Below, one piece after another: positions 1 to 64,000 of a DNA stretch of 64,000 bases. The stretch covers positions 62,001 through 126,000 of the forward strand of contig CAJTHM010000020.1 in the NCBI GenBank assembly GCA_910576125.1, read 5' to 3'. The first letter of the stretch is position 1; each line of letters begins with the position of its first letter. The notes below the pieces were generated by a model, which saw nothing but the letters and a program-made list of their open reading frames with translations, did not search any database and was not told where the DNA came from. Position numbers and translations under genes: made by a program. The DNA is from Lachnospiraceae bacterium (lineage in GTDB: Bacteria; Bacillota; Clostridia; Lachnospirales; Lachnospiraceae).

Positions 1-152
1 TTCCTCACCGTGTTCTCCACGATCATCTTTGTCAGCAGGTCGTCCTTCCTTTCCAGGATTGGCACGATCTCTTTCAGCCCCGCAAGGGTTTCCTCCTTCG
101 TGGGCGCTGCGTACTGGTAGAGCATTTCCAATTCGCTTTTTGTAAAATTCAT
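1..152 (-). CDS. transposon-transfer assisting (TTRAP) family protein, partial
   Basis: Only the N-terminal 50 or so residues lie in the window; the gene runs off its left edge. The start MNFTKSELEMLYQYAAPTKE followed by an acidic helical stretch (KEIVPILERKD) matches the short TTRAP proteins found in Tn1549/CTn-type conjugative elements of Clostridia. Their molecular role is not defined. The ATG at 152 is preceded by GGAAATGAAGGA. The gene sits directly downstream of a sigma-like regulator on the same strand, an arrangement usual for the accessory end of these ICEs. I recognise the family by its N-terminus and context; the missing C-terminus limits certainty. Confidence 0.7.
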   Translation of the reverse strand, partial: MNFTKSELEMLYQYAAPTKEETLAGLKEIVPILERKDDLLTKMIVENTVR

Positions 153-156
153 TCCT

Positions 157-615
157 TCATTTCCTCCATTTCTTTTTCTCAAAATATCTCCGCATCCGCT
201 TTAAGGCGCTCTTGATGGTCTGCTGTACCACGGAGACGCTGACGCCTTCCGCTGCGGCAATCTCGGCCAGCTTCTTCCCAAGGACGTAGCGGGCATGGAT
301 GCGCCTCGCCTGTGTGTCCGTCAAATCCCCCATGGCCTCGGCCAGCCGTTCCAGCATGGTGAGGAAAAGCTGTTCTTCCTCCCGCTCCACAAGGATGTCC
401 TCCGGGGATTTCGTGGTGAAGTCCAGAGCGCAGTTCTCGATCCCGTCCTCACAGTCAAGGGAGTAGTAGGCTTTGTGATACCAGATTTTATGGGTGCGGT
501 TGTTTTCCTCCCTGTGCATGAGCAGCAGCGCCTCGGCCACCTCGTCCGACACCTCCACAAAGGTGTCCTTCACAAAAAGGGGATAGTAATACTTCTTTAG
601 GTTGACAGTCTGCAT
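157..615 (-). CDS. sigma-70-like regulator of conjugative element
   Basis: A 152-aa protein. It starts at the ATG at 615, which follows a strong AGGAGG (TCAGGAGGTAAGCCC); the open frame extends further upstream without a ribosome site. The N-terminal half (KKYYYPLFVKDTFVEVSDEV) is typical of ICE-encoded sigma-like proteins. The C-terminal region has a sigma region-4 helix-turn-helix (GKKLAEIAAAEGVSVSVVQQ) and a basic tail (RMRRYFEKKKWRK) expected to contact DNA. Proteins of this type are thought to control ICE excision or transfer genes. It lies between a second sigma-like gene and the TTRAP gene, all on the minus strand. The exact promoter target cannot be read from the sequence. Confidence 0.8.
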   Translation of the reverse strand: MQTVNLKKYYYPLFVKDTFVEVSDEVAEALLLMHREENNRTHKIWYHKAYYSLDCEDGIENCALDFTTKSPEDILVEREEEQLFLTMLERLAEAMGDLTDTQARRIHARYVLGKKLAEIAAAEGVSVSVVQQTIKSALKRMRRYFEKKKWRK

Positions 616-720
616 GGGCTTACCTCCTGAAAAGGGAAAAGCCGGGCAGCCGTGAAACTGTCCGGCCTCCCTGAAATGTGATAGGGAACAAGTCCCTTCA
701 CTGGGTAGCCTCAAAACCGG

Positions 721-1134
721 TCAGTCGCACGGTCTGTTTTTGAAAAAAGTTTGAAAAATTTTCCTGACCGCCTCAATGGAGCTTTGCACGGCACTTTTGG
801 AACAGCCGCACACCAACCCAATTTCGGAATAGCTCAACCCTTCCAGTGCGTAGAGCAGGAACCGGCGACGCTGGGTCTCGGTGCAGCTATCCAGAACGAA
901 AAGCAGCTCGTCCAATGTCTCGCTCCGGCAGAGAAATTCCTCCGGCGTTTCACTGTATATGCCTATCCCTTCCGTAGCAATTATGTACTCGTCAAACTCC
1001 CTTCCGTCCCAATGCCTCCGCTGCTCATGGGCCAGGTTCTCTGCCTTGTGGTCGGCCCGGTCAAGATATTCGTAGACTTCCATGCTCACGTCCACGGACA
1101 GGGCTTGTCCGTTCAATTTGATGGTGACTTCCAT
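721..1134 (-). CDS. second sigma-70-like regulator of conjugative element
   Basis: A 137-aa protein with a short N-terminal beta-like segment (MEVTIKLNGQALSVDVSMEV), a helical middle and a C-terminal region-4-like helix-turn-helix (LEGLSYSEIGLVCGCSKSAV). It is a paralogue-like partner of the regulator at 157-615, 106 bases upstream on the same strand. Its ATG at 1134 follows AACGGAGGAAAGGAAG. The pair probably belongs to the ICE whose virD4 fragments appear further right. Function is inferred from the HTH and the context only. Confidence 0.75.
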   Translation of the reverse strand: MEVTIKLNGQALSVDVSMEVYEYLDRADHKAENLAHEQRRHWDGREFDEYIIATEGIGIYSETPEEFLCRSETLDELLFVLDSCTETQRRRFLLYALEGLSYSEIGLVCGCSKSAVQSSIEAVRKIFQTFFKNRPCD

Positions 1135-1242
1135 CTTCCTTTCCTCCGTTCAGATTTTTTGCAAAAGTTTCTGAACGGAGAGGGCGGGGAGCGGCACCTG
1201 GGCGGCGGTTCCCTCCACGCCGGGGAATCCACCCGTGAGGAC

Positions 1243-1279
1243 GCAAAAACGCCCGGACGGATAGTTTCCATTCGGGCGC
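1243..1279 (-). terminator. rho-independent terminator or attenuator upstream of the sigma-like gene
   Basis: Read on the minus strand, a GC-rich stem (CGCCCG pairing with CGGGCG, plus further pairing inside) is followed by TTTTTG. It lies about 110 bases upstream of the gene at 721-1134, so it may end an upstream transcript or attenuate the sigma-like gene. Confidence 0.5.
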
Positions 1280-1297
1280 ATAAAATACGGTATTCAC

Positions 1298-1408
1298 TTA
1301 TAATGCGACGAATTTCGCACTCGCCGGTAAACTGTCCCCGTCTGGCGGACGGGATTTTTTTGACAGGATAATTCCTTCTTGGCTGTATGAAAATGTGCTG
1401 GCTCTCAT
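1298..1408 (-). CDS. possible 36-aa ORF, unknown
   Basis: A short frame starting MRASTFSYSQEGIILSKKSR. It has a good ribosome site (AAGGAGG, 6 bases before the ATG at 1408) and ends at TAA. I do not recognise it. The only support is the ribosome site and its place in an otherwise gene-free stretch (1135-1622) between the ICE tail and the DtxR operon. A hairpin followed by T7 on the plus strand (about 1338-1363) lies inside it, so the stretch may instead be regulatory RNA or a junction between two elements. Confidence 0.2.
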   Translation of the reverse strand: MRASTFSYSQEGIILSKKSRPPDGDSLPASAKFVAL

Positions 1409-1470
1409 GGCGGCTGCCTCCTTCATTTCAACCGCCGATTATTCCAGTGCCAAAAACATTTGGCATGATG

Positions 1471-1506
1471 TAAAAACAGCGGCCTTGATTTTTCAAAACC
1501 GCTGTA
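1471..1506 (-). terminator. rho-independent terminator after the DtxR-family gene
   Basis: On the minus strand ACAGCGG pairs with CCGCTGT around a short AT-rich loop and is followed by TTTTTA. It lies about 120 bases downstream of the stop codon at 1623 and fits the end of the ABC-ECF-DtxR transcript. A second perfect hairpin (TGCCAAA-AACA-TTTGGCA) lies at 1448-1465. Confidence 0.65.
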
Positions 1507-1622
1507 ATCTCAAACAGATATGTAATTTAGGTGCACGGAATCACCTGCCCTTAATGACGGTTTTTTTCTTCCCCGTCCGGGGCAGGCAGTTCCAGTATTC
1601 TGGGAAATGTGCTGGCGTGCGC

Positions 1623-1997
1623 TTAGTCAGCCTTTCCGATTTTCTTCTTTAGTTTTTCAAAAGACGTATCACTGATAGCATGTTCAATCCGACAGGCATC
1701 CTGCTCCGCAGTTGCTTCATCCACACCGGCAGCAATAAGCTGTTCTGTAAAAAAACGGTGTCGCTCATAAATCTTTTCTGCCACTTCCCGGCCTTTCTTT
1801 GTAAGGTGAAGAAATCCGTCTTTATCCATCGCCAGAAAATCACCGTCCCGGAGGACGCCCACCGCATGACTGATACTCGGCTTGCTGAATCCCATGTGCC
1901 GGGCAAGGTCAATGGAACGCACCACATTTTCTCCCATTTGCTTTTGTAGTATCAGTATAGCCTCCAAATAGTCCTCCCCGGATGCATGAAGTTTCAA
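1623..1997 (-). CDS. DtxR/MntR-family metal-dependent transcriptional regulator
   Basis: A 124-aa protein beginning with the N-terminal winged helix of the DtxR family (GEDYLEAILILQKQMGENVV, then RSIDLARHMGFSKPSISHAV as the recognition helix region). The dimerization/metal-binding helices follow (ERHRFFTEQLIAAGV, DACRIEHAIS), with the His/Glu/Cys positions expected for metal ligands. It lacks a C-terminal SH3-like domain, so it is of the short MntR-like type. The start is a TTG at 1997 after AGAGGTGAAAG. It probably senses Fe or Mn and controls the ABC operon upstream; a TTAG-N6-CTAA palindrome at 6091-6104 is a candidate operator. Confidence 0.85.
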   Translation of the reverse strand: MKLHASGEDYLEAILILQKQMGENVVRSIDLARHMGFSKPSISHAVGVLRDGDFLAMDKDGFLHLTKKGREVAEKIYERHRFFTEQLIAAGVDEATAEQDACRIEHAISDTSFEKLKKKIGKAD

Positions 1998-2001
1998 ACT
2001 T

Positions 2002-2282
2002 TCACCTCTTTCTGTTCGACAGATTAAAAAAGTCTATTAGTTTTTGTTCTGTTTGAGTATTCCAACCATCATGCCAGCATACTGTTCCTTTTTCGATGAA
2101 AACAAAATAATCACAACATTTTTCAATCAATTCCGGGTCATGAGTAATAATAAAAAGGGGTTTCCCCATCTGCTGCAGGTTTGTCAATATCTTTGCAACT
2201 TCCTCCATATGCCGAAAGTCCAGGCCGCTAGTCGGTTCGTCAAAAACCATTATCTCGCGCCCAGAAGCAACGGCGCTTGCTA
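2002..2282 (-). pseudogene. ECF-type ABC ATPase, C-terminal fragment
   Basis: The frame reads ASAVASGREIMVFDEPTSGL and continues with an H-loop (ITHDPELIE). This is the Walker B to C-terminal third of an energy-coupling-factor ATPase. Walker A, the Q-loop and the signature motif are missing. Upstream the sequence switches abruptly to the S-component gene, so a deletion has fused the two. The fragment cannot hydrolyse ATP alone. It ends four bases before the TTG start of the DtxR-family gene. Confidence 0.8.
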
Positions 2283-2500
2283 ATAATACCCATAATCGTA
2301 ATCATGCCGAACTTTTTTGCTTTCGTCAGAAAAAGCATAAATGGGATACCGCCGGCAATCGGGCATATTACGGCAAGCAATGGATGAAAAATCGGTATCA
2401 GGCTCAAAAAAGACAATACACAAGTGATAACAAGATAAATTGCTGAATAAATACCGACATTGACTAAATCTTTTGCTTGTAATTTGTTTGAATTATTCAT
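2283..2500 (-). pseudogene. MptD-family ECF transporter S component, N-terminal fragment
   Basis: The N-terminal part MNNSNKLQAKDLVNVGIYSA and the following hydrophobic helices (IYLVITCVLSFLSLIPI, LLAVICPIAGGIPFMLFL) match MptD/Trep_Strep-type substrate-binding membrane components. After KKFGMITIMGIIS the frame enters the ATPase gene out of frame and stops within about 12 codons (TGA at 2240-2242). The rest of the S component, the T component and the start of the ATPase are gone. It lies 13 bases downstream of the ABC gene at 2514-4262, as in intact operons of this type. Confidence 0.75.
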
Positions 2501-2513
2501 TGTAAATCCTCCT

Positions 2514-4262
2514 TTATGCGTTCATGCTCCATCCGGCACTCTCTTTCTGCAATTCAAGCATATGGCGATAAAGACCATTCTTTTTCATAAGTTCTTCGTG
2601 TGTCCCGCTTTCATAAACCTGCCCTTCCTTAAGAACAATAATACGGTCACAGCTTTCTACAGACCGAAGCCTATGAGCAATAATCAGTACCGTTTTATTC
2701 TTTACAAGCCGGCTGATTGCCTCTTGAATTAAAGTTTCGTTCTCTGGGTCTAAACTTGCCGTAGCCTCATCCAGCAAAATAATTGGTGCGTTTTTTAGAA
2801 AGGCACGGGCAATAGAAATTCTTTGGCGTTCACCACCGGAAAGGCTTTTACCGTTTTCTCCTATGATTGTTTGGTAGCCATCGGGCAGCTTTTGAATAAA
2901 ATCTTCGCACTGTGCAAGGCGGGCAGCCTCATAGATTTCATGTTCTGTAGCGTTCTTTTTCCCGATTTTTATGTTGTTATAAATCGTATCATCAAACAGC
3001 ACAACATCCTGAAAAACAATAGAGAAATATTGTAACAGCGTTTCGGGGTCAATTTTATTGATATCTTTCCCATCTATGTAGACGTGGCCCTTGGGAACAT
3101 CCCAAAAACGGCAGGCAAGTTTACTTAAAGTGCTTTTTCCACATCCGGATGGCCCAACCAGAGCCGTGATTTCACCTTGCTTTGCAATAAAGCTGACATC
3201 TCTAATTACTTCCTGTCCTTCGTGATAGGAAAAAGATACATGGTCAAACACAATATCGTATTTCTCCAGTTTTGTATCAACGCTCCCTTCCTGCGGCGGA
3301 TATTTCTCTATTTCACGAATCCTTGAAGCGCTCACTGTTGAATGAAAAAATTCTCCGGCTTGAAAAATAATATTAGTCAGTGGGTCGTAAACCTGTGAAG
3401 CAACAAACAGAAACAATAAAAACGTATATATAGTAATTGTACCTGTTACAAGTAAGCCGGCACCGACAATAATAACCAGCGCAAGTCCAACACGAAGTAC
3501 ATTATATGCAAGGCAGATAAAAATACCTACCGCCACTTCGTATAGCATGGAAGTAGCTACAACCTTTCGCACTTTAGCCTCAAGGTTTACTCTGTATTCA
3601 TCTGCTTTTGGTGAAGCGTGCATAAGCTTCATATTGTCGAAAAACTCTTGTAAACCATCACTGACCGCTAATTTTGCATTGCGATTTTTCCAGTTGACAG
3701 AATTACTGAACTTATAGCTGGCTATAAAAACACCAAAAGATATTGGCAAAGAAATAAACATTGCAAGCGATAACTGCCAATTAAAAAAGAATAACAGTAT
3801 AATAACAAACAGGCTGGAAAGGATTCCGCCAAATAACGATGGAAATTCACTGGCAAGAGCATGTTCTAAAGTAGAAGTATCGCTCATCAATGTACTGGTT
3901 AAGTCACTAAGGTCTTTCTTACCAAAATAAGAAAGCGGTAATTTTCTTATTTTTTCAGCCAAAGAAATTCTTGTGTTTGAGCTTTCGTCATAGGCTGATT
4001 GATAAGTCTTGGTATAATTCAGTTGATAGATAAAATAGATTCCTCCTGCAATAATCAGGGCAATTCCCCAGTAAAAAAACAGGTCAGGAACATCAGGGGT
4101 TTCTTTCCAATAATGGGAAATCAAACCAGAAACAACAACAAAGAGAAGTATAGTAGGTACTAAAATACTGATATTATGTAGTGTACTTGTTAAAATCCCA
4201 ACGAGTACGCTTCTTACGCCTTGATCTGTAAGAGAAAATGTATCTCTCAATTTTTTAATCAT
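2514..4262 (-). CDS. ABC transporter, fused permease/ATP-binding half-transporter
   Basis: A 582-aa half-transporter with an exporter-type membrane domain (about residues 15-320, six hydrophobic segments) and a C-terminal nucleotide-binding domain. Motifs are intact: Walker A GPSGCGKST, signature LSGGERQR, Walker B IILLDEATASLD and the H-loop (IIAHR). Its start overlaps the stop of the next ABC gene by 4 bases (ATGA), so the two are translationally coupled and probably form a heterodimer. Paired half-transporters next to an AraC regulator, an MptD-type ECF system and a DtxR repressor are typical of siderophore/metal uptake clusters of the IrtA/IrtB kind. The substrate is inferred. Confidence 0.9.
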   Translation of the reverse strand: MIKKLRDTFSLTDQGVRSVLVGILTSTLHNISILVPTILLFVVVSGLISHYWKETPDVPDLFFYWGIALIIAGGIYFIYQLNYTKTYQSAYDESSNTRISLAEKIRKLPLSYFGKKDLSDLTSTLMSDTSTLEHALASEFPSLFGGILSSLFVIILLFFFNWQLSLAMFISLPISFGVFIASYKFSNSVNWKNRNAKLAVSDGLQEFFDNMKLMHASPKADEYRVNLEAKVRKVVATSMLYEVAVGIFICLAYNVLRVGLALVIIVGAGLLVTGTITIYTFLLFLFVASQVYDPLTNIIFQAGEFFHSTVSASRIREIEKYPPQEGSVDTKLEKYDIVFDHVSFSYHEGQEVIRDVSFIAKQGEITALVGPSGCGKSTLSKLACRFWDVPKGHVYIDGKDINKIDPETLLQYFSIVFQDVVLFDDTIYNNIKIGKKNATEHEIYEAARLAQCEDFIQKLPDGYQTIIGENGKSLSGGERQRISIARAFLKNAPIILLDEATASLDPENETLIQEAISRLVKNKTVLIIAHRLRSVESCDRIIVLKEGQVYESGTHEELMKKNGLYRHMLELQKESAGWSMNA

Positions 4263-6034
4263 CTTATCTTACCTCCAATCCGCCAGGAAGTGCTGGCATT
4301 GTATTCTTGATACATTCCAGCATATATTCCCTCCTTGTTAAGAAGCTCTATATGACTTCCCTGTTCGATGACACTTCCGTTCTTTAGTACAATAATGTTA
4401 TCAGCACCAACTACTGTGGAGAGACGATGTGCAATCATAATAACAGTTTTTCCGGCCACAAGTTTCTCCAACGCCTTTAGAATCAGATATTCATTCTCTG
4501 GATCAGCAAATGATGTGGCCTCATCGAGCAGTATAACGGGAGCGTCCTGTAAAATAGCTCTTGCAAGGGCAATGCGTTGTTGCTCACCACCAGAGAGATA
4601 TGCTCCATCTGTTCCGATTATGGTATAAATGCCATTGGGTAATTTCTCTAGTATATCGTCACATTGCGCCTCATGTAACGCTTGTAAGATTTCAGCTTCC
4701 GTAGCTTCTTTTTTGCAAAAGGAAACATTATCTGCAATGCTCATTTTTAAAAGTTCGTTTTCCTGAAAAACAAAACTAAATTGTTTCATCCATGTTTGAT
4801 AGTCTATTGTTTTTATATCTTTGCCGCCAATAAGAACCTGACCCTGATAATTGTCCCAAAACCGTGCAATCAAATTTGCAACCGTAGATTTTCCACTGCC
4901 AGACGCCCCTACAAGGGCTGTTACTGTCCCTGATTTCGCATGAAAAGAAAGATGATTTAGTGCGGGCTCTGAATCCTCTTTATATTTGAATGTCACATCC
5001 TTAAATTCAATGTCAAAGTTAGTAACCAGAGTAGATGAAACTGAAAAATCTTGTTCCGGTGCATATAAAATTTCTTCAATAGAATCCAGTGCCTGAGTTG
5101 CCATCATCATATTTGATGAACAATTCATAATACGGGTAAGGATTGTTGACACTAAGGGCGTAAAAATGATGAAGAAAATCAAACTATGCAAGGCTTTTGC
5201 CGGGTTTGTCGAAGCATTATAGAGAATAATGCCTGCCGGAATTAAGACGAAAAACAAACCATTTACAGCAGTAATATAAATACTCATAGGTATTTTCATG
5301 GACATTACATATTCCATTGAAAACTTCTTATAATTCATAATAGACTTATAAAACTGTGTAAATGAGTGAACGGTCTGTCCGAACACTTTTACCACACTGA
5401 TGCCACGGACATATTCTACACCGGCAGAAGTCATTTCCCCCAGCGCTTTTTGATATTGGTCTATAAGTCCGTTTTTCTCACCTTTTAACATCATAGACAA
5501 AGCGCCAAATCCTATCATGATCGGAACCAGACATATGAAAGACATTCTCCAATCAAAATAGAACATTCCAGCTAGAAATACAAATGGCATAACGAAAGAT
5601 TGAGCCATATCCGGCATTTGATGAGCCACAAAATTTTCTGTACTTTCCACGCTTTTTTCGATAGTCTTTCTTAATTCACCACTGGAATTTTCAGAATAGT
5701 ATCCCAAAGGTACTCGTTCCAAATGCCGAATCAGAGAAATACGGATTTTGGACATCATATTGAAAGCAGTTAAGTGAGAAAATAACAAACCTATTCCATA
5801 TGTGCCAAACCCCATCGAAGTAATCATTAAAGCCTGCCAGCCATAATGCGCTAATTCGTTTGTAGGTGCGTTCTCTCCATAAAGAAAAACTGCGTTGGCA
5901 GCCCTATATATGTAAACATAGGTTCCAACCGTTACGGCTCCGCTAATAGCGGTAAAAATCCATGATAATACCATAGAAATCTTGTAGTTACCAGCATATC
6001 TCATAAGCCGAGCCAAAAGATTCTTTTTTTTCAA
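4259..6034 (-). CDS. ABC transporter, fused permease/ATP-binding half-transporter (partner)
   Basis: A 591-aa half-transporter and first gene of the minus-strand operon. The N-terminal transmembrane domain spans roughly residues 15-320 and the nucleotide-binding domain follows (Walker A GASGSGKST, signature LSGGEQQR, Walker B VILLDEATSFADPEN, H-loop MIAHRLS). The ATG at 6034 follows AAAGGAGGAATAGGG. It is divergent from the AraC-type regulator at 6216, and the 180-base intergenic region should hold both promoters. All catalytic motifs are present, so the pair is likely active despite the broken ECF genes downstream. Confidence 0.9.
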   Translation of the reverse strand: MKKKNLLARLMRYAGNYKISMVLSWIFTAISGAVTVGTYVYIYRAANAVFLYGENAPTNELAHYGWQALMITSMGFGTYGIGLLFSHLTAFNMMSKIRISLIRHLERVPLGYYSENSSGELRKTIEKSVESTENFVAHQMPDMAQSFVMPFVFLAGMFYFDWRMSFICLVPIMIGFGALSMMLKGEKNGLIDQYQKALGEMTSAGVEYVRGISVVKVFGQTVHSFTQFYKSIMNYKKFSMEYVMSMKIPMSIYITAVNGLFFVLIPAGIILYNASTNPAKALHSLIFFIIFTPLVSTILTRIMNCSSNMMMATQALDSIEEILYAPEQDFSVSSTLVTNFDIEFKDVTFKYKEDSEPALNHLSFHAKSGTVTALVGASGSGKSTVANLIARFWDNYQGQVLIGGKDIKTIDYQTWMKQFSFVFQENELLKMSIADNVSFCKKEATEAEILQALHEAQCDDILEKLPNGIYTIIGTDGAYLSGGEQQRIALARAILQDAPVILLDEATSFADPENEYLILKALEKLVAGKTVIMIAHRLSTVVGADNIIVLKNGSVIEQGSHIELLNKEGIYAGMYQEYNASTSWRIGGKIR

Positions 6035-6090
6035 CCCTATTCCTCCTTTACTTTATTTTTTTACATGGGTATGTTATAATAGCAATGCAA

Positions 6091-6104
6091 TTAGGTATTT
6101 CTAA
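6091..6104. promoter_or_regulatory. candidate DtxR-family operator over the ABC promoter
   Basis: The palindrome TTAG-GTATTT-CTAA lies in the divergent region. On the minus strand a plausible promoter (TTAGAA-N17-TATTAT) reads toward the ABC operon, and its -35 hexamer overlaps the palindrome. The TTAG...CTAA ends resemble DtxR-type boxes, and a DtxR-family gene is the last gene of the same cluster. An AraC site is an alternative. Confidence 0.3.
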
Positions 6105-6215
6105 CTGCGTATTTCAATATACCCCACTCCACATATATAATCAATACGTTATACACACGTGAGGATAGATACCGAAAAGTCAAGGATAATTACCGAAAGA
6201 AAGTAAGGTGAAAGC

Positions 6216-7172
6216 ATGGAAAGTTTATCAGAGCAGCTTCTATTACCCTATATTAGTCAACTTGGAATGAATTTATCAGAGGGATATTTATATCGTCAAT
6301 GTGGCAGCACTTTTTGTTGTAATTCAGAAATCGGAAATGGATTTTGCTGGGAGTTTTCTGGCGGTAAACTATTTTCAATTTCTGTGCACGATTTTGAGAT
6401 ACTTAAAAATATGTCGCCCAAATATAATCATCCTGAATTTTTTACCATAGGCTTGTTGAATGATCCTACTGCAAAATACATTTTAGGAACCTCAAGAACA
6501 GCAGAAAAAATCATCAGCTATTCTATGCCAGAGGGTACTTTTTCGGGGAATTTTTCCAGTGGAACTCATGTAAAAAATGCATCTCTGGCATTTTCTCCGG
6601 AATACCTAAAGACATTAACTTCAAAATATAAATTGGATTATAAACAATTTCTTGAAGATTGTTTTGGCAATAACCACGGCTTTACAAGTGCTGACGCTGA
6701 AATTATACTAAGACAAATATTTTCAGCGCAGCCCACACCATCTCATGCGGAAATGTATTACGAAGCAAAGATCATGGAGTTGTTTTCTGTTCTGCTGCAA
6801 TGGCATGAAAAAAATATCCTATACGCAGGTGATGGAATTAGAAAAGAAGATAGGGAGGCAATCAAGGATGTTATAACGTATTTACATAAGCATTATAGTG
6901 AATCTATTAGTATTGACAACATAGAAAAAGTTGCTTATATGGGAAGAAATAAACTTTCCCATATTTTCAAGTTACAGCAAGGAATGTCAATTACAGAATA
7001 TGTACGAGTTATTCGGATGGAAAAGGCAAAAGCACTGCTTATTGACACTACAATACCAATCAATGCTGTAGCAAAGGCTATAGGCTATCAAAATCAGGGG
7101 AGCTTCACAGAACGCTTTCGATTTGAAACCGGTCTAACTCCAACTGAATATAGAAATCAATATAATAAATAA
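6216..7172 (+). CDS. AraC-family transcriptional regulator
   Basis: A 318-aa protein with an unassigned N-terminal domain (residues 1-215) and a C-terminal AraC/XylS double helix-turn-helix (from about residue 220). The second HTH is well conserved (PINAVAKAIGYQNQGSFTER, then FETGLTPTEYRNQY). The start at 6216 follows AAGGTGAAAGC. It is divergent from the ABC operon, which it probably activates, as YbtA-like regulators do for siderophore transport genes. That target is inferred from position. It is the only plus-strand gene in the first 44 kb. Confidence 0.9.
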   Translation: MESLSEQLLLPYISQLGMNLSEGYLYRQCGSTFCCNSEIGNGFCWEFSGGKLFSISVHDFEILKNMSPKYNHPEFFTIGLLNDPTAKYILGTSRTAEKIISYSMPEGTFSGNFSSGTHVKNASLAFSPEYLKTLTSKYKLDYKQFLEDCFGNNHGFTSADAEIILRQIFSAQPTPSHAEMYYEAKIMELFSVLLQWHEKNILYAGDGIRKEDREAIKDVITYLHKHYSESISIDNIEKVAYMGRNKLSHIFKLQQGMSITEYVRVIRMEKAKALLIDTTIPINAVAKAIGYQNQGSFTERFRFETGLTPTEYRNQYNK

Positions 7173-7173
7173 A

Positions 7174-7225
7174 CGACTGAAATTTAGGCGATAACTTCGC
7201 TTGAATTTCAGCCGTTTTTATTTTA
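7174..7225 (+). terminator. rho-independent terminator after the AraC gene
   Basis: CGACTGAAATT pairs with AATTTCAGCCG around a loop and is followed by TTTTTATTTT. It lies directly after the AraC stop codon and overlaps the end of tnpV on the other strand, so it may work in both directions. Confidence 0.8.
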
Positions 7226-7590
7226 GTTATAAATCAATTCACTTACTATAATTTCCTCAATCTGCGCTTTCAGCGTGTTCATCAACCCTACCCACCGCAT
7301 AGGGTCACGGGCTTTCAATTCTTCGGTAACTCCCGCCGCCTCCATCATGCGGGGAAGTATGGTGTCTAAACGCTCCTGTGCTGCCTGTTCAATCTCCAAC
7401 AGGTGAGGGTACAGTTTTTCGCTCAATATCAGGCTGCTGTAAAGGATTGGGTGGTATTCTTTCAAATACCGTTGCCGCATATGTCCATACCTGCCGACAG
7501 GCTTGTCCGGCTGTTTTGCCAGTTTCAGGTTCGGGATATAATAATCTCCACAACGGGAATATACTAACACCAATAGGTCAGTTTTTCCAT
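7223..7590 (-). CDS. tnpV: TnpV-type transposon protein, probably frameshifted near its start
   Basis: The open frame YSRCGDYYIPNLKLAKQPDK continues with GRYGHMRQRYLKEYHPILY and an Arg/Glu-rich helical C-terminus, matching TnpV proteins next to TnpX-type recombinases. The ribosome site (AAAGGAGGGTTGTAG) points to the ATG at 7590, which reads MEKLTYWC and then stops at TAG (7564-7566). The conserved frame is offset by one base from that ATG. Either a 1-base indel has broken the gene or translation starts at a weak TTG/GTG in the conserved frame. The frame overlaps the 3' end of the recombinase gene. The function of TnpV is not known. Confidence 0.65.
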
Positions 7591-7607
7591 CTACAACCCT
7601 CCTTTGC

Positions 7608-9488
7608 TTAGACTGCGGCACAAGTCTGTACCGGTGCTTTCTTCGGTTCCTGTTTCGGCAACTGGCTGGCTGGGATAAACACTCCCTTTGCCATGTCCTC
7701 TGCCCGGATAACAGCTTTGGCTTCTTCCATTTTCCGGCGCTTCTCGCTTTTCGTCCGCTCGTAGTATTCTCTTTGCCAACCGCTGGCCTTACGTTTCAAA
7801 TAGTTCTGGTGGAGCCGGTCCTTACGTTCCTCTTTCTTCCGCAGGGTTTCCAGCTCCTCCGGGGACAAGTCCACTTCCCCGAAGTGGGGCGGCATATACT
7901 TCCCGACAAAATTAAAATATATCTCAATCTCCTGTGTGGTCTCAATGCTGCCTTTGCGGTCACGCTCGTGGACAAGGATTTTTTCTACAAACTCGTTCAG
8001 CATGGCCGTTGTCAGATTGTCAAAATTCTCATACTTGTCAACCAGTGCTATAAATTTCTCTGCGGATTTCCGGGTCTGCTCATAGGTGCTGATTGCCTTT
8101 TCCAACTGTACGATTTCCGTATCAAGTTCACCCTGTTCTTTAGCATATTGAGCATCAAGGGCGGCATAGCGGGCATCCGGTAGCTTGCCTAACACATTGT
8201 CCTCATAGATTTTGCAGATCAGCTTTTCCAGTTCCCCGGCGCGTTTCTGTGCCGCCGCCAGCCGCTTTTTCTTCCTGGAAATGTCGCTGGCCTGCTGTGC
8301 CGCCTGTGTCTCCTGGACCGTCCGCACAAACTCGGCGCGGTTATTCTTGGAGTAGTCCGCGATTGCCCGGAGCATATCGGAAACAAGGGTGAGGACGGCG
8401 CTCTCGTTGATACGGTGCTGGGTGGGGCAGAGGACGCCAACCGGCGTTTTGCTGTAATTGGAGCAGGTATATTGTGAAATACGCTTGCCATTGTTCATAC
8501 GGTGGACATACATCTTTGCACCGCAGTCCGCGCAGTAAAGAAGTCCGGTAAGCGGGGCTGCCTCTCCCCAACCGTCCGGGTAACGCTTCACATTTGCCCG
8601 GATTCTCTGCACATTGTCAAAAGTTTCCTGGTCGATGATGGCCTCATGGGTATTCTCAAAGATCGTCCACTCGCTTTCATCGACATAGTGGCTTTTCTTG
8701 TCCTTAAAGTGCTTACGGGTCTTGAAATTCACCGTATGCCCCAGATATTCCCGCTTCTTCAAAATCTGGACAATGGCCGATGATCCCCAGCCGTAAATAT
8801 CCTTGACCGTCTTATTCTTGTTCACGCCCTCACCGTGCCGGGCAAGGTGGACAGAGGGGATTTCAATTTTCTGCTGCTTCAAAAGCTGTGAGATTTGATA
8901 AGGGCCGAAACCATCCATTGTCAACTGGAAAATCTGCCTGACCACGGCGGCGGCTTCCTCGTCCACAATCCAGTAGTTCCGATCCTCGTCCCACAAGTAG
9001 CCGTAAATGACAGTACCGGTCAGGTGTTTCCCGCTCATGCCTTTTGCCTTGAACACGGATTTGATTTTCTTGCTTGTGTCTCTGGCGTAATATTCGTTCA
9101 TGATATTACGAAATGGCGTGAAATCATCATCGCCGTTGGCGCTGTCTACACCGTCGTTAATGGCAATCAGGCGCACTCCTTTGATTCTCAAAATCTCCAT
9201 GATCTGGCCGACTTTGAGGTAGTCACGCCCTAATCTGCTCATATCCTTTACGATAATGGCCTCCACACGTCCGGCCTCCACTTCCTCCATCATGGCATTA
9301 AAGCCGGGGCGGTCAAACCGGGTTCCGGAGATTCCATCGTCCGTGAAATGGGTCGGGTTCGGCAGGCCGTTCCTGCGGGCATAGTCCTCTAACATGTTTT
9401 TCTGGTTACTGATGGAATTGCTCTCGCCCAAAAGCTCGTCGTCACGGGAAAGCCTCTCGTATAGCGGAGTGATTTTTGTTTTCATCAT
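7608..9488 (-). CDS. tnpX: large serine recombinase, TnpX/TndX type (DUF4368)
   Basis: A 626-aa recombinase. The resolvase domain (residues 5-155) has the catalytic Ser in YERLSRDDE and the arginine motif KDMSRLGRDYLKVGQ. A recombinase domain follows (YGYLWDEDRNYWIVDEEAAA), then a zinc ribbon (LLYCADCGAKMYVHR with a distal CxxC-type cysteine), a coiled coil and a DUF4368-like C-terminus. The start ATG-ATG at 9488 follows GGAGGGCT. It should catalyse excision and insertion through a circular intermediate, as TnpX of Tn4451 does. It lies about 95 bases inside the element end. Confidence 0.92.
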   Translation of the reverse strand: MMKTKITPLYERLSRDDELLGESNSISNQKNMLEDYARRNGLPNPTHFTDDGISGTRFDRPGFNAMMEEVEAGRVEAIIVKDMSRLGRDYLKVGQIMEILRIKGVRLIAINDGVDSANGDDDFTPFRNIMNEYYARDTSKKIKSVFKAKGMSGKHLTGTVIYGYLWDEDRNYWIVDEEAAAVVRQIFQLTMDGFGPYQISQLLKQQKIEIPSVHLARHGEGVNKNKTVKDIYGWGSSAIVQILKKREYLGHTVNFKTRKHFKDKKSHYVDESEWTIFENTHEAIIDQETFDNVQRIRANVKRYPDGWGEAAPLTGLLYCADCGAKMYVHRMNNGKRISQYTCSNYSKTPVGVLCPTQHRINESAVLTLVSDMLRAIADYSKNNRAEFVRTVQETQAAQQASDISRKKKRLAAAQKRAGELEKLICKIYEDNVLGKLPDARYAALDAQYAKEQGELDTEIVQLEKAISTYEQTRKSAEKFIALVDKYENFDNLTTAMLNEFVEKILVHERDRKGSIETTQEIEIYFNFVGKYMPPHFGEVDLSPEELETLRKKEERKDRLHQNYLKRKASGWQREYYERTKSEKRRKMEEAKAVIRAEDMAKGVFIPASQLPKQEPKKAPVQTCAAV

Positions 9489-9512
9489 GGCATAGCCCTC
9501 CTTGTATGAAAA

Positions 9513-9577
9513 ATGCTCTAAATGTGTCCTTCACTAACCATGAGAAAATCTCGTGATTAAGAAGTCATTTAGAGCAT
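9513..9577. repeat. inverted repeats at the recombinase-proximal end of the first TnpX element
   Basis: ATGCTCTAAATG at 9513-9524 and its exact reverse complement CATTTAGAGCAT at 9566-9577 flank a smaller inverted pair (ATGAGA-AAA-TCTCGT). The array sits between the recombinase start and the point where virD4 is broken (about 9583), where binding sites for the recombinase are expected. Confidence 0.6.
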
Positions 9578-9583
9578 ATATCA

Positions 9584-10020
9584 CCCGCCGCAAGTTTGTA
9601 TTTTTTATACTGCTTTACCGCAAAATGCTCCGGCTCTCTTTCCTCCAGCTCATCGAACATCAAATCAACGGGATTTTTAAATTCCTCATCGTCCTCCCTT
9701 GCTTCGCTGGCATTTATCATGTCAAGCAGGGTGGTGAAATTCTGTTCTTCCTCCACGCACTCATACCAGATGTACCCGATCAGTGCGGTGTAATAGAGCT
9801 TTTCGGCTTTCACCCAGAAATCCTCGCCGGATTGCTGCCCCTCCCCTTTAGTGTTTAAGATGATTGTGTTTACGAGTTTCAAAATGTCCTTCTCGCTCCG
9901 GATATAAACGAGAGGGTTGTAGTGCATGGATTTTTTGAAGTTAATGGTATTCAGCACCTTTACCCGGTAATGATTCTTTAAGAGCATTTTTCCGCACTCT
10001 ACTAACACTGTCCCCTTTGG
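9584..10020 (-). pseudogene. virD4: virD4-like coupling protein, internal fragment
   Basis: Reads PKGTVLVECGKMLLKNHYRV through NPLVYIRSEKDILKLVNTII and MFDELEEREPEHFAVKQYKK to KYKLAAG. This is an internal part of a VirD4/TraG-type conjugative coupling ATPase of a Tn1549-like ICE. The 5' side stops at a shared GG (10019-10020) where the next element begins; the 3' side stops at LAAG where the TnpX element begins. The Walker A piece lies at 20133-20215. Joining the pieces across GG gives VVTDPKGTV in frame, so the 10-kb element between them is an insertion. Confidence 0.88.
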
Positions 10021-10059
10021 TAATGTCAAGTAGGGAACAAGAAAAAGTGTATCTTCTTT

Positions 10060-10245
10060 TCAGTTGGTTACACTGTCCTTGTCATTCTCAATAAGCCGCA
10101 CTACCTTGTCCGTAAAGGTTTCCCGGCTGGTTTCGCTGAAATGGATATGAATGTCAAAGGTGGTGTTCCCTATCCGCTTCACAAGGTCGGGCTTCACGTC
10201 CAGAGGGGCGGCGGTGCGGCTGGTCTTGCTGGTGTCATTGTTCAT
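10060..10245 (-). CDS. tnpW: TnpW-family transposon-encoded protein
   Basis: A 61-aa protein starting MNNDTSKTSRTAAPLDVKPD, then KRIGNTTFDIHIHFSETSRE, matching the small TnpW proteins of Tn4451-like elements. The ATG at 10245 overlaps the stop of the DnaC-like gene (10242). It is the last gene before the left end of the element. Its role is unknown. Confidence 0.8.
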   Translation of the reverse strand: MNNDTSKTSRTAAPLDVKPDLVKRIGNTTFDIHIHFSETSRETFTDKVVRLIENDKDSVTN

Positions 10246-11093
10246 AGGCGCTCCTTTCCGTTCATCAGTCCTTTTAACCGTTCCATTTTCCCCTGTGCCG
10301 TGGCTTTCCTGATGTTCTCCCCGGTAATGCAGACAGGGCAGCACATTTCAAGCAGACGGTCATAAATCCGGGCATGGGCGGTGTCCTCCGGGTGCTGTAA
10401 TTCCTCCAGCGTCAAATTCGTTGTGACAATCAGCGGCTTCCGGCTTCGGTATCGGCTGTCAACCACGTTGTATACCTGTTCAAGCCCGTATTCCGTGCCA
10501 CGCTCCATGCCGAAATCGTCAAGGATAAGCAGAGGGAAGCGGCAAAGGCGGTCTATGTATTCGTTCCTGCCCTTGTAGCTGGCGGCAAGGTCATTGAGTA
10601 TCAAGGCAAAATTTGTCATGCACACGGAAACCTCACGCTCCATAAGGGCGTTGGCGATACACCCGGCAAAATAGCTCTTGCCTGTGCCTACCTTGCCCCA
10701 TAGCAGATAGCCGATATTTTCCGCTTTCATTTCCTCCCAGTTCGCCGCATAGAATAAAGCCTTATCCATTTGGGGGCATTTGCCGTTGTCATTTTCAAAA
10801 GTCCACTGGCGCATGGCGGCGTTGGAAAATCCCCGGCGTTTTAATTCCTCCACGGTATCGCGGTGCTTGCGCTCCCGGTCGGTGGCTTCCTGCTTTTCCC
10901 GGCGTTTGCGCTGGCAGTCACATTCTTTGGGGTGTCGGTCACGTCCGAAAAGCCCTTTTCCCTCGGTGAAGTAGGCTTCTTTGGGCTGGCGGCAGCTCCC
11001 GCAGTACAAAAGCCCGTCCTCGCCCGTGTAGTCCTCCGGCTCTGCTTCCTGTGCCGTGGCAAGCCGGAAAATAGCGTTGTCATAATCGCTCAT
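10242..11093 (-). CDS. DnaC/IstB-like ATP-binding replication protein
   Basis: A 283-aa AAA+ protein with an N-terminal cysteine region (LLYCGSCRQPKEAYF ... ECDCQRKRREKQ) that may bind zinc. The ATPase core follows: Walker A LLWGKVGTGKSYFAGCIANA, Walker B LLILDDFGMERG, sensor 1 VTTNLT. It resembles DnaC-type helicase loaders in clostridial mobile elements, where they pair with RepA. It lies between repA and tnpW in the same direction, with about a 60-base gap to repA. Helicase loading on the excised circle is inferred from the family. Confidence 0.88.
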   Translation of the reverse strand: MSDYDNAIFRLATAQEAEPEDYTGEDGLLYCGSCRQPKEAYFTEGKGLFGRDRHPKECDCQRKRREKQEATDRERKHRDTVEELKRRGFSNAAMRQWTFENDNGKCPQMDKALFYAANWEEMKAENIGYLLWGKVGTGKSYFAGCIANALMEREVSVCMTNFALILNDLAASYKGRNEYIDRLCRFPLLILDDFGMERGTEYGLEQVYNVVDSRYRSRKPLIVTTNLTLEELQHPEDTAHARIYDRLLEMCCPVCITGENIRKATAQGKMERLKGLMNGKERL

Positions 11094-11156
11094 AAATTGT
11101 CCTCCTTGTTCATGGGTTTTTTAACGCCCTGTTTACGGGGCGTTATATCTCTGCCG

Positions 11157-11933
11157 TCAAAGGCTCTCGCCCTCCTTGTAGGAATAATCGGGGATTCCCT
11201 TTTTCGGGTTCTCCTTTTTCTCCCTGTCCGCCCACCTGTAAAGCGTGGCGGCATGGCTTACATAGTCATTCCCGCTGGAAGCAATATACCGGCTCATTTC
11301 CTCGATAAGCCGTTCAAGGCAGTCCGGGTATTCCTGCTTCAGCTCCGCATATTCGCTTTCAGTGAGGAAAACATTCTGGTATTTGCCATAGGGCGCGGGC
11401 GGCTCCCCACTCACTCCCATTCGTTGGCTCTCTTTTAGTTTGTTTATATTTAGTTGGTTAGGGTAAAGTTTTCTTTGTATCATAGGTAAAGTTTTCTTTG
11501 TGTCTGATGTACAGTTTTCTGTAGGACTGACATCAAGATTTCTTTGTGTCATATCTAAAGAAACCTTTACTACTTCCGGCACTTTCACATAAAGGCGGTT
11601 CGGCGCGGAAAATCCCCGGCGTTCCCTCTCCAAAAGCCCGGCAATGTCCAGTTCTTTTAGGGAGTTCTGTATGGTCATGGTGCTTTTATCCAGTATTTCC
11701 GCTATCTCTGCTATGGGGTAGACAATATACGTCCTGCCCTCATTGTCCTGCCAGCCGTTTTTCTGTGAGAGGGTGGAACGGTCAAGGAGCAGCGCATAGA
11801 GCAGCTTTGCAGTCTGTGACAAGTCCATTTTCAGCAGAAATCGGGGATAGGGGAAAAAGGGTGGCATTGTGGTGTTGGCTGTAATGTATTCGGTTATGGT
11901 TTTCACCTCCTGTCTGCGGCTTCTGTTACGCAT
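11157..11933 (-). CDS. repA: replication initiator protein A (RepA N-terminal type)
   Basis: The conserved core begins MPPFFPYPRFLLKMDLSQTA and continues through AEILDKSTMTIQNSLKELDI, the winged-helix DNA-binding part of RepA_N initiators. The C-terminal third (CLERLIEEMSRYIASSGNDY) is the variable DnaA/DnaD-like part. The true start is uncertain: the ATG at 11933 has no ribosome site, while a strong CAGGAGGTGAAAACC lies 8 bases before an ATA codon (TITEYITANTT). It sits upstream of the helicase-loader-like gene, so the pair likely replicates the excised circle. Confidence 0.82.
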   Translation of the reverse strand: MRNRSRRQEVKTITEYITANTTMPPFFPYPRFLLKMDLSQTAKLLYALLLDRSTLSQKNGWQDNEGRTYIVYPIAEIAEILDKSTMTIQNSLKELDIAGLLERERRGFSAPNRLYVKVPEVVKVSLDMTQRNLDVSPTENCTSDTKKTLPMIQRKLYPNQLNINKLKESQRMGVSGEPPAPYGKYQNVFLTESEYAELKQEYPDCLERLIEEMSRYIASSGNDYVSHAATLYRWADREKKENPKKGIPDYSYKEGESL

Positions 11934-12006
11934 TTAAAACGGCTTTTCCGGGGGTAAAGGATAAATGTACCGCATACCCGTTGAGCAGTAGCCGGGAAGC
12001 CTTGAT

Positions 12007-12393
12007 TTACGGGGGTTCTGTATTTTCTAAAGCGTGACATTTCCCCCTCTGTTTCCGCTTGCGCTGTGCGGCTCTGGCTCTTTTCATGCGTCCGGCGCAG
12101 TCCGGGCAGTATTTCCCCCGGTTCGATTTGGGGAGAAACTGACCGCCGCACTCGGTACAGCGTTTCAGTTCTGCCCGGTGGAGTAGGGCGGCTTCCAGTT
12201 TCCAGTCAAGGGGAAGCACGGCGGCAATGAACCAGCGGCATAGGAACGAATAACTGATACTCTGGACGCATACACAAGGCTCGCCGTTATCCAGTACAAT
12301 GCAGTTGCCGTTATCGTAGTTACAGCACTCATGCACAAGGCGGCGGGCGGCTCTGTGCTGTGGGTAATCCATGTAGGGGCGTTTACCGTTCAT
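12007..12393 (-). CDS. cysteine-rich VLP domain protein
   Basis: A 128-aa protein with many cysteines (HECCNYDNGNCIVLDNGEPC) and a second zinc-ribbon-like part (KRCTECGGQFLPKSNRGKYC, PDCAG), ending in a basic tail (KRARAAQRKRKQRG). The VLP motif appears as AAVLPLDW. It overlaps the relaxase stop by 11 bases. The family occurs next to relaxases in Firmicutes mobilizable elements; a DNA-binding role in the relaxosome is a guess. Confidence 0.8.
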   Translation of the reverse strand: MNGKRPYMDYPQHRAARRLVHECCNYDNGNCIVLDNGEPCVCVQSISYSFLCRWFIAAVLPLDWKLEAALLHRAELKRCTECGGQFLPKSNRGKYCPDCAGRMKRARAAQRKRKQRGKCHALENTEPP

Positions 12394-14014
12394 TATCCCG
12401 CCCCTTTCCCCGTTCCGGCTTTCGCCTTAAAATCTGCTCAATGTTGCCCTTTACGGTCTGCAATTCCTTTGTGCGTTCCCTCTTTGCCCGGTACTCGTTG
12501 TAAAGGGCGTTTTTCTCTTTGGTAAGCTGCTCAATCTCGGTCTGTAAGGTTTTGGACGCTGGCAGTTTTTGGATTCCCTGTGCCTTAAAATACCGGGTGG
12601 CAGCTTCGGCTATCATAAAATCGCTTTCGTGCTGCTCCCGGTAGTTTTTGCGGGCTTTCTCTGTTTTCTGCGCTTTCAGCCCGTCATGGGCGGGCTTGGT
12701 CTTGATGTACGCCAATAGCTGTTTCTGCAAGTCCTTTTTCTCATGCAGGGTGCTTTCCACGGCTTTCAGTTTGGCATGGACGCTCGATAGTTCCGCGCTG
12801 GCGGCGGCAATGGCGGTTTCCAGTTCTTCCGGGGAAGAAAAGCCGGATTCCTCGTATATGCTCATGGTAGCCGCCATTTGCTTCAAGTTGTGCAAGGTCG
12901 CCCACTTTTCATAGCCCCGCCCCTTGCCCTCGGCTTTCTTGGCTGCTATGTCTACCATGCGTTGTACTCCGTCATTCTTCGGGGCGTTTATGGCGGCTTT
13001 GTTGCGCTGTAAACGGTCTTTTATACTGCGGGGGTATTCCTGTTTGGATAGGTACGTTTCGGCGGCTCTGGCGGCGTTCTGTGCGTTTATGGTGAGTGCT
13101 TCCAGTACGGCGGCACGGTCAAAATCATCACCCAGTTTCCGGGCGGTGATGGGCTTCGTCCTGTCCGGCGTGAGATAGGACAATCTCCCCCGGCTCTCCT
13201 TGACGGTCACGCCCTGTTGTAGCAGCTTCCCAGAAAAGTCCTCAAAGGAAACGGCAGAGGACAGGGCGGTGCGGATTGTGCGCCGCAGCTTCTCCTTGTC
13301 GGTTTCAAACTTGGTCTGTTTGGGCGGCTCTCCCGTGGCGGCATGGGAAGCGTTCTCCTTATCCAGCGCGGCTTGTCCTTTCCGCTTCGCCCAATACTCA
13401 CACTCGGTAACTCGGTTCTTGCTCCCGTTCAGCAAGTCAATCTGATAGAGGTTTTCCCGGTGGCACATCTCCATGACTTCCGCTTTGAAATACTCCATAG
13501 CAGCGTCCGTGCAGCGGTGCTTGCAGCCCTCCCTTGTGTCGGCTGGTCTTTCCATGTACGGCAGCAATGGCACTTCCGCAATCCGCAAAGAATTGATTAC
13601 GATATGCACATGAATGTTGCCGCTGTGGTTATACCCGTCCGGGTGGGTGCATACAAGGGCTTGGTGTCCGGGGAAATGCTCTTTACAAAACTGCTCGCCC
13701 AATGCTTGCGCCCGGTCTACGGTCAAGCCGTTGTCTGGCGCGTCACGGGGGTCAAAACTGATAATGTAATGGTGGCTCTTTACGTCCTCCCGCTTTTGGT
13801 TCTTGCCGTATTTCAGATTGGAGCGCATACACGCTATGGCAAAATCTTCATCACCGCAATTCAGAGAGGAAATGAGATAGCCTGTCCTCGGAATAATCTG
13901 CCCGTTTTTATCAAGAGTGGGCTTCATAGTAAACTCGTCATGCTCAAAGGTTAGGTACTGCTCGGCTGCTCCATAGTCGGCATTTTTAGAGTTGATATGT
14001 TTGAACGTTGCCAA
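12383..14014 (-). CDS. relaxase/mobilization nuclease (VirD2-like)
   Basis: A 543-aa relaxase. I place the start at the TTG at 14014 (MATFKHINSKNADYGAAEQY), 6 bases after AGGTG; a GTG three codons earlier is also open. The relaxase domain (residues 1-210) has the metal-binding HxH motif in GNIHVHIVINSLRI and an upstream KSHHYIISFDPRD strand. The catalytic Tyr is probably in the N-terminal NADYG or EQYL segment. The C-terminal half is a long Lys/Glu-rich coiled coil. It overlaps mobC by 29 bases, and a candidate oriT lies upstream of mobC. It should nick oriT and pilot the strand through a helper mating channel. Confidence 0.9.
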   Translation of the reverse strand: MATFKHINSKNADYGAAEQYLTFEHDEFTMKPTLDKNGQIIPRTGYLISSLNCGDEDFAIACMRSNLKYGKNQKREDVKSHHYIISFDPRDAPDNGLTVDRAQALGEQFCKEHFPGHQALVCTHPDGYNHSGNIHVHIVINSLRIAEVPLLPYMERPADTREGCKHRCTDAAMEYFKAEVMEMCHRENLYQIDLLNGSKNRVTECEYWAKRKGQAALDKENASHAATGEPPKQTKFETDKEKLRRTIRTALSSAVSFEDFSGKLLQQGVTVKESRGRLSYLTPDRTKPITARKLGDDFDRAAVLEALTINAQNAARAAETYLSKQEYPRSIKDRLQRNKAAINAPKNDGVQRMVDIAAKKAEGKGRGYEKWATLHNLKQMAATMSIYEESGFSSPEELETAIAAASAELSSVHAKLKAVESTLHEKKDLQKQLLAYIKTKPAHDGLKAQKTEKARKNYREQHESDFMIAEAATRYFKAQGIQKLPASKTLQTEIEQLTKEKNALYNEYRAKRERTKELQTVKGNIEQILRRKPERGKGRDNER

Positions 14015-14381
14015 CGGCTTCACCTACTTTCTGCAAGACTTCAAACTTTAAGGCGGCAAGCTCGGCGGTGGCGGCTCGTACCTCTTGGGAGAGGGCGTTG
14101 TAAGGTGCGCCGTACTCATTCAGACAGCGGGCAATCTGATTGAGGTTGCCGCCGATTTTCCCGTATTCGGCTGTGAGTTTTCCAACGGCAGAGAGTAATT
14201 CATCATTGACCGGGGAAACGGTGATAACCGGGCGTATGCTTGACTTAATAAGGGCTTGCCGGATATATTCAGATTGGCTCATTTTGCAGAGAGAAACACG
14301 CTCGGAAAACTCGGCGTATTCTTCCTCGGTCAAGCGGGTCTTGATTACCCGGCGGCGGTGGGGCGTGTTGTATTTTCTCAT
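13986..14381 (-). CDS. mobC: MobC-family relaxosome protein
   Basis: A 131-aa protein starting MRKYNTPHRRRVIKTRLTEE, with a ribbon-helix-helix-like N-terminus (SERVSLCKMSQSEYIRQALI) and the typical MobC segment GKIGGNLNQIARCLNEYGAP. The ATG at 14381 follows GAAAGGAGTTGAAGCCC. It is directly upstream of and overlaps the relaxase, as in many Mob modules. It probably binds and bends oriT DNA for nicking. The open frame continues upstream, but without a ribosome site. Confidence 0.88.
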   Translation of the reverse strand: MRKYNTPHRRRVIKTRLTEEEYAEFSERVSLCKMSQSEYIRQALIKSSIRPVITVSPVNDELLSAVGKLTAEYGKIGGNLNQIARCLNEYGAPYNALSQEVRAATAELAALKFEVLQKVGEAVGNVQTYQL

Positions 14382-14416
14382 GGGCTTCAACTCCTTTCGT
14401 GGGTGGATTTTTTCAA

Positions 14417-14460
14417 GCGGCGCAAGCCGCAAAAAGGCGGGCTTGGGGTGGCAACCCCAA
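14417..14460. other. candidate origin of transfer (oriT)
   Basis: Two adjacent perfect inverted repeats, GCGG-CGCAA-GCCGC (14417-14430) and TTGGGG-TGGC-AACCCCAA (14443-14460), lie 36 bases upstream of mobC in a gene-free stretch of about 340 bases. Hairpins just upstream of mobC-relaxase are where oriT is found in related elements. The nic site cannot be fixed by eye. Confidence 0.45.
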
Positions 14461-14650
14461 CAAGATTCCCGCAGGACAAAATGAGCCGGTAGGCGAAATT
14501 TGGTACTGTGGTAGAATCTTGCTCTTAGTAACTGACGGATTCCGCTGTGCTGGCTTTTTCCGATTTCCCCCGGCTTGCGAGGGGTGGATTCTGCCAATTT
14601 TGCGGCGGTATTTTCCCATGCAGAAAAGCCGGAAACAGACAAAATGGGCG

Positions 14651-14689
14651 TAAAAAAACAGGAAACCTTTTTCCTTGATTTCCTGTTTC
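14651..14689 (-). terminator. rho-independent terminator after the winged-helix gene
   Basis: On the minus strand AACAGGAAA pairs with TTTCCTGTT and is followed by a T tract. It lies about 35 bases downstream of the stop codon at 14723 and separates the regulator genes from the mobC-relaxase operon. Confidence 0.82.
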
Positions 14690-14722
14690 GTATCTTCGCC
14701 AATAGCGGCGGTTATCCTGTTG

Positions 14723-15127
14723 TTATTCCCCGGAAGTAAACTTGTAGCCTATGCCTAAAACTGTCTTTATGTAGGTGGGGCGGCGGCTGTCCGGCTCTAT
14801 CTTTTTCCGTAGATTGCATATCACATTTGCCACGTTTGACTGGCAGCTTTCACTCTCCATGCTCCACACGGCTTCAAAGATTTGCGCCTTTGTGAATACC
14901 CTCCCCGGACTGGCGGCAAGGTAGCAGAGTGCGCCGTATTCCAGACGGGTGAGGGAAACGTCAATCCCGTCTTTCAGTACCCGACGTTGGTGCAGCCTTA
15001 TTTCCAATCCCGGAAAAATAAGTGCCGGGGAGTGGGGCGGCTGTATGGCTTCCAGCGGTATCATATCGGCAAGGGCGGCTATGGCTTTCTCAACCGCTTT
15101 TTCCTCGGTATCATTGAATATCAGCAT
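14723..15127 (-). CDS. winged-helix (OmpR/PhoB-type) DNA-binding protein
   Basis: A 134-aa protein with no receiver domain. Its C-terminal 95 residues are an OmpR-type winged helix (RRVLKDGIDVSLTRLEYGAL, GRVFTKAQIFEAVW, NVICNLRKKIEPD, IKTVLGIGYKF). The first ATG, at 15127, lies 20 bases after AGGAGG; the GTG that overlaps the ribosome site is too close. Orphan regulators of this type occur in conjugative elements beside sigma-like genes. No phosphorylation site is present, so control is probably by abundance. Confidence 0.8.
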   Translation of the reverse strand: MLIFNDTEEKAVEKAIAALADMIPLEAIQPPHSPALIFPGLEIRLHQRRVLKDGIDVSLTRLEYGALCYLAASPGRVFTKAQIFEAVWSMESESCQSNVANVICNLRKKIEPDSRRPTYIKTVLGIGYKFTSGE

Positions 15128-15170
15128 GGCTATTTTCCCGACAAGCCTCACCTCCTGTCATGCTGCCTTT

Positions 15171-15371
15171 TCAGTCAAAGCGGAACTGGAACAGGGCAGT
15201 GATAAGCCGTTGTCTTATGCTGTCCTCGGTGTCTGTGTTGACGTGCCCGTTTTCAAGGGCGGCAAAGCGTATTCGTTTGCTGTAATGCCGTAAAACCTCG
15301 TCCACGGCTTCCGGCTCGCCGTTTGTCGCCCGGACAATGGTTTCATATGGCACAAGGTTAGTATTCCCCAT
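15171..15371 (-). CDS. small helix-turn-helix protein (Tn916 regulator-like)
   Basis: A 66-aa protein, MGNTNLVPYETIVRATNGEP followed by AVDEVLRHYSKRIRFAALEN and DTEDSIRQRLITALFQFRFD. This matches the short HTH proteins encoded just after the sigma-like gene in Tn916-family and related elements. The ATG at 15371 overlaps the end of the sigma-like gene, so the two are translationally coupled. A role in controlling element excision or transfer is inferred from the family. Confidence 0.85.
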   Translation of the reverse strand: MGNTNLVPYETIVRATNGEPEAVDEVLRHYSKRIRFAALENGHVNTDTEDSIRQRLITALFQFRFD

Positions 15372-15801
15372 GTGAAAATCCCTCCATTTCTTTCTGCAAC
15401 ATCTGTAATGCGCTGTGTATGTAATGCCATGCCGTACTCTTACAATGCCCGTATAAATCCGCGATTTCCTGCTGTGTGTAATTCCCGAAAAAGTAAAGGT
15501 AAATGATTTCCCTCTTTTTCTCTGGCAGGGATAACAGGGCGGCGGCAAGTTCCCCATTGGTGAGGATAATTGTCTGACCACAGATTGTAACGGGGTATTG
15601 TTCGTAAGGTGATTTGAGAAATTCGTCTGATGTGCTTAGAGGGTAGAACTTTTCTTCTGTGAGGTATTCAAAGGATATTTCTCTTTGCCGCCGCCTGTTC
15701 CTGTCGCGCCATGCGTTGATAGCAGCATAGCGTATGACGACTTTGCAAAAGCCATTGAAAGAATACATGATGTGTTCCTTGTATGCTTCTGTACAAGCCA
15801 T
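15358..15801 (-). CDS. sigma-70-family factor of mobile element (Tn916 Orf7-like)
   Basis: A 147-aa protein. Residues 1-45 resemble region 2 (HIMYSFNGFCKVVIRYAAIN, then AWRDRNRRRQREISFEYL). The C-terminus is region 4 (LPEKKREIIYLYFFGNYTQQ, EIADLYGHCKSTAWHYIHSA). The ATG at 15801 follows GAAAGGGGGAATTTCT. It is the first gene of a two-gene operon with the HTH protein. It probably directs transcription of the element's own transfer or excision genes. Confidence 0.88.
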   Translation of the reverse strand: MACTEAYKEHIMYSFNGFCKVVIRYAAINAWRDRNRRRQREISFEYLTEEKFYPLSTSDEFLKSPYEQYPVTICGQTIILTNGELAAALLSLPEKKREIIYLYFFGNYTQQEIADLYGHCKSTAWHYIHSALQMLQKEMEGFSHGEY

Positions 15802-15929
15802 AGAAATTCCCCCTTTCTCCCACAAAGGGCGGTGCATGGTTTACAGTTGCTTTATATAATACAAAGGACAGCACTTTAGACTGCTACCCTATGATTATCT
15901 TCTGGCATACTTTTGGTATTTCATTTTCA

Positions 15930-15974
15930 AGAAAAATAGCCGACAAACTGTGATTTCTCACAAATCTGTCGGCT
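15930..15974 (-). terminator. terminator after the KTR gene
   Basis: AGCCGACA pairs with TGTCGGCT, with inner pairing of TGTGA and TCACA. On the minus strand the stem is followed by ATTTTTCTTG. It lies about 50 bases downstream of the KTR-protein stop at 16026. Confidence 0.7.
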
Positions 15975-16025
15975 CTGCGTCTGTGCGTCTGGCTCTTTAA
16001 TGATATACTGTCTTGATTGAATAAT

Positions 16026-16232
16026 TCAAACAGGGTACTCTGTTAATAAATTCTTCCCCTTAACATTTAACCCTCTAATAACTGTTATCTGAAAGTTCTT
16101 TGCGTCAATTAAACTTTCTTGCTTGCACTTAGGGCAATAAAGAGGAAAATTTTTTAATTCTGTATCTGCTTGTATCTGCAATCGTGTTTTATTTCCACAA
16201 ACAGGACAACATATCCACTGTAAAACTCTCAT
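16026..16232 (-). CDS. cysteine-rich KTR domain protein
   Basis: A 68-aa zinc-ribbon protein, WICCPVCGNKTRLQIQADTE ... PLYCPKCKQESLI, with two CxxC pairs and the Lys-Thr-Arg signature between them. The ATG at 16232 follows GGGAGGTAATAG. Small KTR proteins are common cargo of Firmicutes mobile elements, often near resistance genes. No resistance gene is present here. Function unknown. Confidence 0.85.
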   Translation of the reverse strand: MRVLQWICCPVCGNKTRLQIQADTELKNFPLYCPKCKQESLIDAKNFQITVIRGLNVKGKNLLTEYPV

Positions 16233-16328
16233 TGAACTATTACCTCCCTCTACGCTTATTTGTAAAATCTCACAAATTTATGGTCTTAGGATTACTTTTG
16301 AATATATCAAACGCATTGCTTGCAATAC

Positions 16329-16751
16329 CTAATATGTTCTCTTGGAAAAATCTTCTGGTAAAAAATCGCATTGACTATTGGGAACACCTAATTTTTTTGC
16401 ATAGCTAATCAGTTCATTCCAATTTTCTTTATCTTCTGCATGGGATATATCAAGCATTTTTCCATGAATAGGTGTAATACCTTTTCCGGATAAGTCAAAT
16501 ATTCTTGTACGGAAAATGACAATAACCCTTTCCCTATTGTGAAAGGTAATATACCATTCTTTTTTTAGACTTGTACTCATATTAGATTGAAAATCCTTTG
16601 CTATTTCCTCAATTTTTTTACTTGGAAGTTCTACAGTATAAATTTTAACTAACCCTAAGAAACGCTTTTTTATATCAACTATTTTAAACTTTTTGAGCAT
16701 AGAAATATCTCTAAGGCTTAGATTGATTACTTCTCCATAATAGCGTGACAT
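16329..16751 (-). CDS. hypothetical protein, 140 aa
   Basis: I do not recognise a family. The protein is mixed alpha/beta with no clear membrane segment or signal peptide (MSRYYGEVINLSLRDISMLK, then KEWYITFHNRERVIVIFRTR). It lies 25 bases downstream of the HTH gene at 16777-17394 and probably shares its transcript. Base composition is AT-rich compared with the recombinase and relaxase genes, so this pair and the KTR gene may be a later cargo insertion. No catalytic motif is visible. Confidence 0.6.
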   Translation of the reverse strand: MSRYYGEVINLSLRDISMLKKFKIVDIKKRFLGLVKIYTVELPSKKIEEIAKDFQSNMSTSLKKEWYITFHNRERVIVIFRTRIFDLSGKGITPIHGKMLDISHAEDKENWNELISYAKKLGVPNSQCDFLPEDFSKRTY

Positions 16752-16776
16752 ATTTTTTCCCTCATATTAAACTGTT

Positions 16777-17394
16777 TTATTCACTCCAATTCATTTCATT
16801 ATCTGAAATTCCTTGTATTCTACATTCATTACAAACAATAGCTTTTTCTTCTTTATTCCCAATGGTATATTTCAATATTTTGTTTTTGAAAACGATATAT
16901 TTTGTATTATTGCATTTGAAGTCAACAAACCAATTTACACCTTTTTCATGGTCTGCTATTAAAGCTCTTGAAGCTAATTCCGGGAAATTTGGAACGCTGG
17001 ATGTAAAAAAAATAACAGTCCAATATTTGGGTACTCCACCAGTATTCCATAATTCAACTTTATGAACCCGAATATAATCCAAAAGTGTTTCATCTTCTAT
17101 GCTTTCTTTAATCAACGCACCCTCATATAATTTTGCTCTCTCTTTTCTGATAGCATTATTCCCACAGGTATAGACTTCTCTTGTTCCATTGATTGAAAGT
17201 TCATCTTTTAACAGGACATCAACTGTTACTTGAAACAAATTGCTCAATATAATCAATTTTTCTGTTTCTGGAAGCGCAATATCAGCTTCCCATTTAGAAA
17301 TAGATTGTCGGCTCACATTACAGATAGCTGCTAGTTCTTCCTGTGAGTAACTATTTTCTTTTCTAAGTAACTGGATTTTTTCAGACAGTTTCAT
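16777..17394 (-). CDS. XRE-family helix-turn-helix regulator with C-terminal sensor-like domain
   Basis: A 205-aa protein. The N-terminal 65 residues are a Cro/CI-type HTH (KIQLLRKENSYSQEELAAIC, NVSRQSISKWEADIALPETE). The C-terminal 130 residues are unassigned, with a terminal VCNECRIQG cysteine motif. The ATG at 17394 follows AAGGAGGTGTTTCT. It is the first gene of an AT-rich pair with the unknown protein at 16329. The pairing could be a regulator with its target, or a toxin-antitoxin-like pair; the sequence does not decide. Confidence 0.75.
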   Translation of the reverse strand: MKLSEKIQLLRKENSYSQEELAAICNVSRQSISKWEADIALPETEKLIILSNLFQVTVDVLLKDELSINGTREVYTCGNNAIRKERAKLYEGALIKESIEDETLLDYIRVHKVELWNTGGVPKYWTVIFFTSSVPNFPELASRALIADHEKGVNWFVDFKCNNTKYIVFKNKILKYTIGNKEEKAIVCNECRIQGISDNEMNWSE

Positions 17395-17546
17395 AGAAAC
17401 ACCTCCTTGCGTTCTCGTAGATTATAACAAATATAAATAATTAAGACTATCAACTTTCTCGTTCTTTTTCGCAACCTATAAGTGCAACCCATAATTATAA
17501 ATGATATATGCGAAAAATCGGTATGAGATGGATTCCGTAGTAGTCG

Positions 17547-17697
17547 GCATTGCTGGTAATGTGTATAACTGGCTGTCTTATGGAATTGTGGGTAACTCTG
17601 TTTGCAGGACGTGGGAAAGCTGCTCTTTAGCTTTTCCATGTGCTGTGAATAGAGTTATCCATGATTCCATAGCCTGTTATGCACATTTCCACAATGC
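17547..17697. repeat. long imperfect inverted repeat (about 70-base arms)
   Basis: Two arms, 17547-17621 and 17629-17697, are imperfect reverse complements. Matching blocks include TGGAAT-N4-GGRTAACTCT, GTGYATAAC and GGGAAAGCT/AGCTTTTCC, with a loop of about 7 bases. It fills most of the gene-free stretch 17395-17716, just downstream of the recombinase stop. It could be a strong terminator, a MITE-like remnant, or a single-strand origin for the excised circle. Confidence 0.65.
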
Positions 17698-17716
17698 GCC
17701 TTTTGTTTTTCAGTCC

Positions 17717-20068
17717 TTATGCGCTTCGTTCCGTTTCCTGTTTTTTCCTGTGGTATGCTTCCCTCCTTGTGGCAAGGTAATTCTCATAGCGTTCCACCGC
17801 TTCCGGATTTCCAGTGGCGGCTTCCTCATACATTTTCTGCCGGGATTTCTTGGTGGCTTCGGATTGATACGCCCGTTTCTTTGCCAGTTCTGCCGCCGCT
17901 GCCGGGTCGGTTTCGGCTTGCTGTACCAGCTTTTCCCTTGCGATTTTCTTCCGGCTCTTGTAGGCTTCCAGACGTTCCGATTCCTCCGGCGTTAGGGCTT
18001 CCCCCTCTTTCTGGGCGGCAGCAAGCTCTTTGAGCGTCTTTGTCTTTGGCTGTCCGGCTTTCTGCCTTTCGCGCCACGCCTTATGCTGTGCGGCTTTTTT
18101 CCGGCGGTGTTCTGCAAGCCGTTCCGATTCCTCCGGCGTAAGCTCCGCCCCGGTCTTTTCCAGTTCCATAAGCTTCTTTATGGATTTTTTCTTAGGCGGC
18201 TTGGGCGGCTCTGCGGCTTTGCGTTTCTCCCGCCATTCCTTTTGTCGCTCCCGGTTGTGTGCAAGCCGCTTTTCCTCGGCTTCCAGTTCCTCCGGCGTGA
18301 GAAGCCCCGCTTTTTTCCTTGCGGTAAATTCCCGTTTCTCTGCCTTGCGCTTCTCATACCGCGCCTTTGCAAGCTCCTTTGACCGGGCTTCCTTTGCCGC
18401 CTGTTCCTCCTGCTGGCGGCGTTGTTCCTCCACCTCTGCCGGGGTGACGATATGGGCGGGTACTTCAAAAGCCCCGATAAAGTTTAGGTATATGTCTATC
18501 CGCTGGCGGCGGTCATTCCCCCGCCCCTCGCCCTCATGCACAATCACTTTCTCGATAAACTCGTTGAGCATGGGTGTTGTCAATTCAGAGAAATCAGTGT
18601 AGCGTTTCACAAGCTGGATAAACTGGTCTGTTTTCAGCTTGTCGGCGTTCCAGTTCTCAATCTGCCTCTGCCATTCCGCTATGGACGTTTCCAGCCCGGT
18701 CTGTTCCTCGTCATACTCATTCAACAGACGGGTAAAATGTTTGTCGGGTATCTTGCCCGTGGCGTTGCCCTCGTACAGCTTTTTCACAAGCCCGTCAAGC
18801 TCCTTGTGCCGCTTCTGTGCCTTGTTGATTTTCTGCTGACATTCCTTGACGGTCTTTTCTTGGTTCTGGTCGGATGCTTCCCGGACACGCTCTGTAAACT
18901 CCTTTTCGTTGTGCCGCACATACCAGCTTACCCGCTGGATAACGGCAAGGATAGTGGCTTCAATCTTCGCCGTGGGGATATGGTGCATGGTGCAGTCATG
19001 GACTAAGTGGCGGTAGCCGGAGCAGATAAAAGCGTCCTCTATCCATTTCCCTTGCACAAGGTTGTAGCGGTGTGTGAGTTTTGAGCCGCAGTCGGCGCAG
19101 TATAAAAGCCCGGTCAAACGGTTCGGGGCGTTCTGCCGCTTGGGGGCGCGGCGCACGGTTTCCCGTATCTTCTGTACGGTCTGCCACGTTTCCACGTCCA
19201 CAATGGCGGGGATTGCGCCCTCAAAAACGTGCTGTTCTTCCGGCGCGGTCTTGCGGCTGCTCTTGGTCTTGTAGTTCTCGCATACGGTTTTCCCCAATAC
19301 CTTGCGCCCCGTATATTCCGGGCGTTTCAGTATGTAGCCGATAGTGGTAGCTGACCATGCGTAGGGGTCGGCGTATTTCGCCGCTCGGACTGGCTCGCCT
19401 GTCCGTTTCCAATGCTCGGACGGGATAGGGATTTTCTCGGCGCGGAGTTCCTTTGCTATGCTGGCTATGGTTTCCCCGGCAAGGACGCTCTGGAAGATAC
19501 GGCGCACAACGGCGGCGGCTTCCTCGTCAATTATCCATTCTCCTTTTTCTTCTTTGGAAGCGCGGTAGCCATAGCAGACACTTCCCGAACATCGCAAGCC
19601 CTTTTCCATTCTGGACTTGAAAACAGCTTTGATTTTGCGGCTGGTGTCGGCAACGTACCACTCGTTTATCACATCACGGAAAATCGACATAATATCAAAG
19701 CCGTTGGCGGTGTCAAGATTGTCATTGGCGGCGATAAAACGCACATGGTATTCATCAAAGGTGCGCTTCAAAAGCCCCACTTCAACCACGTCACGCCCGA
19801 TTCGGCTCTGGTCTTTGATGATAACAGTCGCCACGTTCCCCGCCCGGATTTCGTCTAACATAGCGTCAAGCCCCGGACGCTTGAACGTAGTCCCCCGGAT
19901 TCCGTCATCAGTAAAATGCCGGATGTTGGTAAAACCGTTCTTTCTTGCGTAGTCCTCCAAAATCCGCTTCTGGTTCTCAATGCTTACGGATTCCCCGGCT
20001 CGCTCGTCGTCATGGGAGAGCCTTTCGTATAGGGCGGTGAGTTTGTCTTTCTCTGTCTGCTTCTTCAT
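17717..20068 (-). CDS. tnpX: large serine recombinase, TnpX/TndX type, with extended repeat tail
   Basis: A 783-aa recombinase, longer than the 626-aa TnpX at 7608. The resolvase domain (residues 8-160) carries YERLSHDDERAGESV with the catalytic Ser and KDQSRIGRDVVEVG. The recombinase domain and zinc ribbon (LLYCADCGSKLTHRYN) follow, then a coiled coil and the DUF4368 region (to about residue 550). Residues 589-710 hold three diverged Lys/Glu/Arg-rich repeats, each beginning LTPEE. The start at 20068 follows AAAGGAGGTTACACACC. It lies 64 bases inside the right end of the element and should catalyse its excision and insertion. Confidence 0.92.
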   Translation of the reverse strand: MKKQTEKDKLTALYERLSHDDERAGESVSIENQKRILEDYARKNGFTNIRHFTDDGIRGTTFKRPGLDAMLDEIRAGNVATVIIKDQSRIGRDVVEVGLLKRTFDEYHVRFIAANDNLDTANGFDIMSIFRDVINEWYVADTSRKIKAVFKSRMEKGLRCSGSVCYGYRASKEEKGEWIIDEEAAAVVRRIFQSVLAGETIASIAKELRAEKIPIPSEHWKRTGEPVRAAKYADPYAWSATTIGYILKRPEYTGRKVLGKTVCENYKTKSSRKTAPEEQHVFEGAIPAIVDVETWQTVQKIRETVRRAPKRQNAPNRLTGLLYCADCGSKLTHRYNLVQGKWIEDAFICSGYRHLVHDCTMHHIPTAKIEATILAVIQRVSWYVRHNEKEFTERVREASDQNQEKTVKECQQKINKAQKRHKELDGLVKKLYEGNATGKIPDKHFTRLLNEYDEEQTGLETSIAEWQRQIENWNADKLKTDQFIQLVKRYTDFSELTTPMLNEFIEKVIVHEGEGRGNDRRQRIDIYLNFIGAFEVPAHIVTPAEVEEQRRQQEEQAAKEARSKELAKARYEKRKAEKREFTARKKAGLLTPEELEAEEKRLAHNRERQKEWREKRKAAEPPKPPKKKSIKKLMELEKTGAELTPEESERLAEHRRKKAAQHKAWRERQKAGQPKTKTLKELAAAQKEGEALTPEESERLEAYKSRKKIAREKLVQQAETDPAAAAELAKKRAYQSEATKKSRQKMYEEAATGNPEAVERYENYLATRREAYHRKKQETERSA

Positions 20069-20115
20069 GGTGTGTAACCTCCTTTCTTTGAGGGTGCGCG
20101 CTTCCCTATAACCCT

Positions 20116-20145
20116 ATTATACTTATCTGTTCGGATCAGTGACAA
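20116..20145 (-). promoter_or_regulatory. split promoter of the recombinase at the right end of the element
   Basis: On the minus strand the -10 TATAAT (20121-20116) lies inside the element. In the integrated state the nearest -35-like hexamer is TTGTCA (20145-20140), in flanking virD4 DNA, with an 18-base spacer. The left end of the element carries a consensus TTGACA (10029-10024) facing outward. Circularization would place it 16 bases from the TATAAT and make a near-consensus promoter. Confidence 0.6.
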
Positions 20146-20215
20146 CGTAGGAACTGTGCATCTGCATAAGGTTTGGTTTTACGAAAAACCTCGTCTTGCC
20201 CGAACCGGAGCCGCC
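20133..20215 (-). pseudogene. virD4: virD4-like coupling protein, Walker A fragment
   Basis: Reads GGSGSGKTRFFVKPNLMQMH, then SSYVVTDP, the P-loop region of a VirD4/TraG coupling ATPase. On the left it joins in frame to the fragment ending at 10020 once the intervening element is removed. On the right the similarity stops at the first Gly codons, and prophage sequence begins. The rest of the 5' end is not in the window. Confidence 0.85.
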
Positions 20216-20295
20216 CGATTCTGTCAACTATACACTAACAAATTTTTCAAAAAAATTTACGGCCCCCAGACCTCCCCGTCCAGGCGCCGCATCCC

Positions 20296-21849
20296 TCACT
20301 CCATTTCATCCCCAAAATTCCACCGAACCTCAATCCTCCCATCCGAATAAACACAGGCCCCCTTCACGAACCTCTCCCAAATCTCCTCTGTCATCTCCCC
20401 CACATCCAGAAAAGACCGCGCCGCATCCACCCGCTCTCGCGCCTCCCCATACTCATCCCTAACAGCCCTCTCCGCCACCCCCGCATCCAAAATCTCCCGC
20501 TCCAGCCTCCCAATCTCCACATCATACCCCCTCTTCCTCTCCAAAAACTCCTCCCTCCCAATCTCCCTGTCCGCCAACCTCTCGAACAGCCTCCGCTTCG
20601 CTTTCTTCGCCGCCTCCAGCGCATTCCCCAGGCTCTCCAGCCTGTTCCCCTCCGCCGGGGCATCCCCCATCCTCCCCAGCCTCATCTCTTCCTCGTCCAG
20701 CACCCGCCGCAGCTTCCGCTTCAGCTCCCCTAGCACCACCTCGTCCGCCTCCGGCTCTTTCATCACCACCCGCCCACACTCACACTCCTTCAACATATAC
20801 CCCCGGATACAGTAAAGGTCCGTCCCGTTCCGCTTGGTCAGCCGCTTCCCGCACACCCCACAGGCATAACGCACCTTCCGCTTCCCCACCGCCCGCTTCT
20901 GCGGATTTACCATCTCCTGCACCCGCCCGAACTCCTCCTTCGTGACAATCGCCTCATGCATCCCCTCCACGCGCACCCATTCCCCCTCTGGCCGCGCCAC
21001 CTGCTTCCCCGACCTGCCGTCCACCCTGCTCCTCAGGGAAACCACAGCCCCCGTGTAAATCTCATTCTGGAGCACCTTGTTGACGACGCTCCCCGTCCAG
21101 CACATCATCCCAAATCCCCCCGTCCTGTTCGTCACCTCCCCCTTTTCATGCAGGAACACCGTGGGACAGGGTATGCCCCGGTCATTCAAATTCCTTGCGA
21201 TATCGCAGACCCCCACCCCGGCCAGCCGCATGTCAAAGATCTCCCGGACAACCGGAGCCGTCTCCGGGTTCAGCTCCAACCTGTGCTTATCCGCCTTCGT
21301 CTTCCTGTACCCATAACTCACCTGCACCGCAGAATACTTCCCCTGCAGCGCCATCCTCTCCTTCGCCTGCCTCACCTTCCTGGACAAATCCCTGGAATAA
21401 ATATCATACACCAGATTCTTGAAAGCGATATCCAGCCCTCCCTCGTCCTGCTCACTGTCATAACGGTCATTGACCGAAATAAACCTCACCCCCAGGAACG
21501 GAAACAGCTGCTCCAGATAATCCCCCAGCTCCACATAGTCACGCCCGAACCGGGAACAGTCCTTCACAATGATGCAGTTCACCTTCCCCTGCTTTGCCAG
21601 GCCAATCATGTCCGTAAACTGCGGCCTGGTATCAAAATACCTCCCCGAAAGCCCGTCATCGCACCGCTCAATCACCCGGCACCCCGCAAATTCCGGCTGC
21701 CTTCCTATAAAATCCATAATCAGGCTCCGCTGTGAAGTGATGCTCCCACTCTCCACCTTCCTCCCGAAAACATCCCTGTCCTCATTAGAAAGCCGCATAT
21801 AAGCACATATAGTATAATCCGCCGGAATCGCCCCCGTCTTCCCCATCAT
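20296..21849 (-). CDS. large serine recombinase 1 of 3 (prophage)
   Basis: A 517-aa protein. The resolvase domain (residues 10-165) carries ICAYMRLSNEDRDVFGRKVE, with the nucleophile Ser after MRL, and KDCSRFGRDYVELGDYLEQL. The recombinase domain contains SYGYRKTKADKHRLELNPET. The zinc ribbon is YACGVCGKRLTKRNGTDLYC plus a later CECG. A coiled coil follows. The ATG overlaps the stop of recombinase 2 (ATGA), so the three genes form one operon. All catalytic residues look intact. It may be the integrase or a partner subunit. Confidence 0.9.
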   Translation of the reverse strand: MMGKTGAIPADYTICAYMRLSNEDRDVFGRKVESGSITSQRSLIMDFIGRQPEFAGCRVIERCDDGLSGRYFDTRPQFTDMIGLAKQGKVNCIIVKDCSRFGRDYVELGDYLEQLFPFLGVRFISVNDRYDSEQDEGGLDIAFKNLVYDIYSRDLSRKVRQAKERMALQGKYSAVQVSYGYRKTKADKHRLELNPETAPVVREIFDMRLAGVGVCDIARNLNDRGIPCPTVFLHEKGEVTNRTGGFGMMCWTGSVVNKVLQNEIYTGAVVSLRSRVDGRSGKQVARPEGEWVRVEGMHEAIVTKEEFGRVQEMVNPQKRAVGKRKVRYACGVCGKRLTKRNGTDLYCIRGYMLKECECGRVVMKEPEADEVVLGELKRKLRRVLDEEEMRLGRMGDAPAEGNRLESLGNALEAAKKAKRRLFERLADREIGREEFLERKRGYDVEIGRLEREILDAGVAERAVRDEYGEARERVDAARSFLDVGEMTEEIWERFVKGACVYSDGRIEVRWNFGDEME

Positions 21850-23549
21850 TCCCCACCATCCCTTCCCTTTTCTGCCAGCTCCGCCAGTTCCTCCGCAAAA
21901 GTGTACTCCACCTCAAACCGGCCGCTGCCGTAACATACAATCCTCTTTATGAACGCCACGGCCATCTCCCTTGTCAGCTCTCCCGCCCCAAGGTACTTCC
22001 CGAAAACCGCCGCCATTTCCCCATTCCCGGCATAATCCAGAGCAAGCCCTTCCAGCTCCGCCTGCAGCGCCGCAATCTCCGCGTCCAACTCCTCCAGTTC
22101 CGAGACATACCCAGCCTTCACCTCCAGATACTCCTCCTCAGAGAAAACACCGTCAGCAAAATCCTCATACAAAGCCTGGATGAAGCCGCCAATCTTCTCC
22201 CTGCGGGCTTCTTTCCCGGAAAGCGCTTCCTCCGACGCAGACCTCCTTCCCGCCGCCTCCGGCCCCCGGTTCAGCGCCTGCATCCGCTCCCTGGCATCCA
22301 CATACACCGCCATATGCGCCTTCAGCAGCTCCAGCACAAGTACCTCCAGCACCTCCGCCTTGACGTTCTTCGGCGGGTCCGCCTCCCCGTAGGTGGCCGT
22401 TCGCCTGCACACATAAGTGCTGTAATGCCCATAGCCGCCCGCCAGCTTCACCGTCTTCCGGTACAGGTTCATCTTGTTCCCGCAATGCCCACAGAACAGC
22501 AGCCCCTGCAGCTTATCCTCCCTCCGGTTCCGGTCTCCCACCGCATTCTCCCTTGCTGAAAAATACTCCCTCTTCCTGGCCTGCAGGAGCTCCTGCACCC
22601 GGTCAAAAGTCCCATGGTCAATGATGGCCTCATGGTGCCCCTCCACATAGAAGCGCTCCCCCTTATCCCTGAACACCGGCTTCGTGATGCCCCTATAATA
22701 TGCCCGGTAACTCTTGGAAATCTCCACATCCCCGGTATAGACCACATTCTCCAGTATCCGCCTCACCTGCTTCCCCTCCCACAGGTTCGCATACTTCTGC
22801 TTCCTGGCCACCCCGGCGCCCTGCCAGTAGACCCCCGGTGCCAGGATGCCGTCCTCATTCAGACCTCTTGCAATCCGCGCTAGGCTCCTCCCTTCCAGCC
22901 GCTCCCGGAAAATCCTCACCACCACGTCCCTCACGTTCCCATCCACCAGCAGGCCGTGGCCGTCCTCCGGATCCTTCCTATACCCATACGCCACCCTCGT
23001 CGCCGGATAGACCCCCTTCTCAAACATCCCCTCAAAGGTAGAGCAAATCTTCTTTGAGACATCCTTCGCATACGCCTCATTGATGAGGTTCTTCAGCGGC
23101 ACCACCAGCCCGTCCTCCGCCGCGCCAGCCGTAAGGCTGTCATAACAATCCGTCACCGCAATGAACCGCACCCCGAAGAACGGGAAAATCTTCTCAATAT
23201 AATCCCCGGCCTCCAGATAGTTCCTCCCAAGCCTCGACAGGTCCTTGACCACGATACAGTCAATCTTCCCCGCCCTCATGTCCGCGACCATCCGGTTGAA
23301 CTCCGGCCGGTCAAACCTCGTGCCGCTTACATGCCGGTCAACATACACCCCCGCCAGCTCCAGCGACGGCTCCCCGGCCACATAATCCTCCAGGAGCGCC
23401 CTCTGGTTCTCCACCGTGTCGCTCTCTATCTTCCTTCCGTCTTCTCTGGACAGCCGCACATACACCGCCGTCCGATAGACCCTCATGCCCGCTGCCAGGG
23501 CCGGCACCGCCACAGCCTCCCTGCTCCCCTTCCTGCTCTTCCTCGCCAT
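21846..23549 (-). CDS. large serine recombinase 2 of 3 (prophage)
   Basis: A 567-aa protein. The resolvase domain has AVYVRLSREDGRKIESDTVE and KDLSRLGRNYLEAGDYIEKI, with the catalytic Ser and Arg present. It contains VAYGYRKDPEDGHGLLVDGN, a zinc ribbon (LLFCGHCGNKMNLYRKTVKL with a distal Cys), and an Ala/Glu-rich coiled coil (about residues 425-530). It starts one base before the stop of recombinase 3 and overlaps recombinase 1 by 4 bases. It is most similar in layout to recombinase 3. Confidence 0.9.
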   Translation of the reverse strand: MARKSRKGSREAVAVPALAAGMRVYRTAVYVRLSREDGRKIESDTVENQRALLEDYVAGEPSLELAGVYVDRHVSGTRFDRPEFNRMVADMRAGKIDCIVVKDLSRLGRNYLEAGDYIEKIFPFFGVRFIAVTDCYDSLTAGAAEDGLVVPLKNLINEAYAKDVSKKICSTFEGMFEKGVYPATRVAYGYRKDPEDGHGLLVDGNVRDVVVRIFRERLEGRSLARIARGLNEDGILAPGVYWQGAGVARKQKYANLWEGKQVRRILENVVYTGDVEISKSYRAYYRGITKPVFRDKGERFYVEGHHEAIIDHGTFDRVQELLQARKREYFSARENAVGDRNRREDKLQGLLFCGHCGNKMNLYRKTVKLAGGYGHYSTYVCRRTATYGEADPPKNVKAEVLEVLVLELLKAHMAVYVDARERMQALNRGPEAAGRRSASEEALSGKEARREKIGGFIQALYEDFADGVFSEEEYLEVKAGYVSELEELDAEIAALQAELEGLALDYAGNGEMAAVFGKYLGAGELTREMAVAFIKRIVCYGSGRFEVEYTFAEELAELAEKGRDGGE

Positions 23550-23550
23550 G

Positions 23551-25203
23551 TCAGACCGCCTCCTCCCCGTACTGCATCACAAAACGCTCCATTTCCTCCG
23601 CCTCCCTCTCAAACCGGTAGGACACCTGCAAGGTCTCCGAGTCCATGACCTCCACCCGGTCAATGAGGACCGCCGCCAGCCCCCGCTCAAGCCTCTCCAC
23701 GCCCTTATACCGCTTCAGCGCATCGACCCATTCCTGCCCGGCCGTCCGCCCAGTCCGAAGGCCAGCTTTCTCCTTTTCCAGGGACATAATGGAATCCTCT
23801 ATCCTGGCCGCTTGCTCCTGATACTGCTCCCGAAGCATGGAATACTCTTCCTTCGTGAGGATGCCGTCCTTGAAATCCTCATACAGGTTCTTCCGCCTCC
23901 TGCCGCATTCCTCCGCCTCTTCCCTCAGCTTCGCAATCCGGCTTTCGACCTTCCCCACATCAGGCGCCATCCCCGACACCCTGCCAACAATCTCCGCCGC
24001 CTCGGACAGCATCAGCACCTTTCCGATAAAAGTCTGCATCAGCGCCAACACGCTCTCCTCCAGCTTCTTTGCGGAAAAGCTGTGGGATGAGCAGGAATCC
24101 CTGTCCCTCTTATGCCCGGAGCAGACATAATACACATACCTCTTATTCCCGGAAGAGACCGTCTTGCGTACCATCGGCTCCCCGCAGCCTCCACAGAACA
24201 CCATCCCGGCCAGCGGGAACACCCGCCCTTTCTGCGGCGACACCCTTGTATCCCTCGCAAGCAGCGACTGCACCAGTTCAAACTCGCTCCTGCCCACAAT
24301 CGCCTCATGGGCATCCTCCACACGGACCCATTCGCTCTCGTCCTTATACATGCGCTTCTTGACCTTATAGCTCGGCGTGGTGCATTTCCCCTGGACCACC
24401 GTACCGACATACACCTCATTCTTCAAAATCCGCAGGACCGCATTATAGCTCCACTTCGGCTCCATGCCCTTCTGGAAAGAGCTTTCCAACCGGATGCCGA
24501 TGCTCCGCTTATACTGGAGCGGCGACAGGATGCCGTCACGGTTCAGCTTGTCTGCTATCGCTTTCAGGCTGCATCCGGCCAGCTTCATGTCGAAGATATC
24601 CCGCACCACACCCGCCGCATATCCGTCCACCACCAGATGGTTCCTATCTTCCGGATCCTTCAGGTACCCATAGGCAGCAAACGCCCCAATATACTCCCCG
24701 TTCCTCCGCTTGACCTCCATATGGCTCCGTATCTTCACGGAAATGTCCCTGCAGTACGCATCATTGATGAGGTTCTTGAACGGGATGACCATGTCGTTCC
24801 CATACTGCTCGTCCAGACTGTCATACCCGTCATTGACGGCAATGAAACGTACCCCAAGCATGGGAAATATTTTCTCAATATACCTCCCGGACTCAATATA
24901 GTTCCTCCCAAACCGGGACAGATCCTTTACGACCACGCAGTCAACAGAACCTTCCCGGATGTCATCCAGCATCCTCTGGAATTCTGGCCTTTGAAAATCA
25001 ACGCCGCTCCACCCGTCATCCACATACACGGAATAGACCTGGATCTCGGCGTGGGACCCCAGATAGTCCATGACCAGCTCTTTCTGGTTGGAGATGCTGT
25101 TGCTGAAAGCCCTGCCGCCCTCCGCAACATCACCTTCCTCCCTGGACAGCCGCAGGTACACAGCTGCATGATATGTTTTAGAAATAGAATCTAACGCTCC
25201 CAT
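23551..25203 (-). CDS. large serine recombinase 3 of 3 (prophage)
   Basis: A 550-aa protein. I start it at the ATG at 25203 (MGALDSISKTYHAAVYLRLS), 7 bases after AGGAGG; an upstream extension is open but has no ribosome site. The resolvase domain keeps the catalytic Ser (YLRLSREEGD) and KDLSRFGRNYIESGRYIEKI. The zinc ribbon is MVFCGGCGEPMVRKTVSSGN plus CSGHKRDRDSC. It is the first gene of the three-recombinase operon, about 200 bases downstream of the DUF6870 gene. Confidence 0.9.
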   Translation of the reverse strand: MGALDSISKTYHAAVYLRLSREEGDVAEGGRAFSNSISNQKELVMDYLGSHAEIQVYSVYVDDGWSGVDFQRPEFQRMLDDIREGSVDCVVVKDLSRFGRNYIESGRYIEKIFPMLGVRFIAVNDGYDSLDEQYGNDMVIPFKNLINDAYCRDISVKIRSHMEVKRRNGEYIGAFAAYGYLKDPEDRNHLVVDGYAAGVVRDIFDMKLAGCSLKAIADKLNRDGILSPLQYKRSIGIRLESSFQKGMEPKWSYNAVLRILKNEVYVGTVVQGKCTTPSYKVKKRMYKDESEWVRVEDAHEAIVGRSEFELVQSLLARDTRVSPQKGRVFPLAGMVFCGGCGEPMVRKTVSSGNKRYVYYVCSGHKRDRDSCSSHSFSAKKLEESVLALMQTFIGKVLMLSEAAEIVGRVSGMAPDVGKVESRIAKLREEAEECGRRRKNLYEDFKDGILTKEEYSMLREQYQEQAARIEDSIMSLEKEKAGLRTGRTAGQEWVDALKRYKGVERLERGLAAVLIDRVEVMDSETLQVSYRFEREAEEMERFVMQYGEEAV

Positions 25204-25405
25204 ATGCAATCCTCCTGTCCTGTTCTTCCTTATCCGGTGCCCAATCCGGATAACCCAGAAAACCAGAGGCCGCACAGGCAATAGTCCTTTAGGATTCCAA
25301 CTTACCACGGATTCCATGGCATTTCCATGACTTGGGGCAATGTCCTGCGGACTTCCTGCAATGTCCCAGATTCACAGCGTCCGAAGAGTCATAGACTCCG
25401 AAGAC

Positions 25406-25645
25406 TCAAAGAGTCCTTGCGAACTGCTCAAACCGCTCCCTCAGCGATACCCCGTCATTGCTGTACACATTCTTGACCACGACATTCCCGACGCGGAAAC
25501 AGTACGGATTCTTCACCTGCCGGACGAACTCCCTAAGCCGCTCCTCCTTCGGCATGCCCTCATCAATATGAATCTGCGTCACATCCACCAGCGAATCCCG
25601 GTCAACCGTCCTCGCATCCACTGCTCTCATCTCTTCAAACGCCAT
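25406..25645 (-). CDS. DUF6870 family protein
   Basis: A 79-aa acidic protein (MAFEEMRAVDARTVDRDSLV, then GMPKEERLREFVRQVKNPYC and FRVGNVVVKNVYSNDGVSLR), recognised as the small DUF6870 type found in Clostridia phages and mobile elements. The ATG at 25645 follows GGAGGTGCGGT. It is the first recognised gene after the early-motif copy at 25717-25752 and lies upstream of the recombinases. Function unknown; its position suggests a role tied to integration or excision. The 200-base gap to the recombinases holds GACTC/GAGTC inverted repeats overlapping its stop. Confidence 0.7.
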   Translation of the reverse strand: MAFEEMRAVDARTVDRDSLVDVTQIHIDEGMPKEERLREFVRQVKNPYCFRVGNVVVKNVYSNDGVSLRERFEQFARTL

Positions 25646-25716
25646 ACCGCACCTCCAGATTTATGAAAGAAGAAGCCCGAATTTTTCCGGCATCCACCGC
25701 CAAACAGCATCTCCTT

Positions 25717-25752
25717 CACTATCCTTTGGACAAAGTTTCATAAAATTGACGG
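25717..25752 (-). promoter_or_regulatory. early motif, copy 1 (GTCAA-N14-GTCCAAAGGATAG)
   Basis: Read on the minus strand, CCCGTCAA, 14 bases, then GTCCAAAGGATAGTGAAGGAG. It lies 72 bases upstream of the DUF6870 start and precedes the recombinase operon. The same motif with the same spacing occurs at 54199-54233 and 54313-54348. A short frame (MLFGGGCRKNSGFFFHKSGG, 27 aa) starts right after it. Confidence 0.6.
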
Positions 25753-25767
25753 GAATCCTTTATCCAT

Positions 25768-25801
25768 TAAAAAAACTGCGGCACCATCAAAAGCGCCGCA
25801 G
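25768..25801 (-). terminator. rho-independent terminator ending the late (lysis) operon
   Basis: On the minus strand CTGCGGC pairs with GCCGCAG around a 10-12-base loop, followed by T7. It lies 25 bases after the amidase stop codon, so it separates the late operon from the integration genes. Confidence 0.85.
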
Positions 25802-25825
25802 ACAACATCCATCCCCCATACTCAA

Positions 25826-27184
25826 TTATACCTTCTCCGCATAGTCAAGGCTGATCCAGCCATCCCTCTGTTCCCGGTAAGCTTTCAAAAGCCCCCATCG
25901 GGACGCCCCAACACCGTCCGCCTCCTCTATGACAGTAAATATCCCAACCCCTGTATACCTTCCAGATTCCACATGGTTCGTTCCGGGACCTCTGCGAATG
26001 TTCAAATCAGGGATGGACACCCGCACCCGGTAAGGCTTGAATTCCTCCTTATGCCCCACAGCATCTGTTATGCCAGAGATACGATCCAAAATTCCCAAAA
26101 TCTTCCCACCATAACCTTTCCCGGCGGCCCATCCTTTCCTGTCAGGGTTCTCCTTCTGCCCAAGCCATTCCACATACTCCGCACATCCCCTCACAACATA
26201 CCTGAACCGTGGGTCAACACAGGCATTTTCAAGCTCCCCCTTAGAAGCATAAGCCTTCAAATGCTGCACCTGCGCCCGGATGCCCAACTGCGGCGTATCA
26301 AAAGAATTCCCTTTCACCCCGTTTGAAGCCACCCCCATACCGCAGAAATTATTCTGCCCCACAGTGACCGCAGAGCCGGTAAAGGTAAAATTCCCCGTCT
26401 CAAGGCAGGACTGCGCAAAAGCGACATCACCTCTTACCCCTTCCGCCTCCCCTTCGGAAATATACAGCGGAACCATATCCAGTACGGATTGCGCCACCTC
26501 CGGGTTCTTCTCCTTAAGGTATGCCCTCATCTGCCCTACAGAGGCCACGGCCTTTCCCATAACCCTGGTATATCCGCCCATCCCTGCAGATACACCGCCC
26601 ACCGCCGCCCTGACCTCCTTACGGAACCCGTCCATCGTATAAGCCAATCCCAGCTGCCTCCACAAATGCTCCGGATCCCCATGATTGGATGCAATCCCAC
26701 TTTTATGTCCTTCCGCATGGGAAATCACCACGCCATCCGCAAGCGAATCCAGCCCAAATTCCTTACAGAGCATGGCAAAAAGCTCCACCGCCGCCTGATA
26801 AGCCCTCTTCACACAGTCCCTCGCCTCATCCAGCTTCCCATCAGCAACCCTGAAAGCCGCACCGCCCACATAAGAAATACAGGACGGCTCACACATCTCC
26901 ACTCCGATATATGAATCATTTCCACTCCCATTTTTCCCGGAACCGCAATGCCATCCCCGGTAATCCCACGGCAAAGTCTGGTAGACCCTGCCATCCAGCG
27001 CATCAATGAACCCATGCACACACGCCTTCTTATAGCTTTCCCTGTTCCATGAACGCAAAAAGGCCGATGCCCTGGGCTGGGGACAACCAACCGAATGCAG
27101 CATCAGCCCCTTCACCGTAATCTTCCGCCCCGCCGCATAACAAGGATTCCTTATCAGGAAACTCTCCACAATCCTCATGCTCAC
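25826..27184 (-). CDS. endolysin: N-acetylmuramoyl-L-alanine amidase plus glucosaminidase-like domain and SH3
   Basis: A 452-aa lysin. Residues 20-175 are an amidase_2 domain with zinc ligands in KGLMLHSVGCPQPRA and VVISHAEGHKSGIASNHGDP. Residues 225-340 resemble a glucosaminidase fold (VPLYISEGEAEGVRGDVAFA, QSCLETGNFTFTG, NNFCGMGV). Residues 390-452 are an SH3-type wall-binding domain (IPDLNIRRGPGTNHVESGRY). Two predicted catalytic domains suggest cleavage of both peptide-link and glycan bonds in peptidoglycan. The start overlaps the holin stop by 4 bases, forming a holin-lysin pair. No signal peptide is present, so release depends on the holin. Confidence 0.9.
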   Translation of the reverse strand: MSMRIVESFLIRNPCYAAGRKITVKGLMLHSVGCPQPRASAFLRSWNRESYKKACVHGFIDALDGRVYQTLPWDYRGWHCGSGKNGSGNDSYIGVEMCEPSCISYVGGAAFRVADGKLDEARDCVKRAYQAAVELFAMLCKEFGLDSLADGVVISHAEGHKSGIASNHGDPEHLWRQLGLAYTMDGFRKEVRAAVGGVSAGMGGYTRVMGKAVASVGQMRAYLKEKNPEVAQSVLDMVPLYISEGEAEGVRGDVAFAQSCLETGNFTFTGSAVTVGQNNFCGMGVASNGVKGNSFDTPQLGIRAQVQHLKAYASKGELENACVDPRFRYVVRGCAEYVEWLGQKENPDRKGWAAGKGYGGKILGILDRISGITDAVGHKEEFKPYRVRVSIPDLNIRRGPGTNHVESGRYTGVGIFTVIEEADGVGASRWGLLKAYREQRDGWISLDYAEKV

Positions 27185-27600
27185 TCGTCCCCCTTCCCGT
27201 CTTCCGCCCGGCCATGGAGCTGTGCCAGGACGTCCTTCAGCTTCTCCGGCACCGGCAGCCCCAGGCGCGCCGCATTCTCCACCAGGCTCACGCCCTCATT
27301 GGAGATATAAAAGAAGACCACCGCCGTCCGCAGCACACAGCCGCTGCCGATGACCTGCACGTCCAGGACATTGGCCATCCCCACCAGCAGGAAGATGAGC
27401 GCCTTCTTCGCAATGCCCCTAAACCCCACCTCGCTGGACAGCTTCCTGTCCGCCACGGCGCACAGCACGCCCGTCACATAATCCACCGCCACGAACGCCA
27501 CCAGCGCGTACAGCAGCCCGTCACAGCCTCCCAGGAACCAGCCGAGCCATCCCCCGACAGCCGCAAAAACCATCTGTACCGTGTTCCAGAATCCCTTCAT
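27181..27600 (-). CDS. phage holin (phage_holin_4 type)
   Basis: A 139-aa membrane protein starting MKGFWNTVQMVFAAVGGWLG at the ATG at 27600, after GGAGGGTTTCGTT. It has about three hydrophobic segments (GWLGWFLGGCDGLLYALVAF, AVDYVTGVLCAV, KALIFLLVGMANVLDV). The DYVTGVLCAV...LSSEVGFRGIAKK pattern marks the toxin-secretion/lysis holin family. It is cotranscribed with the endolysin. It should form membrane lesions that release the amidase at the end of the lytic cycle. Confidence 0.9.
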   Translation of the reverse strand: MKGFWNTVQMVFAAVGGWLGWFLGGCDGLLYALVAFVAVDYVTGVLCAVADRKLSSEVGFRGIAKKALIFLLVGMANVLDVQVIGSGCVLRTAVVFFYISNEGVSLVENAARLGLPVPEKLKDVLAQLHGRAEDGKGDE

Positions 27601-27717
27601 AACGAAACCCTCCTTCAATGAATTTTTTGTATGATAAAAGGCCGCCCGCCCCACGGCAGACAGCCCCATATCCAGATAACATCTTATTACATGCCCCCAC
27701 ACATCAGGGCACACCCG

Positions 27718-29112
27718 TCACGCCTCCTCCGTCAGCGTATAGGTAATCTTCATGGTCTTGTTCGCATCCTTCACCACCGCCGAAGCCAGGTTGTTTATCG
27801 TGGCCAGATACGGCGTCAGCAGGTACATATGCCGGTACTCGTTCCCATAGCTGCCTCCCCATCCCACCAGGAACTGCTTGTACTGGAACAGCGGCGTGGC
27901 CGCACACCCCAGCCTTGCGCTCCCCTGGGTATGGATGACCTGGCCATCCGCCGTGACCTGGAAATCCCCGCCGACCACCAGGTCCCCCACCAGCGTCAGG
28001 TACAGCTCGCAGGTCCCGGACTCACACAGCGGCTTCATCTTGGAAGTGAACCCGAACGGGATCAGCAACACATCCGCCGTGTTCGCCACATTGATTTTGT
28101 AGATCCCCTTCTTGTCATAGGCCGGCACATACAGATACCCGCCCCGCATACAGCACCGGCAGTTTCTCTCCGGATAGGTGTTGTCCATATCCCGCTCCCC
28201 CACCGCCATCAGCTTCGCGTTGGACAGCGTCCACTCCCCCTCCGTCAGGGAATAGTCCTCCTTAGAAATCTTCACCCACAGCATCTTCGCGCTCCCGGAA
28301 GAATTCCCCTCATTGGAGAACCCGTACCAGTACCCATCCTTCCCGTCCAGGAACTCCCCGTACTTCGTATAGCTGCCCAGGAACAGGAACGTCTCCGTGG
28401 CCGCCGCATGGTCCTCCAGCACCGTGTAGGTGGAATCATCCAGCTTCTCATTCAGCCCCACCGTAAAGATCGGGATGCGCACCTTCCTGACCCGCACGCT
28501 GGAATCCTCAAACGTGATGGAATACAGCATGTCATTCCCGAAATCTACCTCCACCGCCTCGAACAGCACCGCCTGCTTCGCCGTCCCCAGATTCCCGATG
28601 TCTAACATCTTAATCTTCAAAAAAGCGCTGCCATCCCCCACAATGCTCCCGTACCCATTCTGCCCGCCCTGGGCACTGGTCAGAGCCACCGCCGCGATTG
28701 TGCCGTTCCCCTGGCTCGGCGTGAACTCCCACACAAACTTATACCCATTCTCCAGCGGCTTGCTCTCCGTCTGATTCATGCTCCCCCTGGCCGTGTTCGC
28801 CGTGGTGTTCACGTTATTTGAGGCATACGCCACCGGCAGGTTGCCCGAACCCTCATAGATATGCGCTGCATCCTCCTCCAATGCCTGCGGAAAGAGCAGG
28901 ACGCCCCCGACCATGTTCGGACAGATAGGCAGCAGCACATTGTTCCACGCAAGCACATCCCCCAGTTCCTTCTCCGAATAGAACACCCCCATGGGGTTCA
29001 TTCCCAGGATGTCGTTCACCGCCTCCGTCACCATGTTCTCCTCCGTGACGCTCTCCACCTCGCCCGTCTCCACATCCGTAAGTTCCAGCACCATTGTCCC
29101 TTTCAGCTTCAT
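27718..29112 (-). CDS. phage tail/baseplate protein, unassigned
   Basis: A 464-aa beta-rich protein (MKLKGTMVLELTDVETGEVE; later KFVWEFTPSQGNGTIAAVAL and YVPAYDKKGIYKINVANTAD). Its place after the tail hub gene and before the holin is where siphophages encode upper-baseplate or receptor-binding proteins. Its start overlaps the hub gene stop by 4 bases. The repeated strand-turn patterns suggest a propeller-like or trimeric beta structure, but I do not recognise a specific family. Host recognition is an inference. Confidence 0.7.
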   Translation of the reverse strand: MKLKGTMVLELTDVETGEVESVTEENMVTEAVNDILGMNPMGVFYSEKELGDVLAWNNVLLPICPNMVGGVLLFPQALEEDAAHIYEGSGNLPVAYASNNVNTTANTARGSMNQTESKPLENGYKFVWEFTPSQGNGTIAAVALTSAQGGQNGYGSIVGDGSAFLKIKMLDIGNLGTAKQAVLFEAVEVDFGNDMLYSITFEDSSVRVRKVRIPIFTVGLNEKLDDSTYTVLEDHAAATETFLFLGSYTKYGEFLDGKDGYWYGFSNEGNSSGSAKMLWVKISKEDYSLTEGEWTLSNAKLMAVGERDMDNTYPERNCRCCMRGGYLYVPAYDKKGIYKINVANTADVLLIPFGFTSKMKPLCESGTCELYLTLVGDLVVGGDFQVTADGQVIHTQGSARLGCAATPLFQYKQFLVGWGGSYGNEYRHMYLLTPYLATINNLASAVVKDANKTMKITYTLTEEA

Positions 29113-31064
29113 CCAGTCCCCTCTCCTTCCTGCGGCAGCTCCACCGGCATCCCGAAAGCGCCTACCGCCGCCCTCCGGATGCTGTCGGAATAATATTTCT
29201 TCACCAGCTCCATTGTCTCAAAGCCCATCTCCCCGGAAAACGCCTTCGCCTGCAGCCCGCCCATGAGCGCAAACGGCTGTACATATTCCTCAACCGTGAT
29301 GGTGCCGTCCCACGCCGCGCCGGCCGCCATGCCCTGGCCGCTGATGGAAGCGATGCACCCGCCCGTCCCGATCTGCGCCGTGCCGCCCTCCATCCGCAGG
29401 TGGACATTGAACGTGTTCGTGACATTCGGCACAAGCCCGTCAATCGGATAATACAGGGAAAGGATATGCTTCCCGCTCCCCCAGGTCTCCGCCGGATAAT
29501 GCACCAGGACCTCCAAATCATTGAATTCATAGGTGACATGCGCCACTGCTTTCCCGTCCTCCGTCCAGGTCACCGGGAGCTCCACGTCCACCGTGACACT
29601 CCCCTCATCCGTCCCCGGCTCCCCGCTGCCATCCGTCCCCGTTCCAGCCTCTACCGCATCGATCCCTGCTTCATCTGCCCCGGCCTCTGCCGTACCACCG
29701 GCAGCATCCCCGTCACCGCTCCCCATGCCACCGCCGGCGGCTCCCGATACCGGGAACGGAACCACAATGCTCCCCCTCGCAGTGGCAGACCGACCCACCG
29801 GCTCCGCCGACACATCCACCAGCACCTGCCCGAAAAACTGCACATGGGTCTCCTCCTTCGCCGCGAACTCGATGCTGATGATCCTCACATTGGTCTCCGC
29901 CACCGTATAAGCGGACGCATTGGTAAAGTTGTGTATCCCGACCTTCCCCGCCTCGATTTGGTTCAGCAGCCCGGAGATGTTCTTGTCGTTCTTCGACTTC
30001 GCCTGCGCCAACCGCGGGTTCTTCCCCACGCACTTCAGCCTCTGCTTCCCGCCGATCCTACAGTCAAAAGAGGTGATACAGGCAATCTGCGCCCCGTCCG
30101 CCTGCCCGCCCGTGAACGTCAGCACGTCCCCCAGGTCCAGCGCCGGGTTCCCGATGGTGCTGGTGTCAAAAGGTACATAATTCACCGCCGCCAGGTCCAC
30201 CAGGATATTCCTGCAAAGCTGCTCCCTGGTCTCCTCCAGCCCGAACTGCAGGAGCGGGTTCACCGCCAGGTTCATGGTCAGCCCGTCATCCGGCTCCAGC
30301 GCATAATACTCCGCCGTCTGCGTCCGCAGGTTCGTGGAGCTGACCGCCGTGTACCGGGTGATGAAGTCGGAAAAGCTGCTGGTGAACCGGTGCCTGCTCT
30401 TTACCTCCATCACCGGCTCCGCCCCATACTTCCTCAGCTCCAGCTTCCCCTCCCGGTTGATGCAGAAGAACCCGCCCAGCACCTGCCCCACAAAATACAG
30501 CACGTCCCGGTACGTCCCAATGTCATTCTCCGGATAGACCGACAGCAGCTCCGCCCCGTTGGGCATCCCCTCAATCTCCTCCTTTGTATGCGCCAGCCCC
30601 ACGTTACACGCCCTGCAGCACAAATCCAGGAAAGCCCAGGCATTCCCCACGGTCTCAAACCCGTTGATCCCCTTCTCAAACCGCAGCATATAGTCATAGG
30701 CTTTCAGCTCCAGGCAGTGCGCCGTCCGGTTCGCCTCGCTGACCTCGAAGATGCCCATCGGCACCTCCTCATAACTCCCATCCGCAAGCCGCAGATGGTA
30801 GGACAGCCGCACTTCCGCCCCTTCCAGCGTGTACCGGTCCACCTGCGAAAAGAGCGTGACCCCCATCTCCGCCGCGTACACCGTCCCCAGCTCGATCTCC
30901 GCGCTGCCGCAGCACTGCGCCGTGACATACCCGCTCCCCTTCACGATATCCTCATACCCGAAAGGATAGACCGCGCCGCCCTTCGTCCTGATCTCCCCCG
31001 TCCAGTAATACCGCCTGGCATTCTCCTGCACCGCCTGCAGGAACGCACTGCTCACCGGGTACAT
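29109..31064 (-). CDS. tail hub/tail-associated structural protein
   Basis: A 651-aa protein starting MYPVSSAFLQAVQENARRYY at the ATG at 31064, 7 bases after GGAAAGGGGT. The N-terminal 350 residues resemble phage baseplate-hub proteins (YTLEGAEVRLSYHLRLADGS, VPMGIFEVSEANRTAHCLEL). Roughly residues 440-500 are a Gly/Ala/Asp/Glu-rich low-complexity linker (GSGDGDAAGGTAEAGADEAG) before a C-terminal beta domain. It is the first tail gene after the NTPase insert. No protease motif is evident. Confidence 0.75.
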   Translation of the reverse strand: MYPVSSAFLQAVQENARRYYWTGEIRTKGGAVYPFGYEDIVKGSGYVTAQCCGSAEIELGTVYAAEMGVTLFSQVDRYTLEGAEVRLSYHLRLADGSYEEVPMGIFEVSEANRTAHCLELKAYDYMLRFEKGINGFETVGNAWAFLDLCCRACNVGLAHTKEEIEGMPNGAELLSVYPENDIGTYRDVLYFVGQVLGGFFCINREGKLELRKYGAEPVMEVKSRHRFTSSFSDFITRYTAVSSTNLRTQTAEYYALEPDDGLTMNLAVNPLLQFGLEETREQLCRNILVDLAAVNYVPFDTSTIGNPALDLGDVLTFTGGQADGAQIACITSFDCRIGGKQRLKCVGKNPRLAQAKSKNDKNISGLLNQIEAGKVGIHNFTNASAYTVAETNVRIISIEFAAKEETHVQFFGQVLVDVSAEPVGRSATARGSIVVPFPVSGAAGGGMGSGDGDAAGGTAEAGADEAGIDAVEAGTGTDGSGEPGTDEGSVTVDVELPVTWTEDGKAVAHVTYEFNDLEVLVHYPAETWGSGKHILSLYYPIDGLVPNVTNTFNVHLRMEGGTAQIGTGGCIASISGQGMAAGAAWDGTITVEEYVQPFALMGGLQAKAFSGEMGFETMELVKKYYSDSIRRAAVGAFGMPVELPQEGEGTG

Positions 31065-31083
31065 GAAAACACCCCTTTCCATA

Positions 31084-31118
31084 CAAAAAGCACCAGCCAT
31101 TCCTGACTGATGCCTTTT
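31084..31118 (-). terminator. rho-independent terminator of the inserted NTPase gene
   Basis: On the minus strand GCATCAG pairs with CTGGTGC (one G-T pair) and is followed by TTTTTG. It lies between the NTPase stop (31170) and the next tail gene (start 31064), inside what should be one late operon. Confidence 0.7.
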
Positions 31119-31169
31119 AGTCTGCTATTTTCAACACAGATAACTATTTACCTCTATACTTCTTTCTAC

Positions 31170-32801
31170 TTATTTTTTACTCGTAATTTCTTCTAAAATA
31201 ACATCAATTCTATGTGTTGCCATATTATCACAGTGCGTTTTCAATTCCTTACAATAATCTAAAAGTCTATCTTTATTCTCATGATACAATACATACATAA
31301 TATTATAAGCAGTCCAATACCGTTGCTCAGTTACATCATAAATTGGAAACGATTTTTCATTATACAAAGAGTCCACATTACCTGAAATATCATTTTGGAA
31401 AAAAACATTATCCATAAACTTTCTGAGATTATATGAATACTGGAAAGCCTGATCTCCCTGTGTATTCTCAGAAAGATATTTTATATGATCAATGATTACC
31501 TTCCTTGTGACAACATTACATACATCTTTGACAACACTTTGATTTACTGAGGATTGCATATGAAATGCATTTACGCCAAATGTCAGGTAATCTATGACAC
31601 CCTTCATAACTTCATTATAAATCATTGAAATAAGTCTATCCTTGTATTCATTTTTTATTTGTCTAGTATCCAGTTGTAAATGCTCACTCCAAATAAAATA
31701 TTCATCAGCATACTGTACTATTGCCGCAATATTAGTCTCTTGTCTAATTTTTTCAGCCAAGTCAGGTAATAGCTGTTTTATTTCTTCATCTGTTTTATAA
31801 TAATTTGCTTTTCCGCCAGCTCGTATAAATACTTGATATCCAGCATCAATCTCATCAGCAGTTATATCTGTTTCATTTTTATAATATTTTTGCAACATCT
31901 CAACTATACTATTGCTTATTCGGATTCCATAGCGGTGAGCAATTCTTTTTTCGAGTGTATTATTGATTTGCTGCACAATGTTCAACGTTTCATTATCTTG
32001 AGTGTTATCAAGTTTTTTCTCATATAAGTTCTCAATCGTCTCAACTACTATAGCATAACAAACCAATCGGATTTCATCATAATATTCTTCTTTATAATTA
32101 TTTATCAGCTTCAGTCTAACATCATCATATAGATTCTGTGCCTTTTGCAGTGTTCTCAAATTCTTGACATGATGTTTGCTCAGAAAGTCCTCAATAAAAT
32201 CATGATGAATTCCTAATTTCCTCCATTCAACTGTTCCAGGACGTTCCGTAATATAATATGTCCTATCAATTACCTTTTCGCTATATTTTTTAAATATATC
32301 TTGTTGTGACAATTGTTCTATATTAGCAACCAAAATGATTTTAACGTAATTACATTTTTTTAATTCATCTATAATACCAAATACTTCTTCCAGCCTAATA
32401 TTCTCATTCATCCTTTCCATATCATCTATCACAATATAATGAATCTTATTGAAAGTTTCAGATATTTTGAGGAATAATTCTTTCTCCTGTACCAAAGATT
32501 CTATAACACTCTTCACAACAGATATTTTATTTGAAAAAAATGCAGCAACTCTTTCAACTTTAGAAAATATATTACGAATTGAGTATTTATCCTTCATAAC
32601 CAGCTGGAAAAAAACTTCATGGTATATTTTCTGGGCATCTCTCATCCCAAACATTGAAATATGACATGCATCACTCTTATTTCCCAACATTTCATTTATT
32701 GCATATGACTTGCCTACTCCCCATGGACCACTAATAAGAATACATTTGTACGGCGATTTGTCATACGACTCTATTATATCCTTTATATAATCAGCTCTCA
32801 T
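31170..32801 (-). CDS. KAP-like P-loop NTPase, candidate phage-defence moron
   Basis: A 543-aa protein with the ATP-binding core at the N-terminus: Walker A ILISGPWGVGKSYAINEMLG and Walker B HYIVIDDMERM, followed by a sensor-like strand (VKIILVANIEQLSQQD). This pattern fits the KAP/STAND class that includes the exclusion protein PifA. The C-terminal 300 residues are helical and unassigned. The ATG at 32801 follows GTGAGGTTAAGG; a GTG four codons earlier is also open. The gene is AT-rich in a GC-rich tail operon and has its own extended -10 promoter and terminator. It is not a structural gene. I infer expression in the lysogen and a defence or superinfection-exclusion role. Confidence 0.75.
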   Translation of the reverse strand: MRADYIKDIIESYDKSPYKCILISGPWGVGKSYAINEMLGNKSDACHISMFGMRDAQKIYHEVFFQLVMKDKYSIRNIFSKVERVAAFFSNKISVVKSVIESLVQEKELFLKISETFNKIHYIVIDDMERMNENIRLEEVFGIIDELKKCNYVKIILVANIEQLSQQDIFKKYSEKVIDRTYYITERPGTVEWRKLGIHHDFIEDFLSKHHVKNLRTLQKAQNLYDDVRLKLINNYKEEYYDEIRLVCYAIVVETIENLYEKKLDNTQDNETLNIVQQINNTLEKRIAHRYGIRISNSIVEMLQKYYKNETDITADEIDAGYQVFIRAGGKANYYKTDEEIKQLLPDLAEKIRQETNIAAIVQYADEYFIWSEHLQLDTRQIKNEYKDRLISMIYNEVMKGVIDYLTFGVNAFHMQSSVNQSVVKDVCNVVTRKVIIDHIKYLSENTQGDQAFQYSYNLRKFMDNVFFQNDISGNVDSLYNEKSFPIYDVTEQRYWTAYNIMYVLYHENKDRLLDYCKELKTHCDNMATHRIDVILEEITSKK

Positions 32802-32892
32802 CCTTAACCTCACTTTTGATACAAATCTACATTCATATTGTATCTAGCAGCAACCCGTCACTTACATAAATTGTTTTTCAGTCTGCAGTTCC

Positions 32893-32930
32893 ATTATATC
32901 AAACATCTTACAAAAAATCATCCACTACTT
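32893..32930 (-). promoter_or_regulatory. promoter of the inserted NTPase gene
   Basis: On the minus strand an extended -10 (TGATATAAT, ending at 32893) is preceded by an AT-rich -35 area with only weak match to TTGACA. It lies about 90 bases upstream of the ATG at 32801, directly after the stop of the upstream tail gene. Confidence 0.6.
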
Positions 32931-32934
32931 AACT

Positions 32935-33297
32935 CTAAAACTCCTTCAGCGTAAAACTCACCTTCCACAGCCCCTTATAGGACGTATCCTTCACAAGGCT
33001 TGCCTTATAGCCGCTTATGAACATCTCCGCCCGCTTCACCTCCAGCGTCCCCGTGTCGAAATAATCCACCGCCAGCTTCTCCTTCTGCTTGAGCCCCGTC
33101 AGCACCTTAAGCCACTTCGGGGAGACCGAGAACGCGGCGGGGATGGACACCACGCCCATCCTCACCACGTCCCTCTGCGTGGTCCCGGCCTCCGTCTCGC
33201 CCCCGGAATCCGCCTCCACGTCCCTCATCTGCACCTCATAGGAATCCGGCAGGGGCAGCGGCACCCCGTCAAGCGTCAGATACTGTATATACGCCAT
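32935..33297 (-). CDS. phage tail protein, DUF6711-like
   Basis: A 120-aa protein starting MAYIQYLTLDGVPLPLPDSY at the ATG at 33297, after GGAAGGGAGGCGCAT. It is beta-rich and ends in FISGYKASLVKDTSYKGLWK, VSFTLKEF. This type is encoded directly after the tape-measure gene in Firmicutes siphophages and is probably a small distal-tail component. The next late gene on this strand after it is interrupted by the NTPase insert. Confidence 0.7.
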   Translation of the reverse strand: MAYIQYLTLDGVPLPLPDSYEVQMRDVEADSGGETEAGTTQRDVVRMGVVSIPAAFSVSPKWLKVLTGLKQKEKLAVDYFDTGTLEVKRAEMFISGYKASLVKDTSYKGLWKVSFTLKEF

Positions 33298-33343
33298 ATG
33301 CGCCTCCCTTCCGCCCCATCGGCACAAACACCAATGAATTCCA

Positions 33344-36280
33344 TCAGCGTCCCCCAGACCGTAAATTTTGCCTCGCCTGGGCGTCCACCACCACCTCATC
33401 CAGCAGCGTCCCGCCCACATACACGGGGATGCAGATGGTCCCGCCGCCTGCCATCCCCTGCAGGCCGGAAAGCATCTCCTTCAGGCCGCCCAGCAGCTCC
33501 CTCACCGAAGAATCCCCGGAAGCACTGCCGCCGCCCTGCGCCCCCTGGACAGCCGCCTGGGGCTGCAGCATCAGGTCAGACGCCACATCAGCCACGGCCC
33601 TCTTCACCATGCCCCGGCCCTTCTCAATGCCCTCCGCAAGCCCGGCCATGAAGTCCGGCATCCAGCTCTCATAATCCGTCAGAGGCCCCTCATCTGGCAC
33701 GGAGAAATGCAGGAAGGACCGTATCTTGTCCGCCACATCCGACACGGCGCTGATCACATTCCCGATAGCGCCCCGGATGCCATCCGCAATCCCGTTGATG
33801 AAATCCTTCCCCCACTGCAGCGCCTTCCCCGGCAGCGAAGTGATGAAACTGATGGCCGACTGGAACCCGGACTGCACCACGCTCCCCAGGGAAGACAGCG
33901 CAGACCCGATCCCGGACACCATGGCCTTGAACGCATTTACCGCCGCCTGTTTCAGGCTGGACGCAATGGACACCACCAGGTTCTTCAGCCCGTTCCAGGC
34001 GACCGAAGCCGTATTTTTGACCGCCGCCCAGATATTGGCGACGGTATTTTTCAGCCCGGTAAACAGGATGACGACATGGTTCACCAGCCCCTGGGCCAGC
34101 GACCCAACCACCTGTTTGATGCCGTTCCAGATATTTGACGCCGCATTCTGGATATTCGTCCAGATATTCAGCGCATCCTCTTTCAGCTTTGTGAAATTCC
34201 CCGTCACCAAGTCGATCAGCAGGAGCACCGGCCCCAGCACCACGTTCTTGATCAGCTCCCACGCCCCGGAAGCCGCCGTCTGAATCCCCTGCCAGATGCC
34301 CTGCAAAGTGGTGGAAAGGTTCTCCCACAGGGAACGTATCATATCCACAATCCCGGAAAGCACCGGGTTCTCCATCATCCCCGTCCAGACATTGCTGAAA
34401 AAGTCACCCACGGACTGCCACAGCCCGCTCCACCACTCCGGGATCCCCTCGAAAAACGAAACCAGGGACTCCCATGCCGCCGGTATGGTTTCTGTAAAGA
34501 AAGAACAGATGACCTGCCACGCCGAAACGAAAAACTCCTTGATCTGCGTCCAGATGGCATTGACCGCATCCCGGAACCACTCGCACTTGTTCCACAGCAC
34601 CACCAAAATGGCGACAACAGCCGCAATCGCCAGCGGCACCCACCCGATAGCCGCCACCACCGCAGAGATCGCCGGGATCACCGTCCCGGACACAAAAGCG
34701 ACCACGCCGGAAATGGCCCCCGCAATCTGCGGCACCACCGTCATGATCGTTCCAATGGCCCCTACCACCTTCCCGACCACGACCAGCACCGGCCCCAGCG
34801 CGGCCGCCACTAGCGCCACCGTGACAATGATCTTCTTCGTCCCCTCGTCCAGGCTGTTCAGCCAGTCCACCAGCCCCTGGATCCATCCCACGATCTGCCG
34901 GATATACGGCATCAGTATCTCCCCGATGGAGATAGCCAGCTCCTCCAGCTGGCTCTTTAAGATGGTGAGCTGCCCCGCAAGGTTATCCTGCATGGTGGCC
35001 GCCATCTTCTCCGCCGTGCCGTCACAGTTATTGATGGCGCTGTTCAGCTTCTCAATGTCCCCAGGCGCGGCGTTCATCACCGCCAGGAACCCGCTCATGG
35101 CGTTCTTCCCCACCAGCGCCTCCGCGTTGGCCGCCTTCTCCGACTCGGACATCTGCACAAATGCCGCCCGGCAGTCCGCGAGGATGTCCCCCAAGCTCCT
35201 CATGCTCCCGTCCGTGTTGGTGGTCTGCACCGTCAGCTCCCCGAAGGCGGCCCCGGTAAACTTCACCTCCCCGGTCAGGTTCGTCATCATGGAGCGCATG
35301 GCCGTCCCCGCCTGGGAAGACTTGATCCCCGCGTTCGCCATCAGCCCGATGGCCTCCGCCGTATCCTCCGCCGTGAACCCCAGCGCCCCGGCCACCGGCG
35401 CACAATACTTGAACGTCTCCCCCATCATGGCCACGTTCGTGTTCGCATTTGAGCTTGCCGCCGCCAGGATATCCGCGAAATGCCCCGAATCCTCCGCCGA
35501 CAGCCCCAGAGCCGTCAAAGCGTCCGTCACGATGTCGGAAGTAGTCGCCAGGTCCTCCCCGGAAGCCGCCGCCAGGTTCATGATCCCCTCGATGCCGGAA
35601 AGCATATCCCCGGTCTTCCACCCGGCCATGGCCATGTAGTTCATGGCCTCCGCCGCCTCGGAAGCGGAAAACTTCGTCCTGCTCCCCATCTCCCGCGCCT
35701 TGTCCCGCAGCGCCTCCAGGTCCTTCCCCGTCGCCCCGGAAACCGCCGCCACCTGGCTCATGGCCGAGTCAAAGTCAGCCGCCACCTTCACCGCGGCCGT
35801 GCCCAGACCGCCCACGGCAGCCGTGACCGGCATCAGCTTCTTCCCCACTCCCTCGATGGCGGAACCCACACCCTGCAGCTTCTCCCCGGCGGCCCCGATC
35901 TTCTGCAAGGCCACGGCAGACCTGCCCGCCTGCTGCTCCAAATCCCGCAGGCTGTTCTCCGTCTCGATGATCTCCCTCTGCAATGCGTCATACTGCCCCT
36001 GGGAGATCTCGCCCCTCGCCAGCGCCTCATTCGCCTGCTCCGCCGCCGTCTTCAGCGTCTCCAGCTTCTCCTTCGTCTCACGGACCGCATCCCCCAGGAG
36101 CCGGTGCTTCTGCGCCATCAGCTCCGTGTTGCCGGGGTCCAGCTTCAGCAGCTTCTCCACATCCCTAAGCTGTGACTGCGTGTTCCGGATCTCCGTGTTC
36201 ACGCCCTTAAGCGCCGTCTGCAGCTTCGTGGTATCGCCGCCGATCTCCACGGTGATGCCCTTGATCCTGTTTGCCGCCAC
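33344..36280 (-). CDS. phage tail tape measure protein
   Basis: A 978-aa protein. The N-terminal coiled coil (GDTTKLQTALKGVNTEIRNT, QSQLRDVEKLLKLDPGNTEL) is followed by a TP901-type core (AMSQVAAVSGATGKDLEALR, KFSASEAAEAMNYMAMAGWK), hydrophobic stretches around residues 500-575 (VALVAAALGPVLVVVGKVVG), and a helical C-terminus with tryptophan-rich repeats (WNGLKNL, IWNGIKQV). Its length sets tail length. It follows the tail assembly chaperone genes in the standard siphovirus order. Confidence 0.93.
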   Translation of the reverse strand: MAANRIKGITVEIGGDTTKLQTALKGVNTEIRNTQSQLRDVEKLLKLDPGNTELMAQKHRLLGDAVRETKEKLETLKTAAEQANEALARGEISQGQYDALQREIIETENSLRDLEQQAGRSAVALQKIGAAGEKLQGVGSAIEGVGKKLMPVTAAVGGLGTAAVKVAADFDSAMSQVAAVSGATGKDLEALRDKAREMGSRTKFSASEAAEAMNYMAMAGWKTGDMLSGIEGIMNLAAASGEDLATTSDIVTDALTALGLSAEDSGHFADILAAASSNANTNVAMMGETFKYCAPVAGALGFTAEDTAEAIGLMANAGIKSSQAGTAMRSMMTNLTGEVKFTGAAFGELTVQTTNTDGSMRSLGDILADCRAAFVQMSESEKAANAEALVGKNAMSGFLAVMNAAPGDIEKLNSAINNCDGTAEKMAATMQDNLAGQLTILKSQLEELAISIGEILMPYIRQIVGWIQGLVDWLNSLDEGTKKIIVTVALVAAALGPVLVVVGKVVGAIGTIMTVVPQIAGAISGVVAFVSGTVIPAISAVVAAIGWVPLAIAAVVAILVVLWNKCEWFRDAVNAIWTQIKEFFVSAWQVICSFFTETIPAAWESLVSFFEGIPEWWSGLWQSVGDFFSNVWTGMMENPVLSGIVDMIRSLWENLSTTLQGIWQGIQTAASGAWELIKNVVLGPVLLLIDLVTGNFTKLKEDALNIWTNIQNAASNIWNGIKQVVGSLAQGLVNHVVILFTGLKNTVANIWAAVKNTASVAWNGLKNLVVSIASSLKQAAVNAFKAMVSGIGSALSSLGSVVQSGFQSAISFITSLPGKALQWGKDFINGIADGIRGAIGNVISAVSDVADKIRSFLHFSVPDEGPLTDYESWMPDFMAGLAEGIEKGRGMVKRAVADVASDLMLQPQAAVQGAQGGGSASGDSSVRELLGGLKEMLSGLQGMAGGGTICIPVYVGGTLLDEVVVDAQARQNLRSGGR

Positions 36281-36335
36281 GCCAACACCCCCTCAACAAC
36301 ACAAAAAAAGCCCGGCTCCCCAGGCATCACTTACT

Positions 36336-36500
36336 CTAAAACGAATCAAAATCCTCCTGCCCCGCAAGGACGGCATAATCTGCCCCGTCATTGCTGCTCT
36401 CCGCATACATGTCATTCACCATCCCGATGGTCAGTAAGTCTAAATCCCGGATGGAAATGCCCAGCTGCACGCACCGCAGCAGGAACAGCGGCGTGGTCAT
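36336..36500 (-). CDS. tail assembly chaperone, second reading frame (likely frameshift extension)
   Basis: Reads MTTPLFLLRCVQLGISIRDL, then DLLTIGMVNDMYAESSNDGA, 54 aa from the ATG at 36500, with no good ribosome site. The same frame is open back through a run of seven A (minus strand, 36528-36522) inside the end of the upstream chaperone gene. It is in the +1 (equivalently -2) frame relative to that gene. Siphophages commonly make a fused chaperone here by frameshifting. The fusion is predicted, not shown. Confidence 0.6.
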   Translation of the reverse strand: MTTPLFLLRCVQLGISIRDLDLLTIGMVNDMYAESSNDGADYAVLAGQEDFDSF

Positions 36501-36507
36501 CGGGCGG

Positions 36508-36873
36508 TCAGTTGCGCGAAGTTTTTTTAGCCTCCACATCCGTCTTCACGTTCAGCCCCCACAGCTCGATCAGCTGGGGCAGCACCTGGTAAATGGAGAA
36601 CGTCCCGAAGCCGTCCAGCCACTCCTCCGGCGTGTCCGGGATGGAAGGGTCGGCGTGCTTCGCCATGATGAAGGCAATATTCTCAAACAGCTCCAGCGAA
36701 AACAAATCCAGGTTGGAATTCTCCTCGTCACTGCCCCCGATGCTCTTCTCCAGCGCGCTCAGGTCCTTATAGATATCCCGGTGGAACCTGATCCGGTAAA
36801 TGCGCGGCACCGCCGCCGATGCCCGGAAAGGCACCTCCTTCCCGTCAATCGTGATCTTCGTCGTCATGCTCAT
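36508..36873 (-). CDS. tail assembly chaperone
   Basis: A 121-aa protein (MSMTTKITIDGKEVPFRASA; AVPRIYRIRFHRDIYKDLSA; FENIAFIMAKHADPSIPDTP) located between the major tail protein and the tape measure, the position of gpG-type chaperones. It ends KKTSRN shortly after an A7 run, where a shift would continue into the frame at 36336-36500. Its start overlaps the end of the major tail gene by 4 bases. It should coat the tape measure during tail assembly. Confidence 0.8.
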   Translation of the reverse strand: MSMTTKITIDGKEVPFRASAAVPRIYRIRFHRDIYKDLSALEKSIGGSDEENSNLDLFSLELFENIAFIMAKHADPSIPDTPEEWLDGFGTFSIYQVLPQLIELWGLNVKTDVEAKKTSRN

Positions 36874-37520
36874 ACGTCACCCTCCCCTCCGGCATCCACG
36901 CCCTCATCACTTCCTCCGCCGCCCGGAACATCCCCGCCGGCCTCATCCTCCGCCATGACAGGCATATACACCGCCTTATACCAGTCCTTATAGACCGTCT
37001 CATCCGTGGAGTCCCCGGTCTTCGCCTTCACCATCCCGTCCGCCAGCGGCGTGGCCTTCACCGTCAGCGTCTCCGTCTGCACCTGCCGGCTCTCCTCATT
37101 GGTCTTCCCCTCAATGCCCGGCCTGGACGCCGAACAGTTGTAGAGCACATGCCGGATATGCCTCTGGTCCCCGTCAAACTCAAACAGCAGCGCGAACGCC
37201 GCCAGCTCCGCCGAAGCGTTCTCCACCAGCACGCCTTTACTGTCCAGCTCCTCCCGCAAAGCATCCTTCCGGAAGGACTCCGGGATCATGGCAAGCTCCA
37301 GGTCCCCGTCATAGCCCATATTGTTGTTGATGACATAATAGGCCGTCCCGTCTGCATAGAAATTCTCCGGCTCCCCATTGGCATCCAGAGAGATGGATAC
37401 CGACCCCGGCATCGGCACCGGCGTCCCATAGGAAACTGTCCCCTCCTCCGACACCGTGAGCATCGCATAATGCGTGTTCTTAAGGTTGTACTTCACCTTG
37501 TTCTTCTTGTTATTCGCCAT
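36870..37520 (-). CDS. major tail protein (phi13 type)
   Basis: A 216-aa protein (KYNLKNTHYAMLTVSEEGTV, SYGTPVPMPGSVSISLDANG, FYADGTAYYVINNNMGYDGD, then LELAMIPESFRKDAL). The family is the phi13-like tail tube protein of Firmicutes siphophages. The last 25 residues are Gly/Glu/Asp-rich and probably disordered. It lies between the tail terminator-like gene and the chaperone. It polymerizes into the tail tube. Confidence 0.92.
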   Translation of the reverse strand: MANNKKNKVKYNLKNTHYAMLTVSEEGTVSYGTPVPMPGSVSISLDANGEPENFYADGTAYYVINNNMGYDGDLELAMIPESFRKDALREELDSKGVLVENASAELAAFALLFEFDGDQRHIRHVLYNCSASRPGIEGKTNEESRQVQTETLTVKATPLADGMVKAKTGDSTDETVYKDWYKAVYMPVMAEDEAGGDVPGGGGSDEGVDAGGEGDV

Positions 37521-37523
37521 CCG

Positions 37524-37841
37524 TCACGCCTCCCATCCAAAAACATACAGCACCTCATAAAGCCTCTCACTGCCGATCCACGTCTCCGACTTATTGTAAA
37601 AGACCCCATGGGCATCCAACACATCCTCCACCCGTTCCTCCAGCTCCGGATCCTTTTTATCCGTATAGACCTCCAGGTGGACATTCACGCCCTTGTGGTA
37701 CACCTTCCCGTCTGCCGCGAAATTATCGCTCCCCGGCAGCAGGTAACAGGCAAAAGGCGGCTCCGGCGACTCCCCTTCCGCGAAATGGTCATACGCAAAA
37801 GGCAGCCCCGTCTCCCCCATCATCCTCACCAGCTCTTCCAC
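37524..37841 (-). CDS. tail terminator-like/neck protein
   Basis: A 105-aa protein (MEELVRMMGETGLPFAYDHF, PPFACYLLPGSDNFAADGKV, VNVHLEVYTDKKDPELEERV). The order head-tail adaptor, gp10-like, this gene, major tail protein matches the tail-completion protein of HK97-like phages. It lies 3 bases upstream of the major tail protein gene. The assignment rests on length, pattern and position. The 137 bases between it and the gp10-like gene hold nothing I can identify. Confidence 0.75.
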   Translation of the reverse strand: MEELVRMMGETGLPFAYDHFAEGESPEPPFACYLLPGSDNFAADGKVYHKGVNVHLEVYTDKKDPELEERVEDVLDAHGVFYNKSETWIGSERLYEVLYVFGWEA

Positions 37842-37978
37842 AGCCTCACCTCCTCAAATCTTCAAGCCATCAAATTCTTCTCAATCCCCTGCTCTGGCAT
37901 CCGCCACACGTCCCAGCCCGTCTGCCCTTCAACCTCTTTCCAGCCTCATGCCCGGCATCCGCCGCACACCCCAGCCTG

Positions 37979-38359
37979 TCAGCCCCGCAGAGCCTTTTCA
38001 ATCTCCCTCTCCAGCGTCCGCTTCGCCCTTTCCTCCGTGGGGGCGATATGCGCCTTTCCCGGGACACGCCCGCCGCCCCGCTTCGCATGGCCGAACTCCA
38101 GCAGATGCGAAAGCTGGTACCGGTTCCTGGAATGCACCACCAGCTCAATGGAATTCGACGTCTCCCTCACGTTCTTCACCGCCCAGCTCTTCGCATAAGC
38201 CCCCGTGTCCTTCGGCGCGCCCGCCTGGATGTCCTTCTTCACGGAACTCCCCGCCTTCTTCACCGCCGCCTTCAGCTCATCCGCCGCAAGGTCCGCATAC
38301 TCCGCCAGCCCCTCCATCACCGCGGCCGCAAGCTGGTCAACCCGCACCCTATCCGGCAT
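37979..38359 (-). CDS. HK97 gp10-family phage protein
   Basis: A 126-aa basic protein (VDQLAAAVMEGLAEYADLAA; IQAGAPKDTGAYAKSWAVKN; HSRNRYQLSHLLEFGHAKRG). The PKDTGAYAKSW and LLEFGHAKRGGGRVPG motifs mark HK97 gp10 family members, which act in head-tail joining. It is one base from the adaptor gene upstream. Confidence 0.9.
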   Translation of the reverse strand: MPDRVRVDQLAAAVMEGLAEYADLAADELKAAVKKAGSSVKKDIQAGAPKDTGAYAKSWAVKNVRETSNSIELVVHSRNRYQLSHLLEFGHAKRGGGRVPGKAHIAPTEERAKRTLEREIEKALRG

Positions 38360-38360
38360 C

Positions 38361-38702
38361 TCACCGCCTCACTTTCCTGCAGGTAAACTTCAAACACCTC
38401 TTCTTAAAATTCATATGGTCCACATTTACAATGTCATAAACCTCCCCGCGGAACAGGACACGGCATCCGGTGGACATGATGTCCACCGCTTTCCTGCAGT
38501 ACCGCACAGTCACCGTCATGGACACATCCTCCACGGTCATCCCAGCCTCCTGCCTTTCCCCCGAAGACGCCAGCCCCTCCCCGCCGACCGTGGCGAAACA
38601 GGTATAATAATCCGTCCAGACATTCCCATGGTTCCCCACGCCGTCCACCACGGCCTCATTCCTCTGGAACGTCACCCTCTCATTCAGCAGAGCCACATCC
38701 AT
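38361..38702 (-). CDS. phage head closure/head-tail adaptor protein
   Basis: A 113-aa protein (ALLNERVTFQRNEAVVDGVG, NHGNVWTDYYTCFATVGGEG, SMTVTVRYCRKAVDIMSTGC). The RVTFQR...W.DYYT pattern fits SPP1 gp16-like head closure proteins. It shares the A of its start with the stop of the connector gene upstream. It seals the connector after packaging. Confidence 0.85.
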   Translation of the reverse strand: MDVALLNERVTFQRNEAVVDGVGNHGNVWTDYYTCFATVGGEGLASSGERQEAGMTVEDVSMTVTVRYCRKAVDIMSTGCRVLFRGEVYDIVNVDHMNFKKRCLKFTCRKVRR

Positions 38703-38977
38703 CAGAAAGCCTCCTTCCTGCTGCCGGAGAGCAGCGCCCGCAGCGTCAGGGCAAGGGCATTGTGGTCCGCCTCCTCCCGGTGCTCATAAAGGTAAGCCGC
38801 CGCATACATCACGGAGACCTTCGCATTCCCCACCCCGGCAAACTCCCCCTCGTCATCCATCCGCGCCGCATCCATGCACATCTTCTCCGCCGCCCCGACC
38901 ATGCCCCCGATCAGCGCATCGTCCTCATCATAGTCCACGCGCAGGTAGTTCTTCATCTCCTCCAGCGTCACCACCAT
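38702..38977 (-). CDS. head-tail connector protein (gp6/gp15-like)
   Basis: A 91-aa helical protein (MVVTLEEMKNYLRVDYDEDD, ALIGGMVGAAEKMCMDAARM, VSVMYAAAYLYEHREEADHN). The LEEMKNYLRVDYDEDD start is diagnostic of the phage gp6-like connector family. It lies directly after the capsid gene and starts the connector module. It binds the portal ring on the finished head. Confidence 0.9.
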   Translation of the reverse strand: MVVTLEEMKNYLRVDYDEDDALIGGMVGAAEKMCMDAARMDDEGEFAGVGNAKVSVMYAAAYLYEHREEADHNALALTLRALLSGSRKEAF

Positions 38978-39044
38978 GCCCGCCGCCCCCTTCCCGAAAA
39001 TATCCGGCCCCGGCCGGCACCGCCGCCGGAGCCTTCCTACCTTT

Positions 39045-40259
39045 TTAACTCCCGGATGCCGCTTTCTGCACCAGCACCTTCACCGCCTCCGCCAGGACCA
39101 GCTTCCCGTCCACCCTCTGGCTCGCCAAGAAGCCCACCTGCCCGGATGCCGCATACAGCTCATTCAGCCGCTTGAAGCTCCGCCCCTGCCTGTCGGCGAT
39201 CCAGTAATAGGAGAAATCCCCAAAGGCCACCGTCTTCGCCCCCGCCGCCATCGCCGGCATATAGGCCGAAGTCCTCACCGGCCTGCCCAGGATCGTGTCC
39301 GGCGTCCCAGCCGTAAGCGAAGGCTGCCACAGGTACTGCCCATTGCTGTCCTTCAGCTTCCGCACGGCCTTCACCGTGGAATCGTTCAGCACCCACACCG
39401 ACTTCTTCCGGTACGGGGCCTTCAGCGCATAATACAGGTCCATCAGCTCATCCGCCGTCACCGCCGTCTGGGAAGCCGCCGTCACGCCCGTCTGCGCCCC
39501 TCCCGTGGCCGCCAGCACCCCCAGCGGCTTGCCCTTGCCGTCCCCCGTGAAGAACGCCTCCTCTTCCTTCGCCCCGATCCTCCGGGCGAACTCCCGGGAG
39601 ATATAGGACTGCAGGTCAAACACCGAATCATTCAGCAGCTCCTCCGACACCTTGATCATCGTCCCCAGCTTGTACGCCCCGATGGACACCTGCCCGAAGG
39701 AATCATCGCTCTCCGGGAACGCGCCCTCCTCATCGATCCAGGAAGCCGTCCCCTTCCCCGCCACCACCGGGATCTTCCGGTCGCCGCTGGAAGTCCTGAT
39801 CACCTTCGCCATCTGCCGGAACACGTTCTCCTCCTCCAGCGCCTCCACCAGAGTCCTCTCATACTCGTCCGGCACCAGGTAGCCGCCCTCCGAGTCCGTC
39901 CCCACCTGCAGCGCGTCCGTGATCGCCGGCATCGGCACCTTGGAGCGCATGGCGTTCCAGAAGGATGCCCTGTACTCATCCGACGCACGCCCGGACTTCT
40001 CCTCCCCTGGAGCCTTCCCGTTCGGCTTGCCCGTGATCGGCGTGCTGGTCGCCCTGGCCAGCTCCGCGTCGATCGCCGCCTGCCGCTCCAGCCGCTCTAT
40101 CTCCTTCCCCAGGTTCACCACGTCCGCCTCCATCCTCTCATAAGCAGCCGTGTCCTCCGCGGACAGCAGCCCGTCCGCGCCCCTCTTCGCATCCAGGAAC
40201 GCCTTTGCCGCGTCCCACGCCTTCGCCCTCTTCTCCCTCAGCTCCAAAATCTTTCCCAT
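39045..40259 (-). CDS. HK97-family major capsid protein
   Basis: A 404-aa protein with an N-terminal coiled-coil delta domain (about residues 1-95, ILELREKRAKAWDAAKAFLD) and a mature domain (GGYLVPDEYERTLVEALEEE, FALRIGAKEEEAFFTGDGKG-like strands in the middle, SYYWIADRQGRSFKRLNELY near the end). The delta domain is normally removed by the prohead protease, here the ClpP-like gene upstream. The usual order protease-capsid is split by a PAPS-reductase-like gene. Confidence 0.95.
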   Translation of the reverse strand: MGKILELREKRAKAWDAAKAFLDAKRGADGLLSAEDTAAYERMEADVVNLGKEIERLERQAAIDAELARATSTPITGKPNGKAPGEEKSGRASDEYRASFWNAMRSKVPMPAITDALQVGTDSEGGYLVPDEYERTLVEALEEENVFRQMAKVIRTSSGDRKIPVVAGKGTASWIDEEGAFPESDDSFGQVSIGAYKLGTMIKVSEELLNDSVFDLQSYISREFARRIGAKEEEAFFTGDGKGKPLGVLAATGGAQTGVTAASQTAVTADELMDLYYALKAPYRKKSVWVLNDSTVKAVRKLKDSNGQYLWQPSLTAGTPDTILGRPVRTSAYMPAMAAGAKTVAFGDFSYYWIADRQGRSFKRLNELYAASGQVGFLASQRVDGKLVLAEAVKVLVQKAASGS

Positions 40260-40277
40260 AGCTAAACCCTCTCTTTC

Positions 40278-41144
40278 TCAATCTGCGGCATCCGCATCCG
40301 GGACGCCCGTTTTTGCGCAAACTAAAGGAGCCGGTCCCCCAGCCCCTGCCTCCTTCTTCCTGCGGCGGCAGAACTTCCTTCCCTGCTCCTCCGCCTCAAA
40401 ACGCTCATCCAACAAGCCCACCGTCCAGCCCTTCCGGAACATCCCCAGCGGCGTCTCCCCGAACTGCGCCAAAGCCCTGGCATCCATTTCCAGCATCCTC
40501 CCCCACAACTCCGGATGATGCTTCCTCAACTTCCGCAGCTCGTCTATCCTCTGGAACGGGCAGCACCAGCAGGAGCACCGGTGGTAGATTTCATACAGCC
40601 CGCCCCAGTCGAACCCCTTCCCGTAGCAGTACCGCAGAGCCTCTTCCTCCGTCACCCGCCACTCCACAAGCGGGTAGCGCTCCCCCTTGCACCGCCCCAT
40701 CTCGTCATACGCGATGCCGATATAGGAAACGGCATTGTACTCCCCTTTCAGACGGTTGACCTCCTTCGTGATCAGATGCGTCTTCAACTGCCCCGTGCAC
40801 CACCTAACCCGGATCCCCGGCCACCCGTTCCCGCATAAAGGGACGCCGTCCCGGATGCGCCGCTCCACCGCGGACCTCTTCTGCTTCGGCTCCTCGAACA
40901 TGAGCCATTCAAAACCCTGTGGATGCCGCAGGGTACGGACATGCAGCCCCCGCTCCCGGAACAGGTACGCATCCACCTTTTCGATATGCCGGTACATCTC
41001 CGGGAACTCCATGCCCGTGTCCGCCCAGAACACGCCGTCAACCGGCATCCCCCTCTCTATCATCATAAGGAGCATCGCCGTGCTGTCCTTCCCTCCAGAC
41101 AATGACACCGCATGGTAGTCCCCTCTCCTCCCGGCCTTTCCCAC
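40278..41144 (-). CDS. PAPS reductase-family (adenine nucleotide alpha hydrolase-like) protein
   Basis: A 288-aa protein, probably from the GTG at 41144, which follows GGGGGAGGTGCAGGCG. The PP-loop HAVSLSGGKDSTAMLLMMIE is intact, and the family motif VFWADTGMEFPEMYRHIEKV follows. Cysteines CSCWCCPF near residue 220 could hold a cluster or do thiol chemistry. Phage members are not sulfate reducers in the usual sense; the fold is shared with DndC and tRNA thiolases. It lies between capsid and protease, an unusual place for a metabolic gene. DNA or RNA modification is a guess. Confidence 0.85.
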   Translation of the reverse strand: MGKAGRRGDYHAVSLSGGKDSTAMLLMMIERGMPVDGVFWADTGMEFPEMYRHIEKVDAYLFRERGLHVRTLRHPQGFEWLMFEEPKQKRSAVERRIRDGVPLCGNGWPGIRVRWCTGQLKTHLITKEVNRLKGEYNAVSYIGIAYDEMGRCKGERYPLVEWRVTEEEALRYCYGKGFDWGGLYEIYHRCSCWCCPFQRIDELRKLRKHHPELWGRMLEMDARALAQFGETPLGMFRKGWTVGLLDERFEAEEQGRKFCRRRKKEAGAGGPAPLVCAKTGVPDADAAD

Positions 41145-41344
41145 CGCCTGCACCTCCCCCTGAAACACAAAAAGAGCCGATTTCTCAGCCCCTTCCCCTT
41201 CTTCCTGAACCCGGCAGGCTCCCCCTGCCCTTCCCCTCTAAAATGTCCCCTGCACCGGCCAGCCGGCTCTTCTGTAATCCCCTATTCCCGAATAAGCCGG
41301 AACCAAAACCCTGCCAGAATGCACAGGATTCCACCGTCAAGCGC

Positions 41345-42073
41345 CTAATGCAGGAGCAGGTTCAGCCGCTTCTCCAGCTGCTCCGCCGGGGTCCCCGGCT
41401 CCTTCGGCGGGATGAGCCTGCCCAGCATGGAATTCATCACCGCCTGCCTGGAAAACAGCACCGGCGCGTCCATCCCATCCGAAAACGGCACGCCGCCCGC
41501 ATCCTCCCCGCCCCCTGCGGAGAACATGACCTCATCCGCAAAACCCAGCTCCACGGCCTTCCTGGCATTGAACCAGCTCTCCGCATCCATCAGCCTGGAA
41601 ATCTTGTCCCTGGGAAGCCCGGTCTTGATCTCATAGGCGTTCATGATGGACTCCTTCACCTCGTCCAGCATCCTGACCGCTTTCCTCATCTCCTCCGAAT
41701 CCCCGATTGCGATCGTTGCCGGGTTGTGGATCATCATCATCGCCACCGGCGACATCCGCACCTTCGTCCCCGCCATCGCGACCACCGACGCGGCGCTCGC
41801 CGCCAGCCCGTCAATAACCACCGTCACATCATAGGGATAGTCCATCAGCATGTTGTAGATCTGCGCCGCCGCGAACACATCCCCGCCCGGGGAATTGATC
41901 CACACATTGACCGGCCCCTTCCCGGCATTCAGCTCATCCCGGAAGATCCCCGGCGTGACCTCATCCCCGAACCATGTCTCATCCGAAATCTCCCCATTCA
42001 AAAAGAGCGTCCGCATCTCGGCGCCGCCCTCATCCTGGTTCTTTATCCAGTTCCAAAATTTTCTCTTCATCAT
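41345..42073 (-). CDS. ClpP-like head maturation protease
   Basis: A 242-aa serine protease of the ClpP/S14 type. Motifs: VWINSPGGDVFAAAQIYNML, the nucleophile Ser in IDGLAASAASVVAMAG, and the catalytic His in VAMMMIHNPATIAI. It follows the portal gene and precedes the capsid in the HK97-type order. It should cleave the capsid delta domain. The ATG-ATG at 42073 follows GGAGGTGG. The last 40 residues are a variable linker. Confidence 0.92.
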   Translation of the reverse strand: MMKRKFWNWIKNQDEGGAEMRTLFLNGEISDETWFGDEVTPGIFRDELNAGKGPVNVWINSPGGDVFAAAQIYNMLMDYPYDVTVVIDGLAASAASVVAMAGTKVRMSPVAMMMIHNPATIAIGDSEEMRKAVRMLDEVKESIMNAYEIKTGLPRDKISRLMDAESWFNARKAVELGFADEVMFSAGGGEDAGGVPFSDGMDAPVLFSRQAVMNSMLGRLIPPKEPGTPAEQLEKRLNLLLH

Positions 42074-42129
42074 CCACCTCCATCATCCGCTGCACCATCG
42101 CAGCACTGCCCCCGGCCGTCTCCAGTCTC

Positions 42130-43524
42130 TCAGACCATACCTCCATCCCCTTCCCCGGCATTCCTGTCCTTTCCCAGGCTGCTGCCAGAACCGCCATTCC
42201 TTTCCGCAGCCCCTACAGCACCGGCTCCCGGGCTCCTCTGTCTTCCCTCCCTGGCGGCTGCCCCGCCATCTTCCGTTCCTCCAGCAGGACTGCCCTTGCC
42301 GTAGCCCAGCCCCGCATCCTGCAGCTTCATCATGTTCCCGTTCACTAGGTACAGGTCGCCGCCCAGGTCCTCCGGGATGCGGTCAAGGTTCTCCAGCTCC
42401 CGGATGTCATTTGCCGACATCCACCCGTTCTGCCTCCCCACCGCGTACCCGTTCATCCGGCTCTGGTAGTCGCCCCGCAGCAGGCCGTCCACATTGAACT
42501 TCACAAAATACCGCTTCTTCTCCTCCGCAGACAGGAGCGACCGCGCCATGGACTGCTCCCACCGGGACACCCACGGATCAAGCGTATACTTCACGAACTC
42601 AAGGCTCTGCTGCTCGATATTGGAAAAGCTGCTCTTATCCAGGTCCCCCACCATATGCGGCGGCACACGGAAGATCCGCGCGATCTCATTGATCTGGAAC
42701 TTCCGCGTCTCCAAAAACTGCGCCTGCTCCGGGGAGATGGAGATGGGCGTATACTTCATCCCCTCCTCCAGAACCGCCACCTTGTTGGCGTTATGGCTGC
42801 CCCCGAATGTGGACTGCCAGCTCTCCCTCACCCGCGCCGGGTCCTTGATCGTCCCAGGATGCTCCAGCACCCCGCTGGGCTGTGCGCCGTTGGCAAAGAA
42901 CTTCGCCCCATACTCCTCACAGGCGATCGCCATCCCGATGGCGTTCTTCGCCATGGCGATGGGCGAATACCCCACCAGCCCGTCAAACCCCAGGCCGGGG
43001 ATATGCAGCACCTCCGAAGGCGGCAGGACCACCGTGCCTCCCTTCACCGTGGGCGCGTCATCCGCTCCAGGCGTGTACTCATAATAAAGCTGCCCGCCCC
43101 TGTCCCGCTCCACCGCCATCCTGTCCGGCATCAGCGGGTACAGCGCCATGACCTCCCCCCTGCCGTTGCGGATGACCTGCGCATAGGCATTCCCCCACAG
43201 GAGCAGGTGGGTCATCAGCGTCTCCCGGAACACAAAGGAAGTCATCTCCGGGTTCGGCTCGTCATGCAGCAGAAAATACAGCGGATGCCCCACCGCCTTC
43301 TCCTTCCCGCCGCCCTCCGTATATCTGTAAAAATGCAGCGGCAGCCCCGCCACCGCCTCCGACAAAATCCTCACGCAGGAATACACCGCCGTCATCTGCA
43401 TGGAAGTCCGCTCGTTCACCCGCTTCCCGCTGGTACTGTTCCCCAGGAAGAAACTGTAAGAACTGCCAGAAGTGCGGTTAGCGGGTGCACCCCTCGCCCT
43501 AAATAATCCACTTAAAAATCCCAT
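42130..43524 (-). CDS. HK97-family phage portal protein
   Basis: A 464-aa protein starting MGFLSGLFRARGAPANRTSG at the ATG at 43524, after GGAAAGGAGAGTGTTCCT. Core portal motifs are present (AVYSCVRILSEAVAGLPLHF, HPLYFLLHDEPNPEMTSFVF, EVLHIPGLGFDGLVGYSPIA, IARIFRVPPHMVGDLDKSSF). The C-terminus is Gly/Ala/Glu-rich. It lies between the protease and an AT-rich regulatory insert that separates it from the large terminase. It forms the dodecameric ring for DNA entry. Confidence 0.95.
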   Translation of the reverse strand: MGFLSGLFRARGAPANRTSGSSYSFFLGNSTSGKRVNERTSMQMTAVYSCVRILSEAVAGLPLHFYRYTEGGGKEKAVGHPLYFLLHDEPNPEMTSFVFRETLMTHLLLWGNAYAQVIRNGRGEVMALYPLMPDRMAVERDRGGQLYYEYTPGADDAPTVKGGTVVLPPSEVLHIPGLGFDGLVGYSPIAMAKNAIGMAIACEEYGAKFFANGAQPSGVLEHPGTIKDPARVRESWQSTFGGSHNANKVAVLEEGMKYTPISISPEQAQFLETRKFQINEIARIFRVPPHMVGDLDKSSFSNIEQQSLEFVKYTLDPWVSRWEQSMARSLLSAEEKKRYFVKFNVDGLLRGDYQSRMNGYAVGRQNGWMSANDIRELENLDRIPEDLGGDLYLVNGNMMKLQDAGLGYGKGSPAGGTEDGGAAAREGRQRSPGAGAVGAAERNGGSGSSLGKDRNAGEGDGGMV

Positions 43525-43601
43525 AGGAACACTCTCCTTTCCGAAAAACGAGCATAAGAAAGGCACCGCCGAAGCGATGCCATCCAAAAATGCTCTGCTG
43601 A

Positions 43602-44171
43602 TTATTCTTCAACTATTTCCTCTCCTGATTCCGTAGTTACAATCCTGAATTCACGAACTTTGTTATAACTCTCACCCCGTACCTCTGGCGGAAAGAACTC
43701 ATATAGAACTCTGTTGATTGCACGGTCAAGCGCTAACAATAAACGGATCTGTTGCTCTTTCGACAAGCCCTTATACAGCTTTATTGGAATATCATGGACT
43801 GCCAGAAGATTTTCCCAATAATCATCCATATTAACATCACGTTTTACCTTACGAACATATGGGAAATCCTCTGCATTTAATTTTTCGTAAATAAGTTTCT
43901 TACGCTTTTCCTCATCAGGCTCTACCTGTGCCGCCCTTTTATCAAAATTCTTTGATATATATTCCGGGTCAACATCTATAACCGCACACAGATGATAGAG
44001 CATATCAAAAGGAACCTCCCCCTGTGTAAGATACCGCCGAATAGTTTTTTCATCCCTATCAATATCTGCTGCCTTTACCAAACTGCGGATTGTATAACCC
44101 TTCTGCTTAAGAACCTCTTTAAAGCGTTCCGTGTTGATTTCCATTTTAGGCATAGGCTTATTCGCCATCAT
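43602..44171 (-). CDS. XRE-like HTH regulator in an AT-rich insert between portal and terminase
   Basis: A 189-aa protein. Residues 10-75 form a Cro/CI-like HTH (TERFKEVLKQKGYTIRSLVK, DRDEKTIRRYLTQGEVPFDM). The rest is charged and helical (KLIYEKLNAEDFPYVRKVKR) and unassigned. Composition is AT-rich compared with the flanking portal and terminase genes. It is divergent from an 83-aa membrane protein at 44289, with repeats between them. It could be the prophage repressor or the antitoxin/regulator of a moron pair; position between structural genes favours the second. Confidence 0.75.
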   Translation of the reverse strand: MMANKPMPKMEINTERFKEVLKQKGYTIRSLVKAADIDRDEKTIRRYLTQGEVPFDMLYHLCAVIDVDPEYISKNFDKRAAQVEPDEEKRKKLIYEKLNAEDFPYVRKVKRDVNMDDYWENLLAVHDIPIKLYKGLSKEQQIRLLLALDRAINRVLYEFFPPEVRGESYNKVREFRIVTTESGEEIVEE

Positions 44172-44184
44172 CGCACCTCCAATT

Positions 44185-44270
44185 GGACATTATTGGGCAA
44201 TATTGGGGAATTGAATATCTCAATATTATCCACTACAATGATATTGCAACGAAGAACATATTGCAAGATA
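44185..44270. promoter_or_regulatory. divergent promoter and repeat region of the HTH/membrane-protein pair
   Basis: A plus-strand promoter TTGAAT-N17-TACAAT (44211-44239) reads toward the 83-aa gene. Around it are a direct repeat TATTGGG (period 10, from 44190), a GGATAATATTGA-type element over the spacer, and a direct repeat ATATTGCAA (period 17, from 44241). These are likely binding sites for the HTH protein. Confidence 0.6.
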
Positions 44271-44288
44271 AATTACAGGAGGATTTTT

Positions 44289-44540
44289 ATGAATAACCAG
44301 TCAAACCCTATCCAAGGAAATAATATCTCCACTCATGCTGAAACCGCCATTCCTATCCGGGAAATTGCAGAACCCGTCTCTCTTGCAGAAGCACTTAATG
44401 GACCAAATGGCAAAACAATTTCTATAACAGTCGGTATAGTAACAATGTCCTTTTTCGGGCTTATCGCATTTGGCATGTTGAACGGCTTTGTACCTTCTTT
44501 AAAAATCGGAAGCATGAGCTTATCATTTGCCCGATTTTAG
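44289..44540 (+). CDS. small single-span membrane protein, unknown
   Basis: An 83-aa protein starting at the ATG at 44289, after ACAGGAGGATTTTT. The N-terminal 45 residues are polar (MNNQSNPIQGNNISTHAETA). One membrane helix follows (ISITVGIVTMSFFGLIAFGM), then a short tail ending SLSFARF. It is the only plus-strand gene inside the late region, and its promoter is clear. No family is recognised. Size and topology fit a superinfection-exclusion protein or a membrane toxin controlled by the divergent HTH protein. A hairpin (AAAATCGG/CCGATTTT) overlaps its 3' end. Confidence 0.65.
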   Translation: MNNQSNPIQGNNISTHAETAIPIREIAEPVSLAEALNGPNGKTISITVGIVTMSFFGLIAFGMLNGFVPSLKIGSMSLSFARF

Positions 44541-44546
44541 CCACAT

Positions 44547-46163
44547 CTAAAATACGAGCAGCCCCCTTGTGTCATACACGGATTCCCTCGTATCGTTCCC
44601 GCACCGCATCGCCCTGTCCAGCCCCATGATCATCGCAATGGCGCCGTCAATCTTCTCCGTGGACTTCTCCTTGTCCGCCTTGATGTTCCCCGCCGGGTCC
44701 GTCCGGATGAAGATATTGTCCATCATCCAGCGCAGGACAGGGTGCCCGCCATGTGCCACCATCTGCTCCAGCACAAGCTTCATCAGCTCCTTCGTGGGCG
44801 GCGACATGTCCTTGAACCCCTGCCCGAACGGGACCACCGTGAATCCCATCCCCTCCAGGTTCTGGACCATCTGCACCGCGCCCCACCGGTCAAACGCGAT
44901 CTCCCGGATGTTGAACCGCTCCCCCAGCCGCTCAATGAACTTCTCGATATACCCGTAATGCACCACGTTCCCCTCCGTGGTCTCCAGGAACCCCTGCCGC
45001 GCCCATACGTCATAAGGCACATGGTCACGCCGCACCCGCAGCTCCAGCGTCTCCTCCGGTATCCAGAAATAAGGCAGCACGCAGAACTTATCCTCCTCAT
45101 CCAGCGGCGGGAACACCAGCACAAAGGCCGTGATGTCCGTGGTGGAAGAAAGGTCCAGCCCTCCATAGCACACACGCCCCTCCAGCCCCTCCGCGTCCAC
45201 CCGGAACCCGCAGGCGTCCCACTTCGCCATCGGCATCCACCGGACCGCCTGCTTCACCCACTGGTTCAGCCGCAGCTGCCGGAAAGAATTCTCCTCCCCG
45301 GGATTCTGCTTCGCCGACTCGCACGCCGCCTTCACCTTGTCCAGCCCCACCGTGATGCCCAAAGACGGGTTCGCCTTCTTCCACACCTTCGGGTCCGTCC
45401 AGTCAGCCGCCTCATCCGCCCCATAGATCACCGGGTAGAAAGTAGGGTCAGCCTTCCTCCCCTCCAAAATATCCACGGCTTTCTGATGTGTCTCATAACA
45501 GATGGAATTCGTATCCGCCCCCGCCGTGGTGATCAGAAAATACAAAGGCTGCATCCTGGCATCCCCGGATCCCTTCGTCATCACGTCAAACAGCTTCCGG
45601 TTCGGCTGGGTATGCAGCTCGTCAAAGACAACCCCGTGGATATTGAACCCATGCTTTGAATAAGCCTCCGCCGACAAAACCTGATAAAAAGAATTGGTCG
45701 GCTGGTACACGATCCGCTTCTGGGACGCCAGTATCTTCACCCGCCTGTTCAGCGCCGGGCACATCCGCACCATGTCCGCCGCCACCTCAAACACGATGGA
45801 AGCCTGCTGCCGGTCAGCCGCGCACCCATACACCTCCGCGCGCTCCTCCCCGTCCCCGCAGGTCAGGAGCAGCGCCACGGCCGCCGCCAGCTCGCTCTTC
45901 CCCTGCTTCTTCGGAATCTCCACATAGGCCGTGTTGAACTGCCGGTACCCGTTCCCCTTGACCGTCCCGAACACGTCCCGGACGATCTGCTCCTGCCAGT
46001 CGATCAGCTCAAAAGGCTTCCCTGCCCAAGTCCCCTTCGTATGGCACAGGCACTCGATGAAGCTGACCGCATAATCCGCAGCCGCCTTATCATATACAGA
46101 CCCCCGCGCCTTGAACTTCGTGGGCCTGTACTTCTTCAGCTTCCGCATCGCCACCAGCCTCAC
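44547..46163 (-). CDS. terL: phage terminase large subunit
   Basis: A 538-aa protein with an ATPase domain (TAYVEIPKKQGKSELAAAVA as Walker A, HGVVFDELHTQPNRKLFDVM as Walker B) and a C-terminal RNase-H-like nuclease (RVCYGGLDLSSTTDITAFVL, EKIDGAIAMIMGLDRAM). The start is ambiguous: GTG at 46163, GTG at 46154 or ATG at 46148, with AGGAGG best spaced for 46154. It powers DNA packaging and cuts the concatemer. The 217 bases between it and the methyltransferase hold nothing recognisable. Confidence 0.95.
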   Translation of the reverse strand: MRLVAMRKLKKYRPTKFKARGSVYDKAAADYAVSFIECLCHTKGTWAGKPFELIDWQEQIVRDVFGTVKGNGYRQFNTAYVEIPKKQGKSELAAAVALLLTCGDGEERAEVYGCAADRQQASIVFEVAADMVRMCPALNRRVKILASQKRIVYQPTNSFYQVLSAEAYSKHGFNIHGVVFDELHTQPNRKLFDVMTKGSGDARMQPLYFLITTAGADTNSICYETHQKAVDILEGRKADPTFYPVIYGADEAADWTDPKVWKKANPSLGITVGLDKVKAACESAKQNPGEENSFRQLRLNQWVKQAVRWMPMAKWDACGFRVDAEGLEGRVCYGGLDLSSTTDITAFVLVFPPLDEEDKFCVLPYFWIPEETLELRVRRDHVPYDVWARQGFLETTEGNVVHYGYIEKFIERLGERFNIREIAFDRWGAVQMVQNLEGMGFTVVPFGQGFKDMSPPTKELMKLVLEQMVAHGGHPVLRWMMDNIFIRTDPAGNIKADKEKSTEKIDGAIAMIMGLDRAMRCGNDTRESVYDTRGLLVF

Positions 46164-46380
46164 CTCCTCCCGTCATGCCCCGGCATTTCCCTGCCAGCAT
46201 ACAGAACTATATCAAAACAGACACCTATCCGCTTCCCTGCAAATCCCTTCTCTGTCAGCACCCAAAACACAGACAGCAATCCCTCCCAGGCGGCAGACCA
46301 TCAAACGGCATCCACCCAAAAGAGCAGGACCTTTACCCATACCGGATAAAATCCCTCCGCCCGGACAGCCCTGCCGCCCG

Positions 46381-47454
46381 TCATCTCAGCCACTGCCGGT
46401 ACACCTGCTCCGCGATCTTCGCCATCATCACCGGTGGGACGCTCATACCACAGACATACTGCACACTCTGACCCATGAAATCATAATCCTGCGGGAACGT
46501 CTGGCAGCTGATGATATCCTTATCCGTCATGAGCAGCCCATCACACATGCGGAAGCAGTACCCTCCCGCAGTGACCGTCTGCACCGGCTCATCATCATGG
46601 TTGACCGGGGAAGTGAAACCGCTGTTCTTCTTCCTCACCCTCATATTGATGTCCGCAACACACCTGTCCGAGGGGATCCGGTACTTCATGATCCGCGCCG
46701 CCAGGCTGTCCCCGGACGGCGCTTTCCCATAAGGCTCCCGGACATCCGCAAAAGGGATAGGCTTTGAATTAAACACCATGGACAGCTTCGGAAAATGCAG
46801 TTCCTTCCTACTGGCGATAAAAAACACCCGCTCCCTCTTCTGCGGCACGCCCATCCGCGCAGCATTGAACAGGAATATCTGCACGGAATAGCCGGCCGCA
46901 TCGAACGCCCCCACGATCCGGTTCACCCAGCCCTTCGCGTTCCCCGTGATCAGCCCCTTCACATTCTCCGCAATGACCACCTTCGGCTGCAGACGCTCCG
47001 CCACCCGGATAAAATACAGAAACAGGTCATCCAGCCTCTGCTTCGCCTGCCCCTCCCGGAAAGACTTCTCCACGTTCCATCCCTCCTCACGGACACCCGC
47101 CAGCGAGAACACAGAACAGGGCGGCGATCCGTCCAGGACATCCAGGCATTTCAGCTTCTCCGGCAGCTCCCCGTCCGGCAATTCAACAAAATCACGGATA
47201 TCCATGAGGAAACTATGCTCCGGGTGGTTGTTCTTCCGGTATATCTTCATCATGTCCGGGTCGATCTCACAGTTTCCGACCACCTCATATCCCGCCAGCT
47301 TATACCCCATGGAAGAGCCGCCCCCGCAGCTGAAACAGGAAAAGACCGTGTGCCCATGCTTCGGGCGCTTATCCAGATCCCCCAGCCGCCAGTCCCACGG
47401 GAAATCAGTTGAACCGGAAACCGCACGCCGGGCACTGGTACTTGAACTCTTCAT
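46381..47454 (-). CDS. DNA (cytosine-5) methyltransferase
   Basis: A 357-aa protein. I start it at the ATG at 47454, 8 bases after GGAGGTG and inside the upstream ParB-like gene (50-base overlap). Motifs: FSCFSCGGGSSMGYKLAGYE (motif I), CLDVLDGSPPCSVFSLAGVR (motif IV, catalytic Cys), VIAENVKGL (motif VI ENV), RMGVPQKRERVFFIA (motif VIII). No cognate restriction gene is next to it. In phages such enzymes protect DNA from host restriction. The overlap with the ParB-like gene points to coupled translation. Confidence 0.93.
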   Translation of the reverse strand: MKSSSTSARRAVSGSTDFPWDWRLGDLDKRPKHGHTVFSCFSCGGGSSMGYKLAGYEVVGNCEIDPDMMKIYRKNNHPEHSFLMDIRDFVELPDGELPEKLKCLDVLDGSPPCSVFSLAGVREEGWNVEKSFREGQAKQRLDDLFLYFIRVAERLQPKVVIAENVKGLITGNAKGWVNRIVGAFDAAGYSVQIFLFNAARMGVPQKRERVFFIASRKELHFPKLSMVFNSKPIPFADVREPYGKAPSGDSLAARIMKYRIPSDRCVADINMRVRKKNSGFTSPVNHDDEPVQTVTAGGYCFRMCDGLLMTDKDIISCQTFPQDYDFMGQSVQYVCGMSVPPVMMAKIAEQVYRQWLR

Positions 47455-47926
47455 CCCCGAACACCTCCGCATCATATTCCGTGGAGCCCGTGATCTCCCT
47501 GTCCGCGCCGCTATCCGTGCCGCCGCCCACGCCATCCCCCGCGCCTGCGCCGTCCACGGGCAGTTCCTCCGCCATCCCGAAGAAATCAAACCCTTCCAGG
47601 TCAAGCCCCTCCAGCTCGACTTCCAGCTTCAGGAGGTCCCATGTCGCCTTTTCCCCTGTCTTATTGTCCAGATACCGGTATTTCCGCTTCTGCTCCTCCG
47701 TCAGCCCCTCACAGACCAGGCACTGCGCCTCCTCCACGCCAAGCGCTTTCAGCGCCTTATACCGGGTATGCCCCGCAATGATGACATTCCCCTCATCCAC
47801 GATGATGGGCGCAACATAGGAGCACTGCCGGATGCTCTCCGCCACGGCATTGACCGCCCCGTCATTCTTCCGCGGGTTATTCCCGTAAGGGACGATATCC
47901 GCAAGTTTCAAAACCTCCAGCCTCAT
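47405..47926 (-). CDS. ParB N-terminal domain protein with C-terminal zinc ribbon (copy 1)
   Basis: A 173-aa protein starting MRLEVLKLADIVPYGNNPRK. The ParB/Srx nuclease-like fold motif is IIVDEGNVIIAGHTRYKALK, followed by an HTH-like helix (AQCLVCEGLTEEQKRKYRYL). It ends in a single-pair zinc knuckle (QCPACGFRFN). It overlaps the next copy upstream by 4 bases (ATGA). Its 3' end contains the ribosome site of the methyltransferase. The pair is phage-encoded and probably acts with the methyltransferase on DNA, not in plasmid partition. Confidence 0.85.
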   Translation of the reverse strand: MRLEVLKLADIVPYGNNPRKNDGAVNAVAESIRQCSYVAPIIVDEGNVIIAGHTRYKALKALGVEEAQCLVCEGLTEEQKRKYRYLDNKTGEKATWDLLKLEVELEGLDLEGFDFFGMAEELPVDGAGAGDGVGGGTDSGADREITGSTEYDAEVFGDEEFKYQCPACGFRFN

Positions 47927-48360
47927 ACCTCAAACACCTCCCCACAGCACGGGCACGTCTTCACCACAGGTCCGTCCTGCTCCCCTCCATCGGGAGCAGC
48001 AGGGGCAGACTGCCCGAAATCATACCCGCAGAAATCCACGTCCGCCAACTCCGCGCCCAGCTTCTTCTGGTCCCACCCGGCAAACTCCGCCGTCTTGTTG
48101 TCATAAAGCCGGTACTTCCTCTTCTGGCCCTCCGTAAGCCCGGCAGCTATGACCACGTCACACTCCTCATACCCCAGCTTCAATAGCGCCTTATACCTGG
48201 TGTGCCCCGCCAGGATCACCCCGTCCTCATCCACGACGATGGGGGCGATATAAGAACACTGCCGGATGCTCTCCACCACGTCATCCACAGCCCCGTCATT
48301 GATCCTGGGGTTATTCTCATACGGCCTGATCTCCGCAAGTCTCTTCTTCACATACTCCAT
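47923..48360 (-). CDS. ParB N-terminal domain protein with C-terminal zinc ribbon (copy 2)
   Basis: A 145-aa paralogue of the downstream gene (KRLAEIRPYENNPRINDGAV, SIRQCSYIAPIVVDEDGVIL, AGHTRYKALLKLGYEECDVV; end TCPCCGEVFEV). The two share SIRQCSY, APIxVDE and AGHTRYKAL, so they arose by tandem duplication. The ATG at 48360 follows GCAGGAGGGATGGA. The 160 bases between it and the small terminase hold nothing recognisable. Confidence 0.85.
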   Translation of the reverse strand: MEYVKKRLAEIRPYENNPRINDGAVDDVVESIRQCSYIAPIVVDEDGVILAGHTRYKALLKLGYEECDVVIAAGLTEGQKRKYRLYDNKTAEFAGWDQKKLGAELADVDFCGYDFGQSAPAAPDGGEQDGPVVKTCPCCGEVFEV

Positions 48361-48521
48361 TCCATCCCTCCTGCAAAAACATTTCCTTCCGGACGCTGTA
48401 CCCTGCCCACGCAGGATGCCTCATCAGCTTCCTGCTGCCAGAATCCCTTTCCCCGACATTGCGCCCTGATACACCCACCAGACATCCGGCAGAATATACA
48501 CCGCCTCCTGCACCCGCAGCC

Positions 48522-49064
48522 TCATTCCTTCCTCCTGCGGGCCGTCAGCAGCCGCTCCATCAGGTCATCATGCGGGTTCGCCCCGCCGTACCCGGCAGAG
48601 CAGTTCTCCTTCACGATCTGGTAGATCTGGAACCAGCACTGGTTGACCTGCTTCAGGTAATTCTGGCTCATCGTCACATACGGGCTCGTTATGGCCGCCC
48701 CCGTGGTCGGATGCTTCGCAAGGAACCCATATTCCGAGATGCAGGTCTCGCACTGCACCCACCTGGACACCGACATCGCATACTGCTCAATGAGCTGGGC
48801 GTTCACATACTGCCCGCACCCACGCTCCTCCAGCCAGACATAGGTGCTCCTGAGCACCTCCTCCGCACAGAGGTCTATGCCGCTCTTCTGGGCGGCCTTC
48901 AAAAAATCCTTCACCAGCGGGACGTCCACGCCCTCCATGTCCGCAGGCGCCGGAAGGGCGGGGACGTCCGCCGCCATGCCCTGCGCGACCTTGTCCGCCA
49001 ATGTCTTAGGCTTCCGCCCTGCCCCGATCCTGGGCCCGCCCCTTGCAGTCCCGTCCTTTGCCAT
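48522..49064 (-). CDS. phage terminase small subunit, P27 family
   Basis: A 180-aa protein starting MAKDGTARGGPRIGAGRKPK at the ATG at 49064, after GGGGTGAGGAGA. The central part VPLVKDFLKAAQKSGIDLCA ... SYVTMSQNYLKQVNQCWFQI-like segment (read as PYVTMSQNYLKQVNQCWFQI) is typical of P27-type small terminases. It is separated from the large subunit by two ParB-like genes and the methyltransferase, an expanded arrangement. It recognises the packaging site. Confidence 0.88.
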   Translation of the reverse strand: MAKDGTARGGPRIGAGRKPKTLADKVAQGMAADVPALPAPADMEGVDVPLVKDFLKAAQKSGIDLCAEEVLRSTYVWLEERGCGQYVNAQLIEQYAMSVSRWVQCETCISEYGFLAKHPTTGAAITSPYVTMSQNYLKQVNQCWFQIYQIVKENCSAGYGGANPHDDLMERLLTARRRKE

Positions 49065-49176
49065 TCTCCTCACCCCTCTCCTGCACGGGATAATACCCCG
49101 TTTGATTACCGCTTTTTGTGCGTGTGACCCACGCCCCGTTCCCCAGGGGAAGGGCAGCGGAGATCTCCACGCCCCC

Positions 49177-49533
49177 CTACCGGCCCCACCGGTCACCGCG
49201 CTCCGCATGAATCCGCGAGTGACACGACTTGCACAGCGAAATCAGATTCCCCCGGTCATGAGTGCCTCCTTCACTCAGCGGCACCTTATGGTGCACCTCC
49301 TCCACTGGCACGGCCACGCCTGCCGCCAGGCACTGCTCACAGAGCGGGTGCTGTGACGCATAGCTGTCACGTATCCTCTTCCACGCCCTGCCGTAACGCT
49401 TCTTCGCCTCCGGGCTCCTGCCGTACTTCTCATACCTGCTGTTCATAACCTTGGCATGTTCCTCACAATACCTGCCGTCCGTCAGCTCCGGGCATCCCGG
49501 ATACCCGCATGGATGCTTCGGCTTCCTCGGCAT
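49177..49533 (-). CDS. HNH endonuclease
   Basis: A 118-aa protein starting MPRKPKHPCGYPGCPELTDG at the ATG at 49533, 6 bases after GAGGTG. The HNH core is EEVHHKVPLSEGGTHDRGNL followed by ISLCKSCHSRIH, with zinc cysteines CEQC and CKSC. In HK97-like phages an HNH enzyme next to the small terminase assists packaging-associated DNA cleavage. Position here agrees. Confidence 0.92.
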   Translation of the reverse strand: MPRKPKHPCGYPGCPELTDGRYCEEHAKVMNSRYEKYGRSPEAKKRYGRAWKRIRDSYASQHPLCEQCLAAGVAVPVEEVHHKVPLSEGGTHDRGNLISLCKSCHSRIHAERGDRWGR

Positions 49534-49652
49534 CTGATCCACCTCTATCCTTCCCACGAAAAAAGCCCGGTAGGATTCCTCCCATCGGGCTCGCTTTATG
49601 TTCATTTTTCTATGTTACCATAATACCACATCCACCCAGGAATGATAGTGAT

Positions 49653-50072
49653 TTAACATGCACTATTCATCTTTTCATCCAGCTCCGCCAGCGCCTTCCC
49701 ATGAATGGCATATGTCCACCTGAGGCTCCACCCCAATTCCACGGATATGTCCTCCCAGGTCTGGAAGCAGAGATACCTCTTCTCCAAAAGCACCTGGTAT
49801 TCCTCGTTCCCCACTTGGCTGATTGCATTGGTGATTCCTACCTTCAGGTCTACCAGCCGCCCAATCTCCGCTTTAATCTCCATCTTCAGGTCAACGATCT
49901 TCTCCACGGCATCAGCCATCGCGGACCTCCCCCTGTTCGGGTTTCCCGGCGTATCACTGATTATAGCCACCGCCCTCTTCGCCAGATCGTCCAGGGACGC
50001 TACCTGCTCCATCTTGCAGCGTATCCTCTGGTCCAGATGATATGCCTGTGATAAATATTCTTTTGCCGTCAT
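49653..50072 (-). CDS. DUF1492-family protein (RinA/ArpU-like late regulator)
   Basis: A 139-aa protein (TAKEYLSQAYHLDQRIRCKM at the start; RYLCFQTWEDISVELGWSLR, WTYAIHGKALAELDEKM at the end). The C-terminus looks like a sigma region-4 HTH. Family members occur at the end of early regions, just before terminase genes, and some control late transcription. Its ATG overlaps the stop of the helicase gene by 4 bases. A role as late-gene activator is inferred from position. Confidence 0.8.
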   Translation of the reverse strand: MTAKEYLSQAYHLDQRIRCKMEQVASLDDLAKRAVAIISDTPGNPNRGRSAMADAVEKIVDLKMEIKAEIGRLVDLKVGITNAISQVGNEEYQVLLEKRYLCFQTWEDISVELGWSLRWTYAIHGKALAELDEKMNSAC

Positions 50073-51433
50073 ACATCCACCTCCGCCTTCACCGCATCAA
50101 TCAACGCGGACTGTGCACCATCCTTCCGCTCCAGCGCCTCCATGACGCGCTCGTCAACCGTCCCGGCAGTGATGATATGCTGCACCACCACCGTCCCCGA
50201 CCGCTGCCCCTGCCTCCACAGCCTTGCCACAGTCTGCTGGTAAAGCTCCAGGCTCCACGTCAGCCCGAACCAGACCAGGGTGCTGCCGCCTGCCTGCAGG
50301 TTCAGCCCATGCCCGGCAGATGCCGGATGGATCAGCGCCACCGCAATCTTCCCCTCATTCCACCTCTTGATGCTCACTGGCGTATCCAACCCCCCATAGG
50401 AAATCCCTTTCGCTGAAAGCCTGTCCATAATCCGCCCCAAATCATGCCTGAACCAGTACGCCACCAAGATTGGCTTCCCATTTGCGGCCTCGACCATATC
50501 CTCCAGGGCATCCAGCTTCCTGTCATGCACCCGCTGGACTTTGCCCTCATCGGTATAAACGGCGCCATTGGCAAGCTGCAGAAGCTTCCCTGACAGGGCT
50601 GCCGCATTTGCAGCCGTCACCTCTCCCCCGGAGGTCTGCAAAACATAATCTCCTTTCAGCAGCTCATACTTCTTCCTCTCACCCCCATCCATATGAACCA
50701 GGTACCTGTTGCTGACCAGCTCCGGCATCCGCAGATGATCCCTTCCCCTCATGGAAACCGTGATGTCAGAAATCCTCCTGTAAATCTCTTCCTCCGCCCC
50801 GGGCAGGGGCTTATAGCTGTAAACAACCGGCCCATTCATCCTATCCGGCCTGAAATATGCCGCCCGGTACTGCCCGATGGAGCGCCCCAGCCTTTCCCCC
50901 ATGTCCAACAGCCTGAACTCCGCAAACAAATCCATGAGCCCGTTACCGGACGGCGTGCCGGTCAAGCCCACGATCCTCTTCACCTTCGGGCGGATCTTCA
51001 TCAGCGCACGAAACCCCTTTGCCTGATGGTTCTTAAAGGACGACAGTTCATCTATCACCACCATGTCAAAGTCAAAAGGAATCCCGCTCTGTTCCACCAG
51101 CCAGAGGACGTTCTCCCTGTTGATGATATAAATATCTGCGTCCTCCTGCAGCGCCGCTTTCCTCTCCGCAGCCGTCCCCACAGCCACTGAATACCTAAGC
51201 CCTTTCAGATGGTCCCACTTCTCAATCTCCTCAGACCATGTATGCCTCGCGACCCTCAAAGGCGCCACCACCAGGACCCTGCACACCTCAAAGCTCTCAA
51301 ACATCAAATCCATGATTGCCGTCAATGTAACCGAACTCTTGCCCATCCCCATATCAAGGAAGACCGCCGCAACGGGATGCTCCTTGATGAACCGGATGGC
51401 AGACTCCTGATACTCATGCGGACTGTATCTCAT
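50069..51433 (-). CDS. SNF2-type DEAD/DEAH-box helicase
   Basis: A 454-aa protein starting MRYSPHEYQESAIRFIKEHP at the ATG at 51433. Motif I is AAVFLDMGMGKSSVTLTAIM, motif II VVIDELSSFKNHQAKGFRAL (DELS in place of DEAH), motif III VGLTGTPSGNGLMDLF, and motif VI YQQTVARLWRQGQRSGTVVV. It is typical of phage SNF2 helicases next to VRR-NUC nucleases. Its start lies inside the nuclease gene, so the two are coupled. It probably remodels or unwinds replication or recombination intermediates. Confidence 0.93.
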   Translation of the reverse strand: MRYSPHEYQESAIRFIKEHPVAAVFLDMGMGKSSVTLTAIMDLMFESFEVCRVLVVAPLRVARHTWSEEIEKWDHLKGLRYSVAVGTAAERKAALQEDADIYIINRENVLWLVEQSGIPFDFDMVVIDELSSFKNHQAKGFRALMKIRPKVKRIVGLTGTPSGNGLMDLFAEFRLLDMGERLGRSIGQYRAAYFRPDRMNGPVVYSYKPLPGAEEEIYRRISDITVSMRGRDHLRMPELVSNRYLVHMDGGERKKYELLKGDYVLQTSGGEVTAANAAALSGKLLQLANGAVYTDEGKVQRVHDRKLDALEDMVEAANGKPILVAYWFRHDLGRIMDRLSAKGISYGGLDTPVSIKRWNEGKIAVALIHPASAGHGLNLQAGGSTLVWFGLTWSLELYQQTVARLWRQGQRSGTVVVQHIITAGTVDERVMEALERKDGAQSALIDAVKAEVDV

Positions 51434-51695
51434 CCAGCACACCTCCAATCTGCCCCTCCCCGTCAATGACATGGACCGAAAATCCCAGCTCCGCCAACAG
51501 CCTATGCCTCGACACCTGCAGCGCCCTGGGCCTCTCCCCCGGGGCTTTCACCTCCACGAACCCAAAATGCCTCCCCGGCAGCAGGACAATCCTGTCCGGC
51601 ACCCCATCATATCCCGGGGATGCCCACTTGGGGCAGATGCCTCCCCTCTTCTTAACCTCCAGAACCAGTTTCCTTTCAATGTCCCTTTCACGCAT
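51414..51695 (-). CDS. VRR-NUC domain nuclease
   Basis: A 93-aa protein starting MRERDIERKLVLEVKKRGGI at the ATG at 51695, after GAAAGGGGCTGTG. The PD-(D/E)XK core is visible: CPKWASPGYDGVPDRIVLLP with the catalytic Asp, then FGFVEVKAPGERPRALQVSR with ExK. The family acts as a structure-specific nuclease. It overlaps the SNF2 helicase start and lies directly downstream of a repeat region that may be the origin. Confidence 0.92.
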   Translation of the reverse strand: MRERDIERKLVLEVKKRGGICPKWASPGYDGVPDRIVLLPGRHFGFVEVKAPGERPRALQVSRHRLLAELGFSVHVIDGEGQIGGVLDEIQSA

Positions 51696-51719
51696 CACAG
51701 CCCCTTTCAAAATTTTACA

Positions 51720-51896
51720 GTGTAAGTCGTGCAGGTCATTGCATAAACTCCTCTATAGGGCTTTTTTCTCTGTTTTTCCCCTTATAGGTATTTTTTGCAG
51801 ACGACTAACACGACCTACACAAAAGGCATAAAACAAGGATTCCTTGAAATCCATACATATCTAAAAAAGTTTATCCCCGGCCTGCACGACCTTCAC
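51720..51896. repeat. iterated repeats, candidate replication origin
   Basis: Three copies of an 18-base repeat close to GTGTARGTCGTGCAGGTC: plus strand at 51720-51737, minus strand at 51820-51803 and minus strand at 51896-51879 (the last overlaps the primase stop codon). The 60-base stretch between the first two is T-rich. It is the only long gap in the replication module (51696-51892). Position between primase and nuclease genes fits an origin or an initiator-binding site; RNA-level regulation is an alternative. Confidence 0.5.
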
Positions 51897-54154
51897 GGAT
51901 CCAAAAAATCCTGCCCAGCCTTCAGCCTCACCCCAATGACGAACATCCCCGTATTCTGCCTCCGCCTCGGATAGCCCGCCTTCTCCACGGCGTTATAAAA
52001 ATCCGTGGTACTACGGATATACTCCCCATTCTGGATGCAATGGGCACGATACTGCTGGTACAGCTCCCCGGACTTCTCCGCATATGACGCATCCACCTCA
52101 CAGCACTCCGCGATGAAATGCCCCAGCCAGTCGTTCTCCTCCCGGTAGGCATCGATGGCATCCTCCACGCATCCCGGCAAAGGGACCTGGAACCCCGCCG
52201 CCATCGCCTTCTCCGCGCCCTCGATGATCCACTTCAGGACCGCCCCGCCCGCATTCTCGTACAGATACTCCGCATAGTTCTTGATATCCGATGCCCCCAC
52301 AATCCTGGCATTGAACGGAATCACGATAAGCCGCCTCCAGATGCCGTCGTCATTCGCCCCCACCTTCGGCAGATGGTTCGTATAAAGCACCAACGTATGG
52401 CTCGGGACAAAAGAAAACGGCGCCTTATACTTCTTCTCCGCGAAAACCTCATCCGTAGAGCAGAGCTGCTTCACCACCGCCGTGTTCAGCCGCACCCCTT
52501 CCTCCATCTCCGAGGCAATGATGAGCCGCCTGCCCTTAAGCTCCGCCATCTCCGGCTTCACATTCCGCCTGCACCCCACCGTCAGCGTCTCCGCTGAGAG
52601 CTTCCCGCTGTACGTGCCAAGCACCCGCGACACCGTGTTCCAGAAAGTGCTCTTGCCGTTCGCGCCGCCCCCATAGGCAATGATGAGATGCTCCTGATAG
52701 ACCTTCCCTACGGCCGCCATGCCGACAATCTGCTGCACATATTCAATAAGCCCCATGTCGCCGCAGAAGAACAGCTCCAGCGATTCCTGCCAAAGCTGTT
52801 CCCCCTCATCCCCGGGGGAACACCCCGTCATCTTCGTTATCAGGTCTTCCGGGGCATGCGGGCGCTCCCCCGCCATCCCCTTTGACAGGTCAAATGTCGC
52901 ATAAGGCGTATTCAGCAGGTTCCCGTCCCTGTCAAGGTCATCCACGCTGACGGCAAGCATGGGCTTGGCCGCATTCAGCGCAGCCGTGATATATTTATAG
53001 TCCCTGCGCTTCATCACGAAAGCGAGATACTGCTGTGCCGCAAGCAGCATGAAATAGAATGGGAGCTGCTCCGCCGTAAGCCCTTTCTCCATCTTCTTGC
53101 CGGAGTTGGCCGCATCCTCGGACACGCCATGCCCCACAAGAAGCCTCTTTGCCGTCTCCACCGCATCCTGCGCATCCGCAAGCTGCAGGTCAAGGAACTC
53201 CTCCACCGCCCCGACCGCCATCTGCCTGTCCTCCAGCCACCGTTCCCCGTCATACCGGAGATAGTCCGTGGCATCCGAATACTTCAGCTCATCCCCATAT
53301 TCCTGCACCAGCACCTTCGCCTGCCCGATATCCGAATAATCCTCCGGCCTCAGCGGCCGCCTCCCGCCACCGTACCTGTCCGGCGGGACATACCCGGGCT
53401 GCCCGCTGACCTTCGTCCTGTAGAACCTCAAGGCCGAGGACCATATGGCCTCCAGCTCCGCCCCATCCAGCGGCGGATCGCACCTGTCGGCCTCCTCCAT
53501 AAAAAGCTCCCTGGCCTTTCCACACTCCCCATAGCGCTTCAGCACCCGACCTGCGAACCTTGAGAGCGTGCTGTTGCGCGTCCCGGCCACGATAGGGCCG
53601 CTGCCGCCCCCCAGCCCCTCGTCAAAGTCCGGCCGCCCGACCTCCTCGTCAATGTCCACGAACCCCTCATGCCACACCACATCCCCGCTGTCCGCACCGA
53701 AGATGAACCTCGCGGCATCCAGGGCATTGCCGTCAAAAAACGGGAACTCCGCCTGTACCGCCCTCTTCAGCGCCGCATACTCCTCCGCATCCGCAACCCT
53801 TTCTATCGGAAAATACACATGGAACCTCGGCCTCGCCGTCCTCCCGTTCTTGTCAAGCATATGGCTCCGGCTGGGCACAAGGGCATAACAGACGCACGCC
53901 ATCATGCCCTCCAGCTTACCCTCCGTCAGCCACTCCCCAGGGTCATCCGAATGGTCATTGTCGCAGTCCATCACTATCACATCCGCCCCAATGAAGTTCG
54001 CCGTACTGCGGTAATTCTTCCGGAATTCCCCGCACACATGGTCAAACTTTGCCGCCTCCGCCAGCCCGTCAGCATCCGCCACCCTCACCCTTGTAGGGTA
54101 GGAACAGTTCTTTGCGTCACAGCAGACAGATGCAACCGACAAGGTAAAATCCAT
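51893..54154 (-). CDS. P4-family phage primase/helicase
   Basis: A 753-aa protein starting MDFTLSVASVCCDAKNCSYP at the ATG at 54154, after GAAGGAGGAGGTGGCGGG. The N-terminal primase-polymerase part has VIVMDCDNDHSDDPGEWLTE (acidic metal site) and TARPRFHVYFPIERVADAEE. The C-terminal part is a D5/P4-type SF3 helicase with Walker A IIAYGGGANGKSTFWNTVSR, Walker B RRLIIASEMEEGVRLNTAVV and LVLYTNHLPKVGANDDGIWR. It should prime and unwind at the phage origin. It is the first gene of the long minus-strand operon, 45 bases after motif copy 3. Confidence 0.93.
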   Translation of the reverse strand: MDFTLSVASVCCDAKNCSYPTRVRVADADGLAEAAKFDHVCGEFRKNYRSTANFIGADVIVMDCDNDHSDDPGEWLTEGKLEGMMACVCYALVPSRSHMLDKNGRTARPRFHVYFPIERVADAEEYAALKRAVQAEFPFFDGNALDAARFIFGADSGDVVWHEGFVDIDEEVGRPDFDEGLGGGSGPIVAGTRNSTLSRFAGRVLKRYGECGKARELFMEEADRCDPPLDGAELEAIWSSALRFYRTKVSGQPGYVPPDRYGGGRRPLRPEDYSDIGQAKVLVQEYGDELKYSDATDYLRYDGERWLEDRQMAVGAVEEFLDLQLADAQDAVETAKRLLVGHGVSEDAANSGKKMEKGLTAEQLPFYFMLLAAQQYLAFVMKRRDYKYITAALNAAKPMLAVSVDDLDRDGNLLNTPYATFDLSKGMAGERPHAPEDLITKMTGCSPGDEGEQLWQESLELFFCGDMGLIEYVQQIVGMAAVGKVYQEHLIIAYGGGANGKSTFWNTVSRVLGTYSGKLSAETLTVGCRRNVKPEMAELKGRRLIIASEMEEGVRLNTAVVKQLCSTDEVFAEKKYKAPFSFVPSHTLVLYTNHLPKVGANDDGIWRRLIVIPFNARIVGASDIKNYAEYLYENAGGAVLKWIIEGAEKAMAAGFQVPLPGCVEDAIDAYREENDWLGHFIAECCEVDASYAEKSGELYQQYRAHCIQNGEYIRSTTDFYNAVEKAGYPRRRQNTGMFVIGVRLKAGQDFLDP

Positions 54155-54198
54155 CCCGCCACCTCCTCCTTCAATCATCAGGAACATACGCCCCTCTA

Positions 54199-54233
54199 CC
54201 ATCCTTTGGACACAATCCTCCATTTTTGACGGA
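54199..54233 (-). promoter_or_regulatory. early motif, copy 3 (GTCAA-N14-GTCCAAAGGATGG)
   Basis: Read on the minus strand, CCGTCAA, 14 bases, then GTCCAAAGGATGG. It lies 45 bases upstream of the primase start and is oriented toward it. Spacing is identical to the copies at 25717 and 54313. Confidence 0.6.
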
Positions 54234-54312
54234 AATCTCTGCCGCAGACGGCATCATTTCCTTAATTAAGGGCAAACGCCACTGCAAAAAATTTGGGGAT
54301 TCCAAAAACACA

Positions 54313-54348
54313 CCCGTCAATTTCCCAAAAGCATGTCCAAAGGATAGT
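54313..54348 (+). promoter_or_regulatory. early motif, copy 2 (GTCAA-N14-GTCCAAAGGATAG)
   Basis: On the plus strand, CCCGTCAA, 14 bases, then GTCCAAAGGATAGTGAAGGAG. It lies 62 bases upstream of the plus-strand early operon (start 54410) and is divergent from copy 3, 80 bases away. No good sigma-A promoter is visible between it and the gene. Confidence 0.6.
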
Positions 54349-54409
54349 GAAGGAGGAAATCTCCCATAAAGAACCAAAGCCAATCAACGACAAAAGGAGG
54401 CAAAGCGAA

Positions 54410-54778
54410 ATGAATGAATTGTCCTCAATCCTGGACGAGATGATCGCCGCAGGAAACGCACTGGCAAAGGCCGCCACTGCCCTTAAGGGCCACTATTCTT
54501 CCACGGCAGAAAAGCCACCGGAAAACAGGGCTGCCGAACCGAAAGAAACCGCCGCCCAGGCCGCCACCGAAAAAAGCGCCGGCCCCACCCCAAAAAACTA
54601 TTCCTATGAGGAAGTCCGGCAGATATGCGCGGCAAAGACGTCGGCAGACGATGGCGCACATAAGCGGGAAGTGCTCGACATCATCAAGAAATACGCAGAC
54701 GGAAAGACGCTCAGCAAAGTAGACCCTTCCCTCTATGCAGACCTCGTTGCGGAAGTGGAGGCAGTCGGAAATGCCTAA
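54410..54778 (+). CDS. hypothetical phage protein, first gene of the early operon
   Basis: A 122-aa protein starting MNELSSILDEMIAAGNALAK at the ATG at 54410, 9 bases after AAAGGAGG. The centre is Pro/Ala/Glu-rich and probably disordered. The last 45 residues form a small helical domain (EVRQICAAKTSADDGAHKRE, VLDIIKKYADGKTLSKVDPS) like those on phage DNA-binding proteins. Its stop overlaps the start of the DUF2800 gene. It may bind DNA or a replication partner; the function is not known. Confidence 0.75.
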   Translation: MNELSSILDEMIAAGNALAKAATALKGHYSSTAEKPPENRAAEPKETAAQAATEKSAGPTPKNYSYEEVRQICAAKTSADDGAHKREVLDIIKKYADGKTLSKVDPSLYADLVAEVEAVGNA

Positions 54779-55532
54779 TAAACACGCAGTCCTTTCCGCG
54801 TCCTCCAGCCACCGCTGGATCAGCTGCCCGCCTTCGGCAAGGCTGTGCGCCGCTGCCGGGGACAGGCCAAGCCCCTACGCACAGCAGGGCACGGACGCCC
54901 ACTCCCTATGCGAATTCAAGATCCTGTCAGCGCTCGGCAGGGCATGCGCCGACCCACGGGAAAACCTTACATTCCTCGACAGCGAAATGGAAGCCTGCAC
55001 GGACGCCTATTGCAGCCATGTCATGGAGCAGTATGAAGACGCAAAGCGGCGCTGCCCCGACCCGCTCATCCTGATCGAACAGCGCCTTGACTTTTCCAGA
55101 TGGGCACCCTCCGGCTTCGGCACCGGCGACTGCATCATAGTCACAGATGATGTCCTGCAGGTCATCGACTTCAAATACGGCCTGGGAGTCCACGTAAGCG
55201 CAGAGGACAACCCGCAGATGCGGTGCTATGCCCTCGGCGCCCTGGACGCCTACGGCAGCATCTATGACATCAGCACAATAAAAATGACCATCTTCCAGCC
55301 GAGAAGGGACAACATCAGCACCAGCGGGATAAGCAGAGACGGGCTCCTCTCATGGGCAGATGCCGTCCTCTCCCCCGCTGCAAGGCTGGCCTATGCCGGC
55401 AGCGGCGAACTGAAAGCCGGGGAACACTGCCGGTTCTGCAGCGCCAAAGCCTCCTGCCGGGAATATGCCGGCTACACCCACGAACAGGCAGCACGCGACT
55501 TCATGCCCTCGGACGCAGACAAGCGTCCCTGA
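54771..55532 (+). CDS. DUF2800 protein (PD-(D/E)XK nuclease-like)
   Basis: A 253-aa protein starting MPNKHAVLSASSSHRWISCP, overlapping the previous stop by 8 bases. Family hallmarks: SASSSHRWISCPPSARL, TDAHSLCEFKILSAL, an ExK-like strand in DVLQVIDFKYGLGVHVSAED, and a C-terminal cysteine set (CRFCSAKASCREYAGYTHEQ) as in Fe-S Cas4/AddB-type nucleases. It is followed by the DUF2815 protein, its usual partner in Firmicutes phages. Probably a recombination exonuclease. Confidence 0.88.
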   Translation: MPNKHAVLSASSSHRWISCPPSARLCAAAGDRPSPYAQQGTDAHSLCEFKILSALGRACADPRENLTFLDSEMEACTDAYCSHVMEQYEDAKRRCPDPLILIEQRLDFSRWAPSGFGTGDCIIVTDDVLQVIDFKYGLGVHVSAEDNPQMRCYALGALDAYGSIYDISTIKMTIFQPRRDNISTSGISRDGLLSWADAVLSPAARLAYAGSGELKAGEHCRFCSAKASCREYAGYTHEQAARDFMPSDADKRP

Positions 55533-55573
55533 CACAGCCAACAATGATTCCAAGAGAAAAAGGAGACAAAACC

Positions 55574-56137
55574 ATGGCAAACAAAGTTATCCGCACCAAA
55601 GTCATCACAGGACCCAATACCCGCTTTTCCTACGTCAACGCCTGGGAGGCCAAGTCCGTGAACGGCGGCACCCCCAAGTTCAGCGTGTCCCTCATCATCC
55701 CCAAGGATGACCTCGCCACTATCACCAAGATCAAGGCCGCAATCCAGGCCGCCTACGAAGAAGGCGAGGCCAAGCTGAAGGGCACAGGCAAAACCGTACC
55801 CCCACTCGCAGTCCTTAAGACCCCTCTGAGGGACGGCGACCTGGAGCGCCCGGATGACCTGGCATATGCTGATTCCTATTTCATCAACGCCAATTCATCC
55901 ACCGCCCCCAACATCGTGGATGCCGACTGCCGGAAAATCGTAGACCACTCCGAAATCTACTCCGGCGTATACGGACGCGCTTCCATCAACATGTACGCCT
56001 TCAACATCAACGGCAACAAAGGGATCGCCTGTGGGCTCAACAACCTCCAGAAGCTCCGCGACGGGGAGCCCCTCGGCGGGAGGTCCCGCGCGGAAGACGA
56101 TTTCGCCACCGTGGACGACGAAGACTTCCTCAACTGA
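55574..56137 (+). CDS. DUF2815 protein (ssDNA-binding-like)
   Basis: A 187-aa protein starting MANKVIRTKVITGPNTRFSY at the ATG at 55574, after AAAAGGAGACAAAACC. OB-like beta pattern: WEAKSVNGGTPKFSVSLIIP, DLAYADSYFINANSSTAPNI, YSGVYGRASINMYAFNINGN. It ends in an acidic tail (DDFATVDDEDFLN), as single-strand binding proteins do. It lies between the DUF2800 nuclease and the DNA polymerase. It probably coats single strands during replication or annealing. Confidence 0.88.
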   Translation: MANKVIRTKVITGPNTRFSYVNAWEAKSVNGGTPKFSVSLIIPKDDLATITKIKAAIQAAYEEGEAKLKGTGKTVPPLAVLKTPLRDGDLERPDDLAYADSYFINANSSTAPNIVDADCRKIVDHSEIYSGVYGRASINMYAFNINGNKGIACGLNNLQKLRDGEPLGGRSRAEDDFATVDDEDFLN

Positions 56138-56205
56138 CAGAATATCCCGGACAGGCGGCAGGGCTCCACACCCCCTGCCGCCTGTTCCCATAGGAGCGAC
56201 AAGAC

Positions 56206-58197
56206 ATGCCAAACATCGAAACCCTATCCATAGATATTGAAACATACTGTTCCGTTGACCTCGCAAAATGTGGCGTCTATAAATATGCAGAATCCACCGA
56301 CGCAGAAATGCTCCTGTTCGCCTGCTCAGCCAACAATGGGCCGGTCAGGGTATACGACATCATGAACGGCGAAGAGATCCCTGAAGACATCCTCTCCGCC
56401 CTTTCTGACGGCTCCGTCATCAAATGGGCATTCAACGCCAGCTTTGAGCGCATATTCCTGTCCATCTGGCTGAAACGCAACTACCCACGGCACTTCAAAC
56501 CCTACGGCGCAACCGCAGATACAGCCGGCAGCTACCTTTCCCCATCCTCATGGCGGTGCTCCATGGTATGGTCTGCATACATGGGGCTGCCCCTCTCCCT
56601 TGAAGCCGCAGGCGCAGTCTTAAGGCTGGAAGACCAGAAGATAAAAGAAGGGAAAGCCCTCATCCGCTACTTCTGCAGGCCCTGCACGCCGACCAGGGCG
56701 AACGGCGGCCGCACCAGGAACCTGCCAGAGCATGACATGGAAAAATGGGATGCCTTCAAGGCGTACAACAAAAGGGACGTGGAAGCGGAAATGGCCATCC
56801 AGCAGAAGCTCTCCCGATTCCCCGTCCCCGAGCCCATATGGGATGAATACCATATCGACCAGGAGATAAACGACCGCGGAATCGCACTGGACATGAAGAT
56901 AGCAGAAAACGCCATCCGCTTCGATGCCCTCAGCCGGAAAAGGCTGACAGCATCCCTGAAAGAAAAGACCGGGCTTGAGAACCCGAACTCCGTGGCACAG
57001 ATGAAGAGATGGCTCACCAGCCAGGGCGTGGAGACCGAATCCCTCGACAAAAAATCCGTTGCCCGGCTCCTTAAAACAGCACCCCAAAATGCCAAAGACG
57101 TGCTCCTCCTCCGCCAGCAGCTCGCGAAATCCTCCGTCAGGAAATACCAGGCGATGCAGAACGCAGTCTGCGTGGACGGCCGCGCAAGAGGGATGTTCCA
57201 GTTCTATGGCGCGAACCGAAGTGGCAGATGGGCCGGCAGGATCATCCAGTTACAGAACCTCCCCCAGAACCATATGCCTGACCTGGCGGAAGCCCGCTCC
57301 CTTGTCCGCCTCGGAGATTATCAAAGCATGGAAATCCTGTATGACGACATACCGGACACACTCTCCCAGCTCATCCGCACCGTTTTCATCCCGAACGCCG
57401 GACATAAGTTCATCGTGTCAGATTTCTCCGCGATAGAGGCACGGGTGCTCTCATTCCTTGCCAGGGAGAACTGGCGGATTAACGTATTCCGCAATAACGG
57501 CGACATCTACTGCGCATCCGCAAGCGCCATGTTCCATGTCCCCGTTGAAAAACACGGACAGAACTCACACCTGCGGCAGAAAGGCAAAATCGCAGAGCTT
57601 GCCTTAGGATATGGCGGCTCTGTCGGCGCACTGACGGCAATGGGCGCCCTGGACATGGGGCTCGCAGAGGAGGAACTCCAGCCGCTGGTAACTGCCTGGC
57701 GGGCATCCAACCCGAACATAGTAAGGTTCTGGTGGGACGTGGATGCCGCCGTAAAGACCGCCATCCGACAGCGCACCTCCACAGAGACCCACGGCATCCG
57801 CTTCCTCCATAAAAGCGGCATGCTCTTCATCGCCCTCCCCTCCGGACGCAGACTGTCTTATGTAAAGCCCAGAATCGGAGAGAACCGCTTCGGCAGCGAG
57901 TCCGTGACCTATGAAGGCATCGGGCCGACAAAGGCCTGGGAACGCATCGAGTCATACGGCCCCAAGTTCGTGGAGAACATCGTCCAGGCCATAAGCCGCG
58001 ACATCCTCATGCATGCCATCAAGACGCTCCGCCACTGCTCCATCGTGGGGCATGTCCATGACGAACTGATCATTGAATGCGACATGGACATGCCCCTGGA
58101 TTCCATCTGCAGCCAAATGGGGCAGACACCGGACTGGATCCGCGGGCTCCTGCTCCGTGCTGACGGATACGAGGCGCCATATTATCAGAAAGAATAA
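56206..58197 (+). CDS. phage DNA polymerase I (family A)
   Basis: A 663-aa protein. The 3'-5' exonuclease-like N-terminus carries ETLSIDIETYCSVDLAKCGV and IKWAFNASFERIFLSIWLKR. The polymerase domain has motif A KFIVSDFSAIEARVLSFLAR, motif B-like HLRQKGKIAELALGYGGSVG and motif C SIVGHVHDELIIECDMDM. The start at 56206 follows AGGAGCGACAAGAC. It is the last gene of the plus-strand operon and converges on the sigma-like gene. It should be the phage replicase together with the P4-type primase. Confidence 0.95.
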   Translation: MPNIETLSIDIETYCSVDLAKCGVYKYAESTDAEMLLFACSANNGPVRVYDIMNGEEIPEDILSALSDGSVIKWAFNASFERIFLSIWLKRNYPRHFKPYGATADTAGSYLSPSSWRCSMVWSAYMGLPLSLEAAGAVLRLEDQKIKEGKALIRYFCRPCTPTRANGGRTRNLPEHDMEKWDAFKAYNKRDVEAEMAIQQKLSRFPVPEPIWDEYHIDQEINDRGIALDMKIAENAIRFDALSRKRLTASLKEKTGLENPNSVAQMKRWLTSQGVETESLDKKSVARLLKTAPQNAKDVLLLRQQLAKSSVRKYQAMQNAVCVDGRARGMFQFYGANRSGRWAGRIIQLQNLPQNHMPDLAEARSLVRLGDYQSMEILYDDIPDTLSQLIRTVFIPNAGHKFIVSDFSAIEARVLSFLARENWRINVFRNNGDIYCASASAMFHVPVEKHGQNSHLRQKGKIAELALGYGGSVGALTAMGALDMGLAEEELQPLVTAWRASNPNIVRFWWDVDAAVKTAIRQRTSTETHGIRFLHKSGMLFIALPSGRRLSYVKPRIGENRFGSESVTYEGIGPTKAWERIESYGPKFVENIVQAISRDILMHAIKTLRHCSIVGHVHDELIIECDMDMPLDSICSQMGQTPDWIRGLLLRADGYEAPYYQKE

Positions 58198-58202
58198 AAA
58201 CG

Positions 58203-58240
58203 AAATCCGCCTGGAGAACCTAACCCCAGACGGATTCCTT
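58203..58240. terminator. bidirectional terminator between polymerase and sigma-like gene
   Basis: AATCCG-C-CTGG pairs with CCAG-A-CGGATT around an 11-base loop, with A/T-rich flanks on both sides. It lies between the convergent genes ending at 58197 and 58271. Confidence 0.7.
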
Positions 58241-58270
58241 ATTTCCCGGCAGCCGTGCCCTGCCATAATC

Positions 58271-58822
58271 CTACCTGTACCCGCCCAGCCTGTCCGCCAG
58301 CCCGGCAAGTATCCGCTTCTTGTGGTCCCTCATCGTAGTGCGCTTCACGCCCATCTCCTCCGCGACCGCACATTCGGACTCCTTATCCGCCACCATCCTG
58401 CAGATGCGGCGCCCCTCCTCGGTGAGCCGCGCCAGCTCCTCATACAACGCCCCTATCACCGCAAGATTCATCAAGATATCTTCCGGGTTGGCATCCTCCT
58501 TTGCGGCATCATACCCATCTTCCGCCATGCTGTCATAGGAGACCTCATGCTCCGCCCTCCTGGCATTATCGCGGGCCATCTGCCTCATCCAGTTCCCCAT
58601 CTGCCGGTTCAGCGCATCCGCCTCTGCCTGCGTACGCCCTGCCAGTATGGCATAATAGTGCCTTCCACAGCCGGGAAGCGCAAACCGGGCAACCGGGACA
58701 CCACAGCCCTTGTAGTACCTGATGGAGGCCTCATCCCAATCCTCAATCGGGACAAAAATCGGATACGCATATCTCGGCAGAACCAACTTTGACGCTTTCT
58801 TCTTATTGCCTTTTCTTTTCAT
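58271..58822 (-). CDS. sigma-70 region 4-like phage regulator
   Basis: A 183-aa protein starting MKRKGNKKKASKLVLPRYAY at the ATG at 58822, after GGAAAGGTCAGCCT. The middle has HEVSYDSMAEDGYDAAKEDA, then NPEDILMNLAVIGALYEELA. The C-terminus is a region-4 HTH (RRICRMVADKESECAVAEEM, GVKRTTMRDHKKRILAGLAD). It resembles sigma-like regulators of conjugative elements and is alone on the minus strand at the right end of the phage. It is a candidate reader of the GTCAA-N14-GTCC motif. That link is inference. Confidence 0.75.
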   Translation of the reverse strand: MKRKGNKKKASKLVLPRYAYPIFVPIEDWDEASIRYYKGCGVPVARFALPGCGRHYYAILAGRTQAEADALNRQMGNWMRQMARDNARRAEHEVSYDSMAEDGYDAAKEDANPEDILMNLAVIGALYEELARLTEEGRRICRMVADKESECAVAEEMGVKRTTMRDHKKRILAGLADRLGGYR

Positions 58823-58996
58823 AGGCTGACCTTTCCGCCCTGGCACTACACCCGGCGAGGCCAACCCATATCTAAACGGCACGGCATTTAGACGAGATTT
58901 CATAAAGGCCCGGCAATTTACAGAAAACCTGTAAAGCAAACCTTTATGTATCCTCGCCGAAATGTCGCGCGCCATTTGGCTATATGATATTTTTCA

Positions 58997-59152
58997 GCAC
59001 TTTCCAAGTGCCGTGATTACAGTATAGGTCATTACATATGCAGAAACGAGCGACACATAGTGTCCCACTTTAGGGCGCAAAAAAGGAACAATCATATTCC
59101 ATTTACGATAAATAGGGAATTCTTTTTAAGAAAGCGTGGACACAAGATGTCC
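58997..59152. promoter_or_regulatory. palindrome cluster upstream of the sigma-like gene
   Basis: Three short palindromes lie in the 365-base gap 58823-59187: GCACTT-TCC-AAGTGC (58997-59011), GACAC-ATA-GTGTC (59052-59064) and GGACA-CAAGA-TGTCC (59138-59152). The last two resemble each other (a GTGGGACAC-like arm) and could be repressor operators. On the minus strand a TATACT (-10-like) lies between the first two and reads toward the gene at 58271. The phage attachment junction may also fall here. Confidence 0.4.
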
Positions 59153-59164
59153 AGATTTGTATTT

Positions 59165-59211
59165 TTAGAAAAAAGAACAGGCCAGATTTAAGCGATCTGA
59201 CCTGTCAATGT
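59165..59211 (-). terminator. rho-independent terminator overlapping the end of the Mrr-N/HTH gene
   Basis: On the minus strand ACAGGTCAGAT pairs with ATCTGGCCTGT and is followed by TCTTTTTTC. The stem includes the last codons and stop of the gene ending at 59188. Confidence 0.85.
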
Positions 59212-60369
59212 ATGGGGAAATATTTCTTCGATATGTGCCTGCACGCACATAGCATTTACTTCCTCATATGTAGCATGTGAAGCCATTTTATAAATAATCA
59301 TATATGGATGGCACTGCGGCGATTTCGGATTATGGTTCGCCAAACGCAACAGTTCTTCAACAATATCGGGATGGAGCTGCAGGGCAAAGCTGATTGCAAA
59401 GATATATTCTACTGTATTATCTCTTTTATCAATCGATATCATTCTGTCTATCGTTTTTTTGTTTACCCCGCTCCTTGCTGCTAATTCCGTCTTTTCAATT
59501 TTGTACACTTCGTCTATAAGATACTTAAGATACTCACCAAATGTATGATTTTGTCTTGCATACTCTAGTGCCTCTATAATAGCAGGATAATTTTTTCTCA
59601 TGTTTCCCGAATCCAATGGATGCGGGTTTGCCCATGCCGTTTTCTTCCGCGGCCCATAATGTGTCCCTTCACATTTCTTGGGCGGCACAGCCTTCATTTT
59701 TCCTGAACCATTGGCATCCTCCATGCACAGGATAACATTTTCTGCTGAGCCATATTCCCCATTCTGGGCTTTATACTCTCCATAGGTCATCTCGCCTGCC
59801 ATGACAACTTCAGGGACTTCCATGACCATCCCATCCGCATACATATAGCAGCCCGTTGAAATCATGTTCGCGAAACGGGTATCCTGCCGTTCCAATTCCA
59901 TGATCTGTAAAATCGAAGGATGCTCAATCGGTACAAATTCCGTCCTTAGCTTTGGGGGACGGACAATCTTCGCTTTATTCACATTTTCCTTGGATTCCTG
60001 CCCATCTGCCTCCTCAACGGAATCTTCTTTATGCGAAAGAAAATAGTTCTGAAACTCAGGTATATCCCAAAGGTAATCCCTATCGACATGATTGTCCCCG
60101 CTGACAGCCTGACTACCCTCAGGCGACAACTCATAGAAGCCTATCCGTGTCCTCTCAATTAAACCCGCATGGCATAAATCCCAACACGCATAATTTACAC
60201 GGTTTTCAAAAACAGAATATTTCTGTTCCCCTTTTTCAAATGCCTCATCATCCGGCACATAGAATAATGGTGCCATTTCCTCCCGGATTTTGCTTAGTTC
60301 AGTCTCTCCATTTTCCATCAGATAGGCCAGTATTGCATTATATAATTCTTGTATTTTGGGTATTGCCAT
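59188..60369 (-). CDS. Mrr N-terminal-like winged helix fused to an XRE-type C-terminus
   Basis: A 393-aa protein starting MAIPKIQELYNAILAYLMEN at the ATG at 60369. Residues 1-110 are an Mrr-N-type winged helix (VNYACWDLCHAGLIERTRIG, FYELSPEGSQ). The C-terminal third contains an HTH-like segment (ELAARSGVNKKTIDRMISID) and a helical region (AISFALQLHPDIVEELLRLA). No nuclease core is visible, so it is not a complete Mrr enzyme. It is next to PLD-like and type I restriction genes. A regulatory or sensing role in the defence island is inferred. Confidence 0.65.
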   Translation of the reverse strand: MAIPKIQELYNAILAYLMENGETELSKIREEMAPLFYVPDDEAFEKGEQKYSVFENRVNYACWDLCHAGLIERTRIGFYELSPEGSQAVSGDNHVDRDYLWDIPEFQNYFLSHKEDSVEEADGQESKENVNKAKIVRPPKLRTEFVPIEHPSILQIMELERQDTRFANMISTGCYMYADGMVMEVPEVVMAGEMTYGEYKAQNGEYGSAENVILCMEDANGSGKMKAVPPKKCEGTHYGPRKKTAWANPHPLDSGNMRKNYPAIIEALEYARQNHTFGEYLKYLIDEVYKIEKTELAARSGVNKKTIDRMISIDKRDNTVEYIFAISFALQLHPDIVEELLRLANHNPKSPQCHPYMIIYKMASHATYEEVNAMCVQAHIEEIFPHTLTGQIA

Positions 60370-60514
60370 TTTCCGCACCTATATCCTATCGCAAAATTTT
60401 TTAACCTATAGTTTCCACCAGTTAATTCCGCCTACATCTCAAAGCCCTCGTTTTATGGGAATATGCTTTTTAATATGGGATAAATTATACGGCAGAAGCT
60501 ATGACAAATCAAAA

Positions 60515-61033
60515 TCATAATTCATGCCCTACAAATTCTTCTAGCTTTTCCACATAATACTGGTATGCTTGGTTGCTTTTAAGCATTACCAGATTCTCAA
60601 AATATCCGCTTGTTCCAAAATTTTGGGATGAAAGCCATACTGTCCCTTTCCCGCCTACATTCTGCGGGCTGTAAAAAACCATTTTAGCATGAAAATTATT
60701 AAAAAGATAATACGTCAAATCAGAATAATCTTTAGTAAGCTCGCAAAGTTTATCACCAGATGATGAATTCGCAATTATTCTTATCCGATTACCTTCTTTA
60801 CAAAGTTTATCCAAAATTTGTCTTATATATTTCATATCAGGCAAGGTATGAGTACATATATACATATCCCTTCCTCTTACATTATTTAGCTTCTGATTCC
60901 AATTAACTGATTCTGCAAATTTTCCTTCAATCTCATTTAATATGATTCCTTCATAATCCGGCTGATATATTCCAGAAATATTGCTTGTTTTAATTAAAAG
61001 TTTCCCAATTTTCAGGACTATAGACTTTTGCAA
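60515..61033 (-). CDS. small PLD-like (single HKD-type motif) protein, copy 1
   Basis: A 172-aa protein, probably from the TTG at 61033 (7 bases after AAAAGGGG); the frame is open to a TTG at 61096. The C-terminal half carries FHAKMVFYSP followed about 10 residues later by VWLSSQNFGTSGYFENLVML, a phospholipase D-type H-x-K...S-x-N motif present once. One-motif PLD proteins act as dimers, as in Nuc or BfiI. The N-terminal half (DMYICTHTLPDMKYIRQILD) fits the PLD fold. It has a paralogue upstream, and the gap between them contains TATAGTCC repeats. A nuclease role is inferred. Confidence 0.65.
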   Translation of the reverse strand: MQKSIVLKIGKLLIKTSNISGIYQPDYEGIILNEIEGKFAESVNWNQKLNNVRGRDMYICTHTLPDMKYIRQILDKLCKEGNRIRIIANSSSGDKLCELTKDYSDLTYYLFNNFHAKMVFYSPQNVGGKGTVWLSSQNFGTSGYFENLVMLKSNQAYQYYVEKLEEFVGHEL

Positions 61034-61172
61034 GAAAGCGCCCCTTTTAAGCCATTTGCAGATTCCTGCATATACGTTGACGGAACTTTTTTGCAAAAAT
61101 TATACCACTTTACAAATAAAATCAGGTATTGCACCAAGCGTTGCTTGCCAAATCGTATTAAAAAGCATAGTA

Positions 61173-61286
61173 TATATAGTCCTATTTTGCTATAATTGGA
61201 CTATATATTTTACACAGTTTTCATAAAATGGAATTCAAAACTGCGATTTATCAAGGTATATGCTTCTATATAATAAGATATAGTCC
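61173..61286. promoter_or_regulatory. TATAGTCC repeat operator upstream of PLD copy 1
   Basis: TATATAGTCC (61173-61182) and its exact reverse complement GGACTATATA (61198-61207) form a 10-base inverted repeat, and a third TATAGTCC lies at 61279-61286. A TATACT on the minus strand overlaps the first arm. The arrangement fits a regulated promoter for the gene at 60515-61033. Confidence 0.5.
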
Positions 61287-61303
61287 GACAAATTGGGAAA
61301 CTT

Positions 61304-61801
61304 TTATTTAATAGCATGCCCTATATTTTCATGGCTTAAATTCATTTTAATGTTTCCTGTATAATTACAGTTTTCATAACTTAAAGCATTTGTGGCATAA
61401 ACAGAATACGCTTCCCTATCTTTAATGTATACTGCGTGTTGAAACCAATCAGCTCTCGAAAAATTCTGCGAGGATAGATACACCTCTTCAGGCTCTATTA
61501 AAATCATTTTTGCATGCGTATCTGGTTTTTGTATAACATTAACATTAGGCAATTTTACGTTGAATTCGTCAATCTTTCTCTGAGTAATTCCGCTTCCATT
61601 TACAATCACATCGCATTTATGCAGATGCCTCAGACATGCCTCATAAAATTCTATCTCCTCATAAAGATCATATGTATATATTTTAACATATGTGTTTGAA
61701 TCAACTCTTGAAAGAATCCTTTCATAATCCAAGCCTGTCATAATTCTTATTTCTGGAATTATTCCAGAAACCCCACCATTGTCATTCTTAACTTTCCTCA
61801 T
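61304..61801 (-). CDS. small PLD-like (single HKD-type motif) protein, copy 2
   Basis: A 165-aa protein starting MRKVKNDNGGVSGIIPEIRI at the ATG at 61801, 5 bases after GAGGAGG. It shares with copy 1 the motif THAKMILIEPEEVYLSSQNF and the pattern YVKIYTYDLYEEIEFYEACL in the first half. HAK and SSQNF replace the canonical HxK and GSxN. It starts 40 bases after the HsdR stop and probably shares its transcript, so it may be an extra component of the restriction system. Confidence 0.68.
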   Translation of the reverse strand: MRKVKNDNGGVSGIIPEIRIMTGLDYERILSRVDSNTYVKIYTYDLYEEIEFYEACLRHLHKCDVIVNGSGITQRKIDEFNVKLPNVNVIQKPDTHAKMILIEPEEVYLSSQNFSRADWFQHAVYIKDREAYSVYATNALSYENCNYTGNIKMNLSHENIGHAIK

Positions 61802-61841
61802 ACTGGCCTCCTCTCCAATCAAACCATAATCCCGCTCGCCA

Positions 61842-64000
61842 CTACAAAACCAAATTACTGCTCATCAATTCCGCCTGCTTAATCACGATATCCACAGCCC
61901 CTCTCGCCTTCTCCGGCGGATAATCATACTTACGCAACAGATGCTTTACCTGCGTCCTCATATATGCCCGTGCAGACTCTTTCTTGTCCCAATCCACCGT
62001 CCTGCTCTTACGAATCAGCTCTGTCAGCTCATGGGCAATCTGCACCAGCACCTCATCCTCCATCCTAACCAGCACATCCGGATCCGCCACCAACGCATCA
62101 TAGAACGCTAACTCTTCCGTAGACAGCCCCTTATCATCTCCCGCATGATAAGCCTCCGACATTTCCCTTGACAGATTCAGCAGTTCCTCAATCACCTCTA
62201 CATTCGTCACCATCCGGTTATTATACGCTTTCAGAAGCTTCTGCATCTTTTCGGAAAATACCTGCGCCTTAACAACCCCCGTCCTCGCAAACACCCGAAT
62301 ATTGTCCTCCAACAGCTTACGCAGCATTTCCGCCGCAATATTCTTATGCTTCATCCTGCGTATCTGCTCCATGTACTCATCGGAGAGGATAGAGATTTCC
62401 GGATTCTTCTCCCCCGCCCGCGCAAAGATATTATACACGCCATCCTGCTCAATCGCCTGCTCCAGCATGGTCATAATCCTTGCATTAATTTCACTCGATG
62501 TAATGCCGCCCCTGCCGCTACATTTACACAATCCGGCTTTCACACTCTTAAAAAATTCAATCTCCCGTTTCGTCTGTACATCCAACAAACTACGGCACAA
62601 AGTTTCCGCCTGGCTGAGTGCCGTTGCCTCACGGATATACTCCTTCTTTTCATCCTCCTCAAACTCCAGAGCAAAATTCACCCCATCAGCAATCACAGAA
62701 AGCCTGTCGGAATCCGAATCCCCAAAAAACGCCGAATAATCAAACCCATAAAAGAAATCCCTCATGACCTCTAGCTTCGCAATGGCAATGGAATATGCCT
62801 GCCCCAAATCCGGCACCTTATCCTGATCCCTCTTAGTATAACGGCTCAAAGCGCTCTTCAATTCTGCCGCCATTCCGATATAATCTACAATCAAGCCGGC
62901 CTCTTTATCTTTATACACCCGATTTACGCGCGCAATGGCCTGCATCAGGTTATGCCCTTTCATCGGCTTGTCAATATACATGGTCGCCATAGACGGGACA
63001 TCAAAACCTGTCAACCACATATCCACGACAATAGCAATCTTAAAATCGCTCTTCTCATCCTTAAACTCTGTCATCAGCCCATCGCGGTATGCCTTATTGC
63101 CGATTATATCATGCCAGTCCTCATCATCCTGGTTGCTGGCCGTAAGCACAACCTTCACCTTTTTATCCCATTCCGGACGCTTCTTTAAGATGGTACGATA
63201 CAAATTAATGGCAATCCTGCGCTTCATACAGACAACCATGGCTTTACCCGTCAAGACATACTGCCTGTCCTCATAATGAGCGATAATATCATCAGCCAGC
63301 AAATCCAGACGCTCCTTCGACCCAACGATAGCCTCAATAGATGACAATTCGGATTTCGACTTCTCAATCACGGTTTCCGATGCTTCCTCCGCCAGCCTGT
63401 CATACTCTATGTCAATCTGTTTCAGCAACTCTTCATTCAGCTTAATTTTAGCAGTACGGTTCTCATAATAAATCGGAACTGTCGCTCCATCCTCCACCGC
63501 CTGCGTCATATCATAAATATCTATGTAATCCCCGAACACCTCCACCGTAGATTTGTCCTCAAAATCAATCGGCGTCCCCGTAAAGCCAATGAAAGTTGCA
63601 TTCGGCAGGGAATCACGCATATATTTTGCCATGCCGTATTTCCACTCACCCGTCCCCCTGTCCAACTTCCCTTCCAAGCCATACTGCGACCGATGCGCCT
63701 CATCCGCCATGAATATAATATTGTTACGTTCACTTAAGACCTCGCCGCTCTCCTCAAATTTCTGTATGGTAGTAAAAATAATGCCGCCAGCCTTCACTTT
63801 CAGCAGTTCCTTCAAATGCTCCCGGCTCGCTGCCTGCTGCGGCGTCTGCCGCAGTACCAGCTTGGAGCACGCACAGAACGTCCCAAACAACTGATTGTCC
63901 AAATCATTCCTGTCCGTCAAAACCACGACAGTGGGATTATTGAATTCCGGATTCGTCACCACACAGCCCGTATAAAATACCATCGACAAGCTCTTCCCGC
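61842..64000 (-). CDS. hsdR: type I restriction enzyme HsdR subunit, partial
   Basis: The C-terminal 719 residues or so; the N-terminal nuclease domain lies beyond the right edge. The frame at the edge reads [14 protein letters not shown], the Walker A of the translocase. Further motifs: [15 protein letters not shown] (DEAH box), [20 protein letters not shown] (motif III), [20 protein letters not shown] and [20 protein letters not shown] (motif VI), then the C-terminal helical domain. With HsdM and HsdS it would translocate and cut unmodified DNA; those genes are presumably upstream beyond the window. Confidence 0.93.

Follow-up and report, generated by a model that had tools for sequence, protein, structure and literature searches.

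A KAP-type NTPase gene occupies a variable junction in the tail operon of a Lachnospiraceae prophage and may encode an antiphage protein

The window, a 64,000-nucleotide stretch of a Lachnospiraceae bacterium genome, contains a prophage on the minus strand with PHROGs matches to serine integrase, endolysin/amidase, holin, major head, portal, terminase and primase/helicase proteins. By eye, a row of four large serine recombinase-like open reading frames occupies positions 17717–25317 of the window, and the profile-scanned one is that at 23551–25317. The phage is siphophage-like, and its tail region harbours a gene for a KAP-type P-loop NTPase between a small tail-region protein and a protein that we refer to as the hub (Table 1). 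The latter label is that of the original prediction, the PHROGs annotation being tail protein. The same prediction had taken position 31084 as the start of the gene unit; this position marks the end of the terminator, and the gene itself runs between 31170 and 32801. Translation gives 543 residues from the ATG at 32801 and would give 547 from an alternative GTG lying 12 nt further upstream. The leader of the gene also contains an inverted repeat (GATACAA...TTGTATC, 32818–32844), a possible operator or hairpin. As originally described, the gene is AT-rich: the gap between the small and hub genes has a GC content of 30.9% versus 60.5 and 61.8% in the flanks, and GC3 is 26% in the KAP gene versus 81% in the hub gene and 84% in the tape measure gene.

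Table 1. Features at and around the KAP gene, in coordinates of the window.
Feature	Position	Strand	Basis
Serine integrase, prophage lysis side	23551..25317	-	phrog_95 integrase, E 5.8e-107
Tail hub-like protein, 651 aa, downstream neighbour	29109..31064	-	phrog_23052, E 1.8e-291; phrog_6616 tail protein, E 1.2e-29
Predicted intrinsic terminator hairpin and T tract	31084..31119	-	16 pairs, loop GGAA, -21 kcal/mol, z -8
KAP-type P-loop NTPase gene, 543 aa, moron cargo	31170..32801	-	open frame; Pfam, PADLOC and PHROGs matches
Putative ribosome binding site GTGAGG of KAP gene	32808..32813	-	read directly from sequence
Putative extended -10 promoter element TGATATAAT	32901-32893	-	sequence scan; 33 nt beyond upstream TAG
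Weak -35-like hexamer ATGATT	32916..32921	-	17-nt spacer; 3/6 consensus matches
Small tail-region protein, upstream neighbour	32935..33306	-	phrog_1194 (family of unknown function), E 8.9e-20
Tail tape measure protein	33344..36280	-	phrog_1272, E 8.7e-202; TIGR01760

KAP family proteins combine a Walker A motif with a Walker B motif that features a conserved acidic pair and an arginine. Both motifs named in the original prediction (GPWGVGKS and VIDDMERM) are present in the 543-residue protein. In a 24-row alignment, G25, W27, G28, G30 and K31 of Walker A are nearly invariant and D126, D127, E129 and R130 are invariant. The protein passes the curated cutoff of Pfam KAP_NTPase (PF07693; 26.9 bits, cutoff 20), and because AAA_22 scores slightly higher (29.4 bits, cutoff 27), the P-loop assignment is a broad one. 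It also matches phrog_4740, a family of unknown function (E 1.6e-32), and the PADLOC candidate PDC-S49 (E 1.8e-18). PADLOC listed no other model at E up to 1, which takes the assignment no further than the broad KAP class, and the link to PifA drawn in the original prediction was overstated. In KAP NTPases the catalytic domain reportedly carries inserted transmembrane segments, and some members of the family lack them. Hydropathy analysis identified no transmembrane helix in this protein (highest 19-residue mean 1.09), which speaks against a membrane-embedded KAP protein.

The predicted structure of the full-length protein (pLDDT 83.9, pTM 0.52) suggests an N-terminal AAA+/STAND-like NTPase, with structural matches including Cdc6/ORC, TnsC, MuB and RdrA. 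The N-terminal domain aligned with RdrA over 247 residues (Z 11.6, rmsd 5.4), and an Avs5 filament ranked 16th among the matches (E 2.1e-3). STAND/Avs-type immune NTPases join a P-loop domain to a sensor made of helical repeats and to an effector domain. Folded alone, the C-terminal domain was modeled as all-helical (pLDDT 85.9, pTM 0.63), with a weak likeness to HEAT/ARM solenoids. This agrees with the earlier description of a helical C-terminal portion of 300 residues with no assignment: Foldseek returned no match for this domain at E 0.001 or less, the best VIA-align result (Z 9.9, rmsd 8.4, 166 residues aligned) was below the trust level for helical proteins, and a profile sequence search of solved structures gave one chance-level match. 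In a BFVD search with the full model, three matches passed E 0.001 and none of these showed a KAP immune protein; a KAP-domain protein of Megaviridae ranked 24th. Pfam profiles revealed no nuclease domain, and no effector domain was identified in the protein. The best reading of the model is that of a sensor-plus-switch ATPase.

Morons are extra genes of temperate phages, and the original prediction had proposed that the gene is one, adding that relatives should be inspected for other genes at this site. We collected loci through matches to either the hub or the small protein, leaving the cargo out of account (at most 80 loci per search, in one of them the best 80 of 170), and ran a second search from a distant clade (the best 80 of 153; 10 of 81 loci were without one of the genes). 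The window itself was counted among the sites; one locus, L001, was first found via its KAP gene and then again via both neighbours. Only distinct junctions were retained, a double-counted contig (L026, L186) and near-identical sites (L156, L159) being reduced. Among the loci listed, 23 of 97 distinct small-to-hub junctions were filled (478–2899 bp) and 74 were closed (2–42 bp), whereas inserts were found in one of 101 tape-measure-to-small junctions and four of 73 hub-to-next junctions. In the second clade, 23 of 56 small-to-hub junctions were filled among the loci listed. The looser counts before merging were 25/101 for the small-to-hub junction, 1/106 and 4/75 for the adjacent ones and 25/60 for the second clade. 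A second prophage copy in the window's own genome (L176), with a 96% identical hub, has a closed junction of 39 bp. The junctions come from related phages and are non-independent; since the loci are moreover a sample, we give proportions rather than significance, and the argument for a hotspot is that neighbouring junctions differ so much within one and the same set of phages. The KAP unit separates two genes that adjoin each other in relatives, and we consider it almost certain that it is a moron at a hotspot. Relatives do carry other genes there, and a structural gene conserved in related phages, which the original prediction had named as a refuting outcome, is not what the closed junctions display. 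Two further observations concern these loci: the tail junctions on either side hold their inserts in L135, L076, L138, L157 and L168, and the match to the second, 96% identical hub gene of the window's genome (G000:C9:3417-5345) is broken by one TAG.

The putative extended -10 element was found after the upstream stop codon, where it had been predicted. The sequence TGATATAATG occurs once in the 64 kb versus 0.15 expected, but it was also present in 14 of 100 shuffles, and the gap is richer in AT than the window. A separate promoter scan of the first 110 nt of the gap gave p=0.02. At the other end of the unit, the predicted GCATCAG hairpin with its T run proved to be a strong candidate terminator, its hairpin being longer than the GCATCAG stem, and none of 200 shuffles was as good. 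It sits just upstream of the ribosome binding site of the hub gene. A ready-made promoter and terminator scan of the window listed neither the -10 element nor the hairpin, so the promoter especially depends on recurrence in relatives. Several relatives with other cargo have a -10 at a nearly equal distance from the stop, and only eight of the 23 filled sites reached p 0.05. The sequence of the unit thus points to a terminator of its own and to a promoter-like element common to part of the sites, in support of the autonomous moron that had been proposed.

Terminators distinguish filled from empty junctions: among the loci listed, they were found in 21/23 filled versus 0/74 empty ones. The corresponding proportions in the second clade, among the loci listed, were 21/23 versus 2/33 at the same score and 23/23 versus 3/33 at a lower score. 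The last 60 nt resembled those of the window in 15 of 22 sites (≤1/200 shuffles) and the first 60 nt in nine of 22 (≤5/200 shuffles), L001 being included in both, although these shuffles preserve base composition only and terminators are partly alike anyway; by the same test, 7/22 sites have another terminator or none and 13/22 another leader. The slot interiors are unlike that of the window except in L001, which carries an 84% identical KAP copy in the same slot with gene, promoter and terminator intact. In the second clade, a different terminator is common to different cargo. We infer from these comparisons that the frame was kept while the cargo was replaced. A dispersed cassette was considered and rejected: the strict terminator pattern matched four viral contigs, all of them slot loci, and as the pattern was derived from slot loci, only the absence of further matches is informative. 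Within the window's own genome, its promoter and terminator patterns gave one match each and no second copy. Direct repeats at the slot ends were suggested in L024 and L123 (p 0.002 each) but not in the window (p 0.126), with a combined p of 0.01 over the 23 sites. We also observed a 94-bp small-to-hub junction (L321) with a terminator hairpin and no cargo gene, as if the cargo had been lost. In the window, positions 32900–32930, before the -10, resemble a degenerate copy of the terminator 3' arm and T tract (31085–31110), perhaps the scar of an earlier cassette.

In all 23 filled sites the longest open reading frame lies on the tail strand and the GC content is lower than in the flanks. We scanned ten cargo proteins from nine sites, picked as larger or odder, with PADLOC: five, from four sites, matched strongly, one weakly (L083), and four had no match. 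The strong matches were PDC-S45 in L042, PDC-S31 in L027, ATPase-Toprim in L051, where the gene looks broken, and both AbiLi and AbiLii in L130. The cargo of L035 matched a CAP12 TIR domain below threshold. Other cargo includes TipAS regulators and SdpI-like, OmdA-like, TfoX C-terminal, DUF2992 and DUF6483 proteins, together with VapBC, GNAT and transposase genes named by eye; that of the second clade has, by eye, a regulatory or metabolic appearance. Some cargo recurs, namely TipAS (L156 and L165), DUF2992 (L024 and L026), KAP (the window and L001) and, by eye, DUF2971 (L027 and L070). The slot is general-purpose, with defence as one of its uses and much of the cargo unrelated to defence. The slot gene of L132 encodes a 239-residue protein with no family match; a stretch with distant likeness to KAP proteins (L132:1590-2132; 27% over 184 columns of the alignment) lies elsewhere in this phage contig and may mark a further moron site.

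Strong KAP relatives were found in four genomes of a family sample of 299, the window's own included. We read the neighbours of relatives at 14 loci (L190–L203) of 55 (L190–L244). The best segments of these 14 relatives are 40–67% identical, three of them are broken (L199, L200 and L201), and no small or hub protein of the window's phage type was found near any of the 14. Six lie near restriction-modification (RM), AbiL-type, AbiH or Tmn genes. In L192 the relative is immediately preceded by the end of a type III RM pair, and a type II RM pair lies upstream of that in L193 with three open reading frames between. AbiLi and AbiLii immediately precede the relative in L197, an AbiL-like ATPase precedes that in L200, AbiH follows that in L198, and in L202 the relative is flanked by a type IIG RM gene on one side and Tmn on the other. 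In the other eight, no named defence system was identified among the neighbours scanned. Nine of ten PADLOC-scanned neighbours chosen for their defence-like look gave a match, as did two of ten further neighbours (PDC-S04, which is a Fic-type candidate, and a methylase with a weak match); among genes 5–7 kb away in the same loci, named defence systems numbered 0/10 and candidate PDC models 2/10. For named systems there is a real association between KAP genes and defence, but it is small and comes from few loci that are not a random sample. PADLOC candidates PDC-S01 and PDC-S31 were also seen a few kb from KAP relatives (L202:14191-15447 and L191:2183-2656, respectively). No constant partner gene accompanies the 14 relatives, which speaks against a two-gene defence system. 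More distant relatives occur in other phages: that of Campylobacter phage CJIE4-1 is encoded three genes past the annotated CI repressor on the same strand, a placement compatible with lysogenic expression. In phage SPbetaL1, a relative and a gene annotated as that of Gad1, an anti-Gabija protein, are ~3.8 kb apart. Several relatives, by eye, resemble cargo of ICE-like elements.

Going beyond the original prediction, the KAP unit is one occupant of a common, swappable slot, and some relatives of its protein adjoin defence genes. We propose that the unit, a moron, fills a fixed slot that one siphophage-like prophage and viral contig family carries between the small tail protein gene and that of the hub. 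The promoter would allow transcription of the cargo in the lysogen, where the late operon is silent, and the terminator would keep this transcript from the hub gene and those after it; transcription of the late operon would have to read through the cargo terminator. Homologous recombination within the conserved frame and the tail genes on either side is the probable route of cargo exchange. The helical C-terminal domain of the KAP protein may sense a component of an invading phage, and nucleotide-driven activation of the AAA+/STAND-like NTPase could then halt infection through abortive infection or exclusion. The protein is most likely a lysogen-expressed, single-gene, STAND-like antiphage protein. 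We hold expression in the lysogen to be likely, and an antiphage role to be probable with somewhat less assurance; the latter is suggested by association, through the PDC-S49 match and the relatives near RM, AbiL, AbiH and Tmn genes, and the idea that the unit may be an undescribed exclusion system is a plausible possibility. The fullest version of this proposal is a plug-in slot across a large family of temperate gut phages, in which a fixed promoter-terminator frame in the tail operon receives swapped cargo, sometimes leaving the terminator alone as in L321, and in which the window's cargo would be a single-gene immune NTPase with its own helical sensor domain; we consider it possible but less likely than not.

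The main competing explanation is that the KAP protein is expressed in the lysogen for another fitness task, such as stress response, plasmid or ICE exclusion, or counter-defence. The TipAS-type regulators and the SdpI-like and OmdA-like proteins in the slot, and acetyltransferases and metabolic genes recognised by eye among the cargo, count in favour of this explanation, as do the ICE-like setting of several relatives and the proximity of the SPbetaL1 relative to Gad1. The six relatives of 14 near defence genes and the PADLOC candidate match speak against it, and we regard it as rather unlikely.

Position and strand inside the tail operon would also suit a virion or tail-assembly gene, yet the gene is absent from the 74 closed junctions of the 97 listed, including that of the second prophage in the same genome. 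Its relatives reside outside the window's phage type and its GC3 is foreign; we rejected a tail or structural role on the closed junctions and the location of the relatives, and consider it extremely improbable. Foreign composition could also point to a recently inserted, functionless passenger, for which the transposase-like open reading frame recognised by eye in the slot of L070 and the three broken relatives could be cited. However, dN/dS between the window and L001 is 0.20 overall (0.15 and 0.27 in the two halves), and gene, promoter and terminator are intact in L001 too, and we regard a passenger as very unlikely.

If the slot works as proposed, a single tail-gene junction across gut phages would give access to a catalogue of genes expressed in lysogens, some of them antiphage candidates, and because each cargo would come with its own promoter and terminator, these should be easy to clone and test. 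The arrangement raises the questions of how late transcription passes a strong terminator ahead of tail genes, and how the phage escapes harm from an immune gene lying in the path of its late transcript. On the latter question, one of autoimmunity, we considered the prophage defence Tha (PMC11087260).

Among titles and the beginnings of abstracts, a literature search found no paper on the slot or the KAP protein, and PDC-S49 is mentioned in none of the papers searched. This PADLOC 2023 candidate aligns its positions 20–322 of 624 with residues 14–291 of the KAP protein, and the C-terminal part is not covered by the match. PifA, which the original prediction places in the KAP class, has this class in common with our protein; the latter is without a transmembrane helix, and PADLOC gave no PifA row for it at E up to 1. 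PifA reportedly senses T7 proteins and depolarises the membrane (PMC8594841). Tmn, reportedly a KAP NTPase containing two transmembrane domains (PMC11846954), shares the KAP class with our protein and differs from it in these domains. The Tmn of L202 aligns with the KAP protein over 34 Walker A columns only, and no Tmn row was returned for the KAP protein by PADLOC at E up to 1, the Tmn model being included.

The window unit, with its predicted promoter and terminator, resembles morons, which are extra genes between genes adjacent in relatives, with their own promoter and terminator and a deviant base composition. They differ from the present slot, where promoter and terminator are partly common to sites with different cargo; a frame shared across cargo implies that the slot, and not one gene, is conserved. 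Classical morons were reportedly not observed in Clostridium clostridioforme prophages (PMC11318856). The term moron is used in a study of P2 and P4 phages, which describes defence hotspots at a fixed site with alternative cargo, some of it antiphage (PMC9122126). The P2/P4 hotspots share with our slot a fixed site in a phage family and alternative cargo that is in part antiphage. Unlike them, the slot lies inside a tail operon, its cargo is on the tail strand in 23/23 sites, and its set of genes is broader than defence.
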